IMG/VR virus record: IMGVR_UViG_3300024302_000034
Coordinates: 1-32,286 of that record
Length of the DNA: 32,286 nt
Reading direction: 5' to 3' (one strand)
Origin: a virus
Shown here: positions 1 to 32,286 of the stretch, piece by piece
Layout of the letters: every line of letters starts with the position of its first letter
Numbering within the stretch: the first letter of the stretch is position 1
Notes under the pieces: generated by a model
The model's database searches: none
Told to the model about the DNA's origin: nothing
The model's input: the letters and a program-made list of their open reading frames with translations, nothing else
Position numbers and translations under genes: made by a program

Positions 1-1
1 T

Positions 2-790
2 AATGTTGCTAACAAAATTGCTACAGGGATATATACTTTAGACGGCTGTTTAGACGGCGGTTTAGGGAGAAAAGAATTGTCAATGGTAGTCGCCCCTCCT
101 GGGGTTGGCAAATCTCTTTTTCTTACACATATAGGAACTATGGCTCTTTTACAAGGTTTAAATGTTCTTCATGTTTCTCTTGAAATGAGTGAGGATAGGG
201 TAGCTCAACGCTATGATTCTAATCTTACAAATATATCACAAGTAAATTTAAAAAATTCTAAAAAAGAAGCACATGAAAGAATTGAGGAGCTTTTTGAAAA
301 AGTCGAAAAGAACACTGGCAAAATGCCAATTCTAAAAATTAAAGAATTTCCAACGGGACAATTAAATGCGCACGGATTACGAGCATATATGGCACAAGTT
401 TCAAGTTTTGAGGATTTTCATCCTGATCTTATTATTCTTGACTATCTTGAGTTAATGCGACCAACTACAGTTGGAATGGCAGAGTATCAGGCGCAGGAAA
501 GAATTGCGCAAGAGCTCAGGGGTATCGCCGCAGAGTATGAGTTGCTTATGTGGACTGCTACCCAAACCAACAGAGATGGTAAACGAGTACCTTTAATTAG
601 TGACACAGAGTTAGCTGACGCTTATGGGAAAACAAGAACTTGTGATTTAGCTATCAGTCTTAATCAGACTTCCGAAGAATTTGACCAAGGGCAAGCAAGA
701 CTTTATGTTTTTAAATCAAGAAACTCAAGAACTAAGTTTGTAGTAGACATTAAAATTGACTATGATTTATTAACTGTAAGAGAAGCTTAA
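2..790 (+). CDS. Replicative DNA helicase, DnaB/T4 gp41-type (5' truncated)
   Basis: The frame is open from the first bases of the window, so the N-terminus lies upstream. What is present is the RecA-like ATPase domain of a hexameric SF4 helicase, which unwinds the fork 5' to 3'. In-window residues 8-38 carry the typical lead-in (TGIYTLDGCLDGGLGR) and a Walker A motif, APPGVGKS. A hydrophobic Walker B strand (LIILDYLEL) lies near residue 146, followed by a TATQTNR segment matching the glutamine-bearing motif of the family. The end overlaps the next ATG by one base. The SSB and UvsX genes nearby support a T4-like replisome. A RecA-like ATPase of another kind is less likely. Confidence 0.85.
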   Translation, partial: NVANKIATGIYTLDGCLDGGLGRKELSMVVAPPGVGKSLFLTHIGTMALLQGLNVLHVSLEMSEDRVAQRYDSNLTNISQVNLKNSKKEAHERIEELFEKVEKNTGKMPILKIKEFPTGQLNAHGLRAYMAQVSSFEDFHPDLIILDYLELMRPTTVGMAEYQAQERIAQELRGIAAEYELLMWTATQTNRDGKRVPLISDTELADAYGKTRTCDLAISLNQTSEEFDQGQARLYVFKSRNSRTKFVVDIKIDYDLLTVREA

Positions 791-1122
791 TGAAAAAGAA
801 ACCTATACACCCTATGGAAGTTCATATTGGATTCAAAACATTTAAAATTGTTCATGAATCCTTAAAGAAAGACAGTTTATTCGGTTATGTAGATTTCGCT
901 ACAAATACTATACATATTGATACTACTCCTGTGGAAGTAGACTATAAAGGAACTCTCCTTCATGAAGTTTGCCATGTTGCTCTAGACCTTTTTGGTTTAG
1001 GCGACGACGACCAGATACCTACACTAGGTAATGAATACCTAGCAACTATAACCTCAAATATGCTACAATTGCTCTGGGGTTTAAACAAAGAACTATTTAC
1101 ATACATATTTAATAATGATTAA
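790..1122 (+). CDS. Small HExxH putative zinc peptidase-like protein
   Basis: This 110-residue protein carries HEVCH at residues 58-62, the zinc-binding HExxH signature, and a conserved-looking NEYLAT segment from residue 81 that could supply a third ligand. No signal peptide is visible, so it probably acts in the cytoplasm. Small proteins of this kind (ImmA/SprT-like metallopeptidase fold) are common in phage replication regions, usually without known substrate. Its ATG overlaps the helicase stop by one base, suggesting coupled translation. The zinc motif is seen directly; peptidase activity is inferred. Confidence 0.65.
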   Translation: MKKKPIHPMEVHIGFKTFKIVHESLKKDSLFGYVDFATNTIHIDTTPVEVDYKGTLLHEVCHVALDLFGLGDDDQIPTLGNEYLATITSNMLQLLWGLNKELFTYIFNND

Positions 1123-1339
1123 TCAAATTTTAGAATACTTAGAAGGGTTTGCAAAAAGCTCCCTTGACTCAAAAGAAAACGCAAAAAGTGAAGTTGCAAA
1201 GCATTTCTGTGAAATCGCTCATGTTACTGCTCTAACTATTAGGAATGAAATCCTAAAAATAAAATTAGAAAAGGAAACAGAAGACTTAACAACCCAAAAA
1301 GAAAGCAAAAAGAAAGGTCGTCCTTCTAAAGATGCTTAA
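1115..1339 (+). CDS. Hypothetical 74-aa protein with basic tail
   Basis: I do not recognise this protein. It appears mostly helical, with a lysine-rich C-terminus (QKESKKKGRPSKDA) that includes a GRPSK stretch resembling an AT-hook, hinting at nucleic-acid contact. It overlaps the preceding gene by 8 bases and the next by 8 bases, so it is part of the replication operon. No Shine-Dalgarno sequence is evident before the ATG. Confidence 0.6.
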   Translation: MINQILEYLEGFAKSSLDSKENAKSEVAKHFCEIAHVTALTIRNEILKIKLEKETEDLTTQKESKKKGRPSKDA

Positions 1340-1754
1340 AACGGACAATATTTCTAGTGAGAAGATCCAAGAGCTCATTCCAAAAGTTTTAGAAATTAAT
1401 GATGGTAATTTTGAAGTCAAGCTTCAAGAACAACCTGCTATATTTACTACCTTTTCTTGTGTCTTAGCAGATGCGGCTCGTGAAGTAGCTTCTGTAGAAG
1501 GGGGTCTTGATACATTAATTGCTCAGAAGGCAATAGATGCTAAAAATTCCTCCACAAAGAAACTCACCGTAGCGGATACCCAAGCTATAATAGACTGTGA
1601 CAATGAGGTTATCACTCAACGAAGCCTCCTAGCAGATTCACAAAAAAAGGTATCTCTTTTAAAAGGACTTTTAAAAGGGTTAGAATACCAAAAGGATTGC
1701 CTAGTGCAAATATCCGCAAACAAAAGAAAAGAAAAAGAGATTTACTCTACTTAA
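1332..1754 (+). CDS. Possible UvsY-like recombination mediator
   Basis: The 140-residue length is close to T4 UvsY (137 aa). The C-terminal half is predicted to be long helices (about residues 75-135), ending in a lysine-rich segment, as in UvsY-type proteins that load the recombinase on SSB-coated DNA. The position immediately before the gp32-like SSB and 2.7 kb before UvsX fits that role. No diagnostic motif exists that I can verify, so the assignment rests on size, helical layout and context. It could instead be an unrelated coiled-coil protein. Confidence 0.4.
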   Translation: MLKTDNISSEKIQELIPKVLEINDGNFEVKLQEQPAIFTTFSCVLADAAREVASVEGGLDTLIAQKAIDAKNSSTKKLTVADTQAIIDCDNEVITQRSLLADSQKKVSLLKGLLKGLEYQKDCLVQISANKRKEKEIYST

Positions 1755-1757
1755 ATT

Positions 1758-2498
1758 ATGGATTTCGAAAAAGAAAAAGAAATGTTACTCAAAATGAAAG
1801 CTTCCTCTAGTGGGGGTGTTTCAAAAGATGACTTTATCACAATTGGACCTGACCAAGAAATTATGGTCCGAATACTCCCTGGGAAAGATGCTGAAACACC
1901 TTTCTTTCATACTGTACACCAACATTATGTACGTTCGGGAGAAGAAGGTAACGGTCGCTATTACTCTTGTTTAAGAGACAAAGACCAAAAGTGTCCTTTA
2001 TGCGAGGTTTACTTCTCCTTGTTTAAAACTGGAGACAGCGATAATGTTGCTTTAGCTCGTAGTATCGCTCCTCGCCAACAGACATTAATGAACACAGTAG
2101 AACGTAGTTCAGATACTGTTAAGATTTTACGTGTAGGTAAACAATTATTTGATGTTATTATGGGTACAATTCTTGATGAAGAATACGGTCCTGTTCATGA
2201 CCTTGATAATGGTTTTGATTATAAAATTAAACGTGTAGGTAAAGGTTTAGCTACAAGCTACACTCAATCGGCTCCTTCTCGTCACGAGAGTCCTGCAGGA
2301 GATCAACAAGCGAAAGATCGGTACATGGGTTCCCTCCATGACATTCAAAATATCACAAGGTATATGGATTATGATGATGTTGAAAAAGCATCTGCAAATG
2401 TCCTTGCAGAATCTAGTGAAGGAGTTTCTGTAAAGAACCCTGTAGAAAAGTCGGATGGAGCCAATAGTGTAAATCTAACAAGTCTCCTGAACGATTAA
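1758..2498 (+). CDS. Single-stranded DNA-binding protein, T4 gp32-like
   Basis: This 246-aa protein shows the gp32 layout: a short basic N-terminal tail (KEKEMLLKMK), a core with a zinc-ribbon pattern (His54/His56, Cys71, Cys79, Cys82) and a low-complexity C-terminal tail ending in LTSLLND. gp32 proteins coat ssDNA and organise replication, recombination and repair, and the C-tail normally contacts partners. The start lacks an SD; a TACTTA box lies 5 nt before the ATG. A strong hairpin terminator follows the stop. At 246 residues it is somewhat shorter than T4 gp32 (301). Confidence 0.75.
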   Translation: MDFEKEKEMLLKMKASSSGGVSKDDFITIGPDQEIMVRILPGKDAETPFFHTVHQHYVRSGEEGNGRYYSCLRDKDQKCPLCEVYFSLFKTGDSDNVALARSIAPRQQTLMNTVERSSDTVKILRVGKQLFDVIMGTILDEEYGPVHDLDNGFDYKIKRVGKGLATSYTQSAPSRHESPAGDQQAKDRYMGSLHDIQNITRYMDYDDVEKASANVLAESSEGVSVKNPVEKSDGANSVNLTSLLND

Positions 2499-2513
2499 TA
2501 AATCTACAGGTTT

Positions 2514-2552
2514 TAAGGAGGGGCTGTTCACAGTCTCTCCTTATTTTTTTTT
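2514..2552 (+). terminator. Rho-independent terminator after SSB gene
   Basis: TAAGGAG (2514-2520) pairs with CTCCTTA (2537-2543) and is followed by an uninterrupted T run to 2552. It closes the helicase-to-SSB operon directly before tRNA-Gly. Confidence 0.8.
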
Positions 2553-2627
2553 GCAGGTATAGTATAACGGCTATTATGAAAGCCTTCCAAGCTTTAGATA
2601 TGGGTTCGATTCCCATTACCTGCTCCA
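2553..2627 (+). tRNA. tRNA-Gly (anticodon TCC)
   Basis: The acceptor stem GCAGGTA/TACCTGC (2553-2559/2617-2623) is perfect. The anticodon stem AAAGC/GCTTT encloses loop CTTCCAA with anticodon TCC at 2586-2588. The T arm is ATGGG-TTCGATT-CCCAT. Discriminator T and an encoded CCA (2625-2627) complete the cloverleaf. It would read GGA codons. Confidence 0.93.
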
Positions 2628-2642
2628 ACCCATCTTAAAAAA

Positions 2643-3854
2643 ATGTTTGTAGGCTACAATAAACCCCACGAAACCGATATTAACGGAAATACAGTTGACA
2701 AATTTGTTGACGATGATAGGTTAAAAATTCTTGTCCACCCTGCTAATACAGGGGGCTGTGCTTACTATCGATGTTGGTTACCTTTTAAAAAATTAGAGGA
2801 AGCAGTACCAGGTAAAGTGCAGATTATTTTTGATCTTAATCCTTTAAGGAAAAACCCTAAAACAGGGGAAGATGGAGAGCCGACAGAAAATTTTAATACC
2901 TGCGATATTTTCTTTTCCCACAATATATGTAACTTTGGGGGAGTATATAACCTAAAGGCTTTACACTATGCTCGTTCTAAAGATACTATTCTCCACTATG
3001 ATACTGACGACTTACTTACCGATTTGTATGATGGTCACAGGTTGCAAAATTTATACAAAGAAAAAAGATTAGATGATATCACAAAAGAATGTTATCAAAT
3101 TGCGCATTTAGTCTCAGTTACCCAGAGTAAATTTGCAGAAAGAGTTGTTCCCTTTGTTAAAGGAGCACTTGTTATTATGAAAAATAAGGTAGACTTTACA
3201 CTTCCTTGTTGGAATCAACCAAAGGTAAAGACTAAATTTGTTAAGATAGGGTGGGCAGGAGGTATTCACCATGAAGAAGATGTTAAAGAGTTTGAACGGG
3301 TTGCTCTTAGAGTGAATGCTAAGGTAGGAGCAGAAAATGTTCACTGGGGTTTTTATGGTAGACCTCCTCTTACTAAACCAGAAGATAAATGGCAACAGGA
3401 AGTGTGGGATAACTACGTAAAATCCTTAGCACAAGGGATTAGGAACTTTAAAGTATATCCTTCCCTCTCTACTTGGGATTATGGAAAAATGTATTCCAAC
3501 ATGGACATTGCCATTGCTCCTCTTCAAATGAACGATTTTAATGACTCTAAATCACAAATTAAAGTTGTCGAAGCAGGGCTCTATAAAGTCCCTCTTATTG
3601 CTTCTAATGTAGGTTGTTACGACCAACATATTAAGAACGGGTATAACGGGTATCTTATTGAACCTGGAAAAGGGTCTGCTGGGTTTACAAATAAGATCAT
3701 AAAGCTTTGTAAGGATAAGAAACTAAGAAATCAAATGGGAGAGAACCTATATACCACTATAAAGGACGAATTTAATATTCATAATTCTCCTGCTGATAGA
3801 CTCACTCTCTATCAAGATTTAATAGAAACTGTAAAAAATTATAAAAATGGGTAG
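2643..3854 (+). CDS. Glycosyltransferase, GT-B fold (GT4-like)
   Basis: This 403-residue protein has a two-domain GT-B look. Residues 28-50 read as a first Rossmann strand and loop (ILVHPANTGGCAYYR). The C-terminal domain contains MDIAIAPLQMNDFNDSKSQ followed by VVEAGLYKVPLIASNVG and GYNGYLIEPG, matching the donor-binding motif of GT4-type transferases. It probably moves a nucleotide-activated sugar to an unknown acceptor in the cytoplasm. It opens the glycan block, and RmlA-D-type genes in this window could supply a dTDP-sugar. No SD is visible; an A-rich stretch precedes the ATG. Confidence 0.75.
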   Translation: MFVGYNKPHETDINGNTVDKFVDDDRLKILVHPANTGGCAYYRCWLPFKKLEEAVPGKVQIIFDLNPLRKNPKTGEDGEPTENFNTCDIFFSHNICNFGGVYNLKALHYARSKDTILHYDTDDLLTDLYDGHRLQNLYKEKRLDDITKECYQIAHLVSVTQSKFAERVVPFVKGALVIMKNKVDFTLPCWNQPKVKTKFVKIGWAGGIHHEEDVKEFERVALRVNAKVGAENVHWGFYGRPPLTKPEDKWQQEVWDNYVKSLAQGIRNFKVYPSLSTWDYGKMYSNMDIAIAPLQMNDFNDSKSQIKVVEAGLYKVPLIASNVGCYDQHIKNGYNGYLIEPGKGSAGFTNKIIKLCKDKKLRNQMGENLYTTIKDEFNIHNSPADRLTLYQDLIETVKNYKNG

Positions 3855-4047
3855 ATTTAGAGATAAAATTCGTAGAAAGCGTTTAGGCTTGAAAGTAGAA
3901 GCTCCTATACAGGAAGCTCCTAAAGTTATTGAAGAGGTTCTTGAAGTAGAAGAAGAGGTTCTTGAAGAGAAACCTAAGAAAGCGACTAAAAAGAAAGCTA
4001 ACAAAAAAGGGTTATGGAAAAAAACGCTAGACAGTGGAAAAAAGTAG
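3847..4047 (+). CDS. Hypothetical charged 66-aa protein
   Basis: The protein has a basic N-terminus (GRFRDKIRRKRLG), an acidic glutamate/valine middle and a lysine-rich C-terminus (KKATKKKANKKG). The acidic part comes from a 16-bp direct repeat (3931-3946 and 3952-3967, 21-bp period, seven codons). It overlaps the glycosyltransferase by 8 bases. The function is unknown; the charge pattern suggests a disordered nucleic-acid- or protein-binding tail. Confidence 0.5.
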   Translation: MGRFRDKIRRKRLGLKVEAPIQEAPKVIEEVLEVEEEVLEEKPKKATKKKANKKGLWKKTLDSGKK

Positions 4048-4049
4048 TC

Positions 4050-4056
4050 TATAATA
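4050..4056 (+). promoter_or_regulatory. TATAATA box 4 nt before ATG (4061)
   Basis: CTATAATA followed by four bases and ATG. The same arrangement occurs before the genes at 4457, 14123 and 17423. If used as a -10 element, transcription would start at or next to the ATG, giving a leaderless mRNA. Confidence 0.4.
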
Positions 4057-4060
4057 AAAC

Positions 4061-4435
4061 ATGATTATTTCAAGTTTTATTTTATGGTGCTTAGCACTTT
4101 TTGGTTTAGTTAATGGTATTAACAACTCAAGCTTGCTACGTCCTCTTGTAAATGCTGCTTTAATGGATACTTCAAAAGTAGTTAATAAGTTAGGAGAACT
4201 TTTACTTTGCCCTATGTGTCTTGGTTTTTGGTTTGGGATGTTATTCTCTCTTTTAATTTTTAACCCTGTTGTTGCTTTTGCTATTGGTTGGAAAGGTATT
4301 ATTCTTTCTGGTTTCGTAGGGAGTGCTTCTTGTTGGATTCTGTCTGCCTTAAGCAATGCTTTGTTCCGTCATGGTTTAGCTCAAAGAACTGGGGGTTGTG
4401 GTGGTTGTGGTGGAAATAACTCTGTGGAAGAGTAA
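4061..4435 (+). CDS. Membrane protein with CPMC motif (DUF1360-like)
   Basis: This 124-aa protein has three likely membrane segments (about residues 3-18, 53-75 and 84-100). A CPMCLGFWFG motif in the middle resembles small phage and Bacillus membrane proteins of the DUF1360 type. The C-terminus carries GGCGGCGG, giving four cysteines in all that could bind metal or form disulfides. There is no SD, only the TATAATA box upstream. The role is unknown, and its place directly before UvsX may be only packing. Confidence 0.6.
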   Translation: MIISSFILWCLALFGLVNGINNSSLLRPLVNAALMDTSKVVNKLGELLLCPMCLGFWFGMLFSLLIFNPVVAFAIGWKGIILSGFVGSASCWILSALSNALFRHGLAQRTGGCGGCGGNNSVEE

Positions 4436-4445
4436 CCTCTCTGAC

Positions 4446-4452
4446 TATAATA
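4446..4452 (+). promoter_or_regulatory. TATAATA box 4 nt before UvsX ATG (4457)
   Basis: GACTATAATAAGTC followed by ATG: the box sits inside a small GACT/AGTC symmetry and at the same distance from the start codon as its three partners. A further 6-bp hairpin (GTCATG/CATGAC, 4454-4471) would enclose the start codon itself. Confidence 0.4.
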
Positions 4453-4456
4453 AGTC

Positions 4457-5416
4457 ATGGATTTACATGACATTTGCAAGGCACTTGAAGGGGCGGAGGT
4501 CCTTGATGATAAGGACCTCGACCTTGGATTTATTAATGCAGGATCTTACGCTCTTAACCGTATCATTAGTGGGAAATCAAAAGAAGGGTATCCCATTGGG
4601 TCTATAGTAGAAATTAGTGGGGAAGCAGGTACAGGTAAAACAGCTTTTATTAGCCAAGCTTTTATTAGTGCTCAAGAGAAAGGGTACTACTGTGTTATGA
4701 TAGACAATGAACACGCCTATTCTAAAGAATTCGCAACAACGCTAGGTGTTGACATTAGTAAAGTTATTTACGCTCAGCCTGATTCTATGGAAGATTGCTT
4801 TGCTTTCGCTGAAAAAGCAATACGAGTGATTAGGGAGCAAGACAAAGATACTCCTATAGTTATAGGTTTTGACTCTATAGGTACAGCCCCTTGTTCTAAA
4901 GAACTTAAAGAGGATTATGCTGTTAATCAAGAAATGATTGGTGCTATTAGAGCAAAAGCGGCAGGAAAATGTCTTCGAAAGTTTAACTCTTTACTTCGAA
5001 ATGAGAAAGCAATGATGATAATTGTGAATCAGTTAAGAAGTAAGGTCGGTGTTGTTTATGGTGACCCTACCACTACTGCAGGAGGAGGAAAAGCTTTACC
5101 TTTTTATGCTTCCATCCGCTTACGGATTAATGTTCCACCTAGTGGAGTAGTAAGAGATGCTTTAAAGAACCCTATTGGTGTGCAAGGAGAAGTTAAGTGT
5201 ATTAAATCTAGATCTACGGCTCCTTTTCAGAAGTGTGCCTTTGAGTTTAATTATACCACGGGTATAAGTAAAACGTATGGTTTAGTTGAAGATTGCGCTA
5301 AGCAGGGTTTAGTAGAGCAAAAAGGAGGGTGGTATTACTATAAAGGAGATTCTTATCGCTCTAAAGAACTCGTTAATATTTTAGCGGAGGTTATCGAAAA
5401 TGAAACAGAAAATTAA
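4457..5416 (+). CDS. uvsX: UvsX/RecA-family recombinase
   Basis: This 319-aa strand-exchange ATPase has Walker A GEAGTGKT at residues 55-62, a Walker B-like VIGFDS strand, and RecA-fold segments such as MMIIVNQLRSKVG and the TAGGGKALPFYASIRLR stretch typical of UvsX/RecA. It would coat ssDNA and drive homologous pairing in recombination-dependent replication, with the gp32-like SSB and possible UvsY encoded upstream. Length is shorter than T4 UvsX (391). The start lacks an SD. A 9-bp hairpin (4496-4504/4511-4519) lies 13 codons in. The end overlaps the next gene by 17 bases. Confidence 0.88.
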   Translation: MDLHDICKALEGAEVLDDKDLDLGFINAGSYALNRIISGKSKEGYPIGSIVEISGEAGTGKTAFISQAFISAQEKGYYCVMIDNEHAYSKEFATTLGVDISKVIYAQPDSMEDCFAFAEKAIRVIREQDKDTPIVIGFDSIGTAPCSKELKEDYAVNQEMIGAIRAKAAGKCLRKFNSLLRNEKAMMIIVNQLRSKVGVVYGDPTTTAGGGKALPFYASIRLRINVPPSGVVRDALKNPIGVQGEVKCIKSRSTAPFQKCAFEFNYTTGISKTYGLVEDCAKQGLVEQKGGWYYYKGDSYRSKELVNILAEVIENETEN

Positions 5417-6020
5417 TATTCTTACCCGCACAGCAGAAAGACCTCATTACTTTAAAAGGGTTAGAGATTCCTTGCGTTCTCAGACTTATACTAATATAAG
5501 GCACATTGTCGCTACGGATAATTACCTAAGTCAAAGGTACGTGCAGGATGATACCATCAACTTTAGAGGTATTCCAGACACTGAAATAATTAAAGTAAAT
5601 AGAGAACCCCGAAAAAACTTTGAACACTTCCCTTACAATCTTTATTGTAATGACTTAAAAGCTAAAGTAGAAGAAGGTTGGATTTTCTACTTAGATGATG
5701 ACAATGTTTTTATTAAGGATAATGCACTGGAGCTTATGTTAGATTACGTATCCTCTGAGGATGACTTACTAGTTTTTAAAGTAGACTGGCTTAAAAAAGC
5801 AATACCTAGTCACTCCTTTGGTAAGGAGATTACTTTTTGTGATTGTGATACAGCTTGTTTTCTTTTTCATTCCAAACATAAGGATTTGGTCGATTGGGAA
5901 GGAGTTAAGGGAGGAGATTTTAAATTCTTTAAAGAGCTTTCCACCCATTTAGATGTAGTTTGGTTAAACCAGACTTTATTAAATATTAATGTAGGATCAG
6001 GTAATCGTGAGGATATTTAA
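5400..6020 (+). CDS. Glycosyltransferase, GT-A type
   Basis: The 206-aa protein begins with the first strand of a GT-A fold (INILTRTAERPHYF) and carries WIFYLDDDN at residues 94-102, the DXD-type metal and nucleotide-sugar site. It lacks a long C-terminal domain, so it is a minimal transferase. It starts inside the UvsX coding end behind GGAGG (about 7 nt before ATG), which decides the start. The substrate is unknown; the neighbouring genes point to a glycan pathway. Confidence 0.7.
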   Translation: MKQKINILTRTAERPHYFKRVRDSLRSQTYTNIRHIVATDNYLSQRYVQDDTINFRGIPDTEIIKVNREPRKNFEHFPYNLYCNDLKAKVEEGWIFYLDDDNVFIKDNALELMLDYVSSEDDLLVFKVDWLKKAIPSHSFGKEITFCDCDTACFLFHSKHKDLVDWEGVKGGDFKFFKELSTHLDVVWLNQTLLNINVGSGNREDI

Positions 6021-6138
6021 AGGATTATTTTACTTCTCTCTTTTTTTGTTTTTTATTTTATGCTTCCCTTTTCTTCTTTCTTTAGCCCTTTTAAACGCGA
6101 TATTACGAGACGAATTAGGAGATTCTTTTAGGTTATGA
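6007..6138 (+). CDS. Small single-pass membrane protein (43 aa)
   Basis: A short frame with GTG start at 6007 fills the gap between two glycosyltransferases. It encodes a basic start (VRIFKG), a long hydrophobic segment (about residues 7-31, Phe/Leu rich) and a polar tail (RDELGDSFRL). Its TGA overlaps the next ATG as ATGA, the coupling style used throughout this genome. The exact start is uncertain and the function unknown. Confidence 0.45.
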   Translation: MRIFKGLFYFSLFLFFILCFPFLLSLALLNAILRDELGDSFRL

Positions 6139-6782
6139 ATGGAGTTATTATAACTACACATAATCGGTGGGTAGATTGTTTTGCTTGTCTTAATACTGTA
6201 ATCAAGCACACTCCTGATTCCTACATTATTCTTTTTGATAATGAATCAGACGAAAGTAAACAAGAAGAAGTTAAAAAACTATTTCCTACGGTTAAGTATG
6301 TAAGAATTGATAATCAGACAGAAAATGGAGGACTAACAGGTACTTGGAATCAAGGTATTTCCTTGTGTCTATCCTCTGGTTGTGATTCTATTGTAGTTCT
6401 CAACCATGATACTTTAGTCGATTCTTCTTGGGGAGACTTCTTTAAAGCGATTAAAGAATACCCTTTGTCTGTGTTTGGACCAGTATCTAATAAACCAGGG
6501 GTGCTAGGGTACGCTCATCCTTTGCAGTTTACAAATAAGAAGAAAAAGTATACAGTCGAAAAAGCAGATACTTGTATTAACGGTTTTTGCATTGGTTTTT
6601 CTGCAGAAACTATAAAAAAAGTAAAGAAAGAAACGGGAATGTATTTTAATATTTCTTTTCCTTTTTCGAATAACGAATTAGAGTTTTGTAAACGATTCCT
6701 CTCTTTAAAAGGAAGTTTATACGTGGTGACATCTTGTTTTGTTCACCATACTAAGTATAGTGATTGGAGAAAATTAAAATGA
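6135..6782 (+). CDS. Glycosyltransferase family 2-like
   Basis: This 215-aa protein shows a GT2 core: GVIITTHNR at the N-terminus, ILFDNESDE near residue 32, NGGLTGTWNQGI near 64-75 (the usual N-G-G...N-x-G pattern) and IVVLNHDT at 86-93 as the DXD-equivalent metal site. It would transfer a sugar from an NDP donor. It is ATGA-coupled to the genes on both sides. Acceptor and sugar are not visible from sequence. Confidence 0.75.
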   Translation: MNGVIITTHNRWVDCFACLNTVIKHTPDSYIILFDNESDESKQEEVKKLFPTVKYVRIDNQTENGGLTGTWNQGISLCLSSGCDSIVVLNHDTLVDSSWGDFFKAIKEYPLSVFGPVSNKPGVLGYAHPLQFTNKKKKYTVEKADTCINGFCIGFSAETIKKVKKETGMYFNISFPFSNNELEFCKRFLSLKGSLYVVTSCFVHHTKYSDWRKLK

Positions 6783-7369
6783 GTAAAAATTATAAAAATT
6801 TAAGCTTAGAAGAGCTTATGCTTGCTATTGGCTACACTGATAAAAATACAACTCATGTTTACGATTCTTTTTATGGTCCTTTATTGTCTCATAAAAAAGA
6901 AAGTGCCACGCATGTTTTAGAAATAGGAGTTTCCTATTTTGGAGGAGGTGATTTAGCCGCATTAGGGTACTACTTTGGTAATGCTAAAGTATTTGGAGTT
7001 GACCTAGTACCTTGTAGGATACCTATGCCTTCTAATGTTAAAGTTATTAAAGGTGATGGTTACGATACTTCTTTTTTGGATACAACCTTTAATAATATTT
7101 CTTGGGATATTGTTTTAGATGATGGACCTCATACGAAAGAATCTCAATTGATTTTTTTAAACTATTTCTATAACAAATTAAAAGTTAACGGTATACTCTT
7201 AATTGAAGACATTTGGCCTGATAGTATCGACTACATTCTCAATAATTTTAAAGGAAATCCTAAGTATTTATCTTTAGTGAATAGACTTCATATTCCAAGA
7301 GGGGTAGCATCCAACGGAAAAACTTGTATAAACGAGTATGTAATTATGTATATGCCAGGAGAAAATTAA
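6779..7369 (+). CDS. SAM-dependent methyltransferase (class I)
   Basis: The ATG at 6779 overlaps the previous TGA and is preceded by GGAG 9 nt upstream, so it is preferred over an in-frame TTG further up. The 196-aa product has motif I as VLEIGVSYFGGG (about residues 46-57), an acidic strand-2 end (VFGVDLVP), DIVLDDGPHTKESQ for the active-site region, and LLIEDIW for strand 5. This layout is typical of O-methyltransferases acting on sugars or hydroxylated substrates. In this operon it probably methylates a glycan. Confidence 0.7.
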   Translation: MSKNYKNLSLEELMLAIGYTDKNTTHVYDSFYGPLLSHKKESATHVLEIGVSYFGGGDLAALGYYFGNAKVFGVDLVPCRIPMPSNVKVIKGDGYDTSFLDTTFNNISWDIVLDDGPHTKESQLIFLNYFYNKLKVNGILLIEDIWPDSIDYILNNFKGNPKYLSLVNRLHIPRGVASNGKTCINEYVIMYMPGEN

Positions 7370-7370
7370 A

Positions 7371-7904
7371 ATGAGGCATAAAGAACAAGTAACCTTTGTG
7401 TCTAAAGTTAAAAAAAGATACCCTTCTTTCTTCTCAAATAAAAAGGTTTTAGAAATCGGAAGTCTTAACATTAATGGTTCTGTTAGAGATTTTTTTGAAG
7501 ATTGTACTTACCTTGGTTTGGACTTAGGAGAAGGCCCTGGGGTGGACTTAGTTTGTGAAGGACAAAACTTTAAAGGGGATGCTTGTTCTTTTGATGTTTC
7601 TATTTCTTGTGAGTGTTTTGAGCATAATCCTGAATGGGAACAAACTTTTATTAATATGCACAGGCTTTTAAAAAAGGAAGGGTTGCTTGTAATGACTTGT
7701 GCTACGATAGGAAGACCTGAACATGGTACTACTCGTACTAGTCCAAAGGACTCTCCTTTAACTATTAGCAAAGGATGGGATTACTACAAAAATTTAGAAG
7801 AATCTTCTTTTTCTATTTTTGATTTAGATCTTATGTTTAGCTTTTTTCAATTTAGTGTTAATTTAAACCATCGGGATTTACAATTTGTAGGTATTAAAAA
7901 ATGA
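7371..7904 (+). CDS. SAM-dependent methyltransferase (class I)
   Basis: The 177-aa protein contains VLEIGSLNINGS (residues 26-37) as the SAM-binding glycine motif, YLGLDLGEGPGVDLV as strand 2 with its acidic residue, FDVSISCECFEHNPEW as the motif after strand 4, and LLVMTCATIGRPEHG after it. This is the Methyltransf_11-like pattern seen in small glycan-tailoring enzymes. GGAG precedes the ATG. It follows the first methyltransferase by one base and overlaps the next gene by 4 bases. Confidence 0.75.
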   Translation: MRHKEQVTFVSKVKKRYPSFFSNKKVLEIGSLNINGSVRDFFEDCTYLGLDLGEGPGVDLVCEGQNFKGDACSFDVSISCECFEHNPEWEQTFINMHRLLKKEGLLVMTCATIGRPEHGTTRTSPKDSPLTISKGWDYYKNLEESSFSIFDLDLMFSFFQFSVNLNHRDLQFVGIKK

Positions 7905-8419
7905 ATCCATTATATGAAAAAGAGTACAAAATAGGAGCTTCTGCAGAGGAAGTTTTCAAACATACTGCGGAAACTTACTATAAGTGGGATGCTATTAAAA
8001 CAGGATTTGTAGAAGACGTACATGACCATGTAGACTTCAATATGAATCAAGAGGGAAACCCTTCCTGGAAGGTAGATGTTAAGGCTAGAAAGGCTCTAAA
8101 GAGAGGGATGCCTCCTCAGGACGCTTGGGTGTGGATCGAAGCTGTAACAGTAAAAGGGACTCTTGGGTGGTTGTTCGGGGAAGCAGACCTTATTGCCTTC
8201 GAACGTGAAAATGATTTCGTTCTTGTGAAGAGAGTCCGACTATTATCACTAGTAAGGGATACTTTTCCAAATATGGAACCAAGTGACCTTGCCCCTGAAG
8301 AATGGCCTTTCAATTGTTGGGCGCAGAGAAAGGGGCGAAAAGATGTAATAGGCTTACTAAGCTTTGAAACAATTTTTAAAAATTTAAATGTAACCTTCTG
8401 GAACAAAAATAATGAGTAA
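7901..8419 (+). CDS. PD-(D/E)XK nuclease-like phage protein
   Basis: This 172-aa protein carries DHVD (residues 42-45), VDVK (58-61) and WIE (78-80), then GTLGWLFGEADLIAFE. The spaced D...DxK...E set matches a PD-(D/E)XK catalytic core, and a GWLYGEADYIAFE-like stretch recurs in uncharacterised phage proteins of this type as I remember them. It may be a resolvase-like or repair nuclease, although its neighbours are glycan genes. Nuclease activity is inferred only from the residue pattern. Confidence 0.5.
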   Translation: MNPLYEKEYKIGASAEEVFKHTAETYYKWDAIKTGFVEDVHDHVDFNMNQEGNPSWKVDVKARKALKRGMPPQDAWVWIEAVTVKGTLGWLFGEADLIAFERENDFVLVKRVRLLSLVRDTFPNMEPSDLAPEEWPFNCWAQRKGRKDVIGLLSFETIFKNLNVTFWNKNNE

Positions 8420-8837
8420 CTTTAGTGAAATACCAAGATATGTTGATGGTAGAGGATGGACATATAACAACATCTTTGAAGGATGTGAAATTAAACCCTC
8501 TGGCCAAATTAATTATAGCATCCTTTATCCAGGAATTGTAAAAGCATGGCATCGCCATACAAATCAAGATGATTATTTTTGTATTGTTAAGGGAAATGCA
8601 AAAGTTTGTACTTTTAATCCAGACAGTAAAAGCCTCCAAGAGTATTTTGTAGGAGAACTAAACGCTGGTATTATTCATATCCCTGCTGGGGAGTGGCACG
8701 GTTTAATGGCTATTGGGAATGAACCTTGTGGTCTTCTATACTATGTTACTAACAAATATAATGGTGTTACTCCAGACGAGGACAGAGCAGATTACGAAGA
8801 CTTTGGTACAGGCATATGGAACATCACAAATCAATAA
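8412..8837 (+). CDS. RmlC-like cupin, dTDP-sugar epimerase/isomerase
   Basis: The 141-aa protein is a single cupin barrel: GIVKAWHRHTNQDDYFCIVKGNAKV holds the His cluster, and IHIPAGEWHGLMAI with LLYYVTNKYN matches the second half of the RmlC (dTDP-4-dehydrorhamnose 3,5-epimerase) pattern. It is shorter than canonical RmlC (about 180 aa) and near the size of FdtA/QdtA ketoisomerases, so the sugar made could be rhamnose or another deoxysugar. RmlA, RmlB and RmlD-like genes elsewhere in the window support the pathway assignment. Confidence 0.65.
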   Translation: MSNFSEIPRYVDGRGWTYNNIFEGCEIKPSGQINYSILYPGIVKAWHRHTNQDDYFCIVKGNAKVCTFNPDSKSLQEYFVGELNAGIIHIPAGEWHGLMAIGNEPCGLLYYVTNKYNGVTPDEDRADYEDFGTGIWNITNQ

Positions 8838-9040
8838 CACAAGTAGAGGCTGATGGAAGAACTTGGGGGGTTACTTATGGTACCTTTAACGTTTCTTTTT
8901 GGTTTTTATGTCTAAAAGCTTTTAATATTATTTCTATTCCTTGGGCTTACGCTCTTTTTCCTGTACTAGCCCTCTCTTTAACGGGTATCCTTGGCTTTCT
9001 TATATCGTTTGTAACACACTTATGGTTCCAAAAAAAATAA
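8816..9040 (+). CDS. Small two-pass membrane protein (74 aa)
   Basis: The N-terminal 25 residues are polar, followed by two hydrophobic segments (about 26-46 and 49-69) and a short basic end (FQKK). It overlaps the cupin gene by 22 bases and the reductase by 19. The function is unknown; it could anchor a glycan-modifying complex or simply be a phage inner-membrane protein. Confidence 0.55.
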   Translation: MEHHKSITQVEADGRTWGVTYGTFNVSFWFLCLKAFNIISIPWAYALFPVLALSLTGILGFLISFVTHLWFQKK

Positions 9041-9768
9041 AAATACTAGTTACAGGTACAACAGGTACATTAGTCTCCGAACTTATGGATCTTGATACTT
9101 CTAACTATGATATGGTTTTTATGTCTTCTAAGAAGATGAATATTACTAACATCCGTCAGGTAACTAGTGTCATTAGTAGAGAAAGACCTGATATTGTTTT
9201 ACATTGTGGGGCTAAAACAGCCCCTATGCTTTCTCATGAGGTAGATATTTATGATAGTATTAATACAAACATTGTTGGAACTTGTAACCTTGCTATGGCT
9301 TGCGCTTATAGAAATATTAAAATGGTATATATTTCTACCGATTACGTGTATCCTAGTCATGGTTTGCTTAGTAATTATAGTGAAGAAAGTAAGGCGGAAC
9401 CGTTTTGCAAGTACGGGTGGTCGAAATTAGGGGGAGAATGTGCTGTAAGGATGGTTAAAAACCATTTAATTCTGCGTTGTTCCTTCTCTAAGAAGCCTTT
9501 TACTCACGAAAAAGCATTTTGTGACTCCTTTCGATCTTATCTCTATGTCGACGAAATTGCTCCTTTGATTTTTCAACTTATTGAAAAGAATGCTACTGGA
9601 GTCTACAATGTCGGAGGAGAAAGAAGGTCTGTTTTAGCCTTCGCTAAAGAGACCAAACCAGACACTTTAGGTATGTGTACTCTAGACCAACTTAATAATG
9701 AGCTTATTCCTTTAGATTCTAGTATGGATATATCTAAAATGAATGATTTCTTAGGTATCGAAGAGTAA
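9022..9768 (+). CDS. rfbD: RmlD-like dTDP-4-dehydrorhamnose reductase (extended SDR)
   Basis: The ATG at 9022 gives a 248-aa protein beginning directly before the Rossmann fold; earlier in-frame starts would only add shadow sequence from the membrane gene. TGTTGTLVS (residues 11-19) is the NAD(P)-binding glycine motif, ISTDYVYPSHG holds the catalytic Ser/Thr region and KYGWSKLGGE gives the YxxxK pair. TGVYNVGG near the end is typical of RmlD. It is somewhat short for RmlD (about 290-300). It would reduce the 4-keto sugar in the final step of dTDP-deoxysugar synthesis. Confidence 0.7.
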   Translation: MVPKKIKILVTGTTGTLVSELMDLDTSNYDMVFMSSKKMNITNIRQVTSVISRERPDIVLHCGAKTAPMLSHEVDIYDSINTNIVGTCNLAMACAYRNIKMVYISTDYVYPSHGLLSNYSEESKAEPFCKYGWSKLGGECAVRMVKNHLILRCSFSKKPFTHEKAFCDSFRSYLYVDEIAPLIFQLIEKNATGVYNVGGERRSVLAFAKETKPDTLGMCTLDQLNNELIPLDSSMDISKMNDFLGIEE

Positions 9769-9776
9769 ATACATAT

Positions 9777-12059
9777 GTGGTAAACAATCATAAAATACAT
9801 GGCGATAACCGTTTCAAAAGAAACTTAAATAGCGTACCTTCTCTTGCTTCCGATTATGTGGATAGCATGACTCAAAATGACTTGAGCATGTTTCATTTAG
9901 ATAATCCAGATATAGAACTATTTAATCTTATTGATGGGGAACTTATAAAACTTGCTGGTTCTGAGATTTTAATTTATAGGTATGAAGGGTCCAAAATAGT
10001 AGATGATATTTATGATGAAGATAGACAAAAAATTATAAACCCTGTTCCTATAAAACTTTATGGTCATTACGATCCTCGCTCAGTAGAAGAAACTTTATCT
10101 GAATTTGGTTTAGAGATCGAAAACGACCAAATATTTACGTTCAACCTTTCTGAAATAGAAAAAAAGGTTGGACGTAAACTTATTCCTGGGGACATTATTA
10201 AGCCTTTATTTCAGGATTTGTTTTATGAAGTTTTTGAAGCGCAGGAAGCAAGCTTTGAAGTTTATGGAGTATACCATCTTAATGTAACAACTAAGTTGTT
10301 AAGGGATAGTGATGACAGAATCCCTATGTTGGTAGATTCCACCCCAGAAGCTGTTACGGGGGAACCTGAAACTTATAAGTTGTCTAATGATACTTATGAA
10401 TGGGTTTTCTCAAAAAGATTCCCAACTACTATTGAAACCTTTGGACCTTATCTTCAATTTGATTATATAAAAAATAAAGAAACAGGACATACAATTGATA
10501 TGTCACACTCTGCTCTTTGGCAATTAGATATGCGCCTTGCCCCTACCAATTATGAAGATGTTTCTAATTATTGTATCCCTTCCTCTTATTACTCGAAGGA
10601 AGGTGGCCCTGGAAGACCTGCAGGGGTTTTTAAGGCTTATGATAAGAGAGACTACGTTTCTATTGATTCTACTAGTCTTCAAAATGGAAAATTAAAACTA
10701 AAATGGGAGAATTTTAGTTTTAATTCTGTGAGATCTACTAACCAATCATTTGCTGACGCTTCTGGTGGTAGCTACTCTGTTGAGATGACAGTACAAGTGA
10801 ATGAAAATGATTTAGATTTAAGTTTAAAAGTGGATATAGGGCTCGATTCCTTGGGTCAAGAATCTACAACTTCGTTAGCTTCTATTAGATTCCCTTACTT
10901 GAATATTGAGCCTTTAGGGGAAGACTCTAAAGTTTATGCTACAATAGATGGAGGGGAAGTTTTATTAGATCCTGTAGGTAATGGTATTTACATGCAGGAT
11001 TCGGATGATCAATCCCAAGGTGCAGGTATGGCTACCTCTACTTACCCTGCAGAAGTTTCTGTTCCCTTACACGCTTTCTTTGATGGAAAAGAAAAATATG
11101 GTATTATGCTTTATGATCACGACCCTGAACTAGCCATTAAAGGAGTTTATGGTTCGTCTTTTTATCAGTCAGACGCTTTTGTAATGTACCAAAGACATTG
11201 GCCTAACCTTAAGGAAGAGGATATTAAAGAACATTTTAGAAGAACTGAGGTTTACACAAGGTCTTGGAATACCTCTTCTAACCTTGCTACTGATGGAGAA
11301 GGAAACCCGCACGGGTATGTTCATAAAATTAGAATGTTTGAAGGTATCCAAACAGAAGCAATCAATATATTTTTTGATAAATATAATCCCACCCTTCCCT
11401 CTGTTTATGATAATCCTAATATACCTTCCCTTTTAAAGAATACGGCAATAATTGTTTGGCCAGCGGATAACCCCGAAAATAACTTTGCAGAAAATGCATT
11501 AGTTCCTAATGATACAGATTCTTTATGGTTAACTTTTAAAAAATCCTCTGACTTCTACAGAGAAAATATACCTGAAAGTACTATGATGGTGCAACCTTTA
11601 ACATGGGTAACTAATCCTTGGGAAACTCCCAATGTTAATGCTAATCCTCCTGACCTTTTCTTTGGGCATGATGGTACCATAACAGGTTCTGAGAACAGAA
11701 GTTTAATAGATAGAATTCGTCCTGGCCTTATAAATTTTCTAAAAGAAGCACATACGGAATTTTCTCCTTTATGGGTTACAGGCAACAAAGATACGGGTAG
11801 ACATCAAGGTTTTAGTATCGTGGAACACCCTTTAGCGGAAGGAGTACTTCCAGACCCTTTGAAAAGGCTCCTGGTTCTGACGAATGGCCTTCAAGAAATT
11901 TGCAAAAGTATTTTCTTGAGGAGGGCATGTATAATCTTAAAGGAAACCCTAATTCTAGAAAAGAAAGAAAAGAAGAGCAGGACGAACAATATAAATCATG
12001 CTGTTCTAGTGAAAAGTGGAGAGATGAGACATATAGGGACCAGTCGAAAGCTATTATAG
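9777..12059 (+). CDS. gp14-like neck domain fused to glycosidase-like domain (first frame)
   Basis: This 760-aa frame starts at GTG with no clear SD. Residues about 75-185 follow the T4 gp14 neck pattern: DDIYDEDRQK, LSEFGLEIENDQIF, PGDIIKPLFQDLFYEVFEAQ, FEVYGVYHLNVTTKLL. Residues about 190-700 are beta-rich and include IRFPYLNIEPLG and VPLHAFFDGKEKYGIMLYDHD, resembling the N-terminal part of DUF6259-type glycoside hydrolases (a memory-based resemblance). The last about 65 residues change composition (LRRACIILKETLILEKK), as if read in the wrong frame. An in-phase heptamer CCCTTTG (11855-11861) would shift -1 into the next frame. The real product is probably one about 1,430-aa virion protein. 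Confidence 0.65.
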   Translation: MVNNHKIHGDNRFKRNLNSVPSLASDYVDSMTQNDLSMFHLDNPDIELFNLIDGELIKLAGSEILIYRYEGSKIVDDIYDEDRQKIINPVPIKLYGHYDPRSVEETLSEFGLEIENDQIFTFNLSEIEKKVGRKLIPGDIIKPLFQDLFYEVFEAQEASFEVYGVYHLNVTTKLLRDSDDRIPMLVDSTPEAVTGEPETYKLSNDTYEWVFSKRFPTTIETFGPYLQFDYIKNKETGHTIDMSHSALWQLDMRLAPTNYEDVSNYCIPSSYYSKEGGPGRPAGVFKAYDKRDYVSIDSTSLQNGKLKLKWENFSFNSVRSTNQSFADASGGSYSVEMTVQVNENDLDLSLKVDIGLDSLGQESTTSLASIRFPYLNIEPLGEDSKVYATIDGGEVLLDPVGNGIYMQDSDDQSQGAGMATSTYPAEVSVPLHAFFDGKEKYGIMLYDHDPELAIKGVYGSSFYQSDAFVMYQRHWPNLKEEDIKEHFRRTEVYTRSWNTSSNLATDGEGNPHGYVHKIRMFEGIQTEAINIFFDKYNPTLPSVYDNPNIPSLLKNTAIIVWPADNPENNFAENALVPNDTDSLWLTFKKSSDFYRENIPESTMMVQPLTWVTNPWETPNVNANPPDLFFGHDGTITGSENRSLIDRIRPGLINFLKEAHTEFSPLWVTGNKDTGRHQGFSIVEHPLAEGVLPDPLKRLLVLTNGLQEICKSIFLRRACIILKETLILEKKEKKSRTNNINHAVLVKSGEMRHIGTSRKLL
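10690..10725 (+). repeat. Intragenic perfect 15-bp hairpin
   Basis: Arms 10690-10704 and 10711-10725 are perfectly complementary (AATTAAAACTAAAAT on the left), with loop GGGAGA. It lies inside the neck/glycosidase coding frame, and no T run follows. Confidence 0.9.
11855..11861 (+). promoter_or_regulatory. Candidate -1 slippery heptamer C CCT TTG
   Basis: The heptamer fits X XXY YYZ and is in phase with the upstream frame (CCT codon at 11856). A -1 slip gives P-L-E-K-A-P-G-S-D-E-W, entering the frame that stays open to 14080. That frame is blocked upstream by TAG at 11813, so the shift must fall between 11816 and 12056. A 5-bp AAGGC/GCCTT stem just downstream is the only possible stimulator seen, and its spacing is short. 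A sequencing or natural indel is the main alternative. Confidence 0.4.
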
Positions 12060-14080
12060 ATGTTTTTGAAGGTACTCTTAATACTATAAAGCTTACAGGA
12101 AATTCGGGTTCTGCTGGTTTTTGTTATACCCCTATAATGAAAGGTTCCTTAAAAGGGGTTCCAAGTGTAAGTATTTCTGTTACTGATTCTTTTAGTATTC
12201 CTACCACAGCTAGTTTTACTATTCAAGGTACGGAATTGAAAGTAGGTGTTGATTGGTCTTCAGGAGGGACTGAGCTAGAAGTGTTAGAAAGTATTAAGGA
12301 AGCGTTATCCTCAATAAATATATTTTCGTATATAAGACATATAAAGTTAGGATTGCATTGGCTTGTTATTGATTTTGATACTTATGGGGATAATATTATT
12401 TTAAACGTAGATGATTCTACAGAAAAAGGAATTTTTCTTCAGTATGATAAGGCTATTTTACAACCAACACTAACTCCTTATTATTCTTTTGAAGTAGAAG
12501 ACGAGACTATCTTACGTTTTAACCATGATTGGGACATTCACGCTCCTTTAGGCTACTTAAAAATACATGGTGTTGAATCACGATTCGCTGATGGTTGGGA
12601 ATCAATGTCTTTTGGTTATAGTTTAAACGGCCCTGATGATACTCCTTACACTCAAATTAACACTTGGGGTACTACCCCAAGTGTTAATGCTAGAAATATG
12701 GCGGATGCTATAAATGCTTCCCCCATAACTAAAGAGGCTATACAAGCGGAGGCTGATGGCCCTAACCTAATCTTAAGGTCTGCTTTTGAAGAAAGAGGTT
12801 CAAAAACAAGAGTAACAATAGAGCCTTTTGAAAATAAAGTGTACCTTTATAAAGCAGAAGCCTTAGCTGAGATAGGTCCTATAGACATACATACAGAACA
12901 CCCTGTAGGTTCTAATGCTATGTACGAAAAAGATAGGAGGGATGCAGTTGATACTGTAAACGAGTATGGTTCATCTATAGCTTTAAATAATCAATATATT
13001 TCGGGAAATGAAAGACATAACAGAAGTACTTCCCTAAATTCTATGGGTGAAGCAGAACACCATATTATATACCCCCATTCTATGTTTACTGCTGGGTATC
13101 GTACAATGAAGGATAAAGTTCTATTATCTAACAATGTTATAGGAAATTCAACGAGAGGAACTTTGTTACAAAAGTCTTTTATAAATGGATCTCCTCGTGG
13201 CCATAAGACTATGCTCCTTTGGCTAACAGAAGGAAGACTTAATTCCCTTCTTGAGTATGGTGTTGATCCTAAAGACCTAACTGACCCAGAAAAAGCAGAG
13301 GCTATACAAAATCTTCTTACTAAATTAGGGTTAAATGATGAGCAGTTAAAAGCAATTGCAGTTTATCACCAAACATATGCCCTTTTATACTATCTCCTAT
13401 ACGAGCAAGCACCTCCTAATGTTGTTCACTGCTCTGAGCAACCTACTAATTACCCTAAAGGATGGCATGGGGGTAAAGTTAGCTTAAGTGTTGAATTTGA
13501 CGGGTACCCTTCTCATCCTGCTTTAGATGCTTCTGCAATCTCGCAGCAAGAGTTTGCGAAGGAACTTGCTGAGATTTATAGTTCATTTAAAGAGTATTTT
13601 CAAAAAGGAAGAATTATCTCTGGGACTCCTTTAGATGGTTTTTATACTTCAAAACCTGATTCCTCCCTTTGGTTTTTAGGTCAAAATAACTCTTATTCTT
13701 TTATTGTTAAGAATGTAAAACAACATAAAATGGCAAATACTATTGCTACTTTTAATAAACAGCCTGATGGTACGGGGCTATTCTTAATAGGTAACTATAC
13801 TTTGCACTCAGAAGGAGAAGGGCTGATTACTTTAGACTTTAAAGAATTTTTCGGAGTAGAAGATGCGAATAATATAGGGTATCAGTTACGAGAAGTAGAT
13901 AAAAATGGTAATGATTTACAAACAATACCTCTTCCTTTTACTACTACAAAACATCAGTTAAATTTCAATACGAGTCCTCTGACGGTTCGTATTTTCATAG
14001 TAGAGCCTTCCCAAATCAGAGATGGCTGGAGTTATAACGGGGTAGGTTCTGGGTACTGGGTGGCTCCCGAAGAAGTCTAG
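11900..14080 (+). CDS. Virion glycosidase-like protein, second frame of split gene
   Basis: This frame is open from 11816; the first available start is TTG 11900, with no convincing RBS. The first about 50 residues are charged (RKERKEEQDEQYK). Residues about 60-330 are beta-rich, like tail or receptor-binding proteins. The C-terminal part (KELAEIYSSFKEYFQKGRIISG, then GTGLFLIGNYTLHSEGEGLITLDF) resembles the C-terminal accessory sandwich of a glycoside hydrolase whose N-terminal half is in the preceding frame. This supports a single product made through a -1 shift at 11855-11861. Independent translation from an internal start cannot be excluded. Confidence 0.6.
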   Translation: MQKYFLEEGMYNLKGNPNSRKERKEEQDEQYKSCCSSEKWRDETYRDQSKAIIDVFEGTLNTIKLTGNSGSAGFCYTPIMKGSLKGVPSVSISVTDSFSIPTTASFTIQGTELKVGVDWSSGGTELEVLESIKEALSSINIFSYIRHIKLGLHWLVIDFDTYGDNIILNVDDSTEKGIFLQYDKAILQPTLTPYYSFEVEDETILRFNHDWDIHAPLGYLKIHGVESRFADGWESMSFGYSLNGPDDTPYTQINTWGTTPSVNARNMADAINASPITKEAIQAEADGPNLILRSAFEERGSKTRVTIEPFENKVYLYKAEALAEIGPIDIHTEHPVGSNAMYEKDRRDAVDTVNEYGSSIALNNQYISGNERHNRSTSLNSMGEAEHHIIYPHSMFTAGYRTMKDKVLLSNNVIGNSTRGTLLQKSFINGSPRGHKTMLLWLTEGRLNSLLEYGVDPKDLTDPEKAEAIQNLLTKLGLNDEQLKAIAVYHQTYALLYYLLYEQAPPNVVHCSEQPTNYPKGWHGGKVSLSVEFDGYPSHPALDASAISQQEFAKELAEIYSSFKEYFQKGRIISGTPLDGFYTSKPDSSLWFLGQNNSYSFIVKNVKQHKMANTIATFNKQPDGTGLFLIGNYTLHSEGEGLITLDFKEFFGVEDANNIGYQLREVDKNGNDLQTIPLPFTTTKHQLNFNTSPLTVRIFIVEPSQIRDGWSYNGVGSGYWVAPEEV
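12656..12688 (+). repeat. Intragenic perfect 15-bp hairpin
   Basis: ATTAACACTTGGGGT (12656-12670) pairs perfectly with 12674-12688 around loop ACT. It is inside the coding frame, where it reads as ordinary protein (INTWGTTPSVN). There is no terminator T tract. Confidence 0.95.
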
Positions 14081-14111
14081 GAAACAGCCTCTTTCGGATC
14101 CGATCTAGGAC

Positions 14112-14118
14112 TATAATA
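14112..14118 (+). promoter_or_regulatory. TATAATA box 4 nt before ATG (14123)
   Basis: GACTATAATAGGAC followed by ATG lies in the 42-nt gap after the virion gene, with no SD and no recognisable -35 element. A TCGGATCCGA palindrome sits just upstream (14094-14103). Confidence 0.4.
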
Positions 14119-14122
14119 GGAC

Positions 14123-15121
14123 ATGATAAGAGACGGTTTGAGTTTTGATGATGTGCTATTGGTCCCACGGTACAGCACGGTCAAGAGCCGAAGCAAGGTA
14201 AGCATTGAACCTTCCTACAGGAGGGACAGTATGCTTACCAACCCTTATAAAGCCCCTTTCATTGCTGCTCCTATGGACACTATCTCAAGTGTAGCTATGG
14301 CGGATGCAATGTATACAATGGGTGGTTTTTGTGTTACTCATAGGTTTAATAGTGTAAAAGAACAAATAGCTATACTACAAAAAATTAAACATAGAGAAGC
14401 ACGATGGGCGGCTATCGGTTTAAAGGACGGTGTTGAAAGAATAACAAGTATTTTAAATGAAGTTGATATTCACGGGGTATGTTTAGATGTGGCTCACGGA
14501 CATCATGAAGATGTTATTAGGTTTACTTCTGAACTAAAGAAACTTTTATCTAGTAAAAGGCACCATCTTATGGTTGGCAATGTTGCTACCAAAAAAGGTT
14601 TTGCTGACCTGCAAAGTGCAGGTGCTGACTCTATTCGGGTTGGTATTGGTTCTGGTTCTATCTGTAGCACTCGCTTAATGACAGGTTTCGGCGTTCCTCA
14701 ATTAAGTGCAGTGATGGATTGCGCAAAGGTGAAGCATAGTGCGTTGCTTATTGCTGATGGAGGTATTAAAAAACCTGCGGATGTAGTTAAAGCTTTAGCG
14801 GCAGGTGCGGATTTTGTTATGGCAGGGGGTATCTTTGCAGGTACAGAAGAATGCCCGATAAAAGGTGTTTACAGGGGTATGGCATCAAAGGATGCTATGT
14901 CCCAACTGGGTAGAAAAGTAGCCCCTGAAGGAGTTACTTTTGAGGTACCCGAAAGAGGCTCCGTAAAAGATGTACTTTTTGATTACATTGGCGGATTAAA
15001 AAGTGCGTTATCCTACGCAGGAGCAAACAATATTTCAGAGTTTCAAAGATACTCTAAATTTATAAGAACCACAAATAGTGGTATTTTAGAAAGCCAAACA
15101 ACCAATTTTAATATAATATAA
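14123..15121 (+). CDS. GMP reductase / IMP dehydrogenase family enzyme
   Basis: This 332-aa TIM-barrel enzyme begins [14 protein letters not shown], has AAPMDTISS (substrate and cofactor region), [19 protein letters not shown] containing the catalytic-loop cysteine, and [27 protein letters not shown] for the phosphate-binding loop. CBS domains of full-length IMPDH are absent, so size suits GuaC (about 347 aa), while the N-terminus looks IMPDH-like. It would adjust guanine/adenine nucleotide balance during infection. There is no SD, only the TATAATA box. Which of the two reactions it catalyses is not decidable here. Confidence 0.8.
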
Positions 15122-15441
15122 TGATATACCAAAATGTATTTATCCAACTTTCCAATGGGAAACAAGGGGTCTTTAGAGGTCCTGCTATCGCGACTCGCGC
15201 AGAATTAGAAGGAGGTCCTGAACACGAAGAGGACGGGGTTGCAGTAACCCAACTTTTGTTCTCAGAAGCTGATGAAGGAGCTTCTGGTTTTGAAGACTTG
15301 TCTGATGAGGAGCACAAGGCTATGGTTGAAGAACTTAGCCAGTTAATGACTAAGTTACCTGCAAATAAAGAAGAACTAGAAAAAATCTTAAGTGAAGTCG
15401 AAAAAACAAAAGACAGCGAGAGTATTTCTGAAGAGTCTTAA
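15121..15441 (+). CDS. Hypothetical acidic 106-aa protein
   Basis: The N-terminus (YQNVFIQLSNGKQGVFRGPAI) looks like a small beta domain, followed by a strongly acidic helical C-terminus. TAATG overlaps the stop of the previous gene. An 8-bp hairpin lies at 15263-15286. The function is not recognised; its position between metabolic and chaperone genes gives no clue. Confidence 0.55.
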   Translation: MIYQNVFIQLSNGKQGVFRGPAIATRAELEGGPEHEEDGVAVTQLLFSEADEGASGFEDLSDEEHKAMVEELSQLMTKLPANKEELEKILSEVEKTKDSESISEES

Positions 15442-15646
15442 TGCTTTTAGAGCCTCCCAATGCAGACAAGGCTTTAACCTTGTTAATCGTGTAGTAAGAG
15501 GTGATAAACCTGATGATTCTAAGGACTTGTTTGAATTCTTAGAAAGTGCTACGACTAAAGAAGTAGCACAAAAAAGAGTTAAAACCTTACAAAAGAAAAG
15601 TTCTTTTAAAGTAGAGATTGTTGAGTACAAACCTAAAAAAGACTAA
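15392..15646 (+). CDS. Hypothetical basic 84-aa protein
   Basis: The GTG start at 15392 directly follows an in-frame TAA and overlaps the previous gene by 50 bases. The product is lysine-rich at both ends, with a helical middle (DLFEFLESATTKEVAQKRVKTL). The start could lie further downstream, but no ATG is available. The function is unknown. Confidence 0.45.
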   Translation: MKSKKQKTARVFLKSLNAFRASQCRQGFNLVNRVVRGDKPDDSKDLFEFLESATTKEVAQKRVKTLQKKSSFKVEIVEYKPKKD

Positions 15647-15657
15647 ATACTATTACT

Positions 15658-16002
15658 ATGGTATCTACTTATCAACCTAAAACTGCTTACTTTACTCCTG
15701 AAAGAGTACAAAAAGCTTCTAAAGATCTTATTAAACAAGCTAACGATGATCGTTTGTTAATTCAGACACACTACAATGATTTAATGGATATTTTTGAAAA
15801 AGACACTGAAAATACAGTAGTGCTTCAGGAAGCTACTAAGACTCTTTCCGCTTTAATTAAAGCAACAGACAAAGTAGTTAAAATATTAGACAACATGACT
15901 AAACTAAATATTAGTTTGACAAAAGATGAAGAGGACTCTTTAGAGGGCTTGGATACAAAACTTCTTAATTCCTTCCTTTCCCATAAAAATAAAAATGAGT
16001 AA
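15658..16002 (+). CDS. Hypothetical helical 114-aa protein
   Basis: The protein is almost entirely predicted helix with heptad-like spacing from about residue 15 to 95 and no recognisable domain. No SD precedes it; a TACTAT box sits 5 nt upstream of the ATG, similar to the TATAATA starts. It overlaps the ClpB-like gene by 8 bases. A small virion or scaffolding-type role is possible but unsupported. Confidence 0.55.
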   Translation: MVSTYQPKTAYFTPERVQKASKDLIKQANDDRLLIQTHYNDLMDIFEKDTENTVVLQEATKTLSALIKATDKVVKILDNMTKLNISLTKDEEDSLEGLDTKLLNSFLSHKNKNE

Positions 16003-17416
16003 TTATCTCGCTTACAATAACTACACCCAACTTTTACTTCGAATTAAAAAACTTAATGATATTGAATTAGCCTCCTTCTTAGAAGATGCTTCTTTAAAAG
16101 TACTTACCCATTTGGATAAAGAAAGCTTCGATGCTTTGTTTTATGTTAAGCTTATCTTAGAGGAGTTTGTCCTTGACTTTGATCTTATGGTCGAACAATC
16201 AAAAGGAGGTCTTCTTGACGATGAAGGAGCTATGTACGCTATTTTTGAAAGTGTAACAGATGTTTATGATGGTGTAGATTTTGTTTCTTTTTGTGAAAAC
16301 TACAATAAGTATACACTAAAATTAAGCGATGCAGGTCTTGATGTTGAAGAAGCGTTAAGGCTTAAAAGCCAGGGTAAAACTCTTAAGGAGAGGTTTAAAC
16401 TTACAGACAAAGAGGCTCTTCTAGAGAAATGTAGTGTTGCAAATGGGGGTCCTTACGCTAATCTTAGTTTTAAAACTGCAATTAAGAGAATGCAAGATAA
16501 CCTTAAGAAAGAGGTTATTGGACAAGATAAAGCAATTGAAACAGCGAGTGATGCCTTTAAATTATTTGCCACTGGTTTTTCTAGTCATTTATCACTGTTT
16601 TTTGCAGGTACTACTGGAGTAGGTAAGACTGAACTAGCTAAACAAATAACCAAAGAAGTCTTAGGTCACGAAAAACATTTACTTAAAATTAATTGCGGGG
16701 AATATGCAAGTAACCACGAATATGCTAAACTAATTGGCTCTCCTCCTGGTTATGTTGGACATGGAGAGAAAAGTATTCTACGCCAAAAGTCTGATATTTC
16801 TGATAAATGGGTGGTTTGCTTTGATGAAATAGAAAAAGCAAATGAAAATATTTATAATCTGTTATTAAACCTTTTAGATGAAGGCTTTATTTTAGATTCC
16901 ACAGGTCAAAAATGTAGTTTTAAGAATTCTATTTTTATTTTTACATCTAATATTGGAGTATCCGATTCTGTAGGAAAAACCTTAGTTGGTTTCGAAAAGA
17001 AAGAGGAAACTACCTTTGAAGGAAGTATTGAAGACATAAAGGAAGCAATAAACAAGAAATTCCCTGCTGAATTTAGGAATAGAATTGATTCTTGGGTGTT
17101 CTTTAACTCTTTAACAAAAGAAGATGCTGTAGAGATTACGAAGAAATACCTTAAAAAGGACAAAATTCCTGTTACTAAGAATCTTACAGATTACATAGTT
17201 AAGAACTCGTACAGCACAACCTATGGAGTTCGTAACATTAAAAGATTCATTCGTTCTAACATTTTACTTAAGGTAGCTGATTCTATATTAGATGTTGGTG
17301 TTGTAAATAAGAACAAATATATTTTTAAAGTAAAAGTTAAAGATAACAAAGTGATTGTAACCCCTAAAGAGAAAAAGGAAAAGAAAGACAAAGAAAAAGA
17401 TAATAGCCTACTATAA
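15995..17416 (+). CDS. ClpA/ClpB-like AAA+ ATPase, single ATPase domain
   Basis: The 473-aa protein has an unassigned N-terminal region (1-165), then one Clp-type AAA+ module: GQDKAIETASDAFK, Walker A FAGTTGVGKTEL, the pore-loop neighbourhood GSPPGYVGHGE, Walker B VVCFDEIEKA, sensor-1 FTSNIG, an arginine-finger region (FPAEFRNRID) and a C-terminal D2-small domain with YGVRNIKRFI (sensor 2). These match the second ATPase domain of ClpA/ClpB. It probably unfolds or remodels proteins during phage assembly or takeover. No ClpP-binding IGF/IGL-type loop is evident, favouring a chaperone over a protease role. Confidence 0.8.
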   Translation: MSNYLAYNNYTQLLLRIKKLNDIELASFLEDASLKVLTHLDKESFDALFYVKLILEEFVLDFDLMVEQSKGGLLDDEGAMYAIFESVTDVYDGVDFVSFCENYNKYTLKLSDAGLDVEEALRLKSQGKTLKERFKLTDKEALLEKCSVANGGPYANLSFKTAIKRMQDNLKKEVIGQDKAIETASDAFKLFATGFSSHLSLFFAGTTGVGKTELAKQITKEVLGHEKHLLKINCGEYASNHEYAKLIGSPPGYVGHGEKSILRQKSDISDKWVVCFDEIEKANENIYNLLLNLLDEGFILDSTGQKCSFKNSIFIFTSNIGVSDSVGKTLVGFEKKEETTFEGSIEDIKEAINKKFPAEFRNRIDSWVFFNSLTKEDAVEITKKYLKKDKIPVTKNLTDYIVKNSYSTTYGVRNIKRFIRSNILLKVADSILDVGVVNKNKYIFKVKVKDNKVIVTPKEKKEKKDKEKDNSLL

Positions 17417-17418
17417 TA
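17412..17418 (+). promoter_or_regulatory. TATAATA box 4 nt before RmlA ATG (17423)
   Basis: CTATAATAAAGAATG overlaps the end of the ClpB-like gene. Box-to-start distance is identical to the three other copies, and no -35 element is seen. Confidence 0.4.
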
Positions 17419-17422
17419 AAGA

Positions 17423-18148
17423 ATGAAAGGTGTTATTTTAGCAGGGGGGTTAGGTTCACGCCTAGCTCCCCTTACTTTTGTCACAAACAAACATTTACTA
17501 CCTGTTTATGATAAACCGATGATATATTACCCATTGGAAACAATGCGTAAAGCAGGTATCACAGATGTTATGGTTGTGATTGGAGGTCCTCATGCAGGGC
17601 ATTTTATCCCTCTTCTTAAGAATGGAGAGGATTTTGGTATGAGTATTAGATACTCATACCAAGAGGAAGAAGGGGGTATTGCAGAAGCTTTATCTTTAAC
17701 GGAAGGTTTCGCTGACGGGGAGAGTATCTTCGTTGTTCTTGGAGATAACATAACTGAAAGAAATTTTATGCAAGACGTTATAACTATGGACCATAGTTCT
17801 CTTGCAGGTAATGCTTGTATTTTCTTAAAAGAGACAAAGATGCCTGAGAATTTTGGAGTTGTGGAATGGGATTCAGGCAAATTGGTTAGTATTATAGAAA
17901 AGCCTAAAAACCCACCTTCCAACCAAGCAGTTTTAGGTATGTACTTTTTTCCATATGACGTGTATACCTACATTAAAAAACTCTCCTACTCTGAAAGAGG
18001 AGAGTTAGAAGTGACAGATTTAAATAACATTTACATTAAAAAAGGTAAAATGATTGCTATAACACACCCTGAGTATTGGTCTGATTGTGGTAGTTTTGAT
18101 ACTATGCTTTCTACCTCTTTATACATGAAACAATTAAATGAAAAGTAA
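17423..18148 (+). CDS. rfbA: Glucose-1-phosphate thymidylyltransferase (RmlA/RfbA)
   Basis: The 241-aa nucleotidyltransferase has the signature GGLGSRLAPLT (residues 8-18), NKHLLPVYDKPMIYYPLE, a GDN metal site (VVLGDNITE) and EKPKNP with YWSDCGSFDT near the end. It makes dTDP-glucose from dTTP and glucose-1-phosphate, the first step of dTDP-deoxysugar synthesis. Length is near that of shorter phage/archaeal RmlA enzymes (E. coli about 290). A TATAATA box precedes the start and RmlB follows with an 11-base overlap. It contains two perfect hairpins (17634-17662 and 17979-18006). Confidence 0.9.
   Translation: MKGVILAGGLGSRLAPLTFVTNKHLLPVYDKPMIYYPLETMRKAGITDVMVVIGGPHAGHFIPLLKNGEDFGMSIRYSYQEEEGGIAEALSLTEGFADGESIFVVLGDNITERNFMQDVITMDHSSLAGNACIFLKETKMPENFGVVEWDSGKLVSIIEKPKNPPSNQAVLGMYFFPYDVYTYIKKLSYSERGELEVTDLNNIYIKKGKMIAITHPEYWSDCGSFDTMLSTSLYMKQLNEK
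17634..17662 (+). repeat. Intragenic perfect 13-bp hairpin
   Basis: TTGGTATGAGTAT (17634-17646) pairs perfectly with 17650-17662 around loop TAG, inside rfbA, where it codes FGMSIRYSYQ. A second 9-bp stem lies 330 nt downstream at 17979-17987/17998-18006. Confidence 0.95.
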
Positions 18149-19163
18149 AACACCAACGATTGTAATTACTGGAGCAGCTGGTTTTATTGGTTTAGAGCTT
18201 ACTAAACAAGTGCTAAGAACAACAGACTACAATATCCTAGCTATTGATGCTTTTACAGAAGTAGCTAATGAAAAGGAATTGTATCTCTTATCTAACCAAA
18301 ACCATGAAAGGTTAACAGTAGCCCACCAAAGGATAGAGGATCTTAGTAGCTTCTGGAGAAATATGATGGATAAGTTAAGTATAGACTATGTTTTTAACCT
18401 AGCCGCAGAAACTCACGTGGATAACTCAAACGAGGACGGGTCTTCCTTTATGTCTTCAAACATAATAGGAACATTTACTCTTATAGAGTACTTCCGAAAT
18501 CGTGTTAAGCCAATTAAGTGTTTCTTTCAGATCTCTACGGATGAGGTATATGGTTCTTGTGTAAATCAGTACTGTAAAAATGAAGTAGGAAGGACAGTGA
18601 AATTTAAAGAAGGAGATAAACTAAACCCTACGTCCTACTACGCTTCTTCTAAGGCTTCTGCAGAGCATATCGTACAATCAGCAGGGAAAGTATACAACTT
18701 CCCTTATATCATCACTAGATGCTGCAACAACTTCGGTAGTACCCAGAATAAAGAGAAGCTTATCCCAAAGATAATGTATAACTTGGTTAAGGGTATCCCT
18801 TTTCCTTTGTATAGTGATGGGAAACAATTAAGACAATGGGTATCTGTACAGAGGCATTGTGCTTGTCTTCTTGCTCTTATGGATGAATCACAGAAAAGTG
18901 ATAAAGTAATAGATAGAATCTATAACATTGGTGGTTATGTTTTTTCAAACAAGGAAATAATAAAGATGCTTGCCACTAATTTAAATATAGCCTACGAAAA
19001 TATCGAATTTGAGGTAGTTCCTGATCGCTTAGCTCATGACCAAGCCTATCACGTAGATTCTTCTGTATTGGATTCCATTATCGGAGGATATAGTAGGTCT
19101 ACTTTTGATAACGATTTCGTTACTATGTTTAAAGAATTTAAAGAACTATATAAAGGTAAATAA
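18138..19163 (+). CDS. rfbB: dTDP-glucose 4,6-dehydratase (RmlB/RfbB)
   Basis: This 341-aa extended SDR has TGAAGFIGLE at the N-terminus (NAD binding), NLAAETHVDNS, ISTDEVYGS, and NPTSYYASSKASAE with the catalytic Tyr-xxx-Lys. It then has CCNNFGSTQNKEKLIPK and GKQLRQWVSVQRHC, all classic RmlB segments; the usual VxDH is changed to VQRH. It converts dTDP-glucose to the 4-keto-6-deoxy sugar. It directly follows RmlA and ends in TAATG with the next gene. Downstream enzymes of the pathway lie 9-10 kb upstream at 8412 and 9022. Confidence 0.9.
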   Translation: MKSKTPTIVITGAAGFIGLELTKQVLRTTDYNILAIDAFTEVANEKELYLLSNQNHERLTVAHQRIEDLSSFWRNMMDKLSIDYVFNLAAETHVDNSNEDGSSFMSSNIIGTFTLIEYFRNRVKPIKCFFQISTDEVYGSCVNQYCKNEVGRTVKFKEGDKLNPTSYYASSKASAEHIVQSAGKVYNFPYIITRCCNNFGSTQNKEKLIPKIMYNLVKGIPFPLYSDGKQLRQWVSVQRHCACLLALMDESQKSDKVIDRIYNIGGYVFSNKEIIKMLATNLNIAYENIEFEVVPDRLAHDQAYHVDSSVLDSIIGGYSRSTFDNDFVTMFKEFKELYKGK

Positions 19164-19864
19164 TGACTGATTCCAACGTAAATGTTTCTGGTTCCGACCA
19201 AGTATACTCCATTGATGCTTATGAAATGGGAACTGGTGGAGATTTTAGACAAGTAATTGTGCTAGGAGATTTTAATACTTCTGGGGATTCTGGTTGTGTT
19301 TCTGTTACAGGGAATGCTTTAAATGTTTCTTCTATAGGAACTTCTGAGACAGCCTTGACAAATATCCAAAATGAGGTCGAAAACACAAATAATAACACCG
19401 CAAATGTTCTTACTTATGAACGAAATGTTCATGCAAGTAATCCTCAAGGATTAATTGTTCAAACTGGAAGTGGTGGTTTAGAAACGAATATTATTCCAGG
19501 AACCGAATATTTATCTACTGTTTATTTAGACTATGATGCTGCAGGAGATAATCCTACAACAAATACAGAAGTTATTGCTGCTCCAGGAATAGGTTATAAA
19601 ATTGTTCTATATGGTTTACAATTAATTGTGCAAGCAAACGGGGCTACAGATTCAGGAACATGGGGATTAACAGATGGTAATTATGCTTTAAGTACTGTTA
19701 AATTTGCAGGTCTTATTTTAGGAAAAGTATCTGCTCCTTATTCTATGAATTTTGCTTTTGGGGTAGACTTAACAGAAAATACAGCCTTAAAGATTTCTTC
19801 TGTAGAAGTAACTGGGGATATTTTTCTCGCTGGTGTTGTTTTTTATAGAATAGAGGCTGCTTAA
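19163..19864 (+). CDS. Virion-associated beta-rich protein (decoration or fibre-like)
   Basis: The 233-aa sequence is rich in Gly, Ser, Thr, Asn and Val, with no lysine-rich regions. It has a helical linker near residues 72-95 (TALTNIQNEVENTNNNTANVL) between two beta-rich parts. The C-terminal part (GYKIVLYGLQLIVQA ... IFLAGVVFYRIEAA) looks like a jelly-roll sandwich. This composition is usual for phage head-decoration or fibre proteins. It is TAATG-coupled to RmlB, so the glycan genes and this protein are co-expressed; it might be a glycosylation target (inference). Confidence 0.5.
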   Translation: MTDSNVNVSGSDQVYSIDAYEMGTGGDFRQVIVLGDFNTSGDSGCVSVTGNALNVSSIGTSETALTNIQNEVENTNNNTANVLTYERNVHASNPQGLIVQTGSGGLETNIIPGTEYLSTVYLDYDAAGDNPTTNTEVIAAPGIGYKIVLYGLQLIVQANGATDSGTWGLTDGNYALSTVKFAGLILGKVSAPYSMNFAFGVDLTENTALKISSVEVTGDIFLAGVVFYRIEAA

Positions 19865-19897
19865 AATATTCTATAAATTTTTGTAACATTTCTTACA

Positions 19898-20033
19898 TTT
19901 ACCACCTATTAGTCGTCGCAAAACTCTCCAACCCAGATACGGGACTTCCCGTATCTGGGTATTCTTCTAAGTGTGATACCATTTGCTTTGCTGCTGGTCA
20001 TAGGTTATAACCTTATGACCTTTAAGAAGACGA
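19898..20033 (+). ncRNA. Structured RNA element, copy A
   Basis: This non-coding stretch aligns over its whole length with 30158-30296. Shared blocks are TTTACCACCTATTAGTCGT, AAAACTCTCCAAC and, 3' of the hairpin, TTCTAAGTGTGATACC with ATTTGC. The central hairpin is 13 bp (19931-19943/19948-19960) with loop ACTT. Ends may close as TCGTC (19912-19916) with GACGA (20029-20033). A second hairpin, GGTCATA-GGTT/AACC-TATGACC with one bulge, spans 19996-20020. No known RNA class is recognised. It lies between a virion gene and tRNA-Ile. Confidence 0.6.
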
Positions 20034-20042
20034 ACAAAATAA

Positions 20043-20068
20043 TTAAAACAAATAATTATTTGTTTTAA
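20043..20068 (+). repeat. 26-nt perfect palindrome before tRNA-Ile
   Basis: TTAAAACAAATAA followed by its exact reverse complement. Its place 2 nt before tRNA-Ile and 9 nt after RNA element A suggests a processing or termination hairpin separating the two. Confidence 0.7.
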
Positions 20069-20070
20069 AA

Positions 20071-20148
20071 AGGAATGTAGCATAATCTGGTTAATGCTCT
20101 GGTCTTATATGCCAATGATTTTGGGTTCAAATCCCAACATTCCTACCA
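20071..20148 (+). tRNA. tRNA-Ile (anticodon TAT)
   Basis: Acceptor AGGAATG/CATTCCT, D stem GCAT/ATGC, anticodon loop CTTATAT with TAT at 20106-20108, T arm TTGGG-TTCAAAT-CCCAA, discriminator A and encoded CCA. The first pair of the anticodon stem (C-A) is mismatched. TAT would read ATA codons. Confidence 0.8.
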
Positions 20149-20153
20149 ATTTT

Positions 20154-20210
20154 TTAGATAGGTAAATTCGTGAGAATTACTGCTGTGATTAGACCCACTA
20201 TCTAATTTTT
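20154..20210 (+). ncRNA. Small hairpin RNA / terminator-like structure
   Basis: TTAGATAG (20154-20161) pairs with CTATCTAA (20198-20205) followed by TTTTT. Inside, GTAAATTC-GTGA-GAATTAC makes a second hairpin with one bulge. It follows tRNA-Ile and could be its terminator or a separate small RNA. Confidence 0.4.
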
Positions 20211-20229
20211 CTCCTATATTGTTTTTGAG

Positions 20230-20291
20230 TTTATCTCGTAGGGAGGTAGATAAATTCTTTTTTGTTAATTGTTTTGGCAAAAACCTCCCTA
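20230..20291 (+). ncRNA. Predicted H-type pseudoknot upstream of tRNA-Leu
   Basis: TTTATCT (20230-20236) pairs with AGATAAA (20248-20254). The loop segment TAGGGAGGT (20239-20247) is exactly complementary to ACCTCCCTA (20283-20291), giving two interlocked helices of 7 and 9 bp with a 2-nt first loop and 28-nt last loop. No reading frame of note covers it. The role is unknown. Confidence 0.4.
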
Positions 20292-20316
20292 TCCTAGGAT
20301 ACAAAATAAAATAAAT

Positions 20317-20392
20317 GGGGCGGTATCCCAATGGCAGAGGAATAAGACTTAAAATCTTTTCAGTATGGGTTCGAGTCCCATTCGCCCTACCA
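20317..20392 (+). tRNA. tRNA with TAA anticodon (Leu codon TTA), short variable loop
   Basis: Acceptor GGGGCGG/TCGCCCT (two G-T pairs), anticodon stem AAGA/TCTT with loop CTTAAAA and anticodon TAA at 20350-20352, T arm ATGGG-TTCGAGT-CCCAT, discriminator A and CCA. The variable region is only TCAGT, whereas bacterial tRNA-Leu normally has a long arm. The anticodon says Leu; the body is class I. Confidence 0.75.
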
Positions 20393-20417
20393 TTTATTTT
20401 TAAATCTTAAAATCAAA

Positions 20418-20606
20418 ATGAAATTGACTCGACAACACTTTAAGTTAATTGCAGATACGCTTGCACATTCGATTGTAACTTTAAATTTATTAGATAACGA
20501 AAAAAAAGAGTTAATAAATATCTTTATTCAAAGTCTAAAGACTACTAATACTAATTTTTCTAGTACTCGTTTTTCTGATTACATCGAAAAAACCCTTAAC
20601 CCTTAA
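20418..20606 (+). CDS. Hypothetical 62-aa protein
   Basis: A small helical protein (MKLTRQHFKLIADTLAH...), starting 25 nt after tRNA-Leu. Its last codons and stop lie inside the AACCCTT tandem repeat, so repeat-number change would alter the C-terminus. There is no SD; an AAAATCAAA stretch precedes the ATG. The function is unknown. Confidence 0.55.
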   Translation: MKLTRQHFKLIADTLAHSIVTLNLLDNEKKELINIFIQSLKTTNTNFSSTRFSDYIEKTLNP

Positions 20607-20618
20607 CCCTTAACCCTT
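20591..20618 (+). repeat. Heptamer tandem repeat (AACCCTT)x4
   Basis: Four exact copies of AACCCTT span the stop codon of the upstream gene and end 7 nt before the next ATG. CCCTT could pair with AAGGG-type ribosome-binding sequences, so a regulatory role is conceivable. Confidence 0.9.
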
Positions 20619-20625
20619 GAATTTT

Positions 20626-20808
20626 ATGTTTAGTAAATGGAAAAATTGTTATTCATCTAGTAATCAGATGGATGCTAAAAGAAAATTGAAAATTCTTCAG
20701 GATAATTATCCTGAAGGTACTTTTCGTGTGTATACCCGAAAGTGGAAAGGACGTGATAAAACAAAATATTATGTTCAAACCCTAGAAAGAAAAGGAGCAA
20801 AAAGATGA
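20626..20808 (+). CDS. Hypothetical basic 60-aa protein
   Basis: ATG 20626 is preferred over the TTG nine bases earlier. The product is basic and compact (LKILQDNYPEGTFRVYTRKWKGRDKTKYYVQTL), suggesting a small nucleic-acid-binding fold. A 22-nt perfect palindrome (20695-20716) lies inside the frame. It overlaps the next gene by 4 bases (ATGA). Confidence 0.55.
   Translation: MFSKWKNCYSSSNQMDAKRKLKILQDNYPEGTFRVYTRKWKGRDKTKYYVQTLERKGAKR
20695..20716 (+). repeat. Intragenic 22-nt perfect palindrome
   Basis: CTTCAGGATAA followed by its exact reverse complement. It lies in the coding frame for LQDNYPEG and could act as a protein-binding site or RNA hairpin. Confidence 0.95.
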
Positions 20809-21029
20809 ATGAATATTTTTGTGATATTTGTTTTTCAGTAAAATCCAAAAGTAATTTTAAAGACATTACTGCTGAAGAATTTCTTAAAGGTTTGCGTAAC
20901 CGAATAAACGGTGTAGACTTGGAAGAAATTCCTGAAATGATTGGCTTAATAGATGTTCTTTCAGAAGAAGACTTAAATGATTTAAATCAATTAGATTTAA
21001 ACTTTGAGGGCTGTTCAGATGAAAACTAA
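20805..21029 (+). CDS. Hypothetical acidic 74-aa protein with CxxC
   Basis: A good SD (AAAGGAG) lies 8 nt before ATG. The N-terminus has FCDICFS, a CxxC that could bind zinc, then an acidic helical stretch (IGLIDVLSEEDLNDLNQLDL). An 8-bp hairpin occurs at 20981-21001. The function is unknown. Confidence 0.6.
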   Translation: MNEYFCDICFSVKSKSNFKDITAEEFLKGLRNRINGVDLEEIPEMIGLIDVLSEEDLNDLNQLDLNFEGCSDEN

Positions 21030-21144
21030 AAAAAGGAAACCATTTTTCGTTCGCAAGGAAAATGGAAAGTATGTTCCAATACCTACAAAAGAGTTGGAAC
21101 AATATCTTGCAGAACTGTTAAAAAAGGAGAAACAAAATGCCTAA
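21019..21144 (+). CDS. Small basic 41-aa protein
   Basis: ATG 21019 overlaps the previous gene by 11 bases and follows GAGGG. The product is MKTKKRKPFFVRKENGKYVP... then a helix (TKELEQYLAELLKKEKQ). Its stop overlaps the next start by 8 bases, leaving no gap, so the frame fits the operon. The function is unknown. Confidence 0.6.
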   Translation: MKTKKRKPFFVRKENGKYVPIPTKELEQYLAELLKKEKQNA

Positions 21145-21685
21145 CTGGTGCTCAAATACATTAGAAGTTTTTGGAACAGAATGTCAAATTAAACACTTTA
21201 GAAAGGAAATCTCAGGTGTTCCTTGGCAAAATACTTTTGACTTAGGTTCTTTTTCTGAGTTCACTTTTAACTCTATTATTCCTGTTCCTAAAAAATTAAT
21301 TAAAAAGAGCATTAAAGATGCTTCTAATAGTGAATGGTATGATTTTTGTTGTGATTCTTGGGGAACTAAATGGGATGCTACTGATGTTTGTTTTAGTTCC
21401 CAAGAAATAGAAAATAAAGTCTTGCTGACTATTCATTTTGAAACGGCATGGTCTCCTCCTATGGGTATTTTTATGAGAATGGCTACAAAATTTAAGCATT
21501 TAGATTTTTCCGCATTTTGGATGGAAGAAGGAATGGCTTTTAAAGGTTCTTTTGTGGTAGAAAAAGGAATAATTGTAGAGGAATGCGATTCAGAAATGAC
21601 TCTTGAAGATTATCATGAATTAGGTTATCATGAGGATGAAGGTTCTGAAGATAGTAACTGTTTACTTTGTATATTAAAAGAGTAA
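21137..21685 (+). CDS. Api92/DUF1281-like protein (ferredoxin-like fold)
   Basis: This 182-aa protein starts MPNWCSNTLEVFG, has WGTKWDATDV in the middle and IHFETAWSPPMGIFMRMA after it. This is the recognisable pattern of the DUF1281/Api92-like family found in phages and mobile elements, predicted to adopt a ferredoxin-like fold; the function is not established. GGAG 6-7 nt upstream supports the start. The C-terminal tail is acidic with two cysteines. Confidence 0.75.
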   Translation: MPNWCSNTLEVFGTECQIKHFRKEISGVPWQNTFDLGSFSEFTFNSIIPVPKKLIKKSIKDASNSEWYDFCCDSWGTKWDATDVCFSSQEIENKVLLTIHFETAWSPPMGIFMRMATKFKHLDFSAFWMEEGMAFKGSFVVEKGIIVEECDSEMTLEDYHELGYHEDEGSEDSNCLLCILKE

Positions 21686-21705
21686 ACTAAACTTTAAAAT
21701 AAAAT

Positions 21706-21779
21706 GCACCTATAGCATAACTGGATAATGCCTCCGACTTCTAATCGGAAGATTTTAGGTTCGAATCCTAATAGGTGTG
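21706..21779 (+). tRNA. tRNA-Arg (anticodon TCT)
   Basis: Acceptor GCACCTA/TAGGTGT, D stem GCAT/ATGC, anticodon stem TCCGA/TCGGA with loop CTTCTAA (TCT at 21740-21742), T arm TTAGG-TTCGAAT-CCTAA, discriminator G. CCA is not encoded, unlike the other three tRNAs. It reads AGA codons. Confidence 0.9.
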
Positions 21780-21808
21780 CTTTTTTAATAAAAACAATAA
21801 AATAAAAT

Positions 21809-22069
21809 ATGAAAAATATAAATTATAAAGGTCTTCCTTTACATATGCAAGAAGGTATGCAATTATGGATAGAATATGGAATTGACGGAGGGTCTTTTCT
21901 AATGTCAATTCTTAGCAATGATTTTCTAGGCGCGTGTTCACGTGCTGATTACATTAACCAAAAAGAATTGTTTTCCTTTGCTATGTTTTTAGCAAATGAA
22001 GCACCTATAGGTTGTTTTGGAAGTCCTGCGATAATAGAAAACTGGAAAGGATTAAAAACCAATGAATAA
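21809..22069 (+). CDS. Conserved phage hypothetical protein (86 aa)
   Basis: The sequence YKGLPLHMQEGMQLWIEYGI, then GGSFLMSILSNDFLGACSRAD and a final GCFGSP, matches a small family I remember as widespread in phages and prophages without known function. It is mostly helical and has no membrane segment. It overlaps the next gene by 8 bases. Confidence 0.65.
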   Translation: MKNINYKGLPLHMQEGMQLWIEYGIDGGSFLMSILSNDFLGACSRADYINQKELFSFAMFLANEAPIGCFGSPAIIENWKGLKTNE

Positions 22070-22274
22070 TATGTTAATTGGTTCTATTACTTTAAACCTC
22101 ATACTTTTTTCTTATATGATGTTTCGTCTCCTTCGAGAATGGAAATGGGAACATCATATAAGAAAACAAATGCTCTTACAAAAAAGAAAGAAAAAGGAAC
22201 AGTTTCAAAATGAAACTGTTCCTGACGCTTATTTCAACGATTATCACCAAACAAAAGAGGATAACTTATGCTAG
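22062..22274 (+). CDS. Small membrane-anchored 70-aa protein
   Basis: One hydrophobic segment (about residues 4-21, MLIGSITLNLILFSYMMF) is followed by a strongly basic stretch (RKQMLLQKRKKKEQ) and a polar tail, consistent with an inner-membrane protein with cytoplasmic C-terminus. A 13-bp perfect hairpin (22195-22223) lies inside the frame. The function is unknown. Confidence 0.6.
   Translation: MNNMLIGSITLNLILFSYMMFRLLREWKWEHHIRKQMLLQKRKKKEQFQNETVPDAYFNDYHQTKEDNLC
22195..22223 (+). repeat. Intragenic perfect 13-bp hairpin
   Basis: AGGAACAGTTTCA (22195-22207) pairs perfectly with 22211-22223 around loop AAA, inside the small membrane protein gene. Confidence 0.95.
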
Positions 22275-22414
22275 GACTTAAAGAAAAAGTCAAAAAAGGA
22301 ATTGTTTCTAAAAAAGAAGCATTCCAAATTGTACACAAATGGAAAAAAGAAGGTAAACTTCATTCCACAACGCTAATTCCTTGGCTTAAAAATTACTATA
22401 AGGATAAAAAATGA
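22268..22414 (+). CDS. Small basic 48-aa protein
   Basis: ATG 22268 overlaps the previous stop by 7 bases and the TGA overlaps the next ATG as ATGA. The product (MLGLKEKVKKGIVSKKEAFQ...) is a lysine-rich helical protein with TLIPWLKNYYKDKK at the end. The unbroken coupling supports a real gene; the function is unknown. Confidence 0.6.
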   Translation: MLGLKEKVKKGIVSKKEAFQIVHKWKKEGKLHSTTLIPWLKNYYKDKK

Positions 22415-22701
22415 AACCAAAATTAATTGAATTTGATTATAGTGGAGGGTCAGGAAATAATCCTCATCCCCATGTTGTTATTCTTCAGGATAATGCTAAA
22501 CTAATCGGAGGATTCTGTCTTGATTACAGTGAATTTTCTTTTGAAGAAGTTTTGGCTGTTACTAAAGACTGTGAAACTTTTGAAGAAGGTTACTTATCTA
22601 TGCTGAAAGTGTTTGGAAGAGAAAATCTTTCTTACAGAATTTATTCTAAAAATAACATATCTAACCAAAAAGTTACTTTTCTTAGGAGAGCACATGGTTA
22701 A
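22411..22701 (+). CDS. Hypothetical 96-aa protein
   Basis: This mixed alpha/beta protein (LIEFDYSGGSGNNPHPHVVILQ...) has an acidic helix (FEEVLAVTKDCETFEEGYLSMLKVFG). No family is recognised. It overlaps both neighbours by 4-8 bases. Confidence 0.55.
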   Translation: MKPKLIEFDYSGGSGNNPHPHVVILQDNAKLIGGFCLDYSEFSFEEVLAVTKDCETFEEGYLSMLKVFGRENLSYRIYSKNNISNQKVTFLRRAHG

Positions 22702-22921
22702 AAAAGTAGAAGTATATGTAATTGTCCATTTAATTAGACAAGGTAAGTATAACGCTATAATTGAAAAAGTTTTTGAAGTGCATGCTGAAAAAAAGCAAGC
22801 AATTACATCAGCGAATGCTCAAAATAAAATCTTAGAAGAAAAAGAATCAACATTGTCGAGTGAAATCTTTGAAATAATGGAAGTCCCTTTTTGCTCTATC
22901 AAACAAGGAGAAAACAAATGA
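22694..22921 (+). CDS. Hypothetical 75-aa protein
   Basis: ATG 22694 lies 8 nt after AGGAG and is preferred over an upstream TTG that would overlap the previous gene by about 90 bases. The product begins VKKVEVYVIVHLIRQGKY, a beta-strand-like start, followed by a long helix with many Lys and Glu. The function is unknown. Confidence 0.55.
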   Translation: MVKKVEVYVIVHLIRQGKYNAIIEKVFEVHAEKKQAITSANAQNKILEEKESTLSSEIFEIMEVPFCSIKQGENK

Positions 22922-23271
22922 TTACTGCAGGCTATCTCGTGAATGTTATGGTTGAATCAGATAATGGATTAAAGATTTGGAATGAATATAAAGATGACTC
23001 TTTTGGGGCAGGTTTCTTTTCTTCATTATCTTCAGCACAAAACCATGCAGATTCTTTATTAAGTTATATAATTAAGTATAAGAAAGGGGACTTTTCAAAA
23101 AACCCCCTTACCCTAGAGTTAGATAATTTTAAGCATTTAAAAAATAATGCTGCAAGAAAAGAAAGAGCAGTCCACGCTATCCAAAAGGGGCATGCTGTTC
23201 GTATCTTAGAATATAATTTTCCTTCTGTTGTTAATATTGTGGAAGTAGGAGATTTTGATGCAACTGCCTAA
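22918..23271 (+). CDS. Hypothetical 117-aa protein
   Basis: ATG 22918 follows AAGGAG by 7 nt and overlaps the previous stop (ATGA). The sequence has an N-terminal beta-rich part (GYLVNVMVESDNGLKIWNEY), a helical middle and a C-terminal beta pair (AVRILEYNFPSVVNIVEVG). No family is recognised. Confidence 0.55.
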   Translation: MITAGYLVNVMVESDNGLKIWNEYKDDSFGAGFFSSLSSAQNHADSLLSYIIKYKKGDFSKNPLTLELDNFKHLKNNAARKERAVHAIQKGHAVRILEYNFPSVVNIVEVGDFDATA

Positions 23272-23722
23272 TTTAGAATTATTATTGCTCAAATTAACTT
23301 TTGAGCAAAAAGAAGTTATATCTGCTTTATACGAAACTGATCCTGATTTTCTTTTAGAAGATATTGAAACAGGAAATGTAGATATGTTTATGGCTTGTTG
23401 CACACTTGCTATTTATAATGGTGAGAAGTTGATAGAAGTTCTTTGGAACGACCAAGATGAATTTTATACTTTTATGTATAAATTTATGGTAATAGTAGGG
23501 GTCTTTAACTACAAAACTTTTTGTGGTATTTTAGAACCTCTAAAGGTGGAAACTTCACCTCTTAGTTATAAGAAGTTTAAGAAATATTGTGAGGAAGTTC
23601 TTCATCACGATTTTAGTCGGAAAACGGTTGAAAAAGGTAAAATGCCTTTTGACCAAAAGGAGGAAGACTCAGATAAAAAAATATCTGACTTCTGGAATAA
23701 AAAACCTAATACTGAAGAGTAA
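23258..23722 (+). CDS. Hypothetical 154-aa protein preceding CobS-like ATPase
   Basis: ATG 23258 is used in preference to a TTG three bases earlier. The protein is largely helical and acidic-hydrophobic, with a charged C-terminus (KKEEDSDKK-like). It overlaps the previous gene by 14 bases and ends 3 nt before the AAA+ ATPase gene, so it may belong to the same system. Two hairpins of 9 and 7 bp occur inside (23285-23308, 23669-23688). Confidence 0.55.
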   Translation: MQLPNLELLLLKLTFEQKEVISALYETDPDFLLEDIETGNVDMFMACCTLAIYNGEKLIEVLWNDQDEFYTFMYKFMVIVGVFNYKTFCGILEPLKVETSPLSYKKFKKYCEEVLHHDFSRKTVEKGKMPFDQKEEDSDKKISDFWNKKPNTEE

Positions 23723-23725
23723 AAA

Positions 23726-24520
23726 ATGTTTGTAATTGATACACTAAAAGAAGAGATTTGCCAAACTCTTATCAAAAAAGGCAATAATGTTATGATTACT
23801 GGTTCTACAGGTTCTGGTAAATCTACTTACTGCAAAGAACTTGCTAAAAATCTTAACATGGAACCTTATATGGTAAATTTTGGTTCAACTCAAGATGCCC
23901 GTTGTAGTTTATTAGGTTGTATGGAATTAATCAAAGGAGAAACAAAGTTTGTAAAATCTGAATTTCTCCAAAAGGTGCAACAACCAAATACCTTAATTAT
24001 TCTCGATGAACTTTCAAGAGGGTCTGACGACGCTTTTAATATCGTGTTTCCTTTATTAGACTTTCGTAAAGAAATTCTTATTGATGAAATTAACGAAACA
24101 ATAAAAATTGACCCTTCTGTGCGTTTTATTGCTACTGCAAATATCGGAGCAGAATATTCTTCTACAAGAAGCCTTGATAGGGCTTTGGAAGATAGGTTCA
24201 TGATTTTTAATCTTAATTATATTTCAGGAAAAGAGTTAGAGACTTATATTAAATCTTGTAAAGAACTCACCACTAAGCAAGAACTTAATCTTACTAAGAT
24301 GGTGGAAGTGTATGATTTTATTTGTAAATTATACGCTGAGGATGAAATATCAACAAGGCTTTCCCCTCGTGTTATGATTAATTGTACAGATTTATTTGAA
24401 GACTTTTCGTTTTTACAAGTCTTTGATACTATTATTAAATCTTACTTTGAGGACGGTGGTCTTTTATCCTCAGAAGTAAACACGATTAAAATGTTTATGG
24501 ATAGTAAAGGTATTGTATAA
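23726..24520 (+). CDS. MoxR/CobS-like AAA+ ATPase
   Basis: The 264-aa protein has Walker A ITGSTGSGKST (residues 24-34), Walker B LIILDELSRGSDD, sensor-1 FIATANIG with YSSTRSLDRALEDRF (arginine finger), and TRLSPRVMINC as sensor 2. This is the MoxR/CbbQ/CobS subgroup, which works with VWA-domain partners to remodel proteins or insert metals. A VWA protein gene follows at 25862, so the pair is probably functional. It ends in TAATG with the next gene. Confidence 0.8.
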   Translation: MFVIDTLKEEICQTLIKKGNNVMITGSTGSGKSTYCKELAKNLNMEPYMVNFGSTQDARCSLLGCMELIKGETKFVKSEFLQKVQQPNTLIILDELSRGSDDAFNIVFPLLDFRKEILIDEINETIKIDPSVRFIATANIGAEYSSTRSLDRALEDRFMIFNLNYISGKELETYIKSCKELTTKQELNLTKMVEVYDFICKLYAEDEISTRLSPRVMINCTDLFEDFSFLQVFDTIIKSYFEDGGLLSSEVNTIKMFMDSKGIV

Positions 24521-25566
24521 TGATTGATAAGAAAACAAAGGTGAAAAATTCACCTCATTTTTCTGCTTGGGCAAACGTTACTTATATTAATAGTAAAAAC
24601 ATTTACGACCTCTTTCAGTTGTTAAAGAAATATTCTTTTATCGTCTCTGACGGCAAAACAAAAGTAGAATTTCTTCGTGAATCAAAAATTCACGAAGAAA
24701 ATTTCTCTTTTAGTGCAAAGGATATAGTCTATGTTAACACTAAATCTCTATTTGAAGGACATATTGATGCAGTTATTGGAGAGATAATTTTTAGTATTAT
24801 CTCTAATGATTCGTTTCAACAAGCAAACTATGCTACGATTATTCAAGAAAAAATCGACAAATGTACTATTTCTGTCTTTGAGGCAGAAACAGCAAAAAAG
24901 ATGGAAACCATCAGTCTATCATCTTTTTTGGATAATTACTTTATTGTTGATTCATCATCTATTAATTGTTTTACACGGGATTGGTGGAGTAAACCTATAA
25001 AAACAGGTTCTTTCACTATTATTCATAATAAAGAGCAAATTCTCGCTTTAAATTCAAATAATAAGGATGAAGTATTTACAAAATTAAAGGAAGCCTTGAC
25101 TAGTTCATCTGCGTTACACACAGATTTAAAGAAAATATCTCAGATACTATCTTGTTTGTGTTTCTTTCACAAGTATGATAGTTTATCTTCACATATCGTG
25201 AAATATTGCGAGTCCTTCATCAAGGAGAAAATTCTTGATGATTCTTTTGGTCCACTTTTTACAAACTTTGCTATGTTTTATCTGTTTTCCGATTCACCTG
25301 AAAATGAATTTGTAAGCAAATTCATTAATGATACTCAAATAGTAGACATGAGTAAAGAATCACTTCATTCTTTAACCCAGAAAACAATCTTATTTTTTGA
25401 GGATGTTCTTGAGAACCATCTACAATCTATCTTTGATAATGTTCCTGCTGGTAATCTAACGAAAGTAAAAAATAAGAAAGAATTTATCAGTTCGTTAGCA
25501 GGTATTTCTATTATAAACACCTCTCTATTGCCCAAAAAATATAACCTTAGATCCTTTTTAATATAA
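24520..25566 (+). CDS. Unknown 348-aa protein between AAA+ and VWA genes
   Basis: No family is recognised. The sequence is mixed alpha/beta in the first half and mostly helical in the second, and it is coupled on both sides by TAATG overlaps. The strict position between ATPase and VWA genes suggests a third component or adaptor of that system. It contains perfect hairpins at 24670-24700 (13 bp), 24780-24804 (9 bp) and 25303-25326 (10 bp), more than any other gene here. Confidence 0.6.
   Translation: MIDKKTKVKNSPHFSAWANVTYINSKNIYDLFQLLKKYSFIVSDGKTKVEFLRESKIHEENFSFSAKDIVYVNTKSLFEGHIDAVIGEIIFSIISNDSFQQANYATIIQEKIDKCTISVFEAETAKKMETISLSSFLDNYFIVDSSSINCFTRDWWSKPIKTGSFTIIHNKEQILALNSNNKDEVFTKLKEALTSSSALHTDLKKISQILSCLCFFHKYDSLSSHIVKYCESFIKEKILDDSFGPLFTNFAMFYLFSDSPENEFVSKFINDTQIVDMSKESLHSLTQKTILFFEDVLENHLQSIFDNVPAGNLTKVKNKKEFISSLAGISIINTSLLPKKYNLRSFLI
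24670..24700 (+). repeat. Intragenic perfect 13-bp hairpin
   Basis: TTTCTTCGTGAAT (24670-24682) pairs perfectly with 24688-24700 around loop CAAAA, inside the 348-aa gene. Confidence 0.95.
25303..25326 (+). repeat. Intragenic perfect 10-bp hairpin
   Basis: AATGAATTTG (25303-25312) pairs with 25317-25326 around loop TAAG, inside the same 348-aa gene. Confidence 0.9.
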
Positions 25567-25862
25567 TGTTTAAACCCTATGATTTTAGTCTTAATTTAAA
25601 AGACGCTAACAATTCTTCTTCTGACTCCCTCTCTAATTCTTTTTTAAATTCCTTAGACAAAGAGGAAGAAGAATCCTCTTTTTCTAAGGAAAGTAAAGTA
25701 GAGGATTATGAAGTAAAAGATTCAGACCTTGAGGAAATTCTTCTTCAAGGTTCCTTTTGTGTAATTCCTACTACTGAACTTAAAATTAGAAATAAACCTT
25801 ATATCTCCAAACAAGAGAGTTTTAATATAGTCTTTATTGACCTTACAAAGGAGATTATATAA
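25566..25862 (+). CDS. Acidic serine-rich 98-aa protein
   Basis: The first about 60 residues are low complexity, rich in Ser, Asp, Glu and Asn (NNSSSDSLSNSFLNSLDKEEEESS), likely disordered. The C-terminal part (KIRNKPYISKQESFNIVFIDLT) looks folded. Both ends overlap neighbours by one base. It may be an accessory subunit of the ATPase-VWA system; the function is unknown. Confidence 0.55.
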   Translation: MFKPYDFSLNLKDANNSSSDSLSNSFLNSLDKEEEESSFSKESKVEDYEVKDSDLEEILLQGSFCVIPTTELKIRNKPYISKQESFNIVFIDLTKEII

Positions 25863-26788
25863 TGGTTACAAACAATAATTCCGATATTATTGTAAACCCT
25901 TTGAAGGAATTTCCTTCATCTTCCTGTGAAGATGATACTATGAAAAAAGCATACATGACAAATGTTGAGACTTTAACTAAAAAGTTTAAGCGATTGTTTG
26001 ATACTTTTGAGGCTAATATGAAAAAGAAAACTAAGTATAGTAAAAGAGGAAAGATATCCTCTAATAAACTATATAAGTATTCTTTTGATAATAACATTTT
26101 CAAAAAGGTTGAAAACAAGTATGAGCATTTTGATATTAGTTTTATATTTCTTGTAGATATTTCGGGAAGTATGGCAAGTGCTTGCCAAGCCCCTAGTGGT
26201 GATGTTTTGTCAAGATTAGATTTATCTAAGGCTATTATGAAAGCAATTACTAACTCTATTAGTAAAACCTTAAAGGGGAAAGTGAAAATCGAAATTCTTT
26301 TGAAATCAGCACCTGATGTACCTTTTAATGATTTGGGTTCTCCTGGATTTCTCTCTTGGGTTTATTCTTCTGATTCAAAACACTTAGATTCTGATATTAT
26401 TGATAAAATTAACTTTTTTAATCCTTTAAAAAGTAAACGATGGTCTTCTACTCCAGAACTATTATTGGCGAAAGGAGTACTATTCTTTCTTAAAAAGTTC
26501 GTAAAAACTAAAAACAGTATTATTATAAACTTAACAGATGGAGATACTTTTTGTAGGTTACAATCTAAAGGTACTTCTGAAGTACCTTATTCTTGGGGAT
26601 GTGAAAGTAATACAAAATGTTTAAAGAAATATTTTAAGGGGTTTCCTTTTATATCAATTATTATTGACCCCTTAAGTTCAAAAGATACAAAAGGGTATAT
26701 TAACCCTGTTATGGCAAATGGTAACACATTTGCTACAAAATTTCGAACCGTTCTTACAAAGATGGTTAACAGTTTTACGGAGATTTAA
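25862..26788 (+). CDS. VWA-domain protein, CobT-like
   Basis: The 308-aa protein has a charged N-terminal segment (1-85) and a VWA domain: FIFLVDISGSM near residue 95 is the MIDAS DxSxS motif, with IIINLTDGD near 220 as the third strand and its acidic loop. CobT and other MoxR-partner proteins have a C-terminal VWA domain of this kind. In CobST the pair helps insert cobalt; in phages the target is unknown. GGAG 9 nt upstream supports the start. Confidence 0.75.
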   Translation: MVTNNNSDIIVNPLKEFPSSSCEDDTMKKAYMTNVETLTKKFKRLFDTFEANMKKKTKYSKRGKISSNKLYKYSFDNNIFKKVENKYEHFDISFIFLVDISGSMASACQAPSGDVLSRLDLSKAIMKAITNSISKTLKGKVKIEILLKSAPDVPFNDLGSPGFLSWVYSSDSKHLDSDIIDKINFFNPLKSKRWSSTPELLLAKGVLFFLKKFVKTKNSIIINLTDGDTFCRLQSKGTSEVPYSWGCESNTKCLKKYFKGFPFISIIIDPLSSKDTKGYINPVMANGNTFATKFRTVLTKMVNSFTEI

Positions 26789-27376
26789 ATGCTACAAGAA
26801 TTAGAAGAAGTTCTTTCTGAGTATGCTTTCATTTATAATGAAACACATAAAGTATTCTTACAAAAAAGTAAAAAAGAGGACACCTTTTTAAGGTTACATT
26901 ATAAAGTTCCGTTTGGGGCTATCCTTATAGGTTTACACTTTAAACCAGAAGTTATTAAAAAAGCAAATCAGTTTCATAGTTTTGGTTGCGATGTAAATAC
27001 TAAACTTGTTTTTGTAGATACTATTGATTCAAAGATTCATTTATTAAGTACTACTCATATTAACCTTAGGGATAATATATTTGATTTTCAAAGTTTAATC
27101 CCTACCCCCTTGGAAGGGAATATTAAAAAAATCCATGATGGAGATATAACCTTACAATCTTTAGACGATTTTTACACTCTTGTAGAATGTGAAACTACTA
27201 AAGAGAAGGATGAGGATTCTTCTTCGAAAAATAAGATGATATCAACTTTAATTTACGGAGTAAGTAAGGGTCATTTTAACAAAGGGTTAACCCTTTTTAT
27301 TGAAAAAGTAATGACTGCATCTTTAGACTCCTTTCATCTTGAAAACCAAGAAGAGGAGGAATACCTTGTTTGGTAA
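26789..27376 (+). CDS. Hypothetical 195-aa protein
   Basis: The gene starts directly after the VWA stop, with GGAG 9 nt upstream. The product is beta-rich in the middle (KVPFGAILIGLHFKPEVI, TKLVFVDTIDSKIHLL), with an acidic serine-rich linker (KEKDEDSSSKNK) and a helical end. A 16-nt palindrome AAAGGGTT/AACCCTTT plus T run (27281-27298) lies inside. No family is recognised. Confidence 0.6.
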   Translation: MLQELEEVLSEYAFIYNETHKVFLQKSKKEDTFLRLHYKVPFGAILIGLHFKPEVIKKANQFHSFGCDVNTKLVFVDTIDSKIHLLSTTHINLRDNIFDFQSLIPTPLEGNIKKIHDGDITLQSLDDFYTLVECETTKEKDEDSSSKNKMISTLIYGVSKGHFNKGLTLFIEKVMTASLDSFHLENQEEEEYLVW

Positions 27377-27827
27377 TTATTTTAAGAGTGACCCCTCCAA
27401 TTGTTCTAAACTACATTTTGGTTTCTTTCAAGGGTTTTATCGTCCAAAGTATCTTTTTGCTTATTACTACTATAAGGATTTAGATCAAAATCCTGTCCTA
27501 GATAAGGAGCAAAAAATTAATCTTAGTTTAAATATTAGGAAAAGGGAGGGAAAGAATAAAAGCGCAAGTTACGATGATTTTCCTTACCCTTATCGTAACT
27601 TGCGTGCAGATTATTTTACTAGTACAAGAATAGGTACTTTAGAATGTGATATAGTATTTGGGTTTACTAGTAGTCCTCAAAGAGAAGGTAGCCTTTATTC
27701 TTTAAATTCTAGTTTGGGTTTACTTTCTTCTCCCCTTGAGAATGGTTACCCTATTTTTATTACAGACGATTTAGAGTATAAATCTTCAAAACGAGAAAAT
27801 AGGTATGAAAGACTCAGAAATACCTGA
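27366..27827 (+). CDS. Hypothetical 153-aa protein, TTG start
   Basis: AGGAGG at 27354-27359 lies 6 nt before TTG 27366, which therefore looks like the true start; a TTG further upstream has no RBS. The product is rich in Tyr, Phe, Ser and Arg and may be a beta-type protein. A 13-bp perfect hairpin spans 27563-27604. It overlaps the previous gene by 11 bases and the sigma-like gene by 23. The function is unknown. Confidence 0.55.
   Translation: MFGNYFKSDPSNCSKLHFGFFQGFYRPKYLFAYYYYKDLDQNPVLDKEQKINLSLNIRKREGKNKSASYDDFPYPYRNLRADYFTSTRIGTLECDIVFGFTSSPQREGSLYSLNSSLGLLSSPLENGYPIFITDDLEYKSSKRENRYERLRNT
27563..27604 (+). repeat. Intragenic perfect 13-bp hairpin, 16-nt loop
   Basis: CGCAAGTTACGAT (27563-27575) pairs perfectly with 27592-27604; G-T pairs could extend both ends. 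It lies inside the 153-aa gene. Confidence 0.95.
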
Positions 27828-28416
27828 ACTTATTTGGAACTTCTTAGACAAAAAGTATCGTAAGTTAATAACTACTATTGCTAATCAAATAGGATTAGAT
27901 GGTGTTGTTTATAGTTTTGAAGATTCAAGACAAGAACTTTTTGGGGCTATGCTTGAAGCAGTTTATGCTTTTCAGAAATATAAACTGCCTGATGCCATAA
28001 GAAAAAAGGAAATAAAGGAAAGCGAAGTTTCTACCTTTGAATACGTAAAACATACTTACTTTGATAAGTATGTTAAAACATGTTTATGGAATAGAAAGAA
28101 TAAAATTGGTAAGCGCATTATGGTTAAGTTAGAAATAAACAAAAATGTTAGATTAGATTCTGAATCGTCAGAATATTTAGTTGATTCTTCCTCTTTTGCC
28201 ACAAACCTAGACGGTGTTTTACCTACTAAAATTAATACATCCTCTTTAGAAGAGGATGAAAAAGAAATAATCAATCTTATTGAAACAGATTGTTTATCCC
28301 TACATGGAGATGGTTCTCTTAATAAGAAATATCTTAAGGAAACCTTAGGGGTTAGTTCCATGGATTTAAATATATCCATTAACAAATTAAAACGGAGATA
28401 CTACAATGACTTGTAA
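27805..28416 (+). CDS. Putative sigma-70-like factor
   Basis: The 203-aa protein has two sigma-like regions. Residues about 35-100 (SFEDSRQELFGAMLEAVYAFQKY, then STFEYVKHTYFDKYVKTCLWNRKNKIGKR) follow the region-2 pattern of an acidic QE helix and a basic DNA-contacting helix. The C-terminus (LEEDEKEIINLIE ... KYLKETLGVSSMDLNISINKLKRR) resembles a region-4 helix-turn-helix. Its overall size is close to T4 gp55. It could direct late transcription. No region can be confirmed without a profile search, so a plain HTH protein remains possible. Confidence 0.5.
   Translation: MKDSEIPELIWNFLDKKYRKLITTIANQIGLDGVVYSFEDSRQELFGAMLEAVYAFQKYKLPDAIRKKEIKESEVSTFEYVKHTYFDKYVKTCLWNRKNKIGKRIMVKLEINKNVRLDSESSEYLVDSSSFATNLDGVLPTKINTSSLEEDEKEIINLIETDCLSLHGDGSLNKKYLKETLGVSSMDLNISINKLKRRYYNDL
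28049..28074 (+). repeat. Intragenic perfect 10-bp hairpin
   Basis: AACATACTTA (28049-28058) pairs with 28065-28074 around loop CTTTGA, inside the sigma-like gene. A second, 9-bp triloop stem lies at 28238-28258 in the same gene. Confidence 0.9.
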
Positions 28417-29803
28417 TAACCCAAAGCTTTTTATTAGTGCAAAAGAACATAAATATGTTTATGCTAATGAACGAAAAAAAAATAGAGAGGATTACACTTT
28501 TGAGGATATTAGATTTCCTCTTGAAGGTTCGTCCTTACTTCAAGAAGTAAAAGTAATTGAATCAATATTATATCCTTTAGTTCCTAAGGATATCCCTTCT
28601 AATATAAAGGTTCTTATTGAAGCAATTAACTACATTAGAACTTATAATTCTACTTGCCCATCTTTTCTTGCTTTCGATTTCCACGCGATTGCTAAGAATA
28701 TAGGTTTAAGTAATGTATTGACACTTTTTAAACTTTGTAGTGATGACATTGTAAATGATAAGTTGAAATTAAGGAGGGCAAGAGAAAAAGTATATCACAA
28801 AGTCACGGGCTCATCCTACTTTTTAGACAACTTTGAAAAAGGTATAATAAAAAATAGAGGTAATGATCCTGCACTTTTTTATTCTTGTCCTTCCTCTTCT
28901 GTTTCTATGCTTCCTGTAGAAAGATACACAGAAAAAGAAATAAGAGAGGAAGTGGATTCTTTCTTATATTTAAGGTTTAATCCTTTTAGATACATGTGTT
29001 TTTTTAATTTTAAGCCTGGAGAACGCAATCTTTTTAGAGACTTTATAGGCATTCAAATGAGGGCTGAGAGTAATTCCCTTTTAATAAAAATCCAGGAGAC
29101 GCATTCTCAAACAAGAGAGGCACTACAAAGATACAAAAGGAATAATTTATCTCATCTGTTAAATTTCAATCCTATTGCTGATGAGTTTAATTTTGTATCA
29201 AGTTTAATAGCAAAGGACATTTCTACGTCGGTTATTAATAGTCAAGAGGCTATTAACGACCTAGAATATTGGTTAGAAACAGAAAACAAATACTTTAATA
29301 TCTTTAAGAATAGATTACTTAAGTATTTTGAGCCTGTTGAGTTACAAAATGTAGGGGGTTTAGAAGTTGTTACTAACGAATATTCTGCCTTAGATTCGTA
29401 TTTTCCAAGTATGGTATCTACTAATAATATAAGTGTTCAAAAAAGTTTCACAGGTAGCCATCTTATCTTTACTTTTTTTAAAGAAGGAAATACAAATTCC
29501 AAGAAAGAAGCAATCAAAAGGATAAACGAGGAAAGGAAGCAAGACCCTTTCAAAATAGCATCCAGTCTTCAAAGAAGTAAAACCTTTAAAGAATTCATTG
29601 AAAGGCTTTCCTCTTTTATAAGGAATAATTTCAGGTATGAAGAGGAACGTTCACCTGATGATATTTTAGAGATGAGAAATGAATCTCTTGAAAGTATCCA
29701 AATAATTCAACAAGTAGTTGTTGATTCTGACCTAAATATCGTTGAAAATAATGTATTAAAAGATGCAAGCATTGGAGATTTCGCCTTTAACTATTTTCTT
29801 TAA
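28406..29803 (+). CDS. Unknown 465-aa protein
   Basis: No family is recognised. The protein is mostly helical with many Lys, Asn, Phe and Arg, no membrane segment and no clear nucleotide-binding motif; cysteines are few and scattered. GGAG lies about 8 nt before ATG. It ends the long operon, and a terminator follows. Given the sigma-like neighbour it might be a transcription or virion protein, but nothing in the sequence decides this. Confidence 0.6.
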   Translation: MTCNNPKLFISAKEHKYVYANERKKNREDYTFEDIRFPLEGSSLLQEVKVIESILYPLVPKDIPSNIKVLIEAINYIRTYNSTCPSFLAFDFHAIAKNIGLSNVLTLFKLCSDDIVNDKLKLRRAREKVYHKVTGSSYFLDNFEKGIIKNRGNDPALFYSCPSSSVSMLPVERYTEKEIREEVDSFLYLRFNPFRYMCFFNFKPGERNLFRDFIGIQMRAESNSLLIKIQETHSQTREALQRYKRNNLSHLLNFNPIADEFNFVSSLIAKDISTSVINSQEAINDLEYWLETENKYFNIFKNRLLKYFEPVELQNVGGLEVVTNEYSALDSYFPSMVSTNNISVQKSFTGSHLIFTFFKEGNTNSKKEAIKRINEERKQDPFKIASSLQRSKTFKEFIERLSSFIRNNFRYEEERSPDDILEMRNESLESIQIIQQVVVDSDLNIVENNVLKDASIGDFAFNYFL

Positions 29804-29844
29804 TTTATTACGAAACGCATTTTAAACCTTATTTTTTATATAAC

Positions 29845-29874
29845 CCCAAGTATTACGGGTGCTTGGGTGTTTTT
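29845..29874 (+). terminator. Rho-independent terminator
   Basis: CCCAAG (29845-29850) pairs with CTTGGG (29862-29867), followed by TGTTTTT. It ends the 21.8-29.8 kb gene run. Confidence 0.75.
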
Positions 29875-30103
29875 AAATTGGATTTTTAATCTAAAATTAT
29901 ATGTATATACCTTTTTTATAGTGTATCTTTGTTGGATATGTGGATTGGCTGAACATTATTTTAATAGTGTTGATAGGAAATATAATGAAGCATTACATTC
30001 TTATATGGGATATCAACAATCATCTTTTGATGCTTTATTTCAGAGTCTTATATTTCCATTGGAGATAGTATTTGTAGTATTAGGGTATTTTTATATATTT
30101 TAA
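29867..30103 (+). CDS. Possible small membrane protein (78 aa), start uncertain
   Basis: The frame encodes two hydrophobic segments (about residues 10-27 and 58-77) around a polar middle (EHYFNSVDRKYNEALHSYMG), which looks like a real membrane protein. Its only upstream start, GTG 29867, lies in the terminator stem and has no RBS, so the true start may be a non-standard codon downstream, or the frame may be decayed. A strong terminator follows its stop. Confidence 0.35.
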   Translation: MFLNWIFNLKLYVYTFFIVYLCWICGLAEHYFNSVDRKYNEALHSYMGYQQSSFDALFQSLIFPLEIVFVVLGYFYIF

Positions 30104-30108
30104 AGCCT

Positions 30109-30149
30109 AATAATTTAGGATAACTTAAAAGTTATCCTAAATTATTTTT
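30109..30149 (+). terminator. Strong terminator, 18-bp perfect stem
   Basis: 30109-30126 pairs perfectly with 30129-30146 (left arm starts AATAATTTAGGATAACTT) and the 3' side ends in a T run. It stands 9 nt before structured RNA copy B, isolating it from upstream transcription. Confidence 0.85.
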
Positions 30150-30157
30150 AAGTTGAA

Positions 30158-30296
30158 ATTTACCACCTATTAGTCGTTGAGAAAACTCTCCAACTGAGAT
30201 ACAAGAATCCTTGTATCTCAAGAATATTCTAAGTGTGATACCATTTGCCTTGTTGCTGGGAATAGGTTATAAGATATTAAGGCAAAACGACGAGTA
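30158..30296 (+). ncRNA. Structured RNA element, copy B
   Basis: It aligns with copy A (19898-20033) through TTTACCACCTATTAGTCGT, AAAACTCTCCAAC, TTCTAAGTGTGATACC and ATAGGTTATAA. Its central hairpin (30195-30205/30210-30220, loop AATC) is perfect at 11 bp, but several pairs differ from copy A on both strands. Outer closure GTCGTT (30173-30178) with AACGAC (30287-30292) is also perfect. TTTGCCTT/AAGGCAAA (30244-30251/30279-30286) adds a further helix. It sits between a terminator and the 143-aa gene, so it may be a free RNA or a 5' leader. Confidence 0.6.
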
Positions 30297-30358
30297 TAAA
30301 ATTTTTTTATGCTTTGGTTTACTTTTTGCTTAAAACATTTATTTTGGAGAAAATAAAA

Positions 30359-30790
30359 ATGGCAACGAAGAAACTCTCAATTAATGAACTTCTAGCAAAA
30401 CTAGAAGTAAAAAAAGGGAAATCACAAAATACTTCTGTTAATAAAGCAGAAGTGGAAGCCCGAAGAATTTTTAAAGAAAAGATTAAGGTAATGGAAGAAA
30501 TTCCCGAAGCCGCACAATATTTTTCATTGCTCAAGACATTGAACGAGCAAAAGACAAAGTTGAAAAACTTTTCTAATAAGAACAATCCTTCGTATATCCC
30601 AACGAAAGTTAAGCAGTACGAAGATAAAATCCAAGAACTCACAGAATTGTGGGCGAACAAAGAAAAATTGGAAAAAAGTCTAAATGATTCGATTTCTACA
30701 CTTAAGGATAAAATTGTAGAATTGCATGACCACGCCGTTGACACTATGAATAGCAAGGAAAAAGAAAATAGAAAGGAGAAAGAAGCCTAA
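30359..30790 (+). CDS. Coiled-coil 143-aa protein
   Basis: ATG 30359 lies 8 nt after GGAGA, deciding the start. The product is highly charged and helical, with long heptad-like stretches from about residue 30 to 135 (QEL/KLEKSL/LKDKIVEL) and Lys/Glu-rich ends. It is followed by a strong terminator and preceded by structured RNA B, so it forms its own transcription unit. Strong coiled coils suggest a structural or scaffolding role; no family is recognised. Confidence 0.65.
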   Translation: MATKKLSINELLAKLEVKKGKSQNTSVNKAEVEARRIFKEKIKVMEEIPEAAQYFSLLKTLNEQKTKLKNFSNKNNPSYIPTKVKQYEDKIQELTELWANKEKLEKSLNDSISTLKDKIVELHDHAVDTMNSKEKENRKEKEA

Positions 30791-30804
30791 TAAAACTTTC
30801 TACT

Positions 30805-30839
30805 AACACTAAGGATTAAAATCCTTAGTGTTTTTTTTT
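30805..30839 (+). terminator. Rho-independent terminator, 13-bp stem
   Basis: AACACTAAGGATT (30805-30817) pairs with 30820-30832, followed by at least seven more T. It ends the coiled-coil protein unit. Confidence 0.9.
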
Positions 30840-31067
30840 GCTTTTTTTAAGAAAGGAAAGGCAAAAGTTCAAGATATTATCCTAAAAAAGGATGAAACTT
30901 TTTTCTTTGCTTTACAAAAAAGAAAGAAAGTTGTGGTTTTTACCTTGAAAAATAACCTAGAAGAGAAAGACATAATACAAATATTATTATTTTTAATAAT
31001 GCTAGTATTATTTGCTTTCTTCCCTTTAGAAACTATAGGGTTAATAATCCTATTCCAAATCCTTTAA
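30828..31067 (+). CDS. Doubtful small membrane protein (79 aa)
   Basis: The frame starts with GTG inside the terminator T run, so its N-terminus (FFFAFFKKG) is suspect. The C-terminal half is strongly hydrophobic (IIQILLFLIMLVLFAFFPLETIGLIILF), suggesting a membrane hairpin. There is no RBS and no better start codon. It is either a small membrane protein with unclear start or a chance frame in AT-rich DNA. Confidence 0.25.
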   Translation: MFFFAFFKKGKAKVQDIILKKDETFFFALQKRKKVVVFTLKNNLEEKDIIQILLFLIMLVLFAFFPLETIGLIILFQIL

Positions 31068-31077
31068 AGCCAAAATA

Positions 31078-31521
31078 ATGGAACAAAGAAAAAATCCAGT
31101 AACAGAAGTAGGGCTTGCCCAAGCCCTTTTAAGTAATCCAATAAACGGGCAGGAAATAATATTTGAGTTAATCTTAAGAAAGTTTAATGATTGCTCAACA
31201 ATACCTTCAACGAAAGTTTTAGGTAGTGACATTATTAAAAATAGTGTTAATATCCCTGAAGTAAATGAATCCAATGTCCAAGAAGTTATTACCCAGATAA
31301 TAAAAAGTCTGGATAGTAAAAGATGGGCAAGGAAGTATAGAATCTTAGTTGATGCTACACTAGAAACTGGAAGAAATTTAATGATAAATCCTACGGTATG
31401 CTTTACTTGCAAAGAAACCTTCCAAATATTCCATGAAAATTGGGATAAAGGGAAAATCCCTTTTGTCTCAAAATCTTTACCTGAAGAGAAAGAGTTAGAG
31501 GCATGGTATAACTTATCATGA
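31078..31521 (+). CDS. Hypothetical 147-aa protein
   Basis: A helical protein with a Lys-rich middle (KSLDSKRWARKYRILV) and FTCKETFQIFHENWDKGK near the end. No SD is visible. A GC-rich stem AGGGCTT/AAGCCCT with T run (31110-31131) lies only 11 codons in and could attenuate its expression. The TGA overlaps the next ATG. The function is unknown. Confidence 0.55.
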   Translation: MEQRKNPVTEVGLAQALLSNPINGQEIIFELILRKFNDCSTIPSTKVLGSDIIKNSVNIPEVNESNVQEVITQIIKSLDSKRWARKYRILVDATLETGRNLMINPTVCFTCKETFQIFHENWDKGKIPFVSKSLPEEKELEAWYNLS

Positions 31522-31610
31522 TATTTACACTAATATTTACGGCTACAATAATCCTTGCATTCTGCTTGGGTTTCCTAGCCCATAGTTTCATAAAGGAAGA
31601 AAAAGAATAG
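31518..31610 (+). CDS. Small single-pass membrane peptide (30 aa)
   Basis: ATG 31518 overlaps the previous stop as ATGA. The product is MIFTLIFTATIILAFCLGFL followed by AHSFIKEEKE: one membrane helix with a charged cytoplasmic tail. The coupling and clean topology support a real small gene. The function is unknown; lysis or membrane-control peptides have similar shape. Confidence 0.5.
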   Translation: MIFTLIFTATIILAFCLGFLAHSFIKEEKE

Positions 31611-31637
31611 ACAAAAGAATAACAAAAGGAGAATAAA

Positions 31638-31646
31638 ATGCACTGA
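31638..31646 (+). other. Two-codon minigene ATG-CAC-TGA with strong SD
   Basis: AGGAG (31627-31631) stands 6 nt before ATG 31638, which is followed by one His codon and TGA. Either it is a phage minigene-like site or the remnant of a truncated gene. The surrounding 31611-31853 holds no other supported gene, only AT-rich sequence with short TAGTTAA/TAAAAGAT repeats and a CTAAG/CTTAG hairpin near 31790. Confidence 0.35.
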
Positions 31647-31853
31647 AAAATCCTCTTGCGGGTATGGAATAGTTAATAGTAAAAGATAATAGTTAAAAGA
31701 TGATTAAAGATTCTTTATACTTGCTTCTTTCCATTAAATGTTTCATGGTAACAATAAAAACTTACCGAACATAAAAAGTTTTCCTAGACTAAGATAGACT
31801 TAGGTTTATATTATGTTCATTTACCTTTTAACAAAACAAGGAAGGAGAAAAGA

Positions 31854-32045
31854 ATGGCTAATGTAGGAAATGTAATAGAAGAAGTTGTAATAGGGAAAAA
31901 GAGTATAACAATATTCTTTGAAAGCGGAAAAGAAAAGATGGCGTTAATCACAGAGAAAAAGAAGTATAAAGAATACTACGCGAAGTATGTAGATAGAGAT
32001 AATGTATACTACCCAATAGTAAGATTAAACTGGTGGTGGATATAA
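31854..32045 (+). CDS. Hypothetical 63-aa protein
   Basis: A strong SD (AAGGAAGGAG) precedes ATG. The product begins with short beta strands (NVIEEVVIGKKSITIFFESGKEKMALI), then a Lys/Tyr-rich helix (KKKYKEYYAKYVDRDNVYY) and a WWWI end. This size and layout suggest a compact beta-type regulatory protein, but no family is recognised. The iteron-like array starts 15 nt after its stop, so it might act there (inference only). Confidence 0.6.
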   Translation: MANVGNVIEEVVIGKKSITIFFESGKEKMALITEKKKYKEYYAKYVDRDNVYYPIVRLNWWWI

Positions 32046-32059
32046 TCTTATAAATCAAA

Positions 32060-32286
32060 TTGTAGTAGTGTAGATTATTACAATACATATTGTTTTGTAG
32101 TGTAGATTATTACAATACATATTGTTTTGTAGTGTTTTAGGTTATTACAATACATATTGTTTTGTAGTGTTTTAGGTTATTACAATACATATTGTTTTGT
32201 AGTGTTTTAGGTTATTACAATACATATTGTTTTGTAGTGTTTTAGGTTATTACAATACATATTGTTTTGTAGTGTTTTAGGTGTTT
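32060..32286 (+). repeat. Tandem palindrome-bearing repeat array (35-bp period)
   Basis: Six copies of ACAATACATATTGT start at 32080, 32112, 32147, 32182, 32217 and 32252. The first interval is 32 bp and the rest 35 bp. Each 35-bp unit reads GTAGTGTTTTAGGTTATTAC, then AATACATATTGTTTT, with no spacer. The first two units have a variant left part (GTAGTGTAGATTATT). The palindrome is ACAATA-CA-TATTGT. The array continues past the window end. This looks like iterons, an operator cluster or a partition site rather than a CRISPR. Confidence 0.85.

Follow-up and report, generated by a model that had tools for sequence, protein, structure and literature searches.

The window analyzed here is a virus record taken as a whole (32,286 bases), which carries genes for a UvsX-like recombinase, a gp32-like protein and a DnaB-like helicase along with sugar-nucleotide and glycosyltransferase genes and four tRNA genes. 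To judge from this gene content, the record probably represents part of a T4-related phage. It also contains a phage gene encoding an IMP dehydrogenase/GMP reductase-like protein (14123-15121). The only relatives returned by a protein search with UvsX were a near-identical 5.8-kb fragment and one distant sequence; the fragment, contig L005, is 99.96% identical to the record where the two overlap, in its first 4.7 kb, and holds no information on the element described below.

Two related non-coding, intergenic stretches of approximately 140 nt each are present on the + strand. Copy A (19897-20036) is located between the gene at 19163-19864 and that of tRNA-Ile(TAT) (20071-20148, +), the first tRNA gene after it, from which it is separated by an AT-only perfect palindrome with no T run after it (20043-20068, +). 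The G+C content drops from about 0.35 to 0.30 where copy A lies. Copy B (30158-30299) comes just after a terminator-like hairpin (30109-30146, +) consisting of a 17-bp AT-rich stem and a short T run, and it precedes a gene (30359-30790, +) carrying the Shine-Dalgarno (SD) sequence TTTTGGAGA, which is followed in turn by a terminator (30805-30832). The 143-aa product of this gene belongs to no family, and a protein search with it gave no relatives. Each copy lies 35-60 nt upstream of a gene having the same orientation. The original prediction had placed the copies at 19.9 kb and 30.2 kb, the one before tRNA-Ile and the other between a perfect terminator and a gene with an SD sequence, and all these features were found again.

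Using an HMM made from both copies, nhmmer aligned 19897-20044 with 30158-30303, that is over about 146 nt with a single 1-nt gap, and the pair also emerged as a repeat family (D2) with 80% identity over 91 nt. A model-based search of the 32,286-base window gave exactly two strong matches, scoring 173 and 169 bits, and thus revealed no further copy. The similarity is unevenly distributed: four conserved blocks show identities of 21/22, 13/14, 27/29, and 12/14, as compared with 16/27 for the central hairpin and only 13/31 for the 3' tail. The invariant sequences, all on the + strand, are TTTACCACCTATTAGTCGT in block 1 (A, 19898-19916; B, 30159-30177), AAAACTCTCCAAC in block 2 (19920-19932; 30182-30194), TTCTAAGTGTGATACCATTTGC in block 3 (19965-19986; 30227-30248), and ATAGGTTATAA in block 4 (20000-20010; 30262-30272). 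Since the blocks are more highly conserved than the hairpin and the tail, they are under sequence constraint, and they constitute the best evidence that the element has a function. Their near-identity was borne out as first described; their unpaired state is an assumption. The alignment, which was said to run from end to end, holds good up to about 20010/30272, beyond which the similarity is poor, the last third aligns badly and the 3' hairpins differ.

The central hairpin, P2, is perfectly paired in both copies, with 13 bp and the loop ACTT in A (19931-19960, +) and 11 bp and the loop AATC in B (30195-30220, +). As previously claimed, the pairing has been kept despite changes on both arms: all 11 shared pairs are maintained, and four of them differ between the copies on both sides, without any break or G-U pair. 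If four random substitutions had hit the second arm, the chance of all the pairs being restored would be about 4e-5, and when the arms were slid against each other, the complementarity was lost.

These double changes have to be set against the abundance of hairpins in this genome. Scanning for perfect Watson-Crick stems with loops of 3-8 nt, we found 10 hairpins with stems of at least 11 bp in the window versus about 0.15 expected from Markov-shuffled sequence, which amounts to an approximately 60-fold over-representation; among nine further phage loci, which together comprise about 90 kb, none was found even with stems of at least 10 bp. Five of the 10 are inside reading frames (10690-10725, 12656-12688, 17634-17662, 22195-22223, and 24670-24700; 13-15 bp, with 15 bp at 12656-12688 and 13 bp at 17634-17662). 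Perfect stems exceed expectation (8 seen, 0.13 expected) to a much greater extent than those containing one G-U pair, and no stem having a single G-U and no mismatch was observed. In quasi-palindrome correction, a process familiar from mutagenesis in T4 and bacteria, one arm is copied onto the other. Template-switch repair of near-palindromes of this kind could also generate the covariation in P2 without any selection on an RNA. The covariation is ambiguous because arm-copying mutation would produce paired double changes by itself, and since perfect hairpins occur genome-wide, inside genes too, the pairing of P2 need not reflect RNA selection. This process does not explain the invariant blocks. 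Of the initial conclusion that compensatory change denotes a selected RNA, what stands is that the element is duplicated, under selection, non-coding and outside any Rfam class, whereas the inference from covariation is unsafe in this genome. More generally, when a genome is enriched for perfect hairpins, covariation seen in a single hairpin between two sequences does not prove that an RNA has been selected. The excess of hairpins, a large part of which is in coding sequence, may be worth studying in its own right.

The other pairings proposed agree less well between the copies. The putative closing stem P1, which is weak, pairs 19913-19917 (TCGTC) with 20029-20033 (GACGA) in A and 30173-30178 with 30286-30291 in B (+), where it can be drawn as GTCGTT/AACGAC or as TCGTT/GACGA with one G-U. 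The pairing can be formed in both copies, as was claimed, but it is much weaker than stated: on the 5' side the copies differ by one substitution, and on the 3' side the pairing segment is shifted by 2 nt, which is not independent compensation. The 3' structures are not the same and involve different stems: A has a hairpin at 19996-20020 (+; GGTCATAGG...CTTATGACC), while in B the pairing of 30244-30252 with 30278-30286 (+; TTTGCCTTG/TAAGGCAAA) is favoured instead. A possible pseudoknot between block 4 (20000-20010) and the ACCTAT of block 1 (19904-19909, +) is based on a 6-bp complement, ACCTAT/ATAGGT, which is identical in the two copies and could easily be due to chance; as it does not covary, we do not count it as evidence.

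With the gathering thresholds of Rfam 15, only the four tRNAs scored in the window, and relaxed scans of A and B gave only chance-level matches. Nor did either copy match a known class of self-cleaving ribozyme, as far as these classes are represented by curated Rfam models. The original statement that the element fits no recognized class (ribozyme, riboswitch, tmRNA, RNase P, or CRISPR-associated RNA) is thus upheld, no Rfam family having been found to fit. Scans of IMG/VR for exact patterns, from which near relatives may escape, gave no matches for AAAACTCTCCAAC..TCTAAGTGTGATACC, CTCTCCAAC..TAAGTGTGATAC, CCTATTAGTCG..CTCTCCAA, or CTAAGTGTGATACCATTT. The single match to ACCACCTATTAGTCGT was rejected, as it was accompanied by no other block; the seven matches to GTGTGATACC..ATAGGTTATAA all represent a single upstream region, unrelated to the element, in a different group of phages, and the ten isolated matches to TCTAAGTGTGATACCAT in a genome scan were attributed to chance. 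Blastn searches yielded nothing for A and B in phages and nothing for B in plasmids. When about 1,560 GTDB genomes from four phyla were searched with model R1, the only match (38.8 bits) fell within the reading frame of a glycosyltransferase and was taken to be spurious. The many homologues with significant covariation that had been anticipated were therefore not forthcoming: the IMG/VR patterns, the GTDB genomes and the phage and plasmid records gave none, and hence none in which the central hairpin is lacking. Since these searches gave no believable homologue, the A/B pair is an orphan, and our verdict is that the element is real, selected, and orphan.

As to what this element might be, a small structured RNA ranks as the most likely, followed by a regulatory cassette, a cis-acting leader and some other DNA site. 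We put at even chances the reading that A and B are diverged copies of one structured non-coding RNA of about 140 nt from a T4-related phage lineage. It accords with a hairpin that has stayed paired despite drift, the conserved blocks, the co-directional intergenic copies, the folding z-scores (-5.1 and -3.2 for the two copies), and the position of A directly before tRNA genes and that of B, which precedes a gene and is flanked on either side by a terminator-like hairpin. Against it, there are only two sequences from one genome with no homologue, P1 and the 3' hairpin agree poorly between the copies, and a discrete transcript is not framed by any clear promoter-terminator pair. We also propose, tentatively and at somewhat below even chances, that this is a new, duplicated family of small structured phage RNA with invariant loops binding a host or phage partner during infection. 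On the broader reading of a structured non-coding RNA, copy A would be transcribed along with the tRNA region and copy B as part of a unit with a terminator at each end; P2 would serve as a structural strut, P1 and the pseudoknot between blocks 1 and 4 may close the fold, and the invariant blocks, taken as single-stranded, would form a working surface which binds a protein or base-pairs with RNA. Such base pairing might, for instance, join CUCUCCAA of block 2 to ribosome-binding sites of the sequence TTGGAGA, one of which belongs to the gene downstream of copy B: the UCUCCAA of block 2 is complementary to such sites at 6764 and 30344, with which it could pair. In tRNA-Arg (21768-21777), a stretch of 10 nt complementary to block 1 was discarded, as it reflects a likeness to the acceptor strand of tRNA-Arg itself; by our estimate, about 0.6 such matches would be expected by chance in the window.

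The main alternative to the structured RNA, though rather unlikely, involves promoter early stem-loops (PeSLs), which in T4-like phages are dispersed intergenic hairpins joined to a promoter-like sequence at module borders. Each copy would be a DNA regulatory cassette of this kind, in which a hairpin is combined with a promoter that restarts transcription past the preceding module and drives tRNA-Ile (A) or the gene at 30359 (B); a regulator would be bound by the invariant blocks further upstream, and the hairpin would be a terminator or an operator. A sigma70-like promoter candidate, identified by consensus match only, is present on the + strand at 19983-20011 in A (TTGCTT-17-TATAAC) and at 30245-30273 in B (TTGCCT-17-TATAAG), and the pattern TTGC(C/T)T-17-TATAA(C/G) occurs at only two places in the window, namely in the two copies, with identical spacing. 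Strong conservation stops at TATAA, B is probably served by a start downstream of the terminator at 30109-30146, a second terminator-like hairpin closes the gene that follows B, and A lies at the fall in G+C content. Titles cited in PMC4503421 present PeSLs as motifs of T4-like phages in which promoter and terminator are combined. The dispersed intergenic copies and the hairpin joined to promoter-like sequence resemble a PeSL, as far as this can be defined from titles. The element here differs in being longer and in having long invariant blocks upstream of the hairpin, and what it offers by way of a PeSL is a candidate promoter, a weak pattern conserved in both of two copies only. In addition, the -35 match is poor and of a kind common by chance, at least 60 invariant bases further upstream are left unexplained, P2 is without a T run, and the GACGA of P1 recurs past the promoter.

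Two observations on signals elsewhere in the window can be mentioned here. At four gene starts (4049, 4445, 14111, and 17411), CTATAATA is followed by four bases and then ATG; it may be a late-type promoter, from which mRNAs with hardly any leader would be made. At 2513-2553, a strong hairpin resembling a terminator, complete with a run of nine T, abuts tRNA-Gly, with no space for a promoter between them.

It is distinctly unlikely that the copies are instead cis-acting leaders, similar to a riboswitch or an attenuator, controlling the tRNAs after A and the gene at 30359 after B: their distance from a co-oriented gene would suit this role, as would the complementarity between the UCUCCAA of B and the SD of its own downstream gene, but these downstream genes are unrelated (a tRNA versus a 143-aa protein), no common expression platform follows the element, and in the case of a tRNA gene there is no SD that could be masked. 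The least probable reading is a DNA site conserved for its sequence, involved for example in replication, recombination or packaging, its pairing resulting from quasi-palindrome correction, which the excess of perfect hairpins, half of them in coding sequence, and the dominance of Watson-Crick stems would favour, but hairpin correction alone does not account for the conserved blocks, and nothing found here speaks positively for an origin, packaging or recombination role.

The small structured RNA also has potential counterparts among known phage RNAs. The tRNA region of T4 produces two stable RNAs, RNA C (species 1 RNA, rnaC; 139 nt) and RNA D (species 2 RNA, rnaD; 119 nt), the roles of which are unknown (PMC3014915). 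These are small non-coding RNAs of a tRNA region, and copy A lies just upstream of tRNA genes; furthermore, in seven RNA D sequences of T4-type phages, a variable, largely paired centre with double changes is enclosed by invariant flanks, which is the same layout as that of A and B. On the other hand, RNA C ends in a T-arm-like stem-loop absent from A and B, and copy B is not near tRNAs. Neither T4 RNA has significant sequence similarity to the element (p 0.81 and 0.87 in local alignments with RNA D), the covariance model of the seven RNA D sequences (R2) matched neither copy even when E values as high as 10 were allowed, and that of five RNA C sequences (R3) matched neither copy as a whole, its best + strand hit (5.3 bits, E 8.5, 30174-30237) being at chance level. 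The element may thus work like RNA C and RNA D, but it has no sequence kinship with them, and these models do not identify it as either. As a comparable element, present twice in an unrelated phage, it provides a second place to ask what such RNAs do. GOLLD and ROOL are structured phage RNAs which are often encoded near tRNA islands (PMC12286853). Membership was rejected, there being no Rfam match and the element measuring about 140 nt, whereas GOLLD members often exceed 800 nt.

Some other features of the window were also recorded. The spacer between tRNA-Ile and tRNA-Leu (20149-20316) gives a better fold than do most shuffled versions (z -2.4), with competing AGGGAGGT/ACCTCCCT and TTTATCT/AGATAAA pairings. 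Four exact copies of the heptamer AACCCTT, which has a telomere-like look, are present between two small genes (20591-20618), and a 35-bp tandem repeat in 6.5 copies (32060-32282) occupies the very end of the contig, beside the assembly break.
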